Of a DNA stretch of 54,491 nt, positions 1-54,491 are shown in pieces. The position numbers were made by a program, and so were the translations under genes. The notes under the pieces are model-generated. The model worked only from the letters and a program-made list of their open reading frames with translations. It had not been told where the DNA came from and did not search any database. Within the stretch, counting starts at the first letter, position 1. Each line of letters starts with the position of its first letter. Source of the stretch: Candidatus Rifleibacteriota bacterium (GTDB lineage Bacteria; Muiribacteriota; Ozemobacteria; Ozemobacterales; Ozemobacteraceae); assembly GCA_012520995.1 (NCBI GenBank), contig JAAYNI010000008.1, positions 1-54,491 of the forward strand. Reading direction: 5' to 3'.

Positions 1-3000
1 CTTCGTAAGCTGTTTCAAGGCATTTCGGGAAGTCGATCATGCCTACGCACTGAGCATAGATTGAATCTGCAGAGCGGTCTTTTTCCGGAGTAAAGATGAC
101 TCCTTCGCCGCTGCTTATGAATTGGATGTTTTCTGGCGGATAGCAATCATATAGGTGCAAAGCTCTGTATCGGTCTGATGCAGGCAAAGAAGCTGGACAG
201 TGCACAGAAGAAACGCCGTCAAGTTCAAAGAAAGCACATCCTAAGTCTTTTATCAGAGCATCGACTTGCGGTTTGTTGCCGCCGATAACGCATTCGTCAG
301 GCGTGTTTCTGATAAGCACATAGGCTTGGTCATACTTAGATAAATGTTTTTCGGCTTTTTCTTTGGAAACGTTAGCCACACCCAGAACCCAAGTGATTTT
401 CTCATCAGCAGGCAAGTTCCAGTGTTGTCTGGGGGCGTTATATTCGCCAATCAGATCATGAGTGAAAAGGGTAGAGGCTATAAGCCTTCTCACCATTTCA
501 TCACGCTCTCGCCAGGTCTTTGTCGCAAAGTTGCCAGCTGTTTCTCCGAGCGAATAGCCCATGATTATGTCTGGTGTTATGCCGAAGCTTTCTGTCAGAT
601 TGCTAAGGTATGCACAGAGAGCTACGTGGCTGAAAACCATGGAATTATGGTCTGCCAGGGTGTCGGCTTTTGCTTGTTTTTCCCAGTTCGTGCCATATGC
701 AAGTCGCCAAGGCATCATTTTGTCGGGAGCAAATTGCTTGGAAAGAAGTTCGCATTCTTTATCAAGGCGGTTCAGCTCTTCAGGATAGTTGATGAAGAGG
801 TCTGAGCCCATTCCGAAATAATGATTACCTGAGCCGGGGAATACAAAAGCTGTTTTGCCCATTGTGCCTGCAGGTTTCGGGTTGAAGAATATTTTGTCGT
901 TGTATTTAGGATTGATAAAGCGGCTTTCCGCATTTTCTTTTAAGTGGTCGAGAACTGCAGAAAGTCTTTCTCGCAGAGTTTCGAGACTATCTGCTACTAC
1001 TGCGAGTCTGGAGCCTTTATCTTGGAAGGGATAGGTTTCGAAATATTCTCTGGCCAATTGCTTTACTGAATCAGCCTCAATCTTGCCCAAAGCTGCGACA
1101 CGTTCTCTCAAGTCACAAGTGGTTGTACCCCCAAGCACAAAGAGAGCTTCAGGGATATCGCCAAGAGGAGTTATCGCTGCTTTCTTGTCAGCTGCTATGG
1201 CGGTTTCAGAGAGTTTTTCAGTTTCTTCAAAGGCAGATAAGACAGCGTGATAGACAGTGCCGTTGTTAGCAATTGAAGAAACGCCTGTAGTCATGGGGCC
1301 ATTGATTCTGTTTCGGAATCTGTATTGCGGCTTGTTAGGTGTAAAGAAGTCGCACTCGAGTTCCTTCGTTGCATTAATCGGCTGTTCAAGAATTTTAACA
1401 GCAGGCAGAATACGTCTGTCCAGAGACACTGCTGCAGAAGCCAATGAGAAGAGCCCTTTTGCTGCTCCTGTGTTGCCGAGTGTCATGGTCGAATTGGTGA
1501 TTGCTGTCGGCAGTGAATATTGATTATCAACGTTTTTCTTGGCTGTTCCGACTGAAGCGGCTATAGCTTCTGCTTCGAGCTTGTCCAATTCAGAATTGCC
1601 TGAAGCGGAAGTCTCAAGAGCGCCTATATTGCCAAGTTCCATGCCTGATTCGTTCCAAGCTTTGTTTAAAGCTGCAGTATAGGCTTTTTTAAGGCTTTCT
1701 GAATCATTCAGGTGGAGGGAATTGGATTTGGAGATTCCGTCTATAAGAGCATAAATTCTGTCGCCGTCTTTAAGAGCCTGTTCTTCTGTTTTCAGAATTA
1801 GGCAGACTGAGCCGTCAGTAGGGAAAGCACCATCAGCAGTCTTATCAAAAGGCACGGAAGTGCTATGCTTTGTAGAGAAGCTTCTAAGTTTGTCAGCTGT
1901 ATAAATATTGCGAGGGTCGCACCCGAAGTCAACCGCTCCTACAACGGCAGTGTCTACTTCACCGCGTTGAAGAGCTTTGACGGCAGCTTCCAGAGCTGAG
2001 AGACCTGAGTTTTCATCGTTGGAGAAGGTATGAGCCTGTCCACCTATTTTAAACTCTCTTGCCACGCGGCTTGCTACTATGCCGCCCAGTGCACCTATCG
2101 TTCTGGTATGGCTTAGAGGCGGTGTTATGCTGTCGAGGAGTTCCGCTTCGGTATATTGCGTGAGACCAGCTTTTTCCAATTCTGCGGCTAAGTTCCAACG
2201 GCATGCGTAAACGCCAGCTTCAAAGTCCTGGCTGATGCCTATATAGGCACCCCAGTTCATGGGAGATGAAGTCTTGCCTGTTAGCCTGTTCAAAGCCCCC
2301 TTTACAGTTTTGAGCATTAAGAGCTGTTGAGGTAAAACATCGGGAATCTCCAGGGGAGAAAGCTTGAACTCGCCAGGAGTGACAGGTATTTCGGCAACCT
2401 GAGCGCCATGATTGGCCGCAAAGTCTGATATTTCTTTGTATTTGGAGTTTTCAGGGAAGTCCTTTTTCAGTGTTGCACAGTTGAAAAGGCTTTCTTGAAA
2501 TTCAGAGAGATTCTTGGCATCGCCTACCCAAGCATCCGCCGCTACAATAGCGATTCTTGGCTCATGGGGTTCTTGCCTTGAAATGTTGTATTGTTTGCTT
2601 TCAAGATACTCTTCCAGAAGCAGATGGCCGTTGATTCCGCCGAATCCGAATGCGCTCAAAGCGCATTTTCTGGGTTCGCCAGGATTGCGAGGTTCCCATT
2701 TCTTAGCTTCTTTCAAGAATTTGATGGGAGTTTTGGAGAGATCTATATTCGGATTTGGAGCAGTGAAGTTGGCATTCGGGAAAAACTCTTTGTGTTTCAG
2801 TCCTGTAAGCAGCTTCATTAGACCTGCCGCACCTGCGCCTGTCAAAAGGTGTCCTACATTGGCTTTTACTGAGCCTATGTAGCAATCGCCTGAAGAAGCT
2901 TTGCTTTCATCAAAGATGGTTTTGAGTGTTTCCAGTTCTACCAAGTCGCCTTTTGGGGTACCTGTTCCGTGACATTCGATATATTGAGCGTCTGACGGCA

Positions 3001-3970
3001 GCCAGCCAGCTTGCTTGTAAGCGGCTCTAACAGCTCTGAGTTGGCCTTCAGAGTCAGGGGCTATGAGACTTCCGCCCACATCATTTGACAGACCTATTCC
3101 CTGAATAATGCCGTATATGTGGTCTTTAGCAGCAATCGCGTCTTCAAGACGTTTCAAAATAAAGAAGCCTGCGCCTTCGCCGACTATCAGTCCGTCACCA
3201 TTTGCATCAAACGGGCGGCAAACTCCGGAAGGAGAAAGGGCTCTGAGCTGAGAAAAGCCCATCTGAGTGAACTGAGAAGATGGTCTGGAAATACCGCCGG
3301 AAATGACTGCATCAGCTCTGCCAGAAAGCAGTTCTTCCGAAGCGAGTTTTATTGCGTAGATAGATGAAGCGCAAGCAGCGTCTACAGTATAGGCTCCGCC
3401 CGTGATTCCAAGAGCAATAGCAATTAGAGATGCAGGGAGGTCAGCTGAAAGACGGTTATAGGGCGAAACATCGGTAAAGTTTTTAAAGTTAGCCTGTCTG
3501 CCTTCTGTACGGCTTTTAATAATCTCTATTGCAAAATCCTGAGTTATTTGCGAGAGGGTGTCTGTGGGCAGAGCTATGTTGGCTATTATAACTTGGATTC
3601 TGTCTTTGTTGATGTTTGCCGTGTTTGCGTCATCAAAAGCGTCTTTTCCGGCTCTCAAAGCTACTTTGAAGAGAGGATCCAAGTCTTTGATGAAGTTTGC
3701 TTCAAGATTTTTAATATCTGAAAAATCTTCGGGTACCCTTTTAAGTGCGCAAAAGCTGTCTGAGAGAACCTTGTCGGGTTTAGCTCCTGATGAATCTGCC
3801 ATTGTGGCAGGGTCTTTTGACCAGCGGTCTTTAGGTATAGGAGCCGCTGCTGATCTGCCGTCTTTCAATAGATTATAAAAATCATTCAGATTGTCGCAAC
3901 CAGGAAACATACCGCCGATCCCGGTTATGGCAATCTGCATGGGCTGGTTTTTTCTTTCTTTCAAAGTCAT
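1..3970 (-). CDS. PfaC-like polyketide/PUFA synthase subunit, KS-CLF-AT (3' end outside window)
   Basis: The frame stays open from the ATG at 3970 to the window edge (1323 codons), so the C-terminus is missing. Residues 1 to about 445 are a ketosynthase with nucleophile C200 in DAACASS and later HGTGT and NVGH histidine motifs. Residues about 470-880 are a second KS-like fold that lacks the Cys (E653 appears to take its place), as expected of a chain-length factor. From about 1035 an acyltransferase begins (FPGSGN), with S1140 in GYSLGE. Established knowledge: KS-CLF-AT followed by dehydratases is the Pfa3-type architecture of myxobacterial PUFA synthases, so DH domains probably lie beyond position 1. 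The start is one base after the TAA of the upstream megasynthase, which implies translational coupling. The substrate and final lipid cannot be read from sequence. Confidence 0.9.
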   Translation of the reverse strand, partial: MTLKERKNQPMQIAITGIGGMFPGCDNLNDFYNLLKDGRSAAAPIPKDRWSKDPATMADSSGAKPDKVLSDSFCALKRVPEDFSDIKNLEANFIKDLDPLFKVALRAGKDAFDDANTANINKDRIQVIIANIALPTDTLSQITQDFAIEIIKSRTEGRQANFKNFTDVSPYNRLSADLPASLIAIALGITGGAYTVDAACASSIYAIKLASEELLSGRADAVISGGISRPSSQFTQMGFSQLRALSPSGVCRPFDANGDGLIVGEGAGFFILKRLEDAIAAKDHIYGIIQGIGLSNDVGGSLIAPDSEGQLRAVRAAYKQAGWLPSDAQYIECHGTGTPKGDLVELETLKTIFDESKASSGDCYIGSVKANVGHLLTGAGAAGLMKLLTGLKHKEFFPNANFTAPNPNIDLSKTPIKFLKEAKKWEPRNPGEPRKCALSAFGFGGINGHLLLEEYLESKQYNISRQEPHEPRIAIVAADAWVGDAKNLSEFQESLFNCATLKKDFPENSKYKEISDFAANHGAQVAEIPVTPGEFKLSPLEIPDVLPQQLLMLKTVKGALNRLTGKTSSPMNWGAYIGISQDFEAGVYACRWNLAAELEKAGLTQYTEAELLDSITPPLSHTRTIGALGGIVASRVAREFKIGGQAHTFSNDENSGLSALEAAVKALQRGEVDTAVVGAVDFGCDPRNIYTADKLRSFSTKHSTSVPFDKTADGAFPTDGSVCLILKTEEQALKDGDRIYALIDGISKSNSLHLNDSESLKKAYTAALNKAWNESGMELGNIGALETSASGNSELDKLEAEAIAASVGTAKKNVDNQYSLPTAITNSTMTLGNTGAAKGLFSLASAAVSLDRRILPAVKILEQPINATKELECDFFTPNKPQYRFRNRINGPMTTGVSSIANNGTVYHAVLSAFEETEKLSETAIAADKKAAITPLGDIPEALFVLGGTTTCDLRERVAALGKIEADSVKQLAREYFETYPFQDKGSRLAVVADSLETLRERLSAVLDHLKENAESRFINPKYNDKIFFNPKPAGTMGKTAFVFPGSGNHYFGMGSDLFINYPEELNRLDKECELLSKQFAPDKMMPWRLAYGTNWEKQAKADTLADHNSMVFSHVALCAYLSNLTESFGITPDIIMGYSLGETAGNFATKTWRERDEMVRRLIASTLFTHDLIGEYNAPRQHWNLPADEKITWVLGVANVSKEKAEKHLSKYDQAYVLIRNTPDECVIGGNKPQVDALIKDLGCAFFELDGVSSVHCPASLPASDRYRALHLYDCYPPENIQFISSGEGVIFTPEKDRSADSIYAQCVGMIDFPKCLETAYE

Positions 3971-3971
3971 T

Positions 3972-6900
3972 TTATGCGCCAGCCTTTCTGGCTTTGAAAG
4001 CGTTTTTCAAGTTCTCGCTCAGTGCACAGCCATAGCCAGTCATTTTGGCTAAAAGTTGCCCGTTGGCATCAGCGATTTCGGCATCGGCTTCAGCAGCCAT
4101 AGGTTGGTTTCTTCTGGCTTTGATAGTGATGTTGACTGTGCCATTTTCAGGAATTTCGCCATATTGCTCATAGTTTTTCAGCGAAGAGGGGAGCGAGGGG
4201 AGTCCAAAGAGTTTGGTTGTCCATAAGATCATCAGCTGATATACAGAGTCTATGATTTGCGGAGAAGAATAGAAGCGTTCAAGGTTTTCTGCGGGGAACC
4301 AATCATGTGGAGTTGCGAAGCTTTTGACTTCAGCTTCTATGCCGTCTTGAGAATAGCTTTTTATAGAAGTTATTACACGCAAGGCTTCGCCATGGAAAAG
4401 GTCGTTTTCATAGGCTTCATTTATTGTATCGGGATAAGCTTGAGGATTTTCAAGCTGGAATGAAGGCTTTGCGTCAGTTTCTGCAGGCAGCACAGAAAGC
4501 ACTACTGTCAGAGATGCGTTGGGAGCTGGCGTGTTGTTTGAATCAGCGAAGATTTTGCATTCCACTTCGCTTGTTTTGCCCTTATTAACCAAAGTGCCTA
4601 GTTCGGTTCTTAGACCTTCTGTATTGCTTGTGAAGGTTATTCCTCTTAGAACCTTGAGGTCTTTGTAGCCTGCAAAGTGCAATTCAGGATAAGCTTTGCA
4701 GGCTGTTTGGACAGCTATTTCAGACAAAACAGCCATTGGAACCACATAGGCGCCGTTCATTATGTGCGACTTGATCCAAGGCTGTTTTGCCGGGTTTAAA
4801 GTCAGGTTTTTGTCAATTTTTTTTTTGACTGAATCCTGCTTGGGTGCTGTTTCCTTAGCTATTCCCATGATTCCTATTTCAACTTCTTCAGAATCTGGAT
4901 GGGAGAGTTCTATTATTGGGCATTGAGAGCCAGATTTAAGCGGGATCAGTCCTATGCCTTCGCTTAAAAAGACATTTCTAAGAGATGGTGTAACCATACC
5001 GCCGTCCCAAGGACCCCAGTTGAATGAGAGGATTCTGCAGCCCGAGCGTATAACTTTGAGCTTTTGAGCTATCTTGTTCATAGCTTCGTTAGCCATAGAG
5101 TAATCTACTTGGCCTTTTCTGCCGTGTCTTGCAGAGAAGGATGAGAAGAGTATGATGGTCTTGAGGTTTTCTTTTATGAGTGCTTTCAGAACGTTTGAAA
5201 GACCTGTCAGTTTGGTGTCCATAACATCATTGATTTGATCAATGGTTTTATCAACGATCAGTTTGTCTCTGAGAACTCCTGAACCATATACTAAGCCTGC
5301 TATATGTCCAAGAGAATGGGAGGCTTCAATAACGGCTCTTTCAACATCGTTAGAATCCCTCACGTCTACGGATTTGTACATCACCTTTACGCCTGTCTGA
5401 GCTATGCGATTAAGAGTCTGCATAACTTCTCTATTTGAAAGAATTTTGGCATAGGCTTTGTTCAGATCCTTGGGTGAAATGTTCTCTGAAACATTTTTAA
5501 GTATCGCGGCCTTAAGCTCTTTTTCGCCTGTTATGTTCTTGGACCAGTCAGGTTCTTCTTCAAGCTCAGTGCGTCCTGCCACTAACACATTAACTTTGTA
5601 TTTTTCAGCGAGCGCTATTGTGGTTTCAGCTGTTACACCTTTGGCACCGCCGAAGCTGATGATAGTGTCGCCTTCTTGGAATAGGGCAGGGGGATTCGGG
5701 TTTGCTTCGAGGCTTTGCTCAACTTCTTGAATCACAATTCTGCCTTCTTCGGAAAGACCTATCTCTATGTCTTTTGTGTCATTTATCAATTCATCTGCAA
5801 GTAATGAAGCTGCGACTTTCAGATCTCTGAGCCTGTTGTCAAGATCGATAGCTTTCGTGGTTACATTTTCCCACTCTAGATTGGCAGTTTTAACTATGCC
5901 AGCCATCCCGCCTTGTATAGGATCGATTGACTTGGGCATGGCTTTGAGTCCGAAGTATCCGTCCATTCTGGAAACAGTTGCAAGGAGTCCGTCACGCTTG
6001 ATTAGGTTGTCCGCTGAGGATTTTACGGCAAGCAGAACATCTTTGAGCCACTGTTCGGAAGATTCCTGCCAGAGGTTGAGAGGAGCTTTCTGCGGAGGAG
6101 ATGCTATTACAACTAGAGCTTTCATTTCAGGGGAAAACTCTTTTTGTTTAATTTCTTCAAGTGATTTAATTTCACTGTTTATTCCAAGGTCTGAGAGGCA
6201 TTCGGCCAATGCGTTTGCCAGTTCAGGATTATCATTGCTTATGCAAACTAGATCGCCTCTTTTGAGGAGAGAAGGGCCTTTAGCTTCGCAAGGTGCAGGC
6301 ACAGGCGTGATCAGAGTTCTTCTAAGTTCAAACTCTTCTTGCTCTGTTTCAGCTTGCAAGGCTGCGGGAGCTTCAGTTGCTTGAGGAGCTGGAGTTGCAG
6401 CTGGAGAACCGTTGAGATACTCCAGTATCTGAGCTATGGTCATGAGCTTTCCAAGTTCATCAGGCTGTATTACAGGCAAATTAGGCATTTGCTCTTGAAC
6501 AGCTGACATAATCTCAACCTTTTTGATTGAGTCTATGCCCAAGTCTGCTTCCATATCCATGTCTGGTTGGAGCATATCTATAGGATAGCCGGTTTTTTCA
6601 CTTATAATCTGCATCACGGAAGCGTTGACTTCATTGTTGTCAGAAGCAGTGGCTGGCTGAGCAGCAGGCGCTTGGGTGCCAGCAGGAGCTTGGGTGCCAG
6701 CAGGAGTCAGGTGCTCCAGGATTTGTCCGATTGTGTTGAGCTTCCCGAGTTCATCAGGCTGTATTACAGGTAAATTGGGCATTTGCTCTTGAACAGCAGA
6801 CATTATCTCAACTTTTTTGATTGAGTCTATTCCGAGATCTGCTTCCATATCCATGTCGAGTTGGAGCATTTCTATGGGATAGCCTGTTTTTTCGCTGACT

Positions 6901-9900
6901 ATCTTAAGAAGGGAATTGCGAGTATCTGTCTTGGGTGCTGATTTGGGTGTGGCAGTTGCTTTAACAGCAGGCTTTTGGGGAGCGGGAGCGGCAGCTTTGG
7001 GTGCGACTGCCGGAGCAGGCGCTTTTGGAGTTGCAGGGACTTGCGGTGCTGCTGAGGCAGCTGGAGCAGTATAGGCAGGCACAACATGAGCTTGAGGTTG
7101 AACAGGCTGTGTGAAAGCGGCGGGTGCGGCTTGCTGTACAGGCTGTTGCCAAGTTTGTTGCGGTGCCTGAGCAAATGGCAGAGTCGGAGTACTCTGATAT
7201 TGAGGATGGCTTATCTGCGGCATAGGCATTTGTTGCCCGGTCATCATAGCCATAAGTGTTTGCTGGGCTTGCATTTGAGTTTCTAAAAATCTTTTATGCA
7301 ATTCTGCTGTTTGAAGCTGCATTTTTTGCAGAGCAAGAATTGTTTCGTTTGATTGATTGTTAATCATTTGAGTTCTTTCCTCGGTTTTTGCAGGCATCAC
7401 AGTTTGTGTTGCGGCTGCAGGTGCTGGCGTTGGCACATATACTTTTTTTTCTACAACTTTTTCGACCACTTTTTCGACTACTTCGGTTTTTACCTGATCC
7501 GCAGGAACAAGTTTCGGTCTGGCTGGGGCTCCTGAGATGTTTTTTAAGTGATTGCGAAGAGCGGGCGATTTGTAGTTTGCTCCGTCAAGTTTGAATGTCA
7601 GCTTGGGTGCTTTCTTGTTAGCATCGGCTTCCAAGACGGCTTCTAAGTTGTTCCATTTGGCTATGTCTATCTGATAACCCATAGCTGTCAATTTGCTGAG
7701 CATGAAAGCAAAGTCGTGCATTGATGAGCGTTTGCCCTTTGAACTGTCTGAGGTGACAACATTGCAGTCAGCGGCTGCAGAAATATGTTTGAGCAGACCC
7801 GAGAGAACAGAGCCCGGACCTACTTCAACGAAAGTCTTAACACCGTCTTGAACGGCTGCCGTTACTATTTCTACAAATCTGACTGGATTTGCAAGCTGAT
7901 TGCCCAATAATTCAAGAGTTTCTTTATCTTCTTTTGGATAGGCTTGAGCAGTAGTGTTAGCATAGACTGTCTTTTGAGGGGCTTTTATATCAATTTCTTT
8001 CAAAAACTCAGTGAAAGGTTTTGCCGCATCTGCTATGAGAGAGCTGTGGAAAGCTCCTGCTACCTGCAGTTTCGTTGATCTTATTTTTCGTTCTTTTAGA
8101 GCTGCAGCTGCTTTGTCTACAGCTTCTTCGGTTCCTGACAAAACGACCTGTCTGTCTGAGTTGTCATTGGCTATAATAATATCTATTTTTTCTTCATCCA
8201 GAACAGCCTGAACTTTTGCTTTATCAGCCATGGCTGCGAGCATTCCGCCTTTGCCCTTGGCTTGAGTTTTCATTAGAAATCCGCGTTTCTGAGAGATCTT
8301 GTAGAGAGCTTCTTCGCTGAAAGCGCCTGCTGCATAGAGAGCGGGCAGTTCACCGTATGAGTGTCCTGCGAAGCAGTCGGCTTCAAGACCGAATGAACGC
8401 AGTGCCTTGTATATGCCGGCAGAGGCGGTGCCTATTGCGGGCTGAGCTACGTCTGTTTCTGTAAGTTTTTGAGCAGCTTCTGCATCCAAAGCTTCGTCAT
8501 ACTGAGGTTTGGGGAACATGTAGTCATTCAGAAGTTTCTGATCGTCTCCTGTGAGTCCAAGGGCATCGTTGGCTGTTACAACTGACTCGAATGATTCCGG
8601 GAAGGCAGTGAGGATTTCTTTGCACATTGCAGGATATTGAGAACCCTGTCCCGGGAATAGAACGCAGAGAGGTTTTGCCATATCGCCTTCGCAGAAAGCT
8701 GCTTTGCCAGGTATTTCTAATGTTGGCGCATAAGAATTATTAATTTTTTCAAGTATTTGTTCAACTGCTTCTTGGAAGTCGGCATTGTCTTGGGCAGTCA
8801 GAGAAACTTTATATGTGTCTTTACAATTGAAATATTTGCAAGATTTCGCAGCTTGAACAGCGAAATTTGTTGGATTTGTATCTTTGACGGCATTTTCGAG
8901 CTTGAGTTTGAGCGAGTTTAAATCATTGTCTGAATAAGCAAAGATTGCCGGAGCGTCTGAATAGTCGGCTTCTTTCTTATTAGAATCGGCTTCAGAAAGA
9001 ACCGTATGGAAATTGCTGCCGCCGAAGCCCATGGAACTGACTGCCGCATAGCGAGTCTGATTGTTTTCAGTTATCCACGGTCTTATTTCATTCGGCAGGT
9101 AGAAGGGTGTGTCTTCCTTTAAAAACGGATCGGCAGGTTTGGAAATCTTAATGGTCGGAGGAATAACTTTGTGATAAAGAGCCAGAGCTGCTTTCATCAT
9201 GCTTGCTGCACCAGCGGCTGCTTTTGTGTGTCCGATCTGAGATTTGACTGAACCTATAGCGCAGTTTCTGGGTTTAACGTTTTTATAAACATCGACAAGA
9301 GCTTCAACTTCAGCTAAGTCGCCTGCACCAGTGCCAGTGCCGTGAGCTTCAATTAGAGTTACGGCTTCAGGGGATATTTGAGCTTCTTCATAGGCTCTGA
9401 TAAGAGCTTTCTTTTGTCCGTCGGCTGCTGGCGCATATATAGCTTTGCCTTTGCCGTCACTGGAAGCGCCCAGTCCGCGAATTACCGCATATATTCTGTC
9501 TCCGTCTCTTTCAGCTTCGGAAAGGCGCTTCAGGACAAACATGCCTATGCCTTCGCCAAGTATGGTGCCATCGTTGTCGTTGCTGAAAGGTCTGGCATGC
9601 CCTGTGGGAGAAAGAGCGGGCGTTTTGCAGAAGCACATATACATAAAGATGTCGTTGAAAGTGTCAACCCCGCCTGTTATAGCCAAGTCGCTTTTACCCA
9701 TCTGGAGTTCCATGATAGCTGTATTTATAGCTCCAAGACTGCTTGCGCATGCCGCGTCTATAACGCAGTTAGTGCCGCCAAGATCAAGGCGGTTGGCTAT
9801 TCTGCCGGCAGCAACATTGCCCAAAAGACCAGGGAAGGAGTTTTCCTGCCATTTAATGAAGGAATCTCCTATGTTGTCAACAACTTCGTCAGCTATATCT

Positions 9901-10382
9901 TCTGGAATCCCTGAGTGGATCATGGCTTTTCGCCAAACAGGGTGGGCGAGTCTGCCGCCAAGAGGTATAACAAGTTCCAAGGTGCCTGTGAGACCCAGTA
10001 TGACGCTTACGTTGTCTCTGTTGAATTCGCGGTCTGGGGTGTATCCGGCATCGTATAAGGCGCCGCTCGCTACAACCAAAGAGAGAAGCTGCGAAGTGTC
10101 TATGGAATCCAGATCTGAAGGAGCTATTCCCCATTCTGCCGGATTAAAGTCGACAGGGTCTAAAAAGCCGCCGTTAGTGGTATAAACCTTATCCGGAGCT
10201 TTTTTGTCGGGCGAGAAAAAGTCTTCGGTATTCCAGTGAGTATCTGCCGGGACTTCTCTTATAGTGTCGACTTTGCCTTTGATATTAGCCCAATAATCAT
10301 TCAAAGATTGGGCTTTAGGGAAAAGGCAGCTCATGCCTATAATTGCTATGGGTTCCATATGTTTCTTTGTGTTTTCTTGCAT
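3972..10382 (-). CDS. pfaA: PfaA-like megasynthase KS-MAT-ACP-ACP-KR-DH
   Basis: This 2136-residue protein has recognisable domains in order. KS covers about 10-460 with C212 in DAACASS. A malonyl-type acyltransferase covers about 575-895 with S675 in GHSYGE. A Pro/Ala/Gln-rich linker covers about 930-1150. Two tandem acyl carrier domains have phosphopantetheine serines S1187 and S1285 in GIDSIKK. A ketoreductase covers about 1475-1800 with Y1761 in VDYSMAN. A C-terminal hot-dog dehydratase has H1873 in an HxxxGxxxxP motif. The order matches PfaA/Pfa2 of PUFA synthases, which build chains iteratively from malonyl-CoA. Two carriers is fewer than the four to nine usual in marine and myxobacterial enzymes. 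It lies 30 nt after the phosphopantetheinyl transferase gene that presumably activates it. A second ATG at codon 9 is a possible alternative start. The product may be a PUFA or another secondary lipid. Confidence 0.93.
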   Translation of the reverse strand: MQENTKKHMEPIAIIGMSCLFPKAQSLNDYWANIKGKVDTIREVPADTHWNTEDFFSPDKKAPDKVYTTNGGFLDPVDFNPAEWGIAPSDLDSIDTSQLLSLVVASGALYDAGYTPDREFNRDNVSVILGLTGTLELVIPLGGRLAHPVWRKAMIHSGIPEDIADEVVDNIGDSFIKWQENSFPGLLGNVAAGRIANRLDLGGTNCVIDAACASSLGAINTAIMELQMGKSDLAITGGVDTFNDIFMYMCFCKTPALSPTGHARPFSNDNDGTILGEGIGMFVLKRLSEAERDGDRIYAVIRGLGASSDGKGKAIYAPAADGQKKALIRAYEEAQISPEAVTLIEAHGTGTGAGDLAEVEALVDVYKNVKPRNCAIGSVKSQIGHTKAAAGAASMMKAALALYHKVIPPTIKISKPADPFLKEDTPFYLPNEIRPWITENNQTRYAAVSSMGFGGSNFHTVLSEADSNKKEADYSDAPAIFAYSDNDLNSLKLKLENAVKDTNPTNFAVQAAKSCKYFNCKDTYKVSLTAQDNADFQEAVEQILEKINNSYAPTLEIPGKAAFCEGDMAKPLCVLFPGQGSQYPAMCKEILTAFPESFESVVTANDALGLTGDDQKLLNDYMFPKPQYDEALDAEAAQKLTETDVAQPAIGTASAGIYKALRSFGLEADCFAGHSYGELPALYAAGAFSEEALYKISQKRGFLMKTQAKGKGGMLAAMADKAKVQAVLDEEKIDIIIANDNSDRQVVLSGTEEAVDKAAAALKERKIRSTKLQVAGAFHSSLIADAAKPFTEFLKEIDIKAPQKTVYANTTAQAYPKEDKETLELLGNQLANPVRFVEIVTAAVQDGVKTFVEVGPGSVLSGLLKHISAAADCNVVTSDSSKGKRSSMHDFAFMLSKLTAMGYQIDIAKWNNLEAVLEADANKKAPKLTFKLDGANYKSPALRNHLKNISGAPARPKLVPADQVKTEVVEKVVEKVVEKKVYVPTPAPAAATQTVMPAKTEERTQMINNQSNETILALQKMQLQTAELHKRFLETQMQAQQTLMAMMTGQQMPMPQISHPQYQSTPTLPFAQAPQQTWQQPVQQAAPAAFTQPVQPQAHVVPAYTAPAASAAPQVPATPKAPAPAVAPKAAAPAPQKPAVKATATPKSAPKTDTRNSLLKIVSEKTGYPIEMLQLDMDMEADLGIDSIKKVEIMSAVQEQMPNLPVIQPDELGKLNTIGQILEHLTPAGTQAPAGTQAPAAQPATASDNNEVNASVMQIISEKTGYPIDMLQPDMDMEADLGIDSIKKVEIMSAVQEQMPNLPVIQPDELGKLMTIAQILEYLNGSPAATPAPQATEAPAALQAETEQEEFELRRTLITPVPAPCEAKGPSLLKRGDLVCISNDNPELANALAECLSDLGINSEIKSLEEIKQKEFSPEMKALVVIASPPQKAPLNLWQESSEQWLKDVLLAVKSSADNLIKRDGLLATVSRMDGYFGLKAMPKSIDPIQGGMAGIVKTANLEWENVTTKAIDLDNRLRDLKVAASLLADELINDTKDIEIGLSEEGRIVIQEVEQSLEANPNPPALFQEGDTIISFGGAKGVTAETTIALAEKYKVNVLVAGRTELEEEPDWSKNITGEKELKAAILKNVSENISPKDLNKAYAKILSNREVMQTLNRIAQTGVKVMYKSVDVRDSNDVERAVIEASHSLGHIAGLVYGSGVLRDKLIVDKTIDQINDVMDTKLTGLSNVLKALIKENLKTIILFSSFSARHGRKGQVDYSMANEAMNKIAQKLKVIRSGCRILSFNWGPWDGGMVTPSLRNVFLSEGIGLIPLKSGSQCPIIELSHPDSEEVEIGIMGIAKETAPKQDSVKKKIDKNLTLNPAKQPWIKSHIMNGAYVVPMAVLSEIAVQTACKAYPELHFAGYKDLKVLRGITFTSNTEGLRTELGTLVNKGKTSEVECKIFADSNNTPAPNASLTVVLSVLPAETDAKPSFQLENPQAYPDTINEAYENDLFHGEALRVITSIKSYSQDGIEAEVKSFATPHDWFPAENLERFYSSPQIIDSVYQLMILWTTKLFGLPSLPSSLKNYEQYGEIPENGTVNITIKARRNQPMAAEADAEIADANGQLLAKMTGYGCALSENLKNAFKARKAGA

Positions 10383-10412
10383 GTTGTTACGTCTCTCTGG
10401 GTGTTTGTATTT

Positions 10413-11129
10413 TTAAAGTGAATCTGTATTAAAAAGATTAAGCTCGAAAAGGAAATCCGGAGCTTTAAGAGCGACAGTTGCTATGTGGGTGTCTGAGGGC
10501 ATAAAAGTGCGGGAGGTCCAAGCTGCATAGTTCGGTGAATTAATAACCGTTGAAGCAAACTTGCAACCGTAGGTTTCATTGCCGGTGTGCTCTGTGGGCG
10601 TTAGCGAGAGTTCAAGACTGTTCAAGCCGCCAAGGCCTTCGCCTGTTCCTTTAAGAATGGCTTCTTTTGCTGTCCATGTGGAAAAGAAGGCTTCAGTTGT
10701 ATCGCCTGAATCGTCTATGCTTTTTCTTTCTGCTTCGGTGAAATATTTTTTTATAATCAGCGATTTTTCAATGTTGCGGGCTGAATTCTCAAGGTCTATT
10801 CCTGTCGGAACTGGAGCTACAGCCAAGGCTATTTTTCGCTGAGCGTGTGAAATATTAAAGTGCAACTCGGGGAAATCGGGCAAATATGGCTTGCCGTTCT
10901 CGGCCAAAGCTATATTTATCTCATCAGGCTTCTGAGCAGTTTTTTGAGCTAACACCTTACGAGTCATGGCTCTTGCGCAAAGAAAAACGTCAGCCGTTTG
11001 AGGATGAGTCATCTTTGCAAGCCTTTTTTGCTCTTCATCAGAGAGATAACGTGAAGCAAGCCTTTCCCGCTTTTCGGCAGAGAAAGGCTTTGCGTCAGTT
11101 ACCCAAATTTCCGCCAAGTGCTTTTGCAT
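10413..11129 (-). CDS. Sfp-type 4'-phosphopantetheinyl transferase (PfaE-like)
   Basis: The 238-residue protein shows the Sfp/AcpT superfamily signatures: FNISHA, then GIDLE (Mg/CoA site), then WTAKEAILKGTGEG. It transfers the phosphopantetheine arm of CoA to carrier-domain serines. Lying between the reductase and the two-ACP megasynthase, it is the probable activator of S1187 and S1285 there. I chose the ATG at 11129, one base after the TAA of the reductase gene. A TTG at 11159 would add ten residues inside the upstream gene and seems less likely. PUFA clusters often keep this enzyme (pfaE) at a distance, so an embedded copy is notable but not unique. Confidence 0.9.
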   Translation of the reverse strand: MQKHLAEIWVTDAKPFSAEKRERLASRYLSDEEQKRLAKMTHPQTADVFLCARAMTRKVLAQKTAQKPDEINIALAENGKPYLPDFPELHFNISHAQRKIALAVAPVPTGIDLENSARNIEKSLIIKKYFTEAERKSIDDSGDTTEAFFSTWTAKEAILKGTGEGLGGLNSLELSLTPTEHTGNETYGCKFASTVINSPNYAAWTSRTFMPSDTHIATVALKAPDFLFELNLFNTDSL

Positions 11130-11130
11130 G

Positions 11131-12795
11131 TTACTGTGCAAAGCCTTTGAGCTGGTCAAGGGGCATGCCCTTGATGTTGGTAAATGAAAGCGGCAATTGA
11201 ACGCCTTGATATTTCAGCTGGTTGATTCTGTTAAGCACAGTGCCGCCGTAAATTAGGTTGAGCGCTACGTCCACAACCTTGCGGTTTTTGGGTTCTTCAA
11301 AAATGGAGTCTTTTGCCCATTCGTTGAAGGCACCAATGGCAGGACCTGTCCAGATCTGGAAGTCCAGCTTGCGGCTTTCGTCGCCTTTAGTTGCCCAGCG
11401 GGAAGAAAGCCCGAGATACCATCTGAAGACCAGAGCCATTTTGTGATGGGGGTCTTTTTCGGCTCTCTCGACCTGTTTGGGATCTCTCACTTCAAAGAAT
11501 TTCTTTGTGCCTTCCCAGATGTTTTCCATGGTGTCGTGGAAGAATTGCTCTTCTATTTGTTTCTTTTCGGCTGCCGGAATTTCTTCTATGGAGTTGTATT
11601 TTTTGTACACTTCATAGAGTTTTTTGCCTCTCATGGCGAACATAGTGCCACGTTTGAGAACCTGGACTGTTACGCCCATTTCAAACATGTCGCCGGCAGG
11701 AGCCATGGCTACATCGGCTTGTCCTGCGTTTGCCAAGAGTTGTCTGGCCAAGTCTGAAGTGCCTGATTCAATACAGGCTTGGTTTACCGTGCCTACCACT
11801 ACATAGGCGCCGCCCATATCAAAGCTGGAAAGCAGTGAAGCGGGAGTGCTTACGCCGCCGCCGAAGCCCACGCGCAATGGCATGTCGTAGTTGTATTTTT
11901 CTTGCATTCTGTTTCGCAGGCTGAACATTGATGGATGAAGGGAAATTGCAGGCCTGTTGTCTGTATGGCCGCCTGAGTCTGCCTCAGAGGTGACATCTTG
12001 AGCTACGGGAATTCTCTTTGCCATCTGAGCTTGTTCGGCAGTGATGGCTCCTTGTTCCAGAAGCTTGTTTACAATTTTTTCAGGCGCAGGCGAGAAGAAT
12101 TTTTCTGCAAGCTCGACTCTGCTCACTTTTGCAATAACCTTGTTAGGGGTTACTATTTTGCCGTCTTTTTCGTGAATGCCGGTTAATCTGTATCGGACTA
12201 TAGGAGCAGTGATGTTCATGAAAGCGGAAGCTTCGACTTTGTCGAGGCCGTGAGCCAGATACATGTCTATGAGCTTGTCTTCCAGTGTGCTGTCAGAGGG
12301 GCTGTGAATGAGGTTGAAGCCGAAGGGGATTTTCTTGGGTCTTGAATTGAGGTCTCTTAAAGTCTGTTCGACTTTTTCGGGGGGATCTCCGGCTGAACCG
12401 ATAAAAGCCATCATCCCGGCTTCGCCCAAAGCGACGGCTATTTCAGGCGAGCTGATGCCGTGAGCCATTGAGCCGCCAAGATAGGGATATTTAATGCCAT
12501 AATCTTTACAAAAACTCTTGTCTCCGAAATCTTCCATAGAGCTTTCAGGTGTGAAAGCGGCGAGTTCCATGGCTGAGTCAGGCAAATTTTTGTCCGAATA
12601 ATGCAGATTGCCTGAGGTAGTTGCTGCGAGTTTGCCGTTTTTGTCTTTAACTATAAAAACGGGCTGATTTATTTTATATATACAATTTTTAACTTGTTCT
12701 TCGCTATAAACCAGACTCTTAGGATCGCCTGTCCACCAGGCCTTTGTTGCTTTTTGCCTGTCCAGTTTTATGGTTTCGTTGACCGAAGAATTCAT
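11131..12795 (-). CDS. pfaD: PfaD-family trans-acting enoyl reductase (FMN)
   Basis: The 554-residue protein reads as the PfaD/nitropropane-dioxygenase-like TIM barrel family. It has an N-terminal PfaD-specific region, AGMMAFIGSAGDP near the first third, FGFNLIHSP, the glycine-rich flavin loop GFGGG, and the characteristic VTVQVLKRGTMFAMR stretch. In PUFA synthesis this enzyme reduces the enoyl thioester during selected extension rounds. An AAGGAG ribosome site lies 9 nt before ATG 12795. It is the first synthase gene, and gene order reductase, KS-MAT-ACP-KR-DH, KS-CLF-AT follows the myxobacterial type. It sits 78 nt downstream of the DJ-1-like gene. That gap is AT-rich and contains TATAAA-like words, so a private promoter is possible but not convincing. 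Confidence 0.92.
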   Translation of the reverse strand: MNSSVNETIKLDRQKATKAWWTGDPKSLVYSEEQVKNCIYKINQPVFIVKDKNGKLAATTSGNLHYSDKNLPDSAMELAAFTPESSMEDFGDKSFCKDYGIKYPYLGGSMAHGISSPEIAVALGEAGMMAFIGSAGDPPEKVEQTLRDLNSRPKKIPFGFNLIHSPSDSTLEDKLIDMYLAHGLDKVEASAFMNITAPIVRYRLTGIHEKDGKIVTPNKVIAKVSRVELAEKFFSPAPEKIVNKLLEQGAITAEQAQMAKRIPVAQDVTSEADSGGHTDNRPAISLHPSMFSLRNRMQEKYNYDMPLRVGFGGGVSTPASLLSSFDMGGAYVVVGTVNQACIESGTSDLARQLLANAGQADVAMAPAGDMFEMGVTVQVLKRGTMFAMRGKKLYEVYKKYNSIEEIPAAEKKQIEEQFFHDTMENIWEGTKKFFEVRDPKQVERAEKDPHHKMALVFRWYLGLSSRWATKGDESRKLDFQIWTGPAIGAFNEWAKDSIFEEPKNRKVVDVALNLIYGGTVLNRINQLKYQGVQLPLSFTNIKGMPLDQLKGFAQ

Positions 12796-12873
12796 AAATA
12801 ATGTCTCCTTAGCAAATGGTTGGAAATTTTCAATCGGGGAATTTTACCATATATTTATATAAAGATCCGGGAG

Positions 12874-13422
12874 TTAATAAAGTAGCCCTGCTTTGGTCTC
12901 TTCCAGAAGGGCTTTGCCTTTGAATTTTTCGATAAGCAGAAAGGCCAGTTCTGCGGCAAAGGCCGGACCTTTGGCTGTGATAATATTTCCGTCGACCGTT
13001 GTTCCTTTTCCGGTGAATTTTCCGTCTTTAATTCCTTCTTCTATACTGGGGTAGCAAGTGTAATTTTTATCTTTGAGAAGGCCTGCTTTGGCAAGCACCA
13101 TGGGAGCTGCGCATATGGCGATAACGGTTTGTCCTTGTTCTCCGGCTTTTTTTAAAGCTTCTATCGCCTCGGGATTGTCACGCAAACCTGTGGATTGATC
13201 CAAGCCGCCTGGCAAGAAAATAGCGTCTTTTGCGGTTATTTTATCTTTGGCATCTTTCCAATGGAGGTCGGCTATAACTTTTATGCCATGCGCGCCTGTG
13301 ACTTCAAGGTCTTTTTCAAAGCTGACTGTTTTAATTTCTATGTTAGCTCTGCGCAAATAGTCTACAGGTATCAGGCATTCTGTTTCTTCAAAACCGTTTT
13401 TGATAAAAGTATAAATCTTCAT
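12874..13422 (-). CDS. DJ-1/PfpI (YajL-like) family protein
   Basis: The 182-residue protein from ATG 13422 has the DJ-1 layout: N-terminal FEETE with the conserved acidic residue, FLPGG, and nucleophile elbow AICAAP with C104. That is close to YajL/DJ-1 proteins, which are variously reported as redox-sensing chaperones or glyoxalase/deglycase-like enzymes. The start is fixed by AGGAGG 8 nt upstream; a longer frame to 13470 has no ribosome site and overlaps the promoter. It precedes the lipid synthase operon on the same strand and could be its first gene. A protective role against oxidised or electrophilic by-products of polyunsaturated lipid synthesis is only an inference from position. Confidence 0.88.
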   Translation of the reverse strand: MKIYTFIKNGFEETECLIPVDYLRRANIEIKTVSFEKDLEVTGAHGIKVIADLHWKDAKDKITAKDAIFLPGGLDQSTGLRDNPEAIEALKKAGEQGQTVIAICAAPMVLAKAGLLKDKNYTCYPSIEEGIKDGKFTGKGTTVDGNIITAKGPAFAAELAFLLIEKFKGKALLEETKAGLLY

Positions 13423-13452
13423 TAGTATCCTCCTGATTTTTTTTACGCAGAT

Positions 13453-13481
13453 ATGATATATGAAGCTCATTGATATATCAA
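13453..13481 (-). promoter_or_regulatory. Predicted sigma70-type promoter for the DJ-1/pfa operon
   Basis: On the minus strand, TTGATA (13481-13476) and TATCAT (13458-13453) are separated by exactly 17 nt, with the start codon about 30 nt further on. The -35 box is part of a perfect 12-base palindrome, TTGATATATCAA, at 13470-13481, which could be an operator. No experimental support. Confidence 0.45.
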
Positions 13482-13801
13482 GAAGCAGTGGATAGCTATA
13501 ACCGTGAATAGAGGGCGGAAAAGTATCAGATATAACTGATAAAATTAAAAATTATTGGTATTTTTCAGTTATAACTGATAAAATTAAAAAAAACTGTGTT
13601 TTATTTCAAAGTTTTAATTATTTATCAGCATCTCAAAGCATTTATCAGTTTGAACAATTGAGTTCTAGACAATTATATCTAATTTAAACATTGTAATTTA
13701 TAATTATTGAAGTTCGCCACTTATCACTGTGCAACGTGCGGCGACAAAGTTGCAATAAAAGATTGTCTGGTGAACTTGGAGGAACTATTCGCAACTTTTA
13801 G
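13482..13801. repeat. Intergenic region with operator-like direct/inverted repeats
   Basis: This AT-rich gap has no gene. A 21-nt direct repeat occurs at 13531-13551 and 13570-13590. Each copy sits in a palindrome-like word; the second contains the perfect palindrome TCAGTTATAACTGA. A further TTATCAGTTT lies near 13640. A 20-nt quasi-palindrome, CAATTGAGTTCTAGACAATT, at 13655-13674 recurs in inverted form (19/20) at 38311-38330. The spaced repeats look like binding sites controlling the divergent DJ-1 and ATPase genes. Confidence 0.5.
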
Positions 13802-15055
13802 ATGTTAAGGAACACTATTAAAGCTAAGCCTATGAAAAGCTTAATTAAACGTGAAATCTATATGAACCGCATCCAGCCATTCGTAGGAACCGACTTAGTT
13901 AAGGTTATAACCGGTATTAGACGTTGCGGCAAATCGGTTATGCTGGAATTGATCAAACAAGAGCTTGTTGATTCAGGTATCCCCTCCTCGCAATTTATTT
14001 CTATCAACTTTGAAAATATGGCATATGCGCATTTGCAAACTGCAAAAGCTTTGCATGACGAGATTCTCAAAAGAGCGGCTGAGAAGAGCGGCAAGCTATA
14101 TCTTTTTTTTGATGAGATTCAGGAAGTTGAGGATTGGGAAAAGTGTGTAAATTCGTTTCGTGTGTCCTTGGATTGCGATATTTATATTACCGGTTCCAAT
14201 GCCAACCTTCTCTCAGGAGAGCTGGCAACCTATCTCGGCGGCCGTTATGCTGAGTTTGTTATATATCCTTTTTCCTTTGCGGAGTTTATAGAACTCTATT
14301 CTTTATCTTTTCCGGATAGCTCTATTCAAAATTCATTTCAGAAATATCTGTTAGCAGGCGGAATGCCGTATCTTTCTCATATAAACTATGCCGAAGAACC
14401 TTCCAAGCAATATCTTCGTGACCTTTTTAATTCTGTGCAGTTAAAGGATGTGGTGAAACGGAACAATATCCGTGATGTAGATTTGTTGGAGCGTATTATT
14501 GCCTATATTATGGCAAATATTGGCAACGCTTTTTCTGCAAACTCTCTTTCAAAGTTTTTCAAGAGCGAGAAGCGAAAGGTAGCGCCGGAAACTATACTGA
14601 ACTATATAAAATATTGCTGTGAAGCTTATCTTTTCTCTCAGGTAAAGCGGGAAGATTTGAAGGGTAAACAGATTCTTGCCTCAAACGAGAAATATTATAT
14701 TGCTGATCATGGAATTCGTGAAGCTATATTCGGCACTAACAGAAGAGATATCAATCTCGTTCTTGAGAATATTGTTTGTCTTGAACTTTTGCGCAGAGGC
14801 TATGAGGTAACTGTTGGCAGAATAGGAGAGAAAGAAATAGATTTCGTTGCCAAGAAAGGCGGCGACAAGCTCTATTTTCAGGTGGTTTATCTGCTGGCAT
14901 CAGAAGAAACCATCGCTCGTGAGTTTGGCGCCTATGATGATGTGCAAGATAATTTTCCGAAGTATGTTCTTTCACTGGATGAGATCGATATGAGCCGTGG
15001 CGGGATCAAGCATATGAATATTCGGAACTTTCTTTTGTCAGATGAATGGAACTGA
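13802..15055 (+). CDS. ATP-binding protein, AAA_14/DUF4143 family
   Basis: The 417-residue protein has Walker A GIRRCGKS at about 38-45, Walker B LYLFFDEIQ with D104/E105, and a sensor-like ITGSNA. It continues into a C-terminal DUF4143 region that ends in a restriction-endonuclease-like fold (EKEIDFVAKK then YFQVVY). This is a common family of stand-alone P-loop ATPases of unknown role, often in many paralogues and in accessory DNA. The start is uncertain. GGAGG lies 19 nt before ATG 13802, rather far; an in-frame ATG at 13832 is possible. It is monocistronic between repeat-rich spacers, with a hairpin terminator about 350 nt downstream. Confidence 0.85.
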   Translation: MLRNTIKAKPMKSLIKREIYMNRIQPFVGTDLVKVITGIRRCGKSVMLELIKQELVDSGIPSSQFISINFENMAYAHLQTAKALHDEILKRAAEKSGKLYLFFDEIQEVEDWEKCVNSFRVSLDCDIYITGSNANLLSGELATYLGGRYAEFVIYPFSFAEFIELYSLSFPDSSIQNSFQKYLLAGGMPYLSHINYAEEPSKQYLRDLFNSVQLKDVVKRNNIRDVDLLERIIAYIMANIGNAFSANSLSKFFKSEKRKVAPETILNYIKYCCEAYLFSQVKREDLKGKQILASNEKYYIADHGIREAIFGTNRRDINLVLENIVCLELLRRGYEVTVGRIGEKEIDFVAKKGGDKLYFQVVYLLASEETIAREFGAYDDVQDNFPKYVLSLDEIDMSRGGIKHMNIRNFLLSDEWN

Positions 15056-15403
15056 AAGGGACTTTCCCAAAACACAACCACTGTCCACTGCCCACCGAGA
15101 CCGTCTGAAAACTCATATTTTTGCCAAATTTTAGGATTTTGCATTTTTAAAAACTGGCTATTTATGCCTGTCTCGGAGACTGGAGTTTTTCAGATTTTGA
15201 GTTTTTGCTAGTTTTCGGACAAGCTCCTCTACATTATTTTTGTTCTTTTTCAATTGTTGATAAAAATCTGTGTCCATCTGTGTCATCTGTGGATATAAAA
15301 AAATGTCCTCATCTACGAAAATCTGTGTCATCTGCGGATTTTTTAGAATGTAAAATGTAAAAATCAAAAAAAAACAGACATCTTAACTTAACTCAAACAA
15401 CAA

Positions 15404-15454
15404 CAGCCCTGCTGATAGAGTTTTAAAGACTCCAGTAGGGCTGCTTTTATTTTT
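15404..15454 (+). terminator. Rho-independent terminator
   Basis: Arms AGCCCTGCTG (15405-15414) and CAGTAGGGCT (15433-15442) pair with one G-T wobble around an 18-nt loop and are followed by GCTTTTATTTTT. It lies about 350 nt beyond the ATPase stop codon. Confidence 0.65.
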
Positions 15455-15518
15455 AGGATATTTCCCTGAACACTCCCGCCACTCGCCACTCATCACTGGC
15501 TCTTATGTTCTCGCTACT

Positions 15519-15560
15519 CCCTACGCCCTACGCCCTACGCCCTACGCCCTACGCCCTACT
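15519..15560. repeat. Tandem CCCTACG repeat, five perfect units
   Basis: Five contiguous perfect 7-nt units are followed by a degenerate sixth (CCCTACT). A 24-nt word including TTCTCGCTACTCCCTACGCC recurs at about 39034-39057 with fewer units. There is no spacer structure, so it is not a CRISPR. Confidence 0.8.
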
Positions 15561-15685
15561 CCCTTTCTTGAGGGTCTGCGTCATCTGCGGATGAGATCGT
15601 CTGTTTGGAGTTTTGGTGTTTGGTATTTTGTCCTCATCTGTGTTAATCTGCGTCATCTGCGGATAATAAATAAAAGGAAGTGAAG

Positions 15686-16102
15686 ATGAAATCTTACAGA
15701 CAAGAATTAACATTTAATACTCCTACCAGGAGAGCTTATATAAACATAACGCCTCAAGTTAATGAGGCTCTCAAAAAGAGCGGTGTAAAAGAGGGCTTGG
15801 TTTTGGTTAATGCCATGCACATTACAGCCTCTGTTTTTATAAATGACGATGAATCCGGTTTGCACAACGATTTTGAAGTTTGGCTGGAGAAGCTTGCTCC
15901 TGAAAAACCTCACAGCCAATATAGGCACAATGGTTTTGAGGATAATGCCGATGCTCACCTAAAAAGACAGGTTATGGGCAGGGAGGTAGTGGTTGCTATA
16001 ACAGAAGGCAAGCTGGATTTGGGGCCTTGGGAACAGATTTTTTATGGCGAATATGATGGCAAACGCAACAAGAGGGTTTTGATAAAGATAATCGGTGAAT
16101 GA
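15686..16102 (+). CDS. YjbQ/UPF0047 family protein (putative thiamine-phosphate synthase-like)
   Basis: The 138-residue protein matches the UPF0047 (YjbQ) family along its whole length. An [10 protein letters not shown] segment carries a conserved His, HRHNG-like [15 protein letters not shown] follows, and [13 protein letters not shown] lies near the C-terminus. Members are small trimers. A secondary thiamine-phosphate synthase activity has been reported for YjbQ, but the physiological role is unsettled. I chose ATG 15686 because AGGA lies 7 nt upstream; the GTG at 15680 overlaps that site. It is translationally coupled to the acetyltransferase that follows one base after its stop. Confidence 0.88.
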
Positions 16103-16103
16103 A

Positions 16104-16655
16104 ATGGAATGGGAGTTTCAAGTTAAAAAAATTTCTTCTTCGGATACGGAAGAGGCGAAATATTTTTGTGATTTGATAGAGAGATCTTTTGAAAAGTCAC
16201 AGAGACGTCCGCGGGGAGTCTTTAAAAAACTTATGGAAGAAGAGCCAAAATTTGTTCCTCTGCTGCTTTATGCTGACGGAGAAAAGGCTGGAGTTCTTGC
16301 TTTTTGGGATCTTGATACCTTTATTTTTGCGGAATATGTGGCCATTTCGCCGGAGATGCGCAATCAAGGTTTAGGTTCAGAATTTTTGTCCAGGTTCAAG
16401 GGGAAGTTTGATAAGAGAATTGTTTTTGAGGTTGAGCCTCCAGGAGCTACTCCTATGAGCAGAAGCAGGGTGCTTTTCTATGAGTCTCTTGGTTTCAGCG
16501 TCATAGATAAAGAATATTTGCAGCCTGTCTATGGCACCGACCGCAAACATGTACACATGTGGCTGATGTCGGATGATCCTGCATTGTTTGACGTTTCAGA
16601 ACATTATGCGGATAAAATCAAAGCTTCGGCTTATAATCCTATGTATGTGCTCTAG
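16104..16655 (+). CDS. GNAT-family N-acetyltransferase
   Basis: The 183-residue protein has the GNAT core. VAISPEMRNQGLGSEF is the acetyl-CoA pyrophosphate loop (R/Q-x-x-G-x-G/A), preceded by a beta strand (AEYV) and followed by FYESLGFSV, typical of motif B. The substrate cannot be inferred. The in-frame ATG at 16104 is one base after the YjbQ stop with GGTGA 5 nt upstream; the GTG at 16095 overlaps the upstream gene. No terminator is obvious immediately downstream. Confidence 0.85.
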   Translation: MEWEFQVKKISSSDTEEAKYFCDLIERSFEKSQRRPRGVFKKLMEEEPKFVPLLLYADGEKAGVLAFWDLDTFIFAEYVAISPEMRNQGLGSEFLSRFKGKFDKRIVFEVEPPGATPMSRSRVLFYESLGFSVIDKEYLQPVYGTDRKHVHMWLMSDDPALFDVSEHYADKIKASAYNPMYVL

Positions 16656-17065
16656 CACATGATTTTTAGCTTAGGTTAAAAATCAGTGGACAGTGAAATT
16701 GTTTAGGACAAATTAATTTGGCATGCTAATAGCATTTGTCAGTTATAAGCTTGCCAAAGGGAAGCAAACGAGCCAAATAAAAATATTCATATTTTATGGG
16801 AGGATTTTATTGAAGCTAGATATTTAGAAAGCTTGCTTAATAAATATCTAGCTTTAAGAAAAGACTCTGGCAAACATATCCTAGAATGTTGCTTGTTTGC
16901 TTGTTGAGAGATCCTTTTTCGTGTGTTTCGTGGTTGTAAAAGTTTTTGTCCTCATCTGTGTTATCTGTGTCATCTGTGGATAATAAGTTTTTCTCTCCTA
17001 AAAGAAATATTTCTTGAAACGCAGCGCTATCTTATTAAGAAAAAGCTCAAAAGAGCGATTTTTGT
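16656..17065. repeat. Intergenic island with module B and dispersed words
   Basis: No gene. GATTTTTA and TAAAAATC at about 16663-16686 form an 8-bp stem, and this word recurs near 53311. Module B follows (16764-16900, listed separately). After it come a TTTCGTG-type word and a CATCTGTGTTATCTGTG-type word ending at about 16981. A short GCTC/GAGC hairpin with a T-run near 17045-17064 may be a weak terminator just before the ribosomal promoter. Confidence 0.6.
16764..16900 (+). repeat. Structured repeat module B, copy 1
   Basis: Outer arms GCAAACGAGC (16764-16773) and GCTTGTTTGC (16891-16900) pair with one G-T wobble. An inner perfect 13-bp stem, AGCTAGATATTTA / TAAATATCTAGCT (16814-16826 and 16841-16853), encloses a 14-nt loop. 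A second copy at 49990-50124 has the same stems. It could be a non-coding RNA or a mobile hairpin element. Confidence 0.7.
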
Positions 17066-17094
17066 TTGACAGGCTTCTTGTACTGTGATACACT
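17066..17094 (+). promoter_or_regulatory. Strong promoter of the rpsL-rpsG-fusA-S10-spc operon
   Basis: TTGACA (17066-17071) and TACACT (17089-17094) are separated by 17 nt. The leader of about 80 nt contains a CATGTA/TACATG hairpin (17107-17125) before the GAAAGG site and the GTG start of rpsL. No other comparably good promoter is seen before adk. Confidence 0.7.
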
Positions 17095-17180
17095 GTTCGC
17101 TCAGTCCATGTATTTAATGTACATGACCGCAGAGGCGTTCAAAAGCCAATGCGCATCTTACAGAAAGGTAAAATAAAGTC

Positions 17181-17555
17181 GTGCCAACAATTAATCAGCT
17201 AATCAGAAAATCCAGGCGCCAGATAAAGGGCAAAACCGCTTCTCCAGCTCTTGAAAGTTGTCCTCAGAGACGCGGCGTTTGCACTGCTGTCAGAACCGCA
17301 ACGCCGAAAAAACCTAACTCAGCTTTGCGCAAAATCGCCAGGGTAAGACTCACCAACAAGATGGAAGTAACTGCTTACATTCCCGGTATTGGCCATAACC
17401 TCCAGGAACACTCCGTGGTCATGATCAGGGGCGGCCGTGTTAGGGACCTTCCCGGCGTTCGTTATCATATCATTCGCGGAGCATTGGACTGCGCAGGCGT
17501 AGCCAACAGGAAACAGGCTCGTTCTAAATACGGAGCCAAACGGCCCAAGAAATAA
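17181..17555 (+). CDS. rpsL: 30S ribosomal protein S12
   Basis: The 124-residue protein is full length and highly conserved, with PTINQLIRK at the N-terminus and the streptomycin-site loop [10 protein letters not shown] intact. S12 lies at the decoding centre and controls tRNA selection accuracy. It starts with GTG, with GAAAGG about 12 nt upstream and no ATG available at the conserved N-terminus. It is first in the ribosomal operon and is followed 11 nt later by rpsG. Confidence 0.98.
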
Positions 17556-17566
17556 GGAGAAGGTTT

Positions 17567-18040
17567 ATGCCACGTCGTGGACACCTAGTAAAAAGAGACC
17601 TGACTCCGGATGCAATGTACAATTCGAAGCTGGTCACAAGATTTATCAATAACCTCATGCTCGAAGGCAAAAAGAGCAAGGGCAGCCGTATATTTTACGA
17701 TGCTATTGACAGAGTTGCCAAGAAGCATAAAGAAGACAATCCTCTTGAGCTCTTCAAGAAGATTGTTGACACTGCCAGACCTCTGGTTGAAGTCAGAAAT
17801 AAACGTGTTGGCGGAGCCAACTATCAGGTTCCTGTTGAAGTAAAACCTGACAGAGCTACAGCTCTTGCTTTCAGATGGATTCTGAGAAATGCCCGCTCAC
17901 GCAAAGAAAAATCCATGGCAGAACGCCTCAGCGGAGAATTTGATGATATTCTCAATAATACAGGCGCAACCATGAAGAGAAGAGAAGAAGTTCACAGAAT
18001 GGCTGAAGCCAATAAGGCTTTTGCTCACTTCAGAGTTTGA
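17567..18040 (+). CDS. rpsG: 30S ribosomal protein S7
   Basis: The 157-residue protein begins PRRGHLVKRDL and contains the conserved GGANYQVPVEV loop and a C-terminal HRMAEANKAFAHFRV. S7 nucleates assembly of the 30S head by binding the 3' major domain of 16S rRNA, and in E. coli it represses the str operon. AAGGAG lies before the ATG. Its length is the family norm. Confidence 0.98.
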   Translation: MPRRGHLVKRDLTPDAMYNSKLVTRFINNLMLEGKKSKGSRIFYDAIDRVAKKHKEDNPLELFKKIVDTARPLVEVRNKRVGGANYQVPVEVKPDRATALAFRWILRNARSRKEKSMAERLSGEFDDILNNTGATMKRREEVHRMAEANKAFAHFRV

Positions 18041-18083
18041 TTCAGGTAAGAGTTTAATTTTCGTTTGACAAGGACAGTTTGAA

Positions 18084-20204
18084 ATGTCAGTTTCTGCAGA
18101 AAATATAAAGAATATAAGAAATATCGGTATAGTCGCCCACATAGATGCGGGTAAGACTACGACTACCGAACGCATTCTTTATTACACCGGAAAAGCCTAT
18201 AAAATAGGCGAAGTTCATGAAGGCACAGCTGTTATGGACTGGATGACGCAGGAACAGGAACGCGGAATCACCATTAGCAGTGCGGCTACAAAATGTTCAT
18301 GGCTTGGTTGTGATGTCAATATTATAGACACGCCCGGGCACGTGGATTTTACGGCCGAAGTCGAACGCTCTCTTAGAGTGCTTGACGGCGCGGTTGTGGT
18401 GTTTTGTGCTGTGGCAGGCGTTCAGCCTCAGTCTGAAACAGTCTGGAGACAGGCTAATAAATATCGTGTTCCAAGAATTGCCTTTGTAAACAAAATGGAC
18501 AGAACGGGCGCGTCATTTTCTATGGTAGTTGAGCAAATCAGCAAAAAACTCAATGCGAATCCTTTGCCTTTGGTTTATCCTGTAGGCGCTGAAGATTCTT
18601 TTGTGGGTTTCATTGATTTGGTAACTATGAAAGCCACTGTGTGGAATGAAAATGATGAGACTCTCGGGGCTGAATTCAAAGTGACTGAAATTCCTGAAAA
18701 CCTTGCTCAAGAGGCAAGCGAAGCCAGAGAATATCTGATAGACAAGCTTTCCGAGCTTGATGATGATGTTCTTGAAGCCGCTCTCTCAGAAGAGCTCACG
18801 GTTGATTTGCTTCGCAAAGCAATCAGAGCTAAGACAATTTCAAATGAGATTGTTCCGGTTCTGTGCGGTTCAGCTTTCAAAAATAAAGGCGTTCAGTCAG
18901 TTCTTGATTCCGTAGCCTATTATTTGCCTTCTCCTCTTGATGTTCCTCCTGCTGTAGCATATGATGCTAAGACAGATGAAGAGCACGATATTTATTCCGA
19001 TCCGGAAGCTCCTCTTTCAGGTCTGGTCTTTAAAATCGCTGCTGACCAGCATGTGGGCAGACTTGCCTATTTGCGTATCTACTCTGGCTCCATATCTTCT
19101 GGGCAGGTTGTTTACAATCTCTCCAAGGAAGGCAAAAGAGAAAGAGTCAATAGGCTTTTGCATATGCACGCCAACCATCGCCAGGATCTTGTCAAGGCTT
19201 ACGCAGGCGACATAGTTGCTTTGGTCGGCTTGAAAAAGCTTTCCACGGGCGACACTCTCTCTGACGATAAGAACGCTCCGTTGCTTGAAAAAATCTCTTT
19301 CCCCGAAACAGTTATTTCCGTAGCTATAGAGCCCTCCACTCAGGCTGATTTCGCAAGACTTACAGAAGTTCTTGAGCTTCTCATGGATGAGGATCCTACT
19401 TTCAAGGTCAGAATAGATCAGGAAACAGGCGAAACTCTCATTTCCGGTATGGGCGAGCTCCATCTTGAAGTTCTTGTGGAAAGAATTCTTAATGAGTTTA
19501 ACGTGAAAGCTTCGGTCGGCAAGCCTCAGGTTGCCTATAAAGAAGGCATTATGGCCTCTTCAGAAGCTTCTAATATCTATGAAAGACAGATTGCGGGCAA
19601 AGACAAGTTCGCATCAGTCAGCGTAGCAGTTAAACCTCTTGAAAGAGGCAAGGGCTTTGTCTTTGAAAATGCTTTCCAGTCCTCGGCTTTGCCAAAAGCT
19701 TTCGTAGATGCGATTGAGGGCGGTTGCAGAGACGCTATGAATGATGGCATCTTAGCCGGTTTTCCGCTGGTCGATGTCAAAGCTGTTTTACTCTCGGCAG
19801 AAATGAAGGAAGGCTTGAGTGATGAGCCCGCTTTCAGAGTTGCTTCCTACGAAGCTGCCAAAAAGGCTCTCAGAGCTGCATCTCCTGTTTTGCTGGAGCC
19901 CTATATGAGGGTTTTCATAGAAACTCCGGAGGCTTATCTTGGCGACATCATAGGCAGCATCAACTCCAAACGCGGCAAAGTCATAAACATGGAAATGCAC
20001 GACCAGGTTCGTGTGATAGAATGTCATGCCCCTCTTTCAGACATCTTCGGTTATTCAACTCTTCTGCGCTCCCTTTCCCAGGGACGCGCCACATTCTCAA
20101 TGGAGCTTTTGAATTATGGTGAAGCTCCGAAGTCAGTTATAGAACGTATTCTCGGTGTAAATACCTGTATGTCGCATCTGTCTTACGCAGACGCTAGCAG
20201 ATAA
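18084..20204 (+). CDS. fusA: Elongation factor G
   Basis: The 706-residue translational GTPase has G1 AHIDAGKT, G2 with RGITI, G3 DTPGHVDF and G4 NKMD. The full set of EF-G domains II-V follows, ending in the domain [18 protein letters not shown] and [12 protein letters not shown] stretches. It drives ribosomal translocation and, with RRF, recycling. It lies 43 nt after rpsG. A tuf gene usually follows fusA in this operon, but here rpsJ comes 56 nt later, so EF-Tu must be encoded elsewhere. A second EF-G paralogue elsewhere cannot be excluded. Confidence 0.97.
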
Positions 20205-20260
20205 CACTATTAGATAAAGATTCCGCAAGGAACATACCATTCCGTATAGGAGTATTTGAA

Positions 20261-20572
20261 ATGGCTAAACAGAAAATGCGGTTGTCGCTGAAGGCCTTTG
20301 ACCACAGGCTTCTCGATCAATCGGTCAGCAAAATTTGCGACACTGTCAAACGCACCGGCACCAAGATTTCCGGACCCATACCCATGCCCACGGAAACCCG
20401 CAAATATACTGTGCTGAGATCCCCGTTTGTCAACAAAGATTCACGCGAACAATTCGAAATGAGAATCCACAAAAGAAACATCGACCTGTATAATCCCTCC
20501 GGTCAAACTGTTGATTCTCTGATGAAGATGGACTTGCCCTCAGGCGTCAACATCGAAATCAAGATGTTGTGA
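20261..20572 (+). CDS. rpsJ: 30S ribosomal protein S10
   Basis: The 103-residue protein has normal length, with [15 protein letters not shown] and the [22 protein letters not shown] loop region intact. S10 is a 30S head protein and, as NusE, part of antitermination complexes. AGGAG lies upstream of the ATG. It opens the S10 section. The 56-nt gap from fusA is too short for the long L4-binding leader seen in E. coli. Confidence 0.97.
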
Positions 20573-20601
20573 TACCTAGAGGCATCAGGAGGAAATAAAA
20601 A

Positions 20602-21225
20602 ATGAGCGTTAAGGCAATATTGGGCACCAAAATAGGCATGACCCAGATTTTTACAGATGAAGGCACTGTGGTTCCGGTAACAGTAATAAGCGCCGGTCCC
20701 TGCACTGTCATTAGCAAAGGCGAAAAGAACGTGCAAGTCGGATACAGAGAAATCCGCCCTGAAGCAGTAAAACGTTTGCTTAACAGGCCTGAAAGAATGG
20801 CTTTTGAAAAAGCAGGCGTTAAGCCTTTCCGATACGTAAGAAGCTTGCCCGCTGACGAACTGGACAGCATTGAAACTCAATCGGAAATCAATGTTGCTAT
20901 GTTTAAAGAAGGCGACAAAGTAAGCGTTACCGGAACCAGCAAGGGCAAAGGCTTCTCGGGTGTCATGAGACGGCACAATTTTGCAGGCCAGCAGATCACC
21001 CATGGTCAGACAGACAGATCCAGAGCCGTAGGTTCCATAGGAACAGCCACTGATATGGCTAGAGTAATCAAGGGCAAAAAGATGCCCGGTCAGTATGGTA
21101 ACGTAAAACGCACCGTAAGAGGATTGCAGGTCGTCAAAGTCGACGAAGAGAAAAACCTTCTTTTAGTTAGAGGTTCCATACCCGGCGCGAAAAATGGTCT
21201 GGTTGTCATTAAGCATCAGGCTTGA
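20602..21225 (+). CDS. rplC: 50S ribosomal protein L3
   Basis: The 207-residue protein begins VKAILGTKIGMTQIF, characteristic of L3. It has the extended loop with the modification-site region HNFAGQQITHGQ and a C-terminal LLVRGSIPGAKNGLVVIK. L3 approaches the peptidyl-transferase centre and is one of the first proteins assembled. AGGAGG precedes the ATG. It is of family length. Confidence 0.97.
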   Translation: MSVKAILGTKIGMTQIFTDEGTVVPVTVISAGPCTVISKGEKNVQVGYREIRPEAVKRLLNRPERMAFEKAGVKPFRYVRSLPADELDSIETQSEINVAMFKEGDKVSVTGTSKGKGFSGVMRRHNFAGQQITHGQTDRSRAVGSIGTATDMARVIKGKKMPGQYGNVKRTVRGLQVVKVDEEKNLLLVRGSIPGAKNGLVVIKHQA

Positions 21226-21242
21226 GAAACGGAGTTAAAGTA

Positions 21243-21863
21243 ATGGAAACCAAAGTTTTTAATATGCAAGGCGCTGAAGTAAGCACCGTTAAACTCGAAG
21301 AGAAAATTTTTGCAAACAAAGCTCACCCTCAGACAATCAACTTGGTTGTTAAAGCTCACCTGAACAATCAGAGACAGGGCAATGCAAGCACCAAGAACAG
21401 AAGCGAAGTCAAGGGTTCGGGCAAAAAGATTTATAAACAAAAAGGCACCGGCAGAGCCAGACACGGCGATCGTTACGCTCCTATCTTCACAGGCGGCGGC
21501 GTAGCTTTTGGTCCAAGGCCTCGCACTTTCGATCAGAGACTTCCCCAGAAGATGGTCAGAAGAGCTCTCATGGGCGCTTTGACAGAACTCTACGAACACG
21601 ACAGAATCAACGTCGTTCAGGATGCCAAGTTTGAAACAGGAAAAACAAAAGAAGCTGCTTCCTATATGAAAAATAACGGTTACGACAAGATGCTCTTTGT
21701 TGTAAACGAAATCGATCCCATGACAGTGAGAGCGACCTCCAACCTTCCTCAGGTTAAAATAGTCACTCCTATGCACGTAAACACCTATGACCTTTTGAAA
21801 TACGGCAGAGCTGTTATTGACAGGGAAGCTCTTGATACATTACAGGAGGTTCTGGTGAAATGA
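21243..21863 (+). CDS. rplD: 50S ribosomal protein L4
   Basis: The 206-residue protein has the L4 globular fold and the extended loop that lines the exit tunnel (KGTGRARHGDRYAPIFTGGG). ATG 21243 with GGAG 9 nt upstream is preferred to the TTG at 21222, which overlaps the rplC stop. Its 3' end overlaps rplW by 4 nt (ATGA), so the two are translationally coupled. Confidence 0.96.
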   Translation: METKVFNMQGAEVSTVKLEEKIFANKAHPQTINLVVKAHLNNQRQGNASTKNRSEVKGSGKKIYKQKGTGRARHGDRYAPIFTGGGVAFGPRPRTFDQRLPQKMVRRALMGALTELYEHDRINVVQDAKFETGKTKEAASYMKNNGYDKMLFVVNEIDPMTVRATSNLPQVKIVTPMHVNTYDLLKYGRAVIDREALDTLQEVLVK

Positions 21864-22150
21864 TTACTCCTCAAGATATAATATTGCAACCCATAGTATC
21901 AGAAAAAAGCTACGACAGAATGGCTGATGGAATTTACTACTTCAAAGTCCGCAAAGACGCGAATAAAATTCAGATCAGAGAAGCCGTTGAAGAGCTTTTC
22001 AGTGTAACAGTTAAGAGCGTAAGAACCTCTGTTGTGCCTTCCAAGCCGAAGAGACGCGGAGTATATGTGGGCAGAACGACCGAGTGGAAAAAAGCTTGCG
22101 TCACCCTTAAAGAAGGCGATAAAATAGCTTTCTTTGAAGGCATTGCCTAA
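21860..22150 (+). CDS. rplW: 50S ribosomal protein L23
   Basis: The 96-residue protein begins with ILQPIVSEKSYD and contains KVRKDANKIQIREAVEELF and the hairpin loop KPKRRGVYVGRTTEWKKA. L23 sits at the tunnel exit and docks trigger factor and SRP. It overlaps rplD by four bases; AGGAGG lies within the end of rplD. Normal length. Confidence 0.97.
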   Translation: MITPQDIILQPIVSEKSYDRMADGIYYFKVRKDANKIQIREAVEELFSVTVKSVRTSVVPSKPKRRGVYVGRTTEWKKACVTLKEGDKIAFFEGIA

Positions 22151-22176
22151 TGGCGGCACAGATATAGGAGAACATC

Positions 22177-23004
22177 ATGGCAATTAAAAAATACAGACCA
22201 ACAACTCCGTCAAGACGTTTCATGACGGGTTATGACTTCAGCAATATCACTGAATCCAAACCTCACAAACCCTTGTGCGAGTGGATTAAGAATTCCGGCG
22301 GAAGAAACAACCACGGCCGCATTACAGCCAGACACAGAGGCGGCGGTCACAGAAAACTTTATCGCATTATCGACTTCAAACGCAGAAAAGATGGAATCCC
22401 CGCAACAGTTCAGACTATTGAATACGATCCCAACAGAACCTGCAGAATTGCATTGGTATCCTATGCTGATGGCGAAAAAAGATACATTCTCGCTCACGAA
22501 GGAATCCAAGTAGGCGACGTAATTGAGAACGGCGTTTCGGCTGAAATTATGCCTGGAAACTGCCTGCCCCTCAAATCTATTCCTCTCGGTTCTACGATTC
22601 ACCATATCGAAATGAAGCCCGGTAAAGGCGCTCAGATAGCAAGATCAGCTGGAACTTCAGCTCAGCTGGCTGCTAAAGAAGGCAAATATGCAATTATTTC
22701 CATGCCTTCCGGCGAAATGAGAAAAATTCTCCTTGAGTGCCGCGCAGTTCTCGGCGCAGTAGGCAACCATGATCACATGAATGTGACTATCGGTAAAGCC
22801 GGCCGCAATCGCTGGCTCGGATGGAGACCTTATGTCAGAGGTTCCGCAATGAACCCCTGTGACCACCCCCATGGCGGCGGTGAAGGTAAGGCAAGCAGAG
22901 GCCGAACTCCTGTTTCTCTCTGGGGACAGCCTGCTCAGGGCAGAAAGACCCGCAAGAAGAAGAAACATTCCAGTAAGCTCATCATATCGAGAAGAAAGAA
23001 ATAA
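22177..23004 (+). CDS. rplB: 50S ribosomal protein L2
   Basis: The 275-residue protein is one of the best conserved in the window: [10 protein letters not shown] at the start, [15 protein letters not shown], and the C-terminal [14 protein letters not shown] that reaches the peptidyl-transferase region. L2 stabilises subunit association and the catalytic centre. GGAG precedes the ATG. Full length. Confidence 0.98.
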
Positions 23005-23016
23005 GGAGATTGTATC

Positions 23017-23289
23017 ATGGCTAAAAAAGCACCATTTGTAAGCGAACGTTTAATGAAGAGAATAGCCGCCATGAACGAATCAGGCCAGAAACGCCAGATC
23101 CGAACTTGGTCCAGAGCTTCAACCGTTTACCCTGAATTTGTCGGTCATACCATAGCAGTTCACAACGGCAAAAAGCATGTTCCTGTTTTCGTTACTGAAA
23201 ACATGGTAGGTCACAAACTGGGCGAATTTGCTCCCACAAGAACCTTTAAAGGTCACCGTGCTTCTGAAAAGACCGCGAAGCTCAAATAA
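23017..23289 (+). CDS. rpsS: 30S ribosomal protein S19
   Basis: The 90-residue protein carries [28 protein letters not shown] and [13 protein letters not shown], the signature of S19, which pairs with S13 in the 30S head near the A-site tRNA. The N-terminus reads [17 protein letters not shown] precedes the ATG. Normal length. Confidence 0.97.
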
Positions 23290-23306
23290 TTGAAGGAGAA
23301 ACAGTA

Positions 23307-24002
23307 ATGTTACGAATTGTTGGTGTAAACATTCCTGAGAATGTTGATCTCAAGACCGGTCTTAAAATGATAAAGGGACTTGATGGCAAGCATTGCGATG
23401 GAACAATAGAATCAATATTGACAAAAGCACGTTTATACACAAAGAAGCACCTTTCCAACGGAAAGTTTGAAAAAGAATACCCATTGGTAGGTTCTTTGAC
23501 TTGGAAAGAAAAAGCCAGACTCATAGAACTGGTTGAAATGCCGAGAGCTGTATTGACAAATATCCCGGGCAGCCCGAGAAAAATCAGACTTATAGCTGAT
23601 GAAATCAGAGGCAAAGACGTTGATGAAGCTATGTCCATTCTCCGCTTCATGGAAAAAGGACATGCCAAAAAGCTTTTGAAGCTTTTGCAATCAGCAGTTA
23701 AAAACGCTGAAAATAATCACGGTCTGAAAAACGTTGACGATCTTTACATCGCCAAAATCACCATTGATGAAGGCCCCATGATGAAAAGATATATGCCCAG
23801 AGCAAGAGGCAGAGCTGACAGAATCAAATGCAGAACCTCTCATGCCAAAATAGTTTTGCGCGAAAGATTCAGCATGGCCAAATTCGGCCCTCAGCAGGCA
23901 GCTGATACACAGCCCGCTAAAAAAGCTGTTAAGAAAGCTGTCAAGAAAAAAGTAAGTCCGGCAGCAGAAAAGGCGCCCAAAGCTCAGGGAGGTAAAAACT
24001 AA
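23307..24002 (+). CDS. rplV: 50S ribosomal protein L22 with S13-like N-terminal extension and basic C-terminal tail
   Basis: This is 231 residues against about 110 for a standard L22. The L22 core occupies about 77-190 ([24 protein letters not shown]-type start, beta-hairpin [21 protein letters not shown]). Residues 1-45 ([10 protein letters not shown], then [21 protein letters not shown]) closely resemble the S13 N-terminus; the S13 in this window begins [10 protein letters not shown]. The tail from about 195 is rich in Lys, Ala and Pro. The long start is supported by AAGGAG 8 nt before ATG 23307 and an uninterrupted frame; the internal Met at the core has no ribosome site. The fusion could place a helix-turn-helix RNA-binding domain near the tunnel exit, which is an inference. 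It overlaps rpsC by one base (TAATG). Confidence 0.93.
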
Positions 24003-24694
24003 TGGGTCAGAAAATTAATCCAATAGGCATTCGTCTTGGAATTACCAGAACATGGGATTCAAAATGGTTCGCTAAAAGAGGCGAATTACCCAAACTGCTT
24101 CATGAAGACGAAGCAATCAGACAATTCATTGACAATAAAGAGTTCAGACGCGAAGGCATCAGCAAAATTGAGATTGAACGCAAGTCGAACAGCAAAACGA
24201 GAGTGACTATTCACACAGCTAAACCTGGCGTTATCATTGGTCGCGGCGGTGAAAGAGTTGATCGCCTGAAAAAAGACTTGGAAAAACTCACTGGCAAAAC
24301 AGTTTTCTTGAACATTCAGGAAATCAAACAGCCTGACACTGAAGCCAAACTCATAGCCGAAAGCATTGCAATGCAGCTTGAACGCCGCATTTCTCATAGA
24401 CGTGCTATGAAACAGGTCATGAACAGAGCTCTTAGAGCCGGAGCCAAAGGTGTTAAGATAGTTTGCTCAGGACGTCTCAACGGAGCTGAAATTGCCCGTT
24501 CAGAATGGGTAAGAGAAGGCAGAGTTCCTCTGCACACTCTCAGAGCTGACATCGACTATGCTACAGACACAGCCATAACAAGTTTCGGCTGCGTAGGCGT
24601 TAAAGTATGGGTTTTCAAAGGCGAAAGACTTGGCAAAAACCACCTTTACCAAGATGCCTCTGCTGGCAGCAAGCCTGCGGCTAACAGAAATTAA
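24002..24694 (+). CDS. rpsC: 30S ribosomal protein S3
   Basis: The 230-residue protein begins [12 protein letters not shown], has the KH motif [17 protein letters not shown], and continues with the C-terminal domain ([28 protein letters not shown]). S3 forms part of the mRNA entry channel and its helicase. The start overlaps the rplV stop by one base. Normal length with a short Ala-rich tail. Confidence 0.97.
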
Positions 24695-24708
24695 GGAGTA
24701 ATGCAATC

Positions 24709-25119
24709 ATGTTAATTCCTGCAAGAACTAAATACAGAAAACAGCATCGCGGCCGAATGAAAGGCATGGCGAAGGGCGGCAAAACATTGGCCTTCGGTTC
24801 ATATGGACTTCAGGCTCTCGATCCTCATTGGATCACCAGCGCTCAGATTGAGGCTGCCCGTAAAGTTATTACTAGAACACTGAAACGCACCGGTAAGATG
24901 TGGATAAGAATTTTCCCTGATAAACCTGTTTCCAAAAAACCTCTTGAAGTTCGTATGGGTAAAGGTAAAGGTGCTCCTGAGTTCTGGGTTGCGGTTGTTA
25001 AGCCGGGAAGAATACTCTTCGAAGTCGAAGGCGTAACCGAAGAAATGGCAAGAGAATCACTCACACAGGCGGCTTTCAAACTGCCTATCAAATGCCAGGT
25101 AGTTTCACACAACGATTAA
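24709..25119 (+). CDS. rplP: 50S ribosomal protein L16
   Basis: The 136-residue protein reads [18 protein letters not shown], then [26 protein letters not shown], and ends [13 protein letters not shown]16 helps position tRNA at the A and P sites. AAGGAG precedes the ATG. The [13 protein letters not shown] loop is intact. Normal length. Confidence 0.97.
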
Positions 25120-25134
25120 CAGGAAGGTTTTGAT

Positions 25135-25767
25135 ATGAAAAATCGAGAAGACTTTTCAGCAATGACAGAACAGGAATTGCAGGAAAGGTATAAACATTAT
25201 AAAGAAGAACTATTTAATCTGAGATTCCAGGCTGTTACAGGCCAGCTTGCCAATCCTGCAAGAATCAGCATAGTAAGACGCAATATAGCCCGTGTCAGAA
25301 CCTTTATGACAAGGCTTGAGAAGAACAAACTTCATGACAGGCTTAAAGCTGAATACGAAGCCATGCTGAAAGAGTACGGCAAAGACACCTCTAATGTACC
25401 CCTGAGAACCAAAATTTCCAAGCTCAAAACAAGGCTTTCTAACAAAGCAAAACAGCTGAATCGCGAAATCAAAAACGATTGCGACAAGCAGATAAAAGAA
25501 CTTGTAAAAGACGTTAAGGCTGAAGTATCTGAACAGATCAAGTCGGCTGACGCTAAGAACAAAAACCAGCTGAAAGCTGTTTCCAAGAAACTTTCCGATC
25601 CTAAATACAAGATCAAAAACAAGTTCCTTGACAAGCTGACAAAAATGGGGTTAAATAATGCTTCCAGAATTGCGACCGTAAAAGCTGAAAAACGCGAAAA
25701 ATTGCATCAACTGGAAGAAATCAGAGCTCTGCAGCGTGAACTGACCGCCGGCAAGCTTCCATTTTGA
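25135..25767 (+). CDS. rpmC: 50S ribosomal protein L29 with long charged C-terminal extension
   Basis: This is 210 residues against 60-70 for a standard L29. The canonical L29 helical hairpin spans about 8-65 (LQERYKHYKEELFNLRFQAVTGQLANPARI, then RRNIARVRTFM). The remaining ~140 residues are Lys/Glu-rich and predicted by eye to be mostly helical or coiled-coil, with no recognised domain. L29 lies at the tunnel exit beside L23, so the extension would project near nascent-chain factors (inference). It sits between rplP and rpsQ as usual, with AGGAAGG before the ATG. The frame is uninterrupted and codon use resembles its neighbours, so an annotation error or frameshift is unlikely. Confidence 0.93.
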   Translation: MKNREDFSAMTEQELQERYKHYKEELFNLRFQAVTGQLANPARISIVRRNIARVRTFMTRLEKNKLHDRLKAEYEAMLKEYGKDTSNVPLRTKISKLKTRLSNKAKQLNREIKNDCDKQIKELVKDVKAEVSEQIKSADAKNKNQLKAVSKKLSDPKYKIKNKFLDKLTKMGLNNASRIATVKAEKREKLHQLEEIRALQRELTAGKLPF

Positions 25768-25780
25768 CAGGAGTTAAGAC

Positions 25781-26050
25781 ATGGAAAACAAAAAAATCAG
25801 ACGCAGCCGTGTCGGTAAAGTTATTAAGAACTCAAGCCGCAAAACGGTCAAAGTAGAAATAGAAGGCATTGTACAGCACCCTCTGTACAAGAAATACATT
25901 AAAAGACATACAACGTTTCTCGTGCACGACCCTGAAGAAAAGTGCAAAACCGGTGATATAGTCAAAATCGAAGAATGCCGACCCATGAGCAAGCTTAAAC
26001 ATTGGATCGTCCGCGATATCATAAAGCCGGCTGAAAACGTAGAAGTGTAA
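25781..26050 (+). CDS. rpsQ: 30S ribosomal protein S17
   Basis: The 89-residue OB-fold protein begins [22 protein letters not shown] and contains [31 protein letters not shown]-like strands typical of S17, a primary 16S rRNA binder. AGGAG precedes the ATG. Normal length. Confidence 0.96.
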
Positions 26051-26060
26051 GGAGCCAGTC

Positions 26061-26429
26061 ATGATTAGACAGGAAAGTGTTTTAAAAGTAGCTGATAACT
26101 CAGGCGCCAAAAAAATTCTTTGCATAAGAGTAGTTGGCGGCGGCGGCAGATCAGTCGGTAGAATCGGCAACATTATAATAGGTTCAGTCAAAGACGCGGT
26201 TCCTGATGGAACTGTTAAGAAAAAAGAAGTTGTCAGAGCTGTCATAGTTCGCACCAAAAAAGAAACCAGACGCCCTGACGGCAGCTATATCAAGTTCGAC
26301 GACAATGCGGCTGTTATTATCGGAAACGACAATAATCCCCGCGGAACCCGTATATTCGGACCGGTTGCAAGAGAACTCAGAGACAAGAAGTTCATGAAGA
26401 TAGTCTCTCTGGCTCCGGAAGTTCTGTAA
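26061..26429 (+). CDS. rplN: 50S ribosomal protein L14
   Basis: The 122-residue protein begins [17 protein letters not shown] and ends with [19 protein letters not shown], as in standard L14. L14 forms inter-subunit bridges and is the RsfS silencing-factor site. The [19 protein letters not shown] strand is intact. AAGGAG precedes the ATG. Confidence 0.98.
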
Positions 26430-26440
26430 GGAGTTAAGCA

Positions 26441-26785
26441 ATGCATAAGAAAGTTAAAATGAGAAGAGCCGTTGCTCGCCCTCACGTTAAAAAAGGCGAC
26501 AAGGTTCAGATTATTAAAGGCGAATATAAAGGCAAACAAGGCAGGGTTCTGGCTGTGTTTCCTAAAAAAGGCACAGCTATTGTCGAGGGTGTCAATATTA
26601 TAAAGAGACACACCCGACCGAGTAAAGAACTCGGCAGAGGCGGAATCATTGAAAAAGAAGCCCCTGTGGCTTTGGGCAAAATCGCTCTTTTGGGTCCTGA
26701 TGGCAAATTCACTAGGGCCAGAATTGATAAATCCAGCGGAGAAAAAAACCGCGTGTGCGCCAAAACAGGCGAACCGCTTGGTTGA
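26441..26785 (+). CDS. rplX: 50S ribosomal protein L24
   Basis: The 114-residue protein has the KOW motif (VKKGDKVQIIKGEYKGKQGRV), followed by KKGTAIVEGVNIIKRH. L24 initiates 50S assembly near the tunnel exit. The N-terminus (MHKKVKMRRAVARPH) is slightly longer than usual. AAGGAG precedes the ATG. A 37-nt gap precedes rplE. Confidence 0.96.
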   Translation: MHKKVKMRRAVARPHVKKGDKVQIIKGEYKGKQGRVLAVFPKKGTAIVEGVNIIKRHTRPSKELGRGGIIEKEAPVALGKIALLGPDGKFTRARIDKSSGEKNRVCAKTGEPLG

Positions 26786-26822
26786 TTTAAATTTTAATAA
26801 GATATTGTAAGGAGTTTTCGGC

Positions 26823-27428
26823 ATGGCAAAGACAGAAAAGACTGCCTCGAAAAAGGAACAGGGGCCAAGGTCTCTTCCAAGGCTGAAGGTAAAGTATTTG
26901 AATGAAATAGCTCCCAAGCTTCTTCCTAACTACGGGAACCCGATGAGAGTTCCTAAGATCACTAAAGTCGTGGTCAATATGGGAGTCGGCGAAGCTACTC
27001 AAAATGCTAAGCTTTTGGAAGCCGCAACAAAAGAGCTTTCTATAATTACAGGTCAGAAACCTGTTGTTACAAAAGCTAAGAAATCTATTTCTAACTTTAA
27101 GTTAAGAGCTGGTATGCCTATAGGTTGCAAAGTTACTTTGCGCGGCAACAGAGCTTATTACTTTTTGGACAAACTTTTCACAGTAGTTATTCCGAGAATA
27201 CGCGACTTTAGAGGACTTTCTCCGAAAGCGTTTGACGGACGTGGCAACTACAGCATGGGTCTCCAAGAACAGTTGGTTTTCCCCGAAATTAAATATGATT
27301 CAGTAGACAAAGTACAGGGCATGAATATAACCATAGTAACCACTGCCCACAAAGACAGCGAAGCACTTGAACTTCTCACTGAAATGGGCATGCCCTTCAG
27401 ACAGATAGTCAAGAAAGCGCAACAGTAA
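26823..27428 (+). CDS. rplE: 50S ribosomal protein L5
   Basis: The 201-residue protein has the L5 core ([60 protein letters not shown]). L5 binds 5S rRNA and touches the P-site tRNA. The N-terminus has about 20 extra charged residues before the usual start. GGAG precedes the ATG. Confidence 0.97.
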
Positions 27429-27437
27429 GGAGTTGTT

Positions 27438-27623
27438 ATGGCTAGAAAAGCATTAGTTGAAAAATGGAAAAAAACTCCGAAGTTCAGCACCAGAGCTTAT
27501 AACCGCTGCAATATTTGCGGCAGATCCAAAGGCTACATGAGAGATTTTCAATTGTGCCGAATTTGCTTCAGGGAACTTGCTTCTACAGGCAGAATTCCTG
27601 GCGTTACAAAATCAAGCTGGTAA
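27438..27623 (+). CDS. rpsN: 30S ribosomal protein S14, zinc-binding type
   Basis: The 61-residue short form contains [11 protein letters not shown] and CRICFRELA, the four cysteines of the zinc ribbon (C-x2-C-x12-C-x2-C). The C-terminus [11 protein letters not shown] is the standard ending. S14 is a 30S head protein. AAGGAG precedes the ATG. Confidence 0.97.
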
Positions 27624-27635
27624 GGAGAATGCATC

Positions 27636-28034
27636 ATGAGTATGACAGATCCAATTGCTGATATGCTGACTCGTATAAGAAATGCCAGCATGGTCAAGCA
27701 CGAAACAGTAGAAATGCCCTCATCCAAGATGAAGATCGAAATTGCAAAGATCCTCAAAAAAGAAGGATATATCAGGGATTTCAGATATTACAAATTTCAA
27801 AACAAATTCAACTTGAAAGTGTTTCTTAAATACGGCGAAAAAAACACACCCGTCATTAAAGGTTTGTCTAAAATTTCCAAACCTGGCCGCAGAGTCTATT
27901 CTAAGTCAGACTCTATACCCAAAGTGCTTGGCGGTCTCGGGATTTCGATCCTCGCAACTTCTCAAGGTGTCATGACGGACAAAGAAGCACGCGAAGCCAA
28001 AGTCGGCGGCGAAGTAATTTGCCACGTTTGGTGA
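27636..28034 (+). CDS. rpsH: 30S ribosomal protein S8
   Basis: The 132-residue protein begins [16 protein letters not shown] and ends with the conserved [20 protein letters not shown]8 binds helix 21 of 16S rRNA and in E. coli represses the spc operon. AAGGAG precedes the ATG. Normal length. Confidence 0.98.
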
Positions 28035-28049
28035 TTGGGAGATAGAAAA

Positions 28050-28604
28050 ATGTCTAAAATAGGTAATAAGCCAATAAAGTTGCCCAAAGGCGTTGAAATA
28101 AAAATAGATGGCAACACAATTTCCGTAAAAGGCAAGAACGGCACTTTGCAGAAATCATTCCCTCCGGGAATTGATGTCGTTATAGAAGACGGCGAAGTAA
28201 AATGTGCCCTTGCTAAAACCGAAGGCCAAATTCCCAAGTCGCAAAGAGCTCTTCACGGTCTTGTAAGATCACTCGTCAACAATATGATTGTTGGCGTTAC
28301 AGAAGGCTTTTCAAAGTCGCTTGAACTCATTGGTGTCGGTTATAAGGTAGCATCCAAAGCTAAAGACCAGATTACCCTGTCGGTCGGTTATTCGCACACT
28401 GTTGATTACACTTCTCTTCCTGGTGTGGAAATGAAGGTCGAAGGCAACAAGATTATAGTCAGCGGCATCGACAAAGAACACGTCGGTCAGTCAGCTGCCG
28501 AGATCAGAGCAGTCAGACCTCCGAAACACTATAAAGACGGCGCCGGTATCAGATACGTAGGCGAAAATGTCAGAATCAAAGTTGGCAAGAAACTTGCAGC
28601 TTGA
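28050..28604 (+). CDS. rplF: 50S ribosomal protein L6
   Basis: The 184-residue protein reads SKIGNKPIKLPKGVEIKIDGN, then LELIGVGYKVASKAKDQITLSVGYSH, then the C-terminal RPPKHYKDGAGIRYVGE. L6 lies near the factor-binding site. ATG 28050 is preferred over the TTG at 28035 because GGGAG lies between them at a suitable distance and the conserved N-terminus begins there. Confidence 0.97.
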   Translation: MSKIGNKPIKLPKGVEIKIDGNTISVKGKNGTLQKSFPPGIDVVIEDGEVKCALAKTEGQIPKSQRALHGLVRSLVNNMIVGVTEGFSKSLELIGVGYKVASKAKDQITLSVGYSHTVDYTSLPGVEMKVEGNKIIVSGIDKEHVGQSAAEIRAVRPPKHYKDGAGIRYVGENVRIKVGKKLAA

Positions 28605-28626
28605 CGTTAGGAGAAAGGTGTAAAAT

Positions 28627-28986
28627 ATGAAACGCGATAGAAATGAATTGCGCCGCAAAAGACATGTGCGCAGCAGATTTTATTTGTCCGGAACAGCTGA
28701 AAGACCTCGTCTTGCCGTTTTCAGAAGCAATAAGCATATATATGCTCAGATCATTGACGATGAAACTGGCAATACATTGACCATGGCAAGCTCTGACGAC
28801 AAGGATCTCAGAGGAAGCGTCAACGGCGGCAATAAAGAAGGCGCCAAGGCAGTCGGCAAGAGGCTGGCTGAAAAGGCGGCTGAAAAAGGTATCACATCTG
28901 TAGTTTTCGATAAAGCTGGATATAAATATCACGGCCGCATCAAAGAACTGGCAGACGGTGCCAGAGAAGCCGGCTTGAATTTCTAG
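28627..28986 (+). CDS. rplR: 50S ribosomal protein L18
   Basis: The 119-residue protein has [37 protein letters not shown] and ends [29 protein letters not shown]18 binds 5S rRNA together with L5. AGGAGA lies upstream of the ATG. Normal length. Confidence 0.97.
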
Positions 28987-28996
28987 GAGATATCAA

Positions 28997-29566
28997 ATGA
29001 CTATACAGCAAGGCAATAAGAATACCACCAACCGTTTTCGCCGCGACAGTCGCAACAGAAGAGATCAGCAGCCTGAAAACGAATATTTGGAAAAAATAAT
29101 TTATGTTAACCGTGTCAGCAAAACGGTTAAAGGCGGACGCCACTTTGGTTTTTCAGTGCTTGTTTGCGTTGGAGACGAAAATGGCAGCGTCGGCATAGCT
29201 CTTGGCAAAGCCAAAGCTGTCCCTGATGCAGTAAGAAAAGGCTTTGAAAGAGCCCGCAAAGATATGGTCAAAGTTGACCTTTACAAAGACACTGTTCCTC
29301 ACCCATATATCGGCAGATTTGGTTCAGCTGAAGTTGTAATCAGACCTGCTGCGCCTGGAACAGGTGTTATCGCAGGCGGAGCTTCCAGAGCTATTTTCCA
29401 GGCTCTTGGAGTTAAAGACGTTCTAGTAAAACGTATCGGCTCCAAGAACCCTGTGAACATTGCTAAAGCCACTATGAACGCTCTCAAAGCAATGCGCAGC
29501 GTAGGCACTGTTGCCAAACATCGCAACTTGGCTCCTGTTCAAGTGGTTACAGGCAAGGGAGAATAA
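28997..29566 (+). CDS. rpsE: 30S ribosomal protein S5
   Basis: The 189-residue protein contains the double-stranded RNA-binding-like N domain (EKIIYVNRVSKTVKGGRHFGFSVLV) and the C domain with GTGVIAGGASRAIFQALGVKDV. S5 is part of the mRNA entry channel and affects decoding fidelity. The N-terminus has about 25 extra charged residues. AGGAG precedes the ATG. Confidence 0.97.
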   Translation: MTIQQGNKNTTNRFRRDSRNRRDQQPENEYLEKIIYVNRVSKTVKGGRHFGFSVLVCVGDENGSVGIALGKAKAVPDAVRKGFERARKDMVKVDLYKDTVPHPYIGRFGSAEVVIRPAAPGTGVIAGGASRAIFQALGVKDVLVKRIGSKNPVNIAKATMNALKAMRSVGTVAKHRNLAPVQVVTGKGE

Positions 29567-29568
29567 TT

Positions 29569-29751
29569 ATGTCAGAACCTAAAAAAATTCGCATTAAACT
29601 TGTAAGAAGCAAAATCGGAGCTACCGTCAGGCAAAAACGAACTTTGGAAGCTCTTGGTCTAAGAAAGCTTCAGCAAGAAGTGGAGCACGTTGCTACGCCG
29701 CAGATACTTGGCATGGTAAACAAGATGCAGCGTTGGCTTGAAGTAAATTAA
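29569..29751 (+). CDS. rpmD: 50S ribosomal protein L30
   Basis: The 60-residue protein with IRIKLVRSKIGATVRQKRTLEALGLRK is a standard short bacterial L30. It starts two bases after the rpsE stop, with AGGGAG inside the end of rpsE. Its presence is informative for placement because some phyla lack L30. Confidence 0.95.
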   Translation: MSEPKKIRIKLVRSKIGATVRQKRTLEALGLRKLQQEVEHVATPQILGMVNKMQRWLEVN

Positions 29752-29763
29752 GGAGTCATAGCA

Positions 29764-30219
29764 ATGGCAATGATGAATCTAAGCAATTTAAGAAAAGCTC
29801 CTGGTTCTACTAAGCGTAAAAGAAGAGTAGGGCGAGGCAGCGGTTCTGGGATGGGCAATCAATCAGGCAAAGGCGCCAAAGGACAGCTCTCCAGAAGCGG
29901 CAGAACACATCCTTATGCAGGCTTTGAAGGCGGTCAGATGCGTCTTGCAAGGCTTCTTCCCAAACGCGGTTTCACTCCTCCTAATAGAGTTGAATACCAA
30001 GTTGTGAACCTTGAAGCTTTGAATAGCATTTTTGAAGCCGATGCAGTAGTTGATCTTGAAAAACTTGCTCAAGCAGGTTTGATAAAAACAACTGCCGGAT
30101 TGGTGAAAATTTTGGCTACTGGCGAAATGGAAAAACCCATGACCGTGAAGGCTCACAAATTTTCCGCAGCGGCGAAACAAGAAATTGAACGTGCCGGTGG
30201 AAAGGCAGAGGTGATTTAA
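29764..30219 (+). CDS. rplO: 50S ribosomal protein L15
   Basis: The 151-residue protein has the N-terminal NLRKAPGSTKRKRRVGRGSGSGMG and the FEGGQMRLARLLPKRGF motif. L15 is a late assembly protein deep in the 50S subunit. AAGGAG precedes ATG 29764; ATGs two and three codons later are equally possible. The secY TTG follows immediately after its stop. Confidence 0.96.
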   Translation: MAMMNLSNLRKAPGSTKRKRRVGRGSGSGMGNQSGKGAKGQLSRSGRTHPYAGFEGGQMRLARLLPKRGFTPPNRVEYQVVNLEALNSIFEADAVVDLEKLAQAGLIKTTAGLVKILATGEMEKPMTVKAHKFSAAAKQEIERAGGKAEVI

Positions 30220-30220
30220 A

Positions 30221-31531
30221 TTGTTCAAGAGCCTGTCTAATGCTTTCAAGATACCTGAACTGAGAAAAAGAATTCTCTTCACTTTAGGCATGTTGATAGT
30301 CTTCAGGATGGGAATCTTTATTCCGACTCCGGGAGTGAATGTAACAAATTTACAGGCGCTCTTCGGACAAGGAGATTCACCTCTTATTGACTTCTTCAAC
30401 CTGTTTTCGGGCGGAGCTTTGACCAGGTTCTCCATATTCGCGCTTGGTATCGCCCCCTACATCAACTCATCGATTATTATGCAGTTGCTTGTGTACGTTA
30501 TTCCTTATTTGCAGCATCTTGCTAAAGAGAGCGGCGAAGAAGGAAGAAAGAAAATTAATCAGTATACAAGATACGGAACTATAATAATTGCAATTCTGCA
30601 GGCTTTCGGTATAACCTTTATGCTTGAAAGATATAATGTTGTTCACAATCCTGGATGGGGTTTCAAGCTTATGGCTGTGACAACACTGACTGCAGGTACC
30701 GCCTTTGTTATGTGGCTCGGTGAGAAAATGACTGAGAAGGGCATAGGAAATGGCGTATCTATGATAATTACGACTGGTATAGTAGCTGGCTTTTTGCCGG
30801 GTCTGATTCAGCATATGAAAATCCTGCATGGTGACTTGTCAGCTCCAGTAGTTATCAAAAACCTAGTTCTTCTTGCTCTCATGATTATGACAGTTATGCT
30901 CGTGGTCTGGGTTCAGGAAGCAGTCAGAAAGATACCTGTTCAGTATGCAAAGAGAGTTGTCGGAAGACGTGTTTACGGTGGGCAAAACACTTTCATTCCT
31001 TTGAAAGTAAATCAGGCGGGTGTTATTCCCGTTATTTTTGCAAGCTCTATTCTCATGTTTCCGACTATGATATTCAAATGGATCTCAGGCATGGATTATG
31101 CTTGGGTTAACGGCAAGGCAGCTCGCTGGTTCTTGACCCTTTTTGAATATAACTCGCCTTCTTACTATATAACTTACAGTGTTCTGATTTTCCTCTTTAC
31201 CTTCTTCTATACAGCAATTACTTTTGATGTCAGAGAATTAGCAGACAATCTTAAAAAGTATGGCGGCTTTATTCCCGGTATCAGAGCAGGTCAGAAAACT
31301 GTAGACTTTCTAGAGAAGACTTTGACAAAGGTAACTACTGCGGGCGCTATCTTCTTGATAGTAATATCTCTGATTCCGAACTTCCTTATGACAGCGTTTG
31401 GTCTGAATTTCTATTTCGGCGGCACAGCATTGTTGATCGTAGTTGGAGTTATTTTGGAAACCTTTAACCAGCTTGAGTCTCATCTCGTGACGAGACACTA
31501 TGAAGGTTTCATGAAGAAAAAAAAGGCATGA
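30221..31531 (+). CDS. secY: Protein translocase subunit SecY
   Basis: The 436-residue protein is predicted to have ten membrane helices. The plug-region FNLFSGGALTRFSIFALGIAPYI and the cytosolic loop PVQYAKRVVGRRVYGGQNTFIPLKVNQAGVIP are typical of SecY. It forms the protein-conducting channel with SecE and SecG. It begins with TTG directly after the rplO stop, preceded by AGAGGTG. adk follows 8 nt downstream. Confidence 0.97.
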   Translation: MFKSLSNAFKIPELRKRILFTLGMLIVFRMGIFIPTPGVNVTNLQALFGQGDSPLIDFFNLFSGGALTRFSIFALGIAPYINSSIIMQLLVYVIPYLQHLAKESGEEGRKKINQYTRYGTIIIAILQAFGITFMLERYNVVHNPGWGFKLMAVTTLTAGTAFVMWLGEKMTEKGIGNGVSMIITTGIVAGFLPGLIQHMKILHGDLSAPVVIKNLVLLALMIMTVMLVVWVQEAVRKIPVQYAKRVVGRRVYGGQNTFIPLKVNQAGVIPVIFASSILMFPTMIFKWISGMDYAWVNGKAARWFLTLFEYNSPSYYITYSVLIFLFTFFYTAITFDVRELADNLKKYGGFIPGIRAGQKTVDFLEKTLTKVTTAGAIFLIVISLIPNFLMTAFGLNFYFGGTALLIVVGVILETFNQLESHLVTRHYEGFMKKKKA

Positions 31532-31539
31532 GATAAATC

Positions 31540-32208
31540 ATGCGTCGCTCACTGAACCTTATATTCCTAGGCCCTCCAGGTGCCGGCAAAGGCACCTATG
31601 CGGCCAGGATGGCGGAAAAACATTCTATACCGCAAATATCCACAGGCAGCCTGATGAGATCTGAGATCTCCTCAGGCTCTTCTATTGGAGTGGAGCTTAA
31701 TTCTTATATTTCTGAGGGAAAGCTGGTTCCTGACGATTTGACTGTTAAGATGCTGCTCAAGCGCTTAGAATGTGATGATTGTAAAAAAGGCTATATTTTA
31801 GACGGTTTTCCCCGAACTCTTGGACAGGCGGAAACTTTTGAAGAAAAGCTGAAAGAATCGGGAAATCCTTTATCAGCTGTTGTAGTAATAGAAGTGGATG
31901 ATCAGGTTCTTATAAACAGGCTTGCTGACAGACGTGTCTGCAGCGGTTGTGGAGCCACTTTTCATCTTAAGAATTTGCCCCCTAAAGTTGAGGGCAAGTG
32001 CGATCTGTGTACCGCTCCCCTGACCAAGAGAAAAGATGATTCCCCTGAAGTTATCAAAGAGCGTCTCAAAGTTTATCATGACTTAACTGAACCTTTGATT
32101 GATTTCTATAAAAAACGAGGAAAAGTTTTATTTTTTGACGGAGACGGTAAAATTGACGTGATTTATAATGAAATTTGTGCTATAATAGATCGCCTAATGT
32201 CGGTCTGA
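31540..32208 (+). CDS. adk: Adenylate kinase with zinc-type lid
   Basis: The 222-residue long-form enzyme has the P-loop GPPGAGKGT at 11-19, DGFPRT, and a lid carrying CSGC and CDLC (C-x2-C-x16-C-x2-C), a structural zinc site common in Gram-positive and many other phyla. It interconverts ATP+AMP with 2 ADP. Its place after secY is conserved in many bacteria. map, which often follows, is absent. The last 60 nt contain the infA promoter. Confidence 0.97.
   Translation: MRRSLNLIFLGPPGAGKGTYAARMAEKHSIPQISTGSLMRSEISSGSSIGVELNSYISEGKLVPDDLTVKMLLKRLECDDCKKGYILDGFPRTLGQAETFEEKLKESGNPLSAVVVIEVDDQVLINRLADRRVCSGCGATFHLKNLPPKVEGKCDLCTAPLTKRKDDSPEVIKERLKVYHDLTEPLIDFYKKRGKVLFFDGDGKIDVIYNEICAIIDRLMSV
32178..32186 (+). 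promoter_or_regulatory. Extended -10 promoter for infA-rplQ
   Basis: A TGCTATAAT extended -10 box (TG at 32178-32179, TATAAT at 32181-32186) lies inside the 3' end of adk. A TTGACG at 32153-32158 is 22 nt upstream, too far for a standard -35, so the extended -10 probably carries the activity. It would give an independent transcript of infA through rplQ. Confidence 0.5.
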
Positions 32209-32338
32209 GTACATATCGCGGCAATTTACAAGGGTCGGCAAGACGATGACAACGGATTTGACGGTGTACCGTCATAATTCCTAAAGACAAACAGAAGTTA
32301 ACCCGCCGGACGGGTTGTAAGAAAGGGTAATTCAAAGA
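32209..32338 (+). promoter_or_regulatory. Structured leader of infA
   Basis: The 130-nt leader has two compact hairpins: GACGG-TGTA-CCGTC at 32260-32273 and AACCCG-CCGGA-CGGGTT at 32300-32316. Neither is followed by a T-run, so they are not intrinsic terminators. They could be a ribosomal-protein binding site for autoregulation. Confidence 0.4.
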
Positions 32339-32557
32339 ATGAGTAAAAGCGACGCGATACAAATGAACGGTACAGTATCTGAAGCGTTGCCCAACGCCTG
32401 TTTTAAGGTTCAACTTGAAAACGGACTTGAAATACTCGCTCACATTTCCGGAAAAATGCGCATTCATTACATTCGCATACTGCCGGGTGATAAGGTCACA
32501 GTAGAATTGACACCCTATGATTTGACCCGTGGGCGAATAGTTTATCGCTTCAAATGA
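32339..32557 (+). CDS. infA: Translation initiation factor IF-1
   Basis: The 72-residue OB-fold protein has the IF-1 signature ([41 protein letters not shown]-like strands, then RGRIVYRF). IF-1 blocks the A site during initiation. AAAGGG lies about 11 nt before the ATG, after a hairpin-rich leader. It heads the infA-rpmJ-rpsM-rpsK-rpsD-rpoA-rplQ group. Confidence 0.97.
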
Positions 32558-32595
32558 CTTGTTTAACAGAATTGTAATCCGGTAGGAGGTATGAG

Positions 32596-32712
32596 ATGCG
32601 AGTTCGAGCATCAGTCAAGAAAATTTGTGAAAAATGTAAAATCATCAAACGTCGCGGTGTGATCAGGGTTATTTGCAACGACAACCCCAAACACAAACAG
32701 CGACAGGGCTAA
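32596..32712 (+). CDS. rpmJ: 50S ribosomal protein L36
   Basis: The 38-residue protein starts [15 protein letters not shown] and ends KHKQRQG, with the zinc ligands C-x2-C-x12-C-x4-H all present. L36 is the smallest 50S protein. TAGGAGG lies just upstream; an ATG at 32591 is out of frame. It sits between infA and rpsM as in most bacteria. Confidence 0.96.
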
Positions 32713-32727
32713 TTAGGAGGAAGAAGC

Positions 32728-33084
32728 ATGGCACGTATATCAGGTGTCGACCTGCCCAGAGACAAAAGGATAGAAGCGGCTCTTCCGTACATCTACGGAA
32801 TAGGTCTTACAACATCCAAAGAGATTCTTGCTAAGACAGCTATAAATCCTGACACTAGAGTTAAAGACCTTACTGAAGACGAAATAACCGCTATCAAGAA
32901 AGTTCTCGAAGATTATAGAGTAGAGGGCGACTTGAGACGCGAAGTTTCCATGAATATCAAACGTTTGATGGAAATTGGCTGCTACCGCGGTTTGAGACAC
33001 AGAAAAGGACTACCTGTGCGCGGTCAGAGAACTAAAACTAACGCAAGGACCAGAAAAGGTCCCAGAAAATCCATCAAAAAATAA
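32728..33084 (+). CDS. rpsM: 30S ribosomal protein S13
   Basis: The 118-residue protein begins [25 protein letters not shown] and contains [43 protein letters not shown]13 contacts tRNA and bridges to the 50S subunit. It is complete, so the S13-like segment fused to L22 is an extra copy of the helix-two-turn-helix region, not a displaced piece. AGGAGG precedes the ATG. Confidence 0.97.
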
Positions 33085-33120
33085 TTTTTTGGGGATGTAA
33101 ACTGATTTAAGGAGAATATA

Positions 33121-33522
33121 ATGGCAAAATCAGGAGCTAAGTCCAAAGTCAGAACCCGAAGACGCGAGAAGAAACTCGTAGCTAAGGGTCAGGCACACAT
33201 TCAATCAACTTTTAATAACGTAATAGTCACTATCACCGATATGAACGGCAATGTACTTTGCTGGTCTTCTTCCGGTTCGAACAATTTTAAAGGTTCGAGA
33301 AAATCCACTCCTTATGCTGCTCAGGTTTCTGCGGAAATCACAGCCAAGAGAGCATTGGATTTTGGTATGAAAGAAATTGACGTTTTTGTTTCAGGTCCTG
33401 GCATGAGCCGAGAATCTGCAATCAGAGCTATTCAAAATACCGGGATACAAGTAACCTCGATCACCGATGTTTCCGGAATTCCCCATAACGGCTGTCGCCC
33501 TCCAAAACGACGCCGAGTCTGA
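33121..33522 (+). CDS. rpsK: 30S ribosomal protein S11
   Basis: The 133-residue protein has the S11 core ([68 protein letters not shown]). S11 lines the E-site platform. AAGGAG precedes the ATG. Normal length. Confidence 0.97.
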
Positions 33523-33540
33523 TTAAAGGAGAGAAATAAC

Positions 33541-34173
33541 ATGGCTAGATATATTGGACCTGTATGCAGACTTTGCCGCCGCGAAGGCGAACAACTTTTT
33601 TTGAAAGGCGCCAGATGCTATTCTGAAAAATGCGCTTTTAAACGCAGATCTTTCCAGCCTGGACAGCATGGTTCCAGCAGAATGAGAAAGAAAGAAACCG
33701 GTTACGAAACTCAGCTTAGAGCTAAACAAAAGGTTAAAAGAACCTATGGAGTTCTCGAAAGCCAGTTCCGAAAATATTATGAAATCGCCAGCCGCAAAGG
33801 CGGTAACTCAGGCGTTAACTTGCTCCATCAGCTTGAAACCCGCTTGGATAACGTAGCCTACAGAATGGGCTTCGGTATTTCCAGAGCTCAGACCAGAATG
33901 TGGGTCACACAGGGACACTTCGAAGTTAATGGTCGCAAATGCAATATTCCGAGCTATCAGCTTAAACCTAACGATCAAGTCAAAGTTGCTGAAAACAGCA
34001 AACTGAGAACTGCCATCAAAGACAATCTTGAAATGAACTCTAACAGAGAAGTCAGCGACTGGCTATCAGTTGACGGAGATAAACTCTCAGGCACCTTCCT
34101 TGCTCTGCCTGAAAGAGAAAAACTCGATCCCACCATCCAGGAAAATCTTATAATTGAATTCTACTCTCGCTAA
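33541..34173 (+). CDS. rpsD: 30S ribosomal protein S4, zinc-type
   Basis: The 210-residue protein has an N-terminal zinc ribbon (CRLCRREGEQLFLKGARC...C) and the S4 RNA-binding domain (LETRLDNVAYRMGFGISRAQTRMWVTQGHFEVNGR). S4 nucleates 30S assembly and is a common autogenous repressor of the alpha operon. AAAGGAGAG precedes the ATG. Confidence 0.97.
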   Translation: MARYIGPVCRLCRREGEQLFLKGARCYSEKCAFKRRSFQPGQHGSSRMRKKETGYETQLRAKQKVKRTYGVLESQFRKYYEIASRKGGNSGVNLLHQLETRLDNVAYRMGFGISRAQTRMWVTQGHFEVNGRKCNIPSYQLKPNDQVKVAENSKLRTAIKDNLEMNSNREVSDWLSVDGDKLSGTFLALPEREKLDPTIQENLIIEFYSR

Positions 34174-34188
34174 TAGGAGGCAGCTTCT

Positions 34189-35220
34189 GTGATTGAAATT
34201 CATAAACCAAAATTACAGTTCAGAGAAGGAAACGACTCCAACCACGCAGTCTTCTCTCTAGAGCCTCTTGAAAAAGGCTATGGACAGACTCTGGGCAACG
34301 CATTCCGCAGAGTTCTGCTTTCCTCGCTTCCAGGAACAGCTGTTTCTGCCGTCAAAATTGACGGAGTTCTCCATGAGTTCTGCAGCATTCCTGGCATAGT
34401 AGAAGATGTCACTGCTATAGTTCTCAACCTCAAAAAGCTTGTGGTAAATCTCAGCAGCGATCAGCCTCTTACTCTCAGAATGGAAGTTAAAGGTCCAGCT
34501 GAAGTGACAGCGGCAGATATACCTGAACACCCCGATCTTCTCGTAATAGACAAAGATGTCCATATTGCCCAGATTACCGGCGACATTACATTTGGTATGG
34601 ATATCACATTTACACGCGGCAGAGGATATGTTCTGGCTGAAGAAAATAAAACAGTAGCAGATTCTCCGCTTGGCACTATATACGTCGACTCGCGCTATTC
34701 ACCTGTAGAAAGAGTATACTACAACGTAGAAGAAGACCGTGTCGGACAGGATATAAACTATGACAAGCTTACTTTGCAAGTCTGGACTGACGGCAGCATG
34801 CAGCCTGCCGAAGCAGTTGAATTGGCTTCAAAGTTCCTGCGAACTCATGTTGATCTCTTTGCCTCTGTAAGCGAAGAGATTATAAGAAATGATGATCAGT
34901 TGCCAACTCACAACGAAGAACTGATCATGGCGTCGGCAGTTAAACCTGAACCTCAGCCAAAAGGCTATCTTGATATTCAAATTAAAGATCTTGAATTCTC
35001 GGTCAGATCTCGCAACTGTCTCAAGAAATTCGGTATCAACACCTTGGAAGACTTGGTAGGCAAAACAGTTCAAGAACTCCTCGAAATCAAGAACTTCGGG
35101 AAAAAATCCCTTAAAGAAGTCAGAGACAAACTCAGTCAGTTTAACTTGACGCTCAAAGACGATGATGAAGCGGCAGCTAGCCTTGCTGCTCAAGGCGATG
35201 ATAATGAAGGAGCCGAATAA
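34189..35220 (+). CDS. rpoA: RNA polymerase alpha subunit
   Basis: The 343-residue protein has the assembly domain at about 1-235 (GYGQTLGNAFRRVLLSSLPGTAVSAVKI) and the C-terminal domain at about 265-325 (FGINTLEDLVGKTVQELLEIKNFGKKSL), joined by an acidic linker. It starts with GTG, with AGGAGG 9 nt upstream. It overlaps the rplQ start by one base (TAATG). Confidence 0.98.
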   Translation: MIEIHKPKLQFREGNDSNHAVFSLEPLEKGYGQTLGNAFRRVLLSSLPGTAVSAVKIDGVLHEFCSIPGIVEDVTAIVLNLKKLVVNLSSDQPLTLRMEVKGPAEVTAADIPEHPDLLVIDKDVHIAQITGDITFGMDITFTRGRGYVLAEENKTVADSPLGTIYVDSRYSPVERVYYNVEEDRVGQDINYDKLTLQVWTDGSMQPAEAVELASKFLRTHVDLFASVSEEIIRNDDQLPTHNEELIMASAVKPEPQPKGYLDIQIKDLEFSVRSRNCLKKFGINTLEDLVGKTVQELLEIKNFGKKSLKEVRDKLSQFNLTLKDDDEAAASLAAQGDDNEGAE

Positions 35221-35843
35221 TGAGACACCAAAAATCCCTGCGAAAGTTTGGCAGACAGTCTAACCAAAGAACAGCTTTGTTAAGATCTCTGACTACTTCG
35301 CTTGTAAAATATGAACAAATAGAAACATCTTTGTACAAAGCCAAAGACTTGAGCCGCGTAATCGAAAAGGCTGTCACTTTGGCCAAGAAATACAATGCCA
35401 TGACGGATTCTGATCCTCAGCGCTTGGCTGGTATGAAACGCATGAAGCTTGCCGAGATTGAAAGATACTTCCACAATCCTGCAGATCGTGAAATAGTCGG
35501 CAGAGACAATATCAAGAGATATCTTGAAAATGAATTGTCTGAAGAACAGGCTGAAGCTCTCAAAAAATTCATGAAAGAGCCTGATAAAAATCCGAAGCCT
35601 GACTTTGTTCTGGATTACATACCTGCTACAGCTTCCAGAACCATTAAGGTTCAAGATAAAGAAATCAAAAAAGAAAGAACCAACGCCGTAAGAATTCTCA
35701 GAGTCGAAGGCACTGTCAGAAAACTCGTGAACAAAATAGCTCCGAGATTTGCTGATGTTCCGGGCGGTTACACCCAGATCTTCCAGACCCGAAACAGACG
35801 CGGAGACAATGCTAAACTCGCAGTGATTCGCTTCACTAAATAA
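35220..35843 (+). CDS. rplQ: 50S ribosomal protein L17 with ~100-residue internal insertion
   Basis: This is 207 residues against about 120. Residues 1-60 match the L17 start (MRHQKSLRKFGRQSNQRTALLRSL). Residues about 164-205 match the end (LVNKIAPRFADVPGGYTQI, RRGDNAKLAVIRF). Residues about 61-163 are extra, charged and mostly helical by eye, with no recognised domain. L17 is near the tunnel exit. It is translationally coupled to rpoA. The ECF ATPase genes follow after 21 nt, so ribosomal and transporter genes are probably co-transcribed. Confidence 0.93.
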   Translation: MRHQKSLRKFGRQSNQRTALLRSLTTSLVKYEQIETSLYKAKDLSRVIEKAVTLAKKYNAMTDSDPQRLAGMKRMKLAEIERYFHNPADREIVGRDNIKRYLENELSEEQAEALKKFMKEPDKNPKPDFVLDYIPATASRTIKVQDKEIKKERTNAVRILRVEGTVRKLVNKIAPRFADVPGGYTQIFQTRNRRGDNAKLAVIRFTK

Positions 35844-35864
35844 TTGAAGGCGACGGGAAGTTAA

Positions 35865-36617
35865 GTGATTCACTTTGATAAAGTGACTTACTCTTATGAT
35901 GACAAAAAACAAGCCTCCTTTTCTATAAAGGAGGCTTCGTTTACTTGCTCGAAAGAAGGTGTCGTGGGTTTAATAGGCCCTAACGGCAGCGGCAAGACAA
36001 CCATCGCGAAACTGATTCTTGGGCTTCTTAGACCCAAAAGCGGTGTTATAACGATTGATAAGCGTTTTGATACTTATAGCGGAGATCTCTGGAAACAGGT
36101 AGCTTTTGTAATACAAAATCCGGATAATCAGATTTTCGGTTCCACCGTGGGCGAAGATATAGCAATGCCCCTTGAAAATCTGGGGGTTCCAAGGGCAGAA
36201 ATGACAAAAAGAGTCTCAGCAGCTGCTGATGCAGTCGGCTTACACTCTAGGCTTGAAGACCCTGTTCATACTCTCTCTGGAGGCGAAAAGCAACTTTTGG
36301 CTATAGCCTCTGCTATTGTGATGAAACCCTCCTGGATAGTTTTTGATGAGCCTACTTCATTTTTAGACCCTTGGGCGAGAGAAAACTTTTGGAAAGCTAT
36401 TTTAAAGGTTCAAGCAGAAAAAGGCATCGGTCTTTTGGTTATATCGCAACTATCAGAAGATTTTTTCTACTTTGATCACCTCCTGGCTTTTGACAATGGC
36501 GTTTTAGTTTTTGACGGCACGCCAGCGGGATTCAGAAAAAATTTAGATAAAATGCCTTGGTTTACCCCTCCGCAATCTTGGATTTTTGAAGATCTTATGG
36601 CGGGTGGCCCCCAATGA
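35865..36617 (+). CDS. ecfA1: ECF transporter ATPase A1
   Basis: The 250-residue ABC ATPase has Walker A GPNGSGKTT at 38-46, Q-loop QNPDNQIFGSTVGEDIA (characteristic of EcfA/CbiO), signature LSGGEKQL and Walker B WIVFDEPTS. It forms the EcfA1-EcfA2-EcfT energizing module that powers vitamin-specific S components. It begins with GTG and overlaps ecfA2 by four bases (ATGA). Placement after rplQ is the order known from Firmicutes. Confidence 0.93.
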   Translation: MIHFDKVTYSYDDKKQASFSIKEASFTCSKEGVVGLIGPNGSGKTTIAKLILGLLRPKSGVITIDKRFDTYSGDLWKQVAFVIQNPDNQIFGSTVGEDIAMPLENLGVPRAEMTKRVSAAADAVGLHSRLEDPVHTLSGGEKQLLAIASAIVMKPSWIVFDEPTSFLDPWARENFWKAILKVQAEKGIGLLVISQLSEDFFYFDHLLAFDNGVLVFDGTPAGFRKNLDKMPWFTPPQSWIFEDLMAGGPQ

Positions 36618-37417
36618 AGCTTGAGCTGAAAAATCTTTACTTGGGATTTGGAAAGAAGGTTATTCTTAAAAAGCTGAATCTCCAAATGGCTACAGGCAAA
36701 TTGAATCTTATTGTCGGCAAATCAGGCAGCGGCAAGACTACTCTTCTCAACGCTATAGCTGGTCTTAATAAGCCATTGGAAGGCAATATTCTTATCGATA
36801 GGGTTAAAAGACCAGATGACCTTAAGTTCTCTTACGTCTGTCAAAACCCGGAAATACTTTTTTTCAATAAGACTGTATATGATGAAATAGCCTATGCTTT
36901 CCGTGCTAACAATGTGCCTGAAGATGCCATTTTAGAGAGAGTAAAGGAAAACATGAACTACTGGTGGCTTGACCATTCGAAGGTTGCTCAAATGGATCCT
37001 CGAGCTCTTTCAGGCGGAGAACAACGAAGAGTCGCTTTGGCGGCCTGTACCGTATATCAGCCTGGCATTATGCTTTTTGATGAACCCTTGGCTTCCCTTG
37101 ACAGCTATACAAAGGCAATTATAGTTGAGTGCATAAAAAATATTGCGAAAATGCGCCTTGTTATTGTTGTTACTCACCAGCCTGGAGCTTTTTTGGATTC
37201 AGACACCAATGTTGTACTTCTCCATAATCATGAAGCTCTTCAAATGACTGGCAACGATTTTTTGAAGTCAGCTCTGAAAAATAATTCCCTATATCCTCTG
37301 CCGGAATGGTATGCTACAGTCATGGAACCTTTTGCAGATGTGCCTAGAGAATTGCCTATGCTGAAAGCTCAAGAAGTTTTTGACTTTTTGCAAGCTATCC
37401 AACAGGGAGTTATTTGA
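36614..37417 (+). CDS. ecfA2: ECF transporter ATPase A2
   Basis: The 267-residue ABC ATPase has Walker A GKSGSGKTT, Q-loop QNPEILFFNKTVYDEIAYAF, signature LSGGEQRR and Walker B IMLFDEPLAS. It pairs with EcfA1. It overlaps both neighbours. The C-terminal region from about 215 (YPLPEWYATVMEPF) resembles the extra C-terminal segment of EcfA proteins. Confidence 0.93.
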   Translation: MKLELKNLYLGFGKKVILKKLNLQMATGKLNLIVGKSGSGKTTLLNAIAGLNKPLEGNILIDRVKRPDDLKFSYVCQNPEILFFNKTVYDEIAYAFRANNVPEDAILERVKENMNYWWLDHSKVAQMDPRALSGGEQRRVALAACTVYQPGIMLFDEPLASLDSYTKAIIVECIKNIAKMRLVIVVTHQPGAFLDSDTNVVLLHNHEALQMTGNDFLKSALKNNSLYPLPEWYATVMEPFADVPRELPMLKAQEVFDFLQAIQQGVI

Positions 37418-37419
37418 AT

Positions 37420-38187
37420 ATGTCACATCAAACCAAAACTAGCATTATTTCAGGTGTTAACCCGGTCATAAAGACTCTAGTTCTCTTTGGTATAGCCTTT
37501 CTCAGCATCGCATTCAGTTTTCATGGACCTGGCTGGGCTGTTATTTTTTCAGGCATGTTTATTCTCTTTGCCATGTCAGGGGTTACTCTTGCTGATTTTA
37601 AAGCTATTTTTGGTAAATCGCTCGTCTTTCTCTTAGTGCTGTTCCTGATTCAATCTTTTCAGTTTAATCCTCTAAAAATGGCTTTCGATAAAGGCGCAGT
37701 TGCGGTTCTTCAAGCTTTGTCTCTTATATTGGCGGCCACTTCTTATGTGATGACAACTCCAAACTCGGCTTTGCTCTATACATGGAGCCAGATACTTTTC
37801 CCTTTGAAGTTATTCAAAAAAAGAGAGCTGGAAGGACTGATTTTGATTCCTGTTCTAGCCATAAGATTTGTTCCTGAAGTTTTCAATGAATTTAACAGAA
37901 TTCGCTTTGCTCAGGCTGCAAGAGGTATTTCCTATAAGAACACTTCAATCTTGGCAAAAGCGAAAAATCTAGTTTCTATTCTTTATCCATTGATTAACCG
38001 TTCTGTAATCCGTGCTGCAGATGTAGCTCAAATTCTCTATTTGCGAGGTTTCGCATCATCAGGCCCTGCACGCACTTTCTATAAAGAGTATAAAATAGGC
38101 GTTGGCGAATTTGTTTACACTATAAGCATAGGCGTATTGTTTTTTGCAGCTTTTCAGCTTGACAGCTTTATCTTCTCTGCAGGTTAG
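37420..38187 (+). CDS. ecfT: ECF transporter transmembrane subunit EcfT
   Basis: The 255-residue membrane protein has several hydrophobic helices and two Ala/Leu-Arg-Gly coupling motifs (QAARGIS and YLRGFAS), the diagnostic EcfT contacts for the two ATPases. ATG 37420 has GGGAG 11 nt upstream; the TTG at 37414 inside the ecfA2 stop is an alternative. No S component is encoded nearby, which fits a group II (shared-module) ECF system. Confidence 0.92.
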   Translation: MSHQTKTSIISGVNPVIKTLVLFGIAFLSIAFSFHGPGWAVIFSGMFILFAMSGVTLADFKAIFGKSLVFLLVLFLIQSFQFNPLKMAFDKGAVAVLQALSLILAATSYVMTTPNSALLYTWSQILFPLKLFKKRELEGLILIPVLAIRFVPEVFNEFNRIRFAQAARGISYKNTSILAKAKNLVSILYPLINRSVIRAADVAQILYLRGFASSGPARTFYKEYKIGVGEFVYTISIGVLFFAAFQLDSFIFSAG

Positions 38188-39159
38188 TGCTTGTGCTGTG
38201 TTGCAGCTAAAACTTCCTTTTAACAGCCATCCTTGCTCTACAATAAATCATTATTGGCAGAGTTGCTGAGAACGCACCGTGATGAGTGGTGAGTGGCGCG
38301 TGTCGAGTTGAATTGTTTAGAACTCAATTGCTGAAATTGACAACAGCTTTGCCATTACTTCTCTAGTTTTTTTAAGGGTAAAATCGAGTAAAATCTTAGA
38401 CTATGCAATGAAGTAAGATTTTACTCAGGTCTCATATTCAAAGAGGTATTCAGCAAACATTGCCCAACAGTAGATTAGCGAGCTATTTGCCAGTATCTTA
38501 AAGCATTTGTTGGTTTCGGTTTTGTAGCAAACGCCGTAAGTGAAAATATTTATATTTTTACTGGGTCGCTGATTAAGAGACAGAGAGAGCAAATTTATTT
38601 GGTCGTTCTGGCGATTTATCAGAGACAGAGTAACATTAGATTCGATGGAAGATAATGTTTAGTCGTTTAGTTCTTTCTCACTGTCTTCAAATCTTCCGTA
38701 TTTTTGTATTGAAGGCAGAAAATCGAAAAAATTGTATCGCAATTTTGAGAAGCCTCAAGTATAAAAGCTGAGTAGAAAAGCTATTTTATAATCAGCTTCT
38801 TTGCTTAGGACTTAAGTAAAAACGCAGATTTTGCTTAATTTTCAGCCTTTTCGTGCCTTTCGTGTATTTCGTGGGCAAGCAAAGGTTTTTGTCCTTAATC
38901 GGTTCTTAATCTGCGTCTATCTGCGTAATCTGCGGATAGATCGGTCCTTTAAAGGTGTTTTGGCAATTCTTCCGCGTATTCTGTGTGTTCCGTGGTAGAT
39001 AAAGGTTTTGTAGTTTTGTTTCCGGGTATTTTGTTCTCGCTACTCCCTACGCCCTACACCCTAATTTAATGCTATGCTTAAAATCCCATCTGTGTTAATC
39101 TGTGTCCGTCTGTGGATAAAAAAATGTTCGAAGTGCTAGGTATAGAAAGGTGACCTTCC
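38188..39159. repeat. Repeat-rich intergenic island (972 bases)
   Basis: No gene. The island holds an inverted copy of a word found at 13655-13674 (at 38311-38330), module A copy 1 (38388-38660), a 22-nt word shared with 47288-47309 (at about 38704-38726), TTTCGTG-type words near 38850-38876, copies of the TCTGCGTAATCTGCGGAT word near 38905-38937 and 39089-39115, a CCGTGGTAGATAAAGG-type word near 38968-39003, and a short CCCTACG stretch near 39043-39062. All lie in the same orientation as in the other islands. No terminator for ecfT is evident. Confidence 0.65.
38388..38660 (+). repeat. Structured repeat module A, copy 1
   Basis: A perfect 11-bp hairpin opens it: GTAAAATCTTA (38388-38398) and TAAGATTTTAC (38414-38424). 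The body to about 38660 is nearly identical to 47500-47730. This copy has a one-base deletion and degenerate arms in the late stem. It ends with TAACATT...AATGTTT. Confidence 0.7.
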
Positions 39160-41019
39160 TTGAACTTCTTGGATTCAAACTTTTACAATAACATAAAGCA
39201 GCTTGGCAAAAATGCTGATATCATCTACTCAGCTTTGCAGACCCGTGATTTGCCGCAAAGCTATAAGGCATTGGAGAAACTCCCGCGTCTGAACCTCTAT
39301 GAAGGAAAGCCTGTAATGACCACAGTTTTTTGCGGTCCTTCAGGAGCAGGAAAAAGCACGCTCTTTAAATTGCTTACAGGACTCGATGTGCCTGCAGGCG
39401 GAGCTGTCAGACCTATGTCATATGCCTCTATGGCTGCCGTGCCTGAACAGATTGCAGATAATGTCTCTCTTGCGGAATTGTTCCCTGGGTTTGAGTTGAA
39501 AAAGCTTCAGTCACCTGATGAACTCAAAAAGCCAGATCTTGCTGATGAAGATGAAAAGGCCTCTGATACTTCCAACATTCTCTTTTATGACAGCTATAAA
39601 AGTGAGATGAAAAAGGCTGGTAACTGGCTTTGTTTAGTTGATGTGCCTGATTTTAATACCATAGAAAAGAGCAACTGGAAAAAAGCCGAACTAATGATAG
39701 AACGTGCGGATGCAGTTGTTTTTACAGTTTTTCAAGAAGCATACGCGAACAAGACGAGCTTTGATATACTCAGCAAAGTTTTGGCTCTTTCCGGCAGCAC
39801 TATTATACTCTTGACCAAACTTGAGAGCGATGACAATGAGCAGTCTGCGCTCGAAATAAGAGACGATCTCATCAAAAATATTGAGAATAATGCTGCTTTT
39901 CGCAGAAAAAGAGCTGATGGCAGAAGTCTCGCAGAATTTTTCAAAAAATCGCCTTTTTATTATAGCTGCAGATTGAGAGGAAAGACTGCAACACAGCCTG
40001 CTGAACGTTTGAAACTTGAGCATATTTTGCCTATAGAAAAAGCGCAGGATTCTTTCCAAGATGTTTTATATGGACAAGAAGCTTTAGAGACCATAAAAAG
40101 CAAAATACGCGAAACAGTAAAGATTGCAACTGACAATATAACTGATATTTGCGAGCAGGCTTCCGATGAAAGCAAATATTTAACTGAAGAGATAAATCGG
40201 GTGAATAACCAGCTGAAAAAGGCTGCAGAAAACATAGCCGGCGAAGAGTTCCCTATTTTCTTGCTTCTTTCTAAGGTTAGAGAAATGCTGGAAAAGAACA
40301 GACCGCCGTTTCTTGCAAGAGTTTTCAAGCCTGTAAATATTGTTTCTTCAGGTTTGTCTTCTCTTATAAATAACGTGAAAGAAAAGATTAACTTACGCGA
40401 TCCTGATAAGTTCAAGTCTTCTGTGCATAAAAGAGATGACTTGGAGAAAGACCGCCTCAAGAGCGAAGTGGAAAAGCTTGTAGATCTATGGCGTTCCGAT
40501 TCGGACAAGTATCCTGATATTGACGCGGAGAAGGCTAGGGGAGTTTCAGACGAAATATTGGATGCTATAGACTTGCCGCCAGTTGATGAAGCTTGGGAAG
40601 AAGAAGTCAATAAAGCCTTGGAAAAGTGGTTTGAATCAGGTGACAAGAATCTTTGGCTCTGGCTCAATGTATTTAACGATTTGGCCATATTCTTGGGCAG
40701 TGTTGTTGTTATAGGCGACATTTTTATTGACGGCGGCATAGGCACGCTTGGCATAGCTGCCGTAGTAGGTGGAAGCAGTGCTCTTGGCGGTTTTTTGACC
40801 GCTATTTTCAACAACATGGGTTTGAGTAACGAAATAAGACTGGCTCACAATGAATGGAAAAAATATAGAGCCAAAGCTTATTTAGAGCATTTGAAAAAGA
40901 ACCTTGCAGAGCCTTTGCTTTTCAAAGACAAGCTTAAGGCTCAAGAAAAACTTGCCGGCAATTTGATTGAAGAGACCTTGGCTGCTCTTGAAGAAGTGAA
41001 AGAAGGTTTGAGCATATGA
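39160..41019 (+). CDS. Dynamin-like membrane-associated GTPase (first of a pair)
   Basis: The 619-residue protein has G1 GPSGAGKST (59-67), a G3 position reading DVPDF (161-165) in place of DxxG, and G4 TKLE (219-222). A long helical, charged region (about 320-480) is followed by two hydrophobic segments near 500-555 (LAIFLGSVVVIGDIF, then a Gly-rich stretch) and a final helical tail. This is the layout of bacterial dynamin-like or YfjP-like GTPases, with a hydrophobic paddle-like region. The TTG start is supported by AAAGGTGA 6 nt upstream. It overlaps the next gene by four bases (ATGA). Bacterial dynamin-like proteins often occur as tandem pairs acting together on membranes. The specific role here is unknown. 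Confidence 0.75.
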   Translation: MNFLDSNFYNNIKQLGKNADIIYSALQTRDLPQSYKALEKLPRLNLYEGKPVMTTVFCGPSGAGKSTLFKLLTGLDVPAGGAVRPMSYASMAAVPEQIADNVSLAELFPGFELKKLQSPDELKKPDLADEDEKASDTSNILFYDSYKSEMKKAGNWLCLVDVPDFNTIEKSNWKKAELMIERADAVVFTVFQEAYANKTSFDILSKVLALSGSTIILLTKLESDDNEQSALEIRDDLIKNIENNAAFRRKRADGRSLAEFFKKSPFYYSCRLRGKTATQPAERLKLEHILPIEKAQDSFQDVLYGQEALETIKSKIRETVKIATDNITDICEQASDESKYLTEEINRVNNQLKKAAENIAGEEFPIFLLLSKVREMLEKNRPPFLARVFKPVNIVSSGLSSLINNVKEKINLRDPDKFKSSVHKRDDLEKDRLKSEVEKLVDLWRSDSDKYPDIDAEKARGVSDEILDAIDLPPVDEAWEEEVNKALEKWFESGDKNLWLWLNVFNDLAIFLGSVVVIGDIFIDGGIGTLGIAAVVGGSSALGGFLTAIFNNMGLSNEIRLAHNEWKKYRAKAYLEHLKKNLAEPLLFKDKLKAQEKLAGNLIEETLAALEEVKEGLSI

Positions 41020-42623
41020 ATCTGGATTTGTCATTTGAATTGATTCGCAGCAAATCGCAAAAGATAGCGGAACTTTGTAAACCCTTGGAGTCCAACGACT
41101 CTTTGTTCGCTTTGAGAAGGGGCTTGAATGAGGTTTCTCAAATCAGCGAGCTGGAAGAGAGACCGCTTATAATAACCTTGATGGGCGGCAGCGGAGTAGG
41201 CAAGTCTTATATTTTCAGCCGGCTTTGCGGATGCGAAAACGCAAGCCCTTCTTCTCCCTCAGTCAGAGGTTTTACCAAAGAGCTTTATATAGCTGCGAGC
41301 GAGAAAGACAGAAAGCTTCTGACTTTTAAGGCTGATAAGGCAAATTGGCTGCCAGGGCTGATTCCGAATTTGGTTCTCATAGATACCCCTGACTTGGACA
41401 GCATACATGAAAACAACTTGGCTTTGGCTGATGAAACAATCGCTAATTCAGATATTCTGGTTGCTGTTACAACGCCCGATAAAAGGGCGGATTTTATAAT
41501 TCACCGCAAAATATTGGATTGGTCTGCGAGAAAAAGATGGTTTTTTATTATGAACAAGGCCGATACTGCCGAGGATACCACGCCTGATGCTCTCAGAGCT
41601 GATTTGATAGGGCGCCTCAAAGACATGGGCTTCCAAATTAATGATTCCTCAAAAAATGCGGTGTTTGTTTTCAGTGCTAATGATGAAAAGTCGGAAGAGT
41701 TCAAAAAGTTCTCGGAAATGCTTTTCACAGGCAGGAATGTTTTACAGAATAGAATTCTTCAGCAGGAAGACATCTTAAGAAAGTATTGGCATGTCTTGAA
41801 TGCTCTTGAGCTTCAAGAAAAGATTCAAGAGCTGTATGTTTCTTTGAAAGATCGCAAAGCTAAACTTTCCGAGAAAACGAATCAAATAGAAGATCGCATA
41901 GTTTCTTCATCTTATTTTTCTTCAGTTTTATCTGATAATCTGCGCAAGGCAGTGTATAAAGAACTTGCCGACAAGACCTTGGGGTTTGTGTACCCGTATT
42001 TTGCTTTTTTGCGCTTAATGTCAGGCAAAGAAAGTCTGACTGCCCTGGATTTTATTTATTCCAAGAGTTTGACCGATTCTGCGGACATTTCAGAATGCTA
42101 TGCGGACGAAAGACGTTATCTTGAAGACAAAAGCTTGCCTGTTTCGAGCACAGGAGGCAAGGAGGTTTCCAGACAGCGTATTTCCGCCAATGTTTTCAAC
42201 GATTCTATTGCTGAGTATGCAAAAGAGATTTCACAGCGGAAGCTTTTTTCTTTCAATATTTTTGTAGCTAATCTTTTACCATTCCTGCTTTTGCTCTGGT
42301 CGCTTTATGTTCTTTTCTCTTCTTGGATTGAGAAGACTTGGCTTTCCAGCGATTTTATTTATCACACGGCTCTTTTATTGATTCTATCGACTATTCCCGG
42401 TTATTTGCGCTTGAGTAGTTACATCAAGAATAGAATCAAGGAATTTGAACCGCCTGAGACTACTATAAAGCTTGCTATGCCGGATCTTGACAGAAATATA
42501 GAGTCTTTGGAAGCCGTGGTTCGCGAGAGCTCTGAGCTTAATAAGAAGGTTAAAGAGACTCTGAATGAGATTCGAACAAAGGTGCCGCAGGGTTCTTCCG
42601 GTCTCTCTTTGCCTGCTGATTGA
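41016..42623 (+). CDS. Dynamin-like membrane GTPase (second of a pair)
   Basis: The 535-residue protein has G1 GGSGVGKS (57-64), G3 position DTPDLD (123-128) with Asp instead of the usual Gly, and G4 NKAD (180-183). A helical region follows. Two clear membrane helices (about 414-437 and 447-466) are then followed by a helical C-terminus with a heptad-like Glu/Lys pattern. It differs from its partner in size and sequence but shares the layout, so the two probably form a hetero-oligomer at the membrane. It is coupled to the first GTPase by an ATGA overlap. Another possibility is a ribosome-binding-type GTPase of the Era/EngA superclass with an added membrane anchor. Confidence 0.78.
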   Translation: MNLDLSFELIRSKSQKIAELCKPLESNDSLFALRRGLNEVSQISELEERPLIITLMGGSGVGKSYIFSRLCGCENASPSSPSVRGFTKELYIAASEKDRKLLTFKADKANWLPGLIPNLVLIDTPDLDSIHENNLALADETIANSDILVAVTTPDKRADFIIHRKILDWSARKRWFFIMNKADTAEDTTPDALRADLIGRLKDMGFQINDSSKNAVFVFSANDEKSEEFKKFSEMLFTGRNVLQNRILQQEDILRKYWHVLNALELQEKIQELYVSLKDRKAKLSEKTNQIEDRIVSSSYFSSVLSDNLRKAVYKELADKTLGFVYPYFAFLRLMSGKESLTALDFIYSKSLTDSADISECYADERRYLEDKSLPVSSTGGKEVSRQRISANVFNDSIAEYAKEISQRKLFSFNIFVANLLPFLLLLWSLYVLFSSWIEKTWLSSDFIYHTALLLILSTIPGYLRLSSYIKNRIKEFEPPETTIKLAMPDLDRNIESLEAVVRESSELNKKVKETLNEIRTKVPQGSSGLSLPAD

Positions 42624-42714
42624 TCTTTCTTGCTAGTCTTCTCTTGCTTGTGTTAAAATCTCTATGCGTATATAGAGGATAATTTTTCTGCAATTGCAAT
42701 TAAGGAGTGCTCAG

Positions 42715-43305
42715 TTGAACAAGAAATCCATTGGCGTCTTATTTTTAGCTCTGCTCGTTTGCAGCCTTGCTATGCCTTTATCAGCGGCTGATAATTTTAC
42801 AAAGCCTGTGCCCGCAGGTTTGGTCGGAATAGGAGAGAGCCTTGATGATCTTATGACCGATGTAGACCTGGATATAGGTGATGAAGCGCCTATGTTTTCT
42901 CTTCCGAATTTAGCTAGCGATAAAATGGAGTCTCTTTCTGATTATATCGGAAAGCCTATAATTCTCTTTTTCATTCAGAGCGCTTGTTATTCTTGCTTGC
43001 AAGAAGCGGTTGCAATGCAGAAATTGTATGACAAATACGGCGACAAAATCTCTGTTATAGCTGTAGGCGTTGACCTTCTTGGCAAGCCTATGCTGGTAAC
43101 TTGGGCATCGCACAACAATATCAAATATCCTGTTTTGCTGGATCCTATTTTCTCAGTTCCGGAAAAATACGGCTTTTCTTACACTCCAAGCTCAGTTATT
43201 ATCGACCAGGAAGGCAAAATAGCTTTCATGCACGCTGGTTACAAGCCTAACGATCTTCAATACTTTGAAGAGCACATCGAAAAACTGCTTTCCAAAAAGA
43301 AATAA
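42715..43305 (+). CDS. Exported thioredoxin-fold protein (TlpA/AhpC-TSA type)
   Basis: The 196-residue protein has an N-terminal signal peptide (KKSIGVLFLALLVCSLAMPLSA, cleavage likely before ADN) and a thioredoxin fold: GDEAPMFSLPNL, then ACYSCLQE with C91 and C94 as a CxxC redox pair, and the cis-Pro loop SYTPSSVII. It is expected outside the cytoplasmic membrane as a disulfide reductant or exchange protein. The TTG at 42715 has AAGGAG 8 nt upstream; the frame extends further upstream, but only this start gives a clean signal peptide. It is 91 nt after the GTPase pair. Confidence 0.85.
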   Translation: MNKKSIGVLFLALLVCSLAMPLSAADNFTKPVPAGLVGIGESLDDLMTDVDLDIGDEAPMFSLPNLASDKMESLSDYIGKPIILFFIQSACYSCLQEAVAMQKLYDKYGDKISVIAVGVDLLGKPMLVTWASHNNIKYPVLLDPIFSVPEKYGFSYTPSSVIIDQEGKIAFMHAGYKPNDLQYFEEHIEKLLSKKK

Positions 43306-43313
43306 CTCTTTCT

Positions 43314-43342
43314 AAACCACAGAATACACGGAATACACAGAA
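43314..43342. repeat. Left inverted repeat flanking the GxxExxY gene
   Basis: A 29-nt word beginning AAACCACAGAATACACGGAA. Its reverse complement matches 43832-43860 in 26 of 29 positions. Related words occur at 38968, 47785, 50235, 53339 and 54366. Confidence 0.75.
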
Positions 43343-43421
43343 GCTATTTATTTTTAAAAAGATTTGCCAGTGTTTTTACTGTTTCATTATACATTTTGTC
43401 TCCTGAAAGTGCCTTTGCAAT

Positions 43422-43817
43422 ATGGAAACACCAAGCAAAAGAAAAGAGTTTTTATTTAAAAAAGAAAGTTATCTTATTCGTGCTGCTGTTTACGAAGTTT
43501 ATCGCGAAATGGGTTGCGGATTTCTGGAACCAGTATATCAAGAGTGTTTGGAGAAAGAGTTTCGTAGGCAAAACATTCCTTTTGTAGCTCAGCCTGAACT
43601 TGAGTTGTTCTATAAACAGGAAAAGCTTCAACACATATATAAGCCGGATTTGATATGTTATGACAATATTATTATTGAGCTGAAGGCGGTTAAAGAAACG
43701 TCTGATGAGTATCGGGCACAGTTGCGTAATTATTTAAAGGCGACAGGGCTTAAGCTTGGATTCTTGGTAAACTTTGGACATTTTCCTAAAGCAACTATAG
43801 AAAGAATTGCTTATTAA
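43422..43817 (+). CDS. GxxExxY family protein
   Basis: The 131-residue protein carries the defining GCGFLEPVY motif (G-x-x-E-x-x-Y) and a PD-(D/E)xK-like core, KPDLICYDNIIIELKAVK, that suggests a nuclease-type fold. It ends with LGFLVNFG. The family is widespread, often in multiple copies per genome, and its role is unknown. It is enclosed by inverted 29-nt repeats, and no good ribosome site precedes the ATG. It separates the thioredoxin-like gene from the acidic membrane-protein gene and looks like an insertion. Signs of domestication or loss of function are absent. Confidence 0.85.
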   Translation: METPSKRKEFLFKKESYLIRAAVYEVYREMGCGFLEPVYQECLEKEFRRQNIPFVAQPELELFYKQEKLQHIYKPDLICYDNIIIELKAVKETSDEYRAQLRNYLKATGLKLGFLVNFGHFPKATIERIAY

Positions 43818-43831
43818 AATTCTAAAAAATA

Positions 43832-43860
43832 TTCCGTGTATTCTGTGTGTTCTGTGGTTT
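43832..43860. repeat. Right inverted repeat flanking the GxxExxY gene
   Basis: A 29-nt word beginning TTCCGTGTATTCTGTGTGTT, the inverse of 43314-43342 with three mismatches. It starts 15 nt after the GxxExxY stop codon. Confidence 0.75.
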
Positions 43861-43897
43861 ATAAGTTTTTTTGGTTTTAAACAGAAAGGATTCTCCT

Positions 43898-45367
43898 GTG
43901 GATAATTTCATAGACGATGATATGCTAGATTCTTTATCTGAAGATGAAGACTTTAATGATAATAAAGAATTTTCCGAACAAGCAGAAGTGCCGGAGGAGA
44001 ACTCGATAGAAGACTCTGAACTTCCTGTTTCCGCAGATTCCGATGATATTGAATCATCTGATTCTCTCCAAGAACATTCTATTGAGATTTCCTCGGAAGA
44101 ACATGATTCGGAAGACCTGACAATATCAGAAAAGCTTTCGGCAGAAGAGAATATCTCCAGCGAAGAAAACAAGCTTCATTCAAAAGACCTTTCTAAGTCA
44201 GAAAACGATGATTTGCCGGCAGAAGAAACTGCTGATATTTCACTAAATGAATCTAAACCTGAGACTGACTCTGAAAAGCAAGAAAAACAGACTGCTGAAG
44301 AATCTAAGCTTGCTTCGGTTCCATTGAAAACCAGGGTTTCTTCCTTCTTTAAACGCGTGGCTCTTTTTCTTTGCATAGCCATGCTTATAGTCTATTCCAC
44401 GCCATATTTGGTAGTTCTTGTTCAACATGGACCTAAGCCTGCTGGCAGAGCTCTTGTGCATGGCATGAAAAATGGCTTGCATCGCGTGGGTGAATATACA
44501 ATAAGAGGAGCTAAAGGCACAGTTGTGTACCTCTGGGATGGTGTGGCTCTCGGTGTTAAAGGAGTCGCAGGTTATGCTTGGACAGGTGTTAAGAAAACTG
44601 GCAATTTCATGCTGGATGCTTTGAGAGATAGCTTAGTCGGTGAAACTCATATCCCTGATGCACCGCCGGAAGAAAAGCAACCTCTTCCAGTCCCTGCTGT
44701 ATTGCCTGATGCTTTGCCGCAAAAAGACGCAGATAGCGAAATTGTTACGCCTTCCTCCGAACAGAAGCAGGAAGATAGCGAAAAGCTTCCGTTGCAGACA
44801 GTTTCCTCGGAAGATGATATTGAAACGCCCGTAAAACCCCTTGTTGAACCGGCTTTATTGCCTGAGGGGGCTGATGCAACAGACATAGGCGATGTTGGCA
44901 TGGATTATTTGCCGGAAGACTCTGATGCTATTGAGTCCGGTGAATCTTTTGCTCTTCCAACAGAAGAATCAAACGATTTTCAGAGTGATTGTTACTTTAT
45001 GGAATCAGAGGCTGATAGCGATATCCTGTTTGAGGAAACCAAAGAGCCTGTTGCTCCGACAAACAGCGACAACATAACTTTTGATGACTATCCTGAAGAG
45101 GCGCAACCTGCTGAGCCGCAAGATGAAAATATGTTTGCTGATGAAGAACCTCTAGGTTGGCAGTCTGATTCTCCGAGCAAGCTGAATCTTAAGGTTCCTC
45201 CTGCAGTTCAGTTAGACCCTTTGCCTAAGCCTTCTCAGACGGAATCTTTCTTTGATTTCGAACTTAATGAGCCTTCAGAGTTGCAAAACGCTCCTTCTGC
45301 CTCAGAATGGGATGCTATTTTTTCCAACGGTTGTGATGATGCGGAAAGCGAATCAACAGATTTTTGA
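43898..45367 (+). CDS. Acidic single-pass membrane protein of unknown function
   Basis: I do not recognise this 489-residue protein. Residues 1-145 are low-complexity, rich in Ser, Glu and Asp. One membrane helix lies at about 153-175 (ALFLCIAMLIVYSTPYLVVLV), preceded by KTR...FKR, so an N-inside, C-outside orientation is likely. Residues 188-235 form a Gly-rich repeat-like stretch (HGMKNGLHRVGEY, GAKGTVVYLWDGVALGVKG, GYAWTGVKKTG). The rest is acidic and Pro-rich, resembling a disordered extracytoplasmic tail. The GTG start has AAAGGA 7 nt upstream. Its stop lies just before the next gene's signal peptide. It may belong functionally with the GTPase pair upstream, but the GxxExxY insertion obscures the operon. 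Confidence 0.7.
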   Translation: MDNFIDDDMLDSLSEDEDFNDNKEFSEQAEVPEENSIEDSELPVSADSDDIESSDSLQEHSIEISSEEHDSEDLTISEKLSAEENISSEENKLHSKDLSKSENDDLPAEETADISLNESKPETDSEKQEKQTAEESKLASVPLKTRVSSFFKRVALFLCIAMLIVYSTPYLVVLVQHGPKPAGRALVHGMKNGLHRVGEYTIRGAKGTVVYLWDGVALGVKGVAGYAWTGVKKTGNFMLDALRDSLVGETHIPDAPPEEKQPLPVPAVLPDALPQKDADSEIVTPSSEQKQEDSEKLPLQTVSSEDDIETPVKPLVEPALLPEGADATDIGDVGMDYLPEDSDAIESGESFALPTEESNDFQSDCYFMESEADSDILFEETKEPVAPTNSDNITFDDYPEEAQPAEPQDENMFADEEPLGWQSDSPSKLNLKVPPAVQLDPLPKPSQTESFFDFELNEPSELQNAPSASEWDAIFSNGCDDAESESTDF

Positions 45368-45398
45368 ACTGCAGCGGATAACTTGCCCGCCGATTAAA

Positions 45399-46271
45399 AT
45401 GAGAATACTTATTGTGTCTCTTTTGTTTTTCTTTTCTGTTTCGACTGCTTTTGCTGTAGAAATACCAAAATTAGCATCGGGTCAGGGGAAATTCGATTTT
45501 AGTTTCGCTGGCAAAACTATTGCGGTGTGGTATTTTATTCCGAAACAAACAAATTCCGAAACACCCATAGTCTTTGCTATGCACGGTGTTAAACGCAATG
45601 CAGATAAGTATCGCAATACTTGGCAGCCGCTAGCTCAGCAATACGGTTTTATTCTTGTTTGCCCGGAGTTTTCTGAAGCGAATTTTCCTGGTAACAATGG
45701 ATACGCAATGGGGGGTCTTTCTTATGGGCGTACAGTGCTAAACGAAGCGAGCAGTTATAATTTTATTGTGCCTATTTTTAATGAAATTAAGCATCGAACT
45801 GAAAACCGAAGTTCTGATTTTTATATTTATGGGCACTCTGCCGGCTCGCAGTTTGTGCATCGCTTTGTGTATTTCGTTCCGCACGCGCCAATCAAAATGG
45901 CTGTGGCAGCAAATTCAGGTTGGTGGACTATGCCAAACCTTAAGGTAGACTTTCCTTATGGTTTACGCGGATCTTCGCTTGACGAAGCCAGTTTGAGGAT
46001 CGCATTGCAGCGCCCGCTGGTAATACTTCTAGGCTCTAAAGACAACGATCCGAATCATCGAGAATTGCGTAAAACCAAAGAAGCTGAGGCTCAGGGACCG
46101 CATCGTTTGGCACGCGGGCACAAGTTTTTTGAAGAAGCTCAAATCAGCGCAAAAGAGCTCAATACCCATCTCGCCTGGAAACTTGGCATCGTAGATGGCG
46201 TAGCACATCAAGACAGCGGAATGTCCAAAGCCGCCGTAAAATATTTTTTTACTGATAAAATAGAAAAATAA
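45399..46271 (+). CDS. Exported alpha/beta-hydrolase (esterase/depolymerase-like)
   Basis: The 290-residue protein begins with a signal peptide (MRILIVSLLFFFSVSTAFA, cleavage before VEIP). The hydrolase core has an oxyanion-type FAMHGV, nucleophile elbow GHSAGS with the Ser at its centre, and a candidate catalytic His in GVAHQDSG near the C-terminus. It resembles PHB-depolymerase/esterase-like exported proteins; the substrate is unknown. No good Shine-Dalgarno precedes the ATG, and the frame extends back into the preceding gene, so an earlier start is possible but would bury the signal peptide. Confidence 0.78.
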   Translation: MRILIVSLLFFFSVSTAFAVEIPKLASGQGKFDFSFAGKTIAVWYFIPKQTNSETPIVFAMHGVKRNADKYRNTWQPLAQQYGFILVCPEFSEANFPGNNGYAMGGLSYGRTVLNEASSYNFIVPIFNEIKHRTENRSSDFYIYGHSAGSQFVHRFVYFVPHAPIKMAVAANSGWWTMPNLKVDFPYGLRGSSLDEASLRIALQRPLVILLGSKDNDPNHRELRKTKEAEAQGPHRLARGHKFFEEAQISAKELNTHLAWKLGIVDGVAHQDSGMSKAAVKYFFTDKIEK

Positions 46272-46363
46272 AGCAAAAATCATTGATCGTATTTTTTGCT
46301 AACATGGGACACAGAAAACTGTATATGAGCATTTATTAAAATATTTAGTTAGGGAGCAAAATT

Positions 46364-47227
46364 ATGAGCGAAAATTGCAAGCAAAATTGTAGCAGTTGTT
46401 CTGAAAAATGTACAGATAGAAAAGAAGCACAAACAGACTTTCATATAAAACTGCATGAGATGAGCGATGTTAAAAGAGTCATTGGCATAGTCAGCGGCAA
46501 AGGAGGTGTCGGTAAATCACTTGTTACTTCCATGCTTGCAGTCACAATGAATAAAAAGGGTTATCACACTGCTATTCTTGATGCGGATGTTACAGGACCT
46601 TCAATTCCAAAGGCTTTTGGCATCAAGGAAAAAGCCATGGGAAATGAGTTCGGCTTATTGCCTGTTAAAACAAAGACCGGAATAGATATTATGTCCGTTA
46701 ACTTGCTTTTGGAAAACGACTCTGATCCTGTTATCTGGAGAGGACCGATAATTGCCAATGCAGTGCAACAGTTTTGGAAAGATGTCATCTGGGATAATGT
46801 GGATTATATGTTCATAGATATGCCTCCTGGCACCGGAGATGTTCCTATTACAGTATTTCAATCCATTCCGGTTGATGGAATTATCGTTGCAACATCTCCG
46901 CAGGAGCTTGTTTCGATGATTGTTTCAAAGGCTGTCAATATGGCTGAAAAGATGAATATTCCAATTATCGGTTTGGTTGAAAACATGTCTTATTTCAAAT
47001 GCCCTGATAACGGCAAGGACTATCAGATATTTGGTGAAAGCCATATTGAAAAAATTGCCGATGAACATAATTTAAAAGTGCTTGCTAAAATACCAATTGA
47101 TCCTAAAATTGCGAAAGCATGTGACGAGGGGATTATAGAGCTTTTTGACGGTAATTGGTTTGAGCCGGTTGTAGAAATATTAGAAAAAATAGGGGAAAAT
47201 TCAAATCTCAAGAATTGCTGCGGCTAG
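46364..47227 (+). CDS. Mrp/NBP35-family iron-sulfur P-loop ATPase
   Basis: The 287-residue protein has the deviant Walker A GKGGVGKS (45-52), DADVTGPSIP, and the Mrp signature DMPPGTGD. Family members are ApbC/NBP35 scaffolds that insert or carry Fe-S clusters. The N-terminus has four Cys (C5, C9, C12, C16) like the NBP35 cluster-binding extension. The usual C-terminal CxxC is reduced to a single C213 in KCPDNGK, and the protein ends CCG. GGGAG precedes the ATG. It follows the hydrolase by 92 nt and is followed directly by repeat module C. Confidence 0.88.
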   Translation: MSENCKQNCSSCSEKCTDRKEAQTDFHIKLHEMSDVKRVIGIVSGKGGVGKSLVTSMLAVTMNKKGYHTAILDADVTGPSIPKAFGIKEKAMGNEFGLLPVKTKTGIDIMSVNLLLENDSDPVIWRGPIIANAVQQFWKDVIWDNVDYMFIDMPPGTGDVPITVFQSIPVDGIIVATSPQELVSMIVSKAVNMAEKMNIPIIGLVENMSYFKCPDNGKDYQIFGESHIEKIADEHNLKVLAKIPIDPKIAKACDEGIIELFDGNWFEPVVEILEKIGENSNLKNCCG

Positions 47228-47234
47228 CGAAGAA

Positions 47235-47381
47235 TTGCTATCGTAAAGTTCCTTATACCAAACGACGCGGCAAGTAAAAATTTTATTTGTATTGAAGGCA
47301 GAAAATCGGATAGTAAATGAATTCTTTAAAGAGAATTCATTTACGGGTAAGTCAAAGGTTAAGAACAGGGGTTTGCAAGTT
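47235..47381 (+). repeat. Structured repeat module C, copy 1
   Basis: Hairpin GTAAATGAATTCT (47313-47325) with AGAATTCATTTAC (47332-47344), perfect 13 bp around a 6-nt loop. TTGCTATC (47235-47242) can alternatively pair with GATAGTAA (47309-47316), with one wobble. The second copy is at 49689-49827. Confidence 0.7.
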
Positions 47382-47447
47382 CGCTTGTGCAAACAGCAGT
47401 CAAAAACCAGCAGTTTTCGGCAGTGAAAAACCAGCAGATTTTTGGAT

Positions 47448-47730
47448 AAAAATTGAATAAAATCTTGGCTATGCGATGAACTAATATTTTACTCAGGTCT
47501 CAGATTCAAAGATGTATTCAGCAAACATTGCTCAACAGCAGATTAGTGAGCTATTTGGCCAGTATCTTAAAGCATTTGTTGGTTTCGGTTTTGTAGCAAA
47601 CGCCGTAAGTGAAAATATTTATATTTTTACTGGGTCGCTGATTAAGAGACAGAGAGAGCAAATTTATTTGGTCGTTCTGTTTCTTAATCAGAGACAGAGT
47701 AACATTAGATTCGATGAAAGATAATGTTAT
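47448..47730 (+). repeat. Structured repeat module A, copy 2
   Basis: The body matches 38460-38660 almost throughout. The late stem CTGATTAAGAGACAG (47638-47652) pairs with CTGTTTCTTAATCAG (47677-47691) with one wobble. A near-palindrome AGTGAAAATAT...ATATTTTTACT precedes it, and TAACATT...AATGTTA closes the element. The 70-codon frame in this copy is not conserved in copy 1. Confidence 0.7.
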
Positions 47731-47920
47731 GTTCATCTGCGTAATCTGCGGATATATTGTCCTAAAAAGGTATTTCGGCAGTTCTTCCGTGTATTCCGTG
47801 TGGTCTGTGGTAGATAAAGGTTTTGGAGTTTTTTCGGTTCTTTTTCGTACCTTTCGTGTTTTTCGTGGTTAGAAATGTCCTCGGTTTTTTCTGCTGGTTT
47901 TGCTGTTTTAGCTGCGTGTC

Positions 47921-47955
47921 TTTACAGTTTTGCTTTAAATGATTATAATTAAAGC
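47921..47955 (+). promoter_or_regulatory. Promoter with overlapping inverted repeat for the AbiE pair
   Basis: TTTACA (47921-47926), a 17-nt spacer and TATAAT (47944-47949) form a strong sigma70-type promoter. GCTTTAA (47932-47938) and TTAAAGC (47949-47955) are perfect inverted arms centred on the -10 box, as expected for an autoregulatory operator. The start codon is 20 nt further. Confidence 0.55.
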
Positions 47956-47975
47956 GATGATGTTAGGATCGGGCT

Positions 47976-48563
47976 ATGCAAATATTGAAAGACTATTTTG
48001 AAGAAAATCCTGTGATTACAAACAAAGCTGCCGAAAAGTTGGGAGTAGGGCGGCATGTGCTTGCTGCTTTGGCGAAAGAAGGCAAAATCGAAAGAATAAG
48101 ACCTGGGGTTTATCAAAAGGCGGACGAGATTATTGACGATTTCGTTTTGATAGCATCAAACAGCGACAGGATAATTTTTTCACATCAAACAGCACTTTAT
48201 TTGCATGATTTGTCAGACCGTGTACCCAATATTTTTCATATTTCCGTGCCTCAGGGCTACAATGCGACTCATATCAAAAAAAGATACGAAAACTTGCAAA
48301 TACGTTATGTGAAAAAAGAACTCCATGCTGTAGGCAAAACTCAAATCAGAACGCCCTTAGGCAATCTTGTCCAAGTCTATGATCCGGAAAGGTGCATTTG
48401 CGATATTATCTCGGACAGAGAAAAAATTGATAAGCAAATCTTCACGGAAGCTATTGCCAAGTATTTTAAGCTCAAAGCCAAGGACTTGAGACGGCTCATC
48501 AAATACAGCAGACAATTCGGCATAGAAGATGAAGCAAGACGCTACATAGAGGTGCTTTCATGA
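47976..48563 (+). CDS. AbiEi-family antitoxin (type IV TA) with winged helix
   Basis: The 195-residue protein has an N-terminal winged-helix region (NPVITNKAAEKLGVGRHVLAALAKEGKIERIRPGVYQ), followed by the AbiEi-type domain (FSHQTALYLHDLSDRVPNIFHISVPQGYN, then LVQVYDPERCICDII). AbiEi proteins repress their own promoter and counter the AbiEii nucleotidyltransferase toxin. The 4-nt ATGA overlap with the toxin gene and the palindrome over the promoter support that assignment. AGGATCGG precedes the ATG. Confidence 0.85.
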   Translation: MQILKDYFEENPVITNKAAEKLGVGRHVLAALAKEGKIERIRPGVYQKADEIIDDFVLIASNSDRIIFSHQTALYLHDLSDRVPNIFHISVPQGYNATHIKKRYENLQIRYVKKELHAVGKTQIRTPLGNLVQVYDPERCICDIISDREKIDKQIFTEAIAKYFKLKAKDLRRLIKYSRQFGIEDEARRYIEVLS

Positions 48564-49399
48564 TTTCAATAGAAAGCATAAAAGGAAAAATAAGAAATCT
48601 GGCTAAAGAGAGCAATTTGAGCACTCAAGAACTTTTGCAAATGTATTTTTTTGAGAGGCTGCTTGAAAGAATTTCCAAATCAAAATACAAGATGAATTTT
48701 GTCGTTAAAGGCGGACTTTTGATATCAAGTATTATTGGGGTTCAAAACAGAACTACCATGGATATGGATGCATCCGTTAAGGGGATAGCTTTAAAAGAAG
48801 AAAAAATCAAAGAAGCTGTGGATGAAATTCTAAGTATAGAAATTGCTGACGGTATAACATTTGAAGCAACTGGCCTGGAATATATCAGAGAAGCTGATGA
48901 ATATGATAATTTCAGAGTTTCTTTGCTTGCTAAGACAGGAAAAACCAAAAATCCTATGAAAATGGATATCACAACTGGTGATCCGATCACGCCAAAAGCT
49001 GTTCTCTATAAATATCCCTGCATTTTTCATGAAGAGGATATAGAAGTTTTGGCTTATCCCATTGAAACCATTATTGCTGAGAAATATGAAACTGTAATCA
49101 GAAGAAATATTGCAACGACCAGAATGAGAGATTTTTACGATATCTATGTACTTTTCAAGGCAAAGGAAAAAGAAATAAGTTTTGAAATCCTCAAGACAGC
49201 AATCATTCAAACTGCAACGAAGCGGGGAAGCTTGGAGATTATAGAAAAGCCTGAAGAAATATTAAAAGATATCAGAGAGTACAGCCATCTCAAGGATTTA
49301 TGGGAAGTGTATGCCAAAGAAAACAGATACGTCGGAGACTTGCACTTTGAAGAGGTTCTTGAAGTCTTAGTCTCACTTGCTGCGAAAATTAGCATTTAG
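48560..49399 (+). CDS. AbiEii/AbiGii nucleotidyltransferase toxin
   Basis: The 279-residue protein has the family features: VVKGGLLISS (residues 48-57) and the metal-binding TTMDMDASVKG with D68 and D70. The C-terminal half has YPIETIIAEKYE and RMRDFYDIYVL, conserved in AbiEii-like enzymes. These toxins transfer nucleotides to tRNA or other targets and arrest growth; phage defence by abortive infection is known for some. It is translationally coupled to the antitoxin. Active-site residues look intact, so the toxin is probably functional. Confidence 0.87.
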   Translation: MISIESIKGKIRNLAKESNLSTQELLQMYFFERLLERISKSKYKMNFVVKGGLLISSIIGVQNRTTMDMDASVKGIALKEEKIKEAVDEILSIEIADGITFEATGLEYIREADEYDNFRVSLLAKTGKTKNPMKMDITTGDPITPKAVLYKYPCIFHEEDIEVLAYPIETIIAEKYETVIRRNIATTRMRDFYDIYVLFKAKEKEISFEILKTAIIQTATKRGSLEIIEKPEEILKDIREYSHLKDLWEVYAKENRYVGDLHFEEVLEVLVSLAAKISI

Positions 49400-49503
49400 C
49401 AGTTTTGAAAAACGCCTTGTTTTAGTTTTTTATAGTTATTACCTCTTGGTTTGGAAGAACGATTGACTAAAAAGTCGTTTTTCTCTATACTGTTAGTTGA
49501 CAG

Positions 49504-49563
49504 TGCCCACCACGCATAAGGTTTAAAAAACACTGCGGACCGCGGTGGGACATTTTCTTTTTA
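49504..49563 (+). terminator. Probable terminator of the AbiE operon
   Basis: CCCACC (49506-49511) can pair with GGTGGG (49544-49549). Alternatively, CACTGCG-GAC-CGCGGTG (49531-49547) forms a 7-bp stem with one wobble. Both are followed by ACATTTTCTTTTT. Confidence 0.45.
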
Positions 49564-49688
49564 GAGATTGAAAGCATCTCTGTTTTGCCTTGAACTCTGG
49601 TTTTTTCTTTTTGACACTCTACATTTCACACTTTACATTATCAAATCTCGCTGTTGCTGCTACCTGATATCTCTTATCTCTTATACGA

Positions 49689-49827
49689 TTTGCTATCGTA
49701 AAGTTCGCTAAAACCAAACGAGGCAAGTTAAAAAAGGTGTTTTAAGAAAAAAATCGGATAGCAAATGAATTCTTCGCAGAGAATTCATTTGCGGGTAAGT
49801 CACAGGTTAAGAACAGGGGTTGGCAAG
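49689..49827 (+). repeat. Structured repeat module C, copy 2
   Basis: Hairpin GCAAATGAATTCT (49761-49773) with AGAATTCATTTGC (49780-49792), perfect 13 bp. Relative to copy 1, the second base pair has changed from T-A to C-G on both arms. TTTGCTATC (49689-49697) can alternatively pair with GATAGCAAA (49757-49765), perfect 9 bp. Confidence 0.75.
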
Positions 49828-49989
49828 TTTACATTCAGCTTATGTTTTTGAGATTTCTGTTCGGCTGTTTTGAGGATAAAAATTGAATAAAATCTTATAG
49901 AATGCAATGAAATAAGATTTTACTCAGGTTTCATATTCAAAGAGGTGCTCAGCGAAATATGATTAATTAGGAGTTAGAGGTTTCTTGAA

Positions 49990-50124
49990 GCAAACGAGCC
50001 AAGTTAAAATTATATTTTTACGGGAGGATCTGCTTGAAGCTAGATATTTAGAAAGCTTGCTTAGTAAATATCTAGCTTTAAGAAGAGACTCTGGCAGACA
50101 TTCACTCGAATGTTGCTCGTTTGC
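49990..50124 (+). repeat. Structured repeat module B, copy 2
   Basis: Outer arms GCAAACGAGC (49990-49999) and GCTCGTTTGC (50115-50124) pair perfectly. Inner 13-bp stem AGCTAGATATTTA / TAAATATCTAGCT at 50038-50050 and 50065-50077. The G-C pair here is the G-T wobble in copy 1. Confidence 0.75.
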
Positions 50125-50406
50125 TTAGAAGAATAATGTTTTATTTCGTTTGGTTCTTTATCGGTCCTCCATCTGTGACCATCTGCGTAATCTGCGGATA
50201 TATTGTCCTAAAAAGGTATTTCGGCAGTTCTTCCGTGTATTCTGTGTGTTCTGTGGTTTAATAAATGTTTTTGGAGTTTTTTCGGTTCTTTTTCGTGTAT
50301 TTCTTGCTTTCAAAAAGGTTTTGTTTCAGGCTTGCTCAAATTTCCGGTATCAGGTTAAACTAATCATAAGACAGATATAAACAAACTTGAGAGGACAAAC
50401 AACAAC

Positions 50407-51567
50407 ATGACTGGAGAAACGTCACATTTGCGGCGGGATATGCGTGTTGCTTATAAAAGACTGAAAGCTAACCCTGAACTTGATACCGTCACATATGAAA
50501 ATGCCTTGGCTTTCTTGGTCTACTTAAGCATCTTTAATGCTCAAAAAAAATATGCATCCACATTGCTTTGTCTGCAAGCCTTTTTTGATCTTCAAACTGA
50601 AAATTTGAAGAAACAGTTGAAGCAAAAACTTGATGGGGCACTAAAATACGTTGAAGCTATGAAATTTTCCAAGGCAGAGGCAGAAGCTTGGGTTAATAAT
50701 GTAAAGGAGCAGAATGAGAAAACACTAAGCAATTTCATGGAACAATATAAAATCAATCTTAAGCTTTTTGATTGCAAGATTAATAAAGACAACAAGATAG
50801 TTTGTGATTATACATATTTGCGAGAAGTTGTAGAAAAACTTCGAAATATAAAAATTAAAGACCAAACAATCGAAATTTTTCCTGTCGAAGAAATTCGAAT
50901 AATTTATTCAAAGCTCGGAATAACCAAATATGCTGATAAATATTTGAATGATTTTGATTTTGTGTCCAATGGAACCTATTATCATGCCAATAAACCGTTA
51001 GGAACGCTTATCTCAGAAGACTCTACTTATGAAACGGACGTAATCAAGGTTAAAAACAGAGGCGGTCTGGCAGTGCTTGAAAGCGGCATTGTAAATATGG
51101 GACTCACTCCCGCTAATGGTGAGAATGAAATCAAAAAATATTTTCAAGAAGTTTTAAATTCAGAGTTGGATATTCCTGAGTTGCAAGCTAATGACAAGGT
51201 TTTTGAGTTTATAGGCGGCGGAGCTCTTCTAATTTGCAACGGACAACCTGTTAGCGGGTTAGAGCTATATGAAAAACAAAAATTCGATCAAGGCACAGAA
51301 AATGAAAATGGCTTTGAATCCAGCCAGCTACAAAGAGAAGCTCCACGAATAATGTTCGCAAAATATAATGAAATTCTCTTTTTTATTTATACGGAAATTC
51401 CTCCAAAAAAGATTCAAAAAATACTTAAAGATGAAGGCTTTTCTGATCTTATATGCTTTGACGGCGGCAATGCATTTTATTTGAAAAGCAAGATTGACAA
51501 TATTTCTACAAAAGAAGTAGCTAATCCGAGCGGATTTGCTGTAAGGGTGATGAAATATGAAGAATAA
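50407..51567 (+). CDS. Protein with phosphodiester-glycosidase (NAGPA)-like C-terminal domain
   Basis: The 386-residue protein has a helical N-terminal half (to about 170) of no recognised type. Its C-terminal half resembles NAGPA-family phosphodiester glycosidases in order of motifs: SNGTYYHANKPLGTLIS, GGALLICNGQPV, PRIMFAKYNEILFFIY and the terminal ICFDGGNAFYL, which corresponds to the family's LDGGGS. No signal peptide is apparent. A GAGAGG site lies 12 nt before the ATG. It overlaps the next gene by 11 nt, so the two are coupled. The domain call rests on motif resemblance only; if it is wrong, the protein is of unknown function. Confidence 0.6.
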   Translation: MTGETSHLRRDMRVAYKRLKANPELDTVTYENALAFLVYLSIFNAQKKYASTLLCLQAFFDLQTENLKKQLKQKLDGALKYVEAMKFSKAEAEAWVNNVKEQNEKTLSNFMEQYKINLKLFDCKINKDNKIVCDYTYLREVVEKLRNIKIKDQTIEIFPVEEIRIIYSKLGITKYADKYLNDFDFVSNGTYYHANKPLGTLISEDSTYETDVIKVKNRGGLAVLESGIVNMGLTPANGENEIKKYFQEVLNSELDIPELQANDKVFEFIGGGALLICNGQPVSGLELYEKQKFDQGTENENGFESSQLQREAPRIMFAKYNEILFFIYTEIPPKKIQKILKDEGFSDLICFDGGNAFYLKSKIDNISTKEVANPSGFAVRVMKYEE

Positions 51568-52477
51568 TTCTATGAAATGGCTGATGTTTTTTTGTTTCTG
51601 GATTACCATGTGTCCATTTTGTTTCTCAAAAGAATTAGAAAGAGAATACATAAGCATAGACGAAAGATACGCTATAGAAATGGTAAGAATTCCTGCTGGC
51701 ACCTTTGAATCTTCAGTTTCTTTCCTTAGGAAGCTTCCTCCGGAAGAAGTAAGGCTAACGAAGGATTTTTATATAGGCGCATATGAAATCACCCAAGGGC
51801 AATGGCTTGCCATAATGAAAGAATGGCCGATAGACGAGTATTTATCGGATGATTTCCGTGCTCCGCAGTATGAACTTGACGGAGAGCTTTATGCTGCTCC
51901 TGCCACAGAAATAGGCATAGGCGATGATTATCCAGTTTTTTCAGTATTATTCGATGATGTTGCAACATTTTGCAATTTGCTAAGTGTGCGCAATGGTCTT
52001 AAGCCTTGTTACAGCTGGGATGAAAACGGCTATGTTGTCTGGGATGAAACTGCAGACGGTTTCAGATTGCCTACATGTGCAGAATGGGAATATGCTGCCG
52101 GTTGCGGCACATGTAAAACCCGATATTACTGGGGCGATGAAATGGACCTCAGGTATGCACATTCTTATATGGACATTGAACCTCGAACTAGTCCGCATTT
52201 AATCAGAGTGGGGCAAAAGTTGCCCAATAATTGGGGACTTTATGATATGGCTGGAAATGTTTGCGAATGGTGCTGGGATCCTAATAGCGGCAAAAGAGGG
52301 GATGTTTTGAGGGACGGCGTTTACATAGATCCGAAGGGCGACAAGAACACGGCTGATATGAAATTTAGGGCACTAATGGATTTATATGGCGGTATTCATA
52401 GAGGCCGAGTTGGATGGAATCGTGTTGATATAAACTTTTGGGAACAGGGCTTCAGAATCGCCAGAACCGTGCACTAA
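51557..52477 (+). CDS. Exported formylglycine-generating-enzyme (SUMF1)-like protein
   Basis: The 306-residue protein has a signal peptide-like N-terminus (KWLMFFCFWITMCPFCFS) and an FGE-sulfatase/C-type-lectin-like fold: VRIPAGTF, YIGAYEITQGQWLAIM, FRLPTCAEWEYAA, GLYDMAGNVCEWCWD and the ending GFRIAR. Family members modify sulfatases or serve as structural or sensory domains; the catalytic Cys pair of true FGE is not evident. AAGGGTGA precedes ATG 51557, inside the end of the NAGPA-like gene. It converges on and overlaps the DUF2442 gene by 4 nt. Confidence 0.85.
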   Translation: MKNNSMKWLMFFCFWITMCPFCFSKELEREYISIDERYAIEMVRIPAGTFESSVSFLRKLPPEEVRLTKDFYIGAYEITQGQWLAIMKEWPIDEYLSDDFRAPQYELDGELYAAPATEIGIGDDYPVFSVLFDDVATFCNLLSVRNGLKPCYSWDENGYVVWDETADGFRLPTCAEWEYAAGCGTCKTRYYWGDEMDLRYAHSYMDIEPRTSPHLIRVGQKLPNNWGLYDMAGNVCEWCWDPNSGKRGDVLRDGVYIDPKGDKNTADMKFRALMDLYGGIHRGRVGWNRVDINFWEQGFRIARTVH

Positions 52478-52920
52478 TCCCTACACCCTGCTTTCGGCAT
52501 GCCATATTCTCGCTTCATGGCTTTTATGGAAATGACCCACTGCTTTCCAAATTTACAGGCATCTACGCCGTTGATAAGCTTGCCGTAAGCTATCGCCTTG
52601 CGAAGCGTGCTTTCGTTCAGACCCCAAAGTTGGGTGGCATCGGTAAATGCCATAAGACCGTCAAAAGGTGTTTCAACCGTCTCGCCGTTTGCAAATAGCT
52701 CATCGCAGGAGAGGTCGAGAGCATCATTCCAGATTATGCCGTAACCGCCTGTGTCGACTTCAACACTGGAAAACAGCTCTGGTGCATTCTTCAAGGCCTG
52801 AAAAGACGGCCATTTTGCAAACAAGGGCTTTACGTCATAGATTTTTGTTACGCCCTCTGCGAACTGTACACAAAGGCGATAGTCCGGCAGAGCGTTAACA
52901 GCTTTTATCTTATGAAACAT
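52474..52920 (-). CDS. DUF2442 protein with helix-turn-helix (putative antitoxin)
   Basis: The 148-residue protein has an N-terminal DUF2442 region (NALPDYRLCVQFAEGVTKIYDVKPLF). A C-terminal DNA-binding-like segment includes LWGLNESTLRKAIAYGKLI and KQWVI, like excisionase/MerR-type helix-turn-helix proteins. AAGGAG precedes the ATG. It is 12 nt downstream of the DUF4160 gene on the same strand. DUF4160-DUF2442 pairs are common in accessory DNA; a toxin-antitoxin role is plausible but not shown. Confidence 0.8.
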   Translation of the reverse strand: MFHKIKAVNALPDYRLCVQFAEGVTKIYDVKPLFAKWPSFQALKNAPELFSSVEVDTGGYGIIWNDALDLSCDELFANGETVETPFDGLMAFTDATQLWGLNESTLRKAIAYGKLINGVDACKFGKQWVISIKAMKREYGMPKAGCRD

Positions 52921-52932
52921 TGAATTAACTCC

Positions 52933-53187
52933 TTATTCCAGCGGAGAAATAGACTTGAACTCCTGGGTTTCCCAGATGTGCAGAAGTTCGTTCTTGTGGA
53001 TCTCTGTCCATTCTCTCACCATGACAAGAGCCTTTGGCGGCAAATGTCCTTCAAGTAGCTCGCCTGTCTGAATAGCAATGGCAGCCATATCCTCGTTATA
53101 AAGGGCGTGGATATGTGGCGGGTTATGCTCTGCCTGCTGAAAATACATACGAATAACAATTCCGTAAAATCTGGACAATACTGGCAT
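52933..53187 (-). CDS. DUF4160 protein (putative toxin)
   Basis: The 84-residue protein matches DUF4160: FYGIVIRMYFQQAEHNPPHIHALYNEDMAAI is the characteristic start with its HNPPHIH motif. GAGG lies about 8 nt before ATG 53187. It is the promoter-proximal gene of the pair. Its biochemical activity is unknown. Confidence 0.85.
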   Translation of the reverse strand: MPVLSRFYGIVIRMYFQQAEHNPPHIHALYNEDMAAIAIQTGELLEGHLPPKALVMVREWTEIHKNELLHIWETQEFKSISPLE

Positions 53188-53216
53188 AAGTAAAACCTCA
53201 TATTTTTCTTTGTTTA

Positions 53217-53240
53217 ATTATATCACGAAATCGTGAAAAC
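53217..53240 (-). promoter_or_regulatory. Promoter and palindromic operator for the DUF4160-DUF2442 pair
   Basis: On the minus strand a TATAAT -10 box (53222-53217) abuts the palindrome TCACGA-AA-TCGTGA (53223-53236). The -35 region is weak, consistent with a regulated promoter. The start codon is 30 nt downstream. Confidence 0.5.
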
Positions 53241-53338
53241 TGACGACTCTCAGAGATTTTTCTTGATATAAAAATTGCGGGAATTCTTCCTCTGTGGTCT
53301 ACACCCTGATTTTTAAGCAAGGTTAAAAATCCAGTGTG

Positions 53339-53365
53339 TTCCCTGTATTCTGTGTGTTTTGCGGT
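53339..53365. repeat. Left dispersed repeat flanking the methylase
   Basis: A word beginning TTCCCTGTATTCTGTGTGTT, a copy of the 29-nt family. The inverse lies at 54366-54394. It follows a GATTTTTA/TAAAAATC-type hairpin near 53311-53330 that is shared with 16663. Confidence 0.65.
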
Positions 53366-53483
53366 AGATAAAGGTTCTGAGTTTTGTTTTGGGTCTTTTT
53401 TTCGTGCCTTGTTTCGTGATTTCAAAATTCTTTTGCAGCTTTTGGGTTTGATTTCTTCACGGACAGGCTATAAGATATGGCAA

Positions 53484-54326
53484 ATGAAAACTACAGTTAG
53501 ACCGAAGATGACGCCCGTGCTCAAGTGGGCGGGCGGAAAAACACAATTGCTGCAGCATATATTGTCAGCTATGCCGGACAGCTATAATCGCTATTATGAG
53601 CCTTTTGTCGGCGGAGGCTCAGTGTTTTTGGCAATCGCTCCTGAAAATGCTTTTATCAACGATATAAACCCGCAGCTTATTAATTTATACAAACAGCTCA
53701 AGAACGACCACGCAGCAGTTTTAGAAGCTCTCGACAAATTGGACAGCCATGAATGTGACAAAGACTTCTATTACGAGGTTAGAGAGAATTACAATCAAAA
53801 AATAGCAGAAAATAAGCAAGATACCGAGTGCACGGCTCTTATGATTTGGCTGAATAAACATTGTTTTAACGGATTGTACCGTGTAAACAAAAAAGGCTTA
53901 TTCAATGTCCCTTATAACAATCGTATAACCGGAAAGTCTGTCGACAAGAGCAATGTTGAAGCTATTGCCAACTTTCTGCATGACAGCAATACAACCATCA
54001 CTTGCGGAGACTTTGAAGCCGCTTGTTCAGATGTGCAAGCGGGAGATTTCGTATACTTCGACAGTCCTTATTTGCCTGAGAGCGAGACGGCTGATTTTAC
54101 AGATTATGCCAAAGGCGGTTTCCCGCTTGAAGAGCACAAACGCCTCGCCAAGCTCTATCGACGGCTGGATGCTGTCGGCGCAAAGTTGATGCTTTCAAAT
54201 AATGACGTGCCCTTGGTTCATTCTTTGTACGAGGGGTACAGTATCCGCTCGCTGGATGTTAAACGCATGATTAACAGCAACGCCGCCAAACGCTTCGGAA
54301 AAGAAGTTCTTATAACAAACTACTGA
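53484..54326 (+). CDS. DNA adenine methylase, D12 class (Dam-like)
   Basis: The 280-residue protein has the D12-class order: LKWAGGKTQLL (start region), motif I YEPFVGGGSVF, then motif IV written DSPY in YFDSPYLP rather than the usual DPPY. It ends with FGKEVLITNY. It would methylate N6 of adenine in a GATC-like site and use S-adenosylmethionine. I chose ATG 53484; the next ATG (53508) directly precedes the conserved TPVLKWAGG and is also possible. The longer frame to 53334 runs through a dispersed repeat. No restriction endonuclease lies next to it, so it may be an orphan. It is enclosed by inverted dispersed repeats. Confidence 0.88.
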   Translation: MKTTVRPKMTPVLKWAGGKTQLLQHILSAMPDSYNRYYEPFVGGGSVFLAIAPENAFINDINPQLINLYKQLKNDHAAVLEALDKLDSHECDKDFYYEVRENYNQKIAENKQDTECTALMIWLNKHCFNGLYRVNKKGLFNVPYNNRITGKSVDKSNVEAIANFLHDSNTTITCGDFEAACSDVQAGDFVYFDSPYLPESETADFTDYAKGGFPLEEHKRLAKLYRRLDAVGAKLMLSNNDVPLVHSLYEGYSIRSLDVKRMINSNAAKRFGKEVLITNY

Positions 54327-54365
54327 CTTCTGAAAATTCCTGGCAGAAGGACCAAAATACTCTTT

Positions 54366-54394
54366 AAACCACAGAACACACAGAATACACAGAA
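54366..54394. repeat. Right dispersed repeat flanking the methylase
   Basis: A 29-nt word beginning AAACCACAGAACACACAGAA, the inverse orientation of the copy at 53339 and the same family as the repeats around the GxxExxY gene. Confidence 0.65.
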
Positions 54395-54427
54395 AAAAAG
54401 AACTGATATTTTTCTGATTTTGATATG

Positions 54428-54452
54428 CACCCCTAGAGGGTGACACTTTTTC
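54428..54452 (+). terminator. Possible terminator after the methylase (or end of an insertion element)
   Basis: CACCC (54428-54432) and GGGTG (54438-54442) form a 5-bp stem around CTAGA, followed by ACACTTTTTCTCT. The same bases could instead be the terminal repeat of an insertion sequence running off the window. Confidence 0.35.
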
Positions 54453-54491
54453 TCTGACCGAACTGAAAAGGTAACATAAAATTCCGACTGC

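Follow-up and report, generated by a model that had tools for sequence, protein, structure and literature searches.

Bacterial dynamin-like proteins are usually encoded side by side in pairs (PMC6104087), and their G3 motif is defined as DxxG (PMC5827413). In Streptomyces the pair forms an operon, dynA-dynB (PMC6428758), in which DynB, with its two transmembrane segments, is the partner of DynA (PMC8748795). A different kind of operon, with genes for the tubulin-like FtsZl1, a vWA protein and a GTPase, was predicted by Makarova and Koonin in 2010 to constitute a membrane-remodelling system, the GTPase of which is of a diverged family typically not associated with membranes in bacteria (PMC2875224). 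A search of the literature found no tested mechanism for this predicted system since 2010, and no paper that links FtsZl1 or Tubulin_2 to a dynamin-like pair. In eukaryotes, members of the dynamin and tubulin families work together; we know of no bacterial operon in which genes for a tubulin-like protein and for a dynamin-like pair are combined.

The locus described here lies in a window of 54,491 bp, the whole stretch of DNA that was analysed, from a Candidatus Rifleibacteriota bacterium (contig JAAYNI010000008.1). Two genes on the plus strand, P1 (39160..41019; 619 aa, TTG start) and P2 (41016..42623; 535 aa), overlap by 4 bp (ATGA), and a likely ribosome-binding sequence, aaaggtga, precedes P1 (39146..39153). 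Both are recognised as open reading frames with orthologues, P1 also by the LeoBC profile and P2 through relatives that match the LeoA profile; Rfam gave no match in the pair or in the gap upstream of it. An alignment of 16 sequences shows residues G59, G64, K65, S66 and T67 of the P1 P-loop (G1, GPSGAGKS, 39334..39357) to be invariant, as are D161, P163 and D164 of its altered G3 motif DVPD (residues 161-164, 39640..39651), while G4 is degenerate (TKLE, 39814..39825). A hydrophobic, glycine-rich stretch near the P1 C-terminus (residues 509-550, 40684..40809) is a possible membrane paddle. The P-loop of P2 is GGSGVGKS (41184..41207), its altered G3 is DTPD (residues 123-126, 41382..41393; D123, P125, D126 and D128 invariant), and its G4 is intact (NKAD, 41553..41564; N180 and D183 invariant), such that P-loop, conserved Thr, Mg-binding Asp and NxxD are all retained. 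Two hydrophobic segments (residues 415-433 and 442-460, 42258..42395) form a predicted hairpin. The sequence-only reading of this DNA had described two large GTPases of these lengths overlapping by four bases, each with a hydrophobic C-terminal region and with aspartate in place of the G3 glycine, and all of this is borne out. The G3 change and the gene adjacency are kept in homologues, and both are therefore far beyond chance.

The altered G3 marks a family much wider than the window pair. Among 58 G domains compared, 47 from paired proteins of two phyla and 11 from other large GTPases of the same and other phyla, taken as canonical dynamin-like proteins, G3 is DxPD in all 47 of the former and D[TS]PG in all 11 of the latter. 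The two groups are split in a G-domain tree with support of 100/99; the deep branches within the paired family are left unordered by this tree. P1 and P2 thus belong to a real, conserved and uncharacterised subfamily of paired dynamin-like GTPases, as the sequence-only reading had suggested, with the amendment that the altered G3 is a mark of the subfamily and not a peculiarity of the window pair, since Actinomycetota members have DxPD too. The pair is also asymmetric in its guanine-specificity motif: G4 is intact in 24/24 P2 proteins (NxxD) versus only five of 23 P1 proteins (TxxD), and the window P1 is not among the five. This pattern suggests that P2 is the leading nucleotide binder. The invariant DxPD raises the question of how a GTPase of the dynamin type manages with no glycine at G3.

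Several lines of evidence indicate that P1 and P2 are likely to be dynamin-like. Both contain a G1 P-loop GTPase domain as in bacterial dynamin-like proteins, and both C-terminal halves are long and helical with hydrophobic segments, although AlphaFold models, built from distant sequences only, are of low confidence (pLDDT 53 and 45). Pfam Dynamin_N scores above its cut-off in the three relatives tested and below it for the window P1 and P2. Among PADLOC models, LeoBC matches 11 of 16 P1 family members, its match to the window P1 (E 3e-7) covering residues 309-581, the helical half, and LeoA matches 16 of 18 P2 family members, the window P2 having no PADLOC match. In several profile-profile comparisons canonical dynamin-like profiles align past the G domain. 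The best rows of a Foldseek search with the P2 model include mitofusin 1 and BDLP, none of them significant (E 5e-3). LeoA and LeoBC of enterotoxigenic E. coli are likewise bacterial dynamin-like proteins encoded in one operon; their matches here, LeoA to P2 members and LeoBC to P1 members, are weak and partial, and the gene neighbourhood of the window locus has no leoA-leoB-leoC operon and a different gene set. The canonical proteins BDLP1, CrfC and the DTPG members of the same phylum share the arrangement of G domain, helical region and hydrophobic tip, but keep DxxG at G3, and the DTPG members compared form a separate clade. None of the 47 paired proteins has the DxxG that defines bacterial dynamin-like proteins, and with DxPD in its place the pair is classed as a divergent subfamily that would work like a dynamin pair rather than as a standard member. 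That the proteins are instead TRAFAC GTPases of the Era/Der kind with a membrane anchor is extremely improbable: MMR_HSR1 scores are on a par with those of Dynamin_N on several members, but the long helical C-terminal halves, the position of the LeoBC match on P1 and the canonical dynamin-like profiles extending past the G domain all speak against it, and no curated ribosome-assembly model is reached. Scores for Era, Der, RsgA and YlqF fall far below the curated cut-offs, so that profiles of this type, which the sequence-only reading had named as a possible refutation, do not claim either protein. P1 also matches ABC transporters (35 bits with Pfam ABC_tran; EttA and other ABC proteins in the PDB), but only in the P-loop region, and this label was rejected.

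The pair is present in 21 of 24 sampled genomes of the window's family, Ozemobacteraceae, in two distantly related types that never occur in the same genome. The window type is found in 12 genomes, one of which has no more than a fragment of P2 where a contig ends, and its P1 and P2 orthologues are adjacent in most of these, lying on two contigs in G018. The sister type, whose proteins are only about 15-18% identical to those of the window, is found in nine. Neither type was found in G005 and G012, which are of one genus, or in G021 (75% complete). The same layout is seen in Nonomuraea (Actinomycetota), reached through the one useful match of a plasmid search, where tblastn shows DTPDID in a first protein of 897 aa and DLPDHD in a second of 540 aa, the two genes overlapping by 4 bp. 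A genome scan with the actinobacterial protein found 80 loci, all in Nonomuraea and related actinobacteria, and in 79 of them the two genes are present, each with its altered G3; the remaining locus starts at a contig edge. The second actinobacterial protein has a two-segment membrane hairpin. Profile-profile comparison joins the window, sister and actinobacterial groups through the G domain, and the window-type and sister-type P2 profiles are each other's best score. Pairing, the absence of which in relatives was to have counted against the sequence-only reading, is thus recurrent.

In the sister-type genomes the pair comes after genes for Tubulin_2 (PF13809, E 3e-55) and for a protein with a vWA domain, and before a gene for a large TPR protein. 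The order Tubulin_2-vWA-P1-P2-TPR is contiguous on one strand in four of these genomes, as shown by tblastn over the loci, and in one genome (G001) vWA and P1 overlap by 4 bp. Two more genomes have Tubulin_2-vWA-P1-P2 without the TPR gene and in another two the parts of the operon are divided between two contigs, such that the link to Tubulin_2 and vWA is seen in 8/9 sister-type genomes; the contig of the ninth holds the pair alone. Each of the eight window-type genomes checked has Tubulin_2-(vWA)-TPR with no pair in it, the pair being located elsewhere. In the window's own genome Tubulin_2 and TPR lie on another contig (C1:50670) without vWA, and the same search found no recognisable copy of the operon's vWA protein anywhere in that genome. 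A Tubulin_2 tree places the window-type genomes in a single clade (SH-aLRT 100) nested within the sister type (93), which fits a single event, the pair having either left the operon or been replaced; the G-domain tree leaves open whether the window-type pair descends from the operon pair. Tubulin_2, like the pair, is absent from G005 and G012, though these represent a single lineage. In other families of the phylum Tubulin_2 is found with no pair of this kind, and in family f8 and in Actinomycetota pairs are found outside Tubulin_2 operons. This tubulin-like link lay outside what the window's sequence could show, and the sequence-only reading was incomplete in this respect.

Length, domain layout and operon partners lead us to infer that PF13809 corresponds to FtsZl1. 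The operon resembles the predicted FtsZl1 system, which is widespread and uncharacterised, in having a tubulin-like gene beside vWA and GTPase genes, but differs in that the GTPase part is a tandem DxPD dynamin-like pair with membrane segments, and in that the pair stands outside the operon in the window's clade. Given the Tubulin_2-vWA-P1-P2-TPR order in relatives and the prediction for FtsZl1, we read the pair as the membrane-acting arm of the system, and consider it an even prospect that P1 and P2 are the membrane-deforming or tethering partner of Tubulin_2 (FtsZl1)-vWA-TPR in this family. In a plausible scenario, P1 and P2 would join in a heterodimer, with the P2 hairpin and the hydrophobic tip of P1 as its anchors. 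P2, with its two-helix membrane hairpin, would be the partner that binds GTP, and P1, with its degraded guanine-specificity motif and paddle-like tip, would probably be regulated through it. At G3, aspartate stands where a glycine would contact the gamma-phosphate, and this exchange may slow hydrolysis or gate it. Pairing of P1 with P2 would depend on GTP, and the pair would act on the membrane in cooperation with the tubulin-like filament, bending or tethering it at a site set by the Tubulin_2 scaffold and the vWA protein. The more specific proposal of a two-cytoskeleton membrane-remodelling machine, composed of a Tubulin_2 filament and a dedicated DxPD heterodimer of which one partner keeps guanine specificity, is advanced tentatively, at somewhat less than even likelihood. 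For the FtsZl1 system, the paired GTPases would be a concrete component acting on the membrane, with an asymmetry that can be put to the test.

Other membrane functions need to be weighed against this proposal. The pair could work with an ordinary FtsZ ring and stabilise the divisome in the manner of Streptomyces DynA/DynB, the link to Tubulin_2 being incidental, which we regard as rather unlikely. The actinobacterial DxPD pair has the same gene order, 4-bp overlap and two-segment hairpin in the second protein, and DynA (vnz_12110) and DynB (vnz_12105) are likewise an operon pair (PMC6428758) with two transmembrane segments in DynB, the partner of DynA (PMC8748795). However, these likenesses to DynA/DynB are of layout, and the known partner in Streptomyces is the FtsZ divisome, unlike the operon partner in this phylum, which is Tubulin_2 and not ftsZ. 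A general pair for membrane repair or envelope stress, of the kind proposed for Bacillus DynA and Campylobacter Cj-DLP1/2 and having no cytoskeletal partner, would account for the window-type pair standing alone by ribosomal and ECF genes, and is in keeping with the pairing of bacterial dynamin-like proteins as a rule (PMC6104087). We think it unlikely, as it leaves unexplained both the conserved place of the pair between vWA and TPR among sister-type genomes and the joint absence of the pair and Tubulin_2 in one genus.

The sequence-only reading had raised a role in phage defence and a linkage to defence islands; its description of heterotypic, membrane-associated dynamin-like proteins with altered G3 stands, whereas the defence role is not supported. 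Five window-type relatives carry the pair tail-to-tail with ecfT at the end of a ribosomal alpha/ecf block composed of secY, rpsK, rpsD, rpoA, rplQ, two ecfA-type ATPase genes and ecfT, and in the window the pair lies 3' of ecfT on the same strand, across a 972-bp gap. A tRNA scan of five relatives' pair loci found none. The locus is core-genome ground and not a defence island, a reading rejected in view of the distribution and neighbourhood of the pair. Two points favour an anti-phage module akin to the LeoABC of the PADLOC list: members of both protein families match its LeoA and LeoBC profiles, and an AbiEi/AbiEii pair lies 5 kb downstream in the window. We nonetheless judge such a module very unlikely: the match to LeoA and LeoBC, themselves plain dynamin-like proteins, reflects kinship of fold only; the pair is near-universal and vertically distributed in the family, with core genes adjoining it in relatives and the sister type in the Tubulin_2-vWA-TPR operon; and P2 is without a match in phage records, as the window P2 is in PADLOC. 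Viral scans found no relatives except for one P-loop-sized match.

Among various other features of the window, we note that the gap upstream of P1 (38200-39140) is a mosaic of dispersed repeats with 72 matches in the window's own genome, itself counted, including 47449-47832, 49868-49956 and 50149-50280. In six relatives (L058-L063) the contig ends about 0.1-1.2 kb upstream of P1, which suggests repeated sequence there. The AbiEi/AbiEii-type pair (47976-49399) has strong PADLOC matches and is flanked by the same dispersed repeats. A PDDEXK_3 (GxxExxY-type) protein (43422-43817, E 5e-39) is encoded two genes downstream of the P1-P2 pair. On the minus strand, the region 3972-12795 contains polyketide/PUFA-synthase-like genes, one for a protein of 2136 aa with the domains KS-AT-ACP-KR-DH and one for a PfaD-like protein. 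Elsewhere, in sister-type genomes, genes for canonical DTPG dynamin-like proteins with GEFNxGKS P-loops adjoin that of a protein of about 630 aa of the AAA type with GPPGVGKT (L250-L255), and the two apparently form a conserved two-gene unit.
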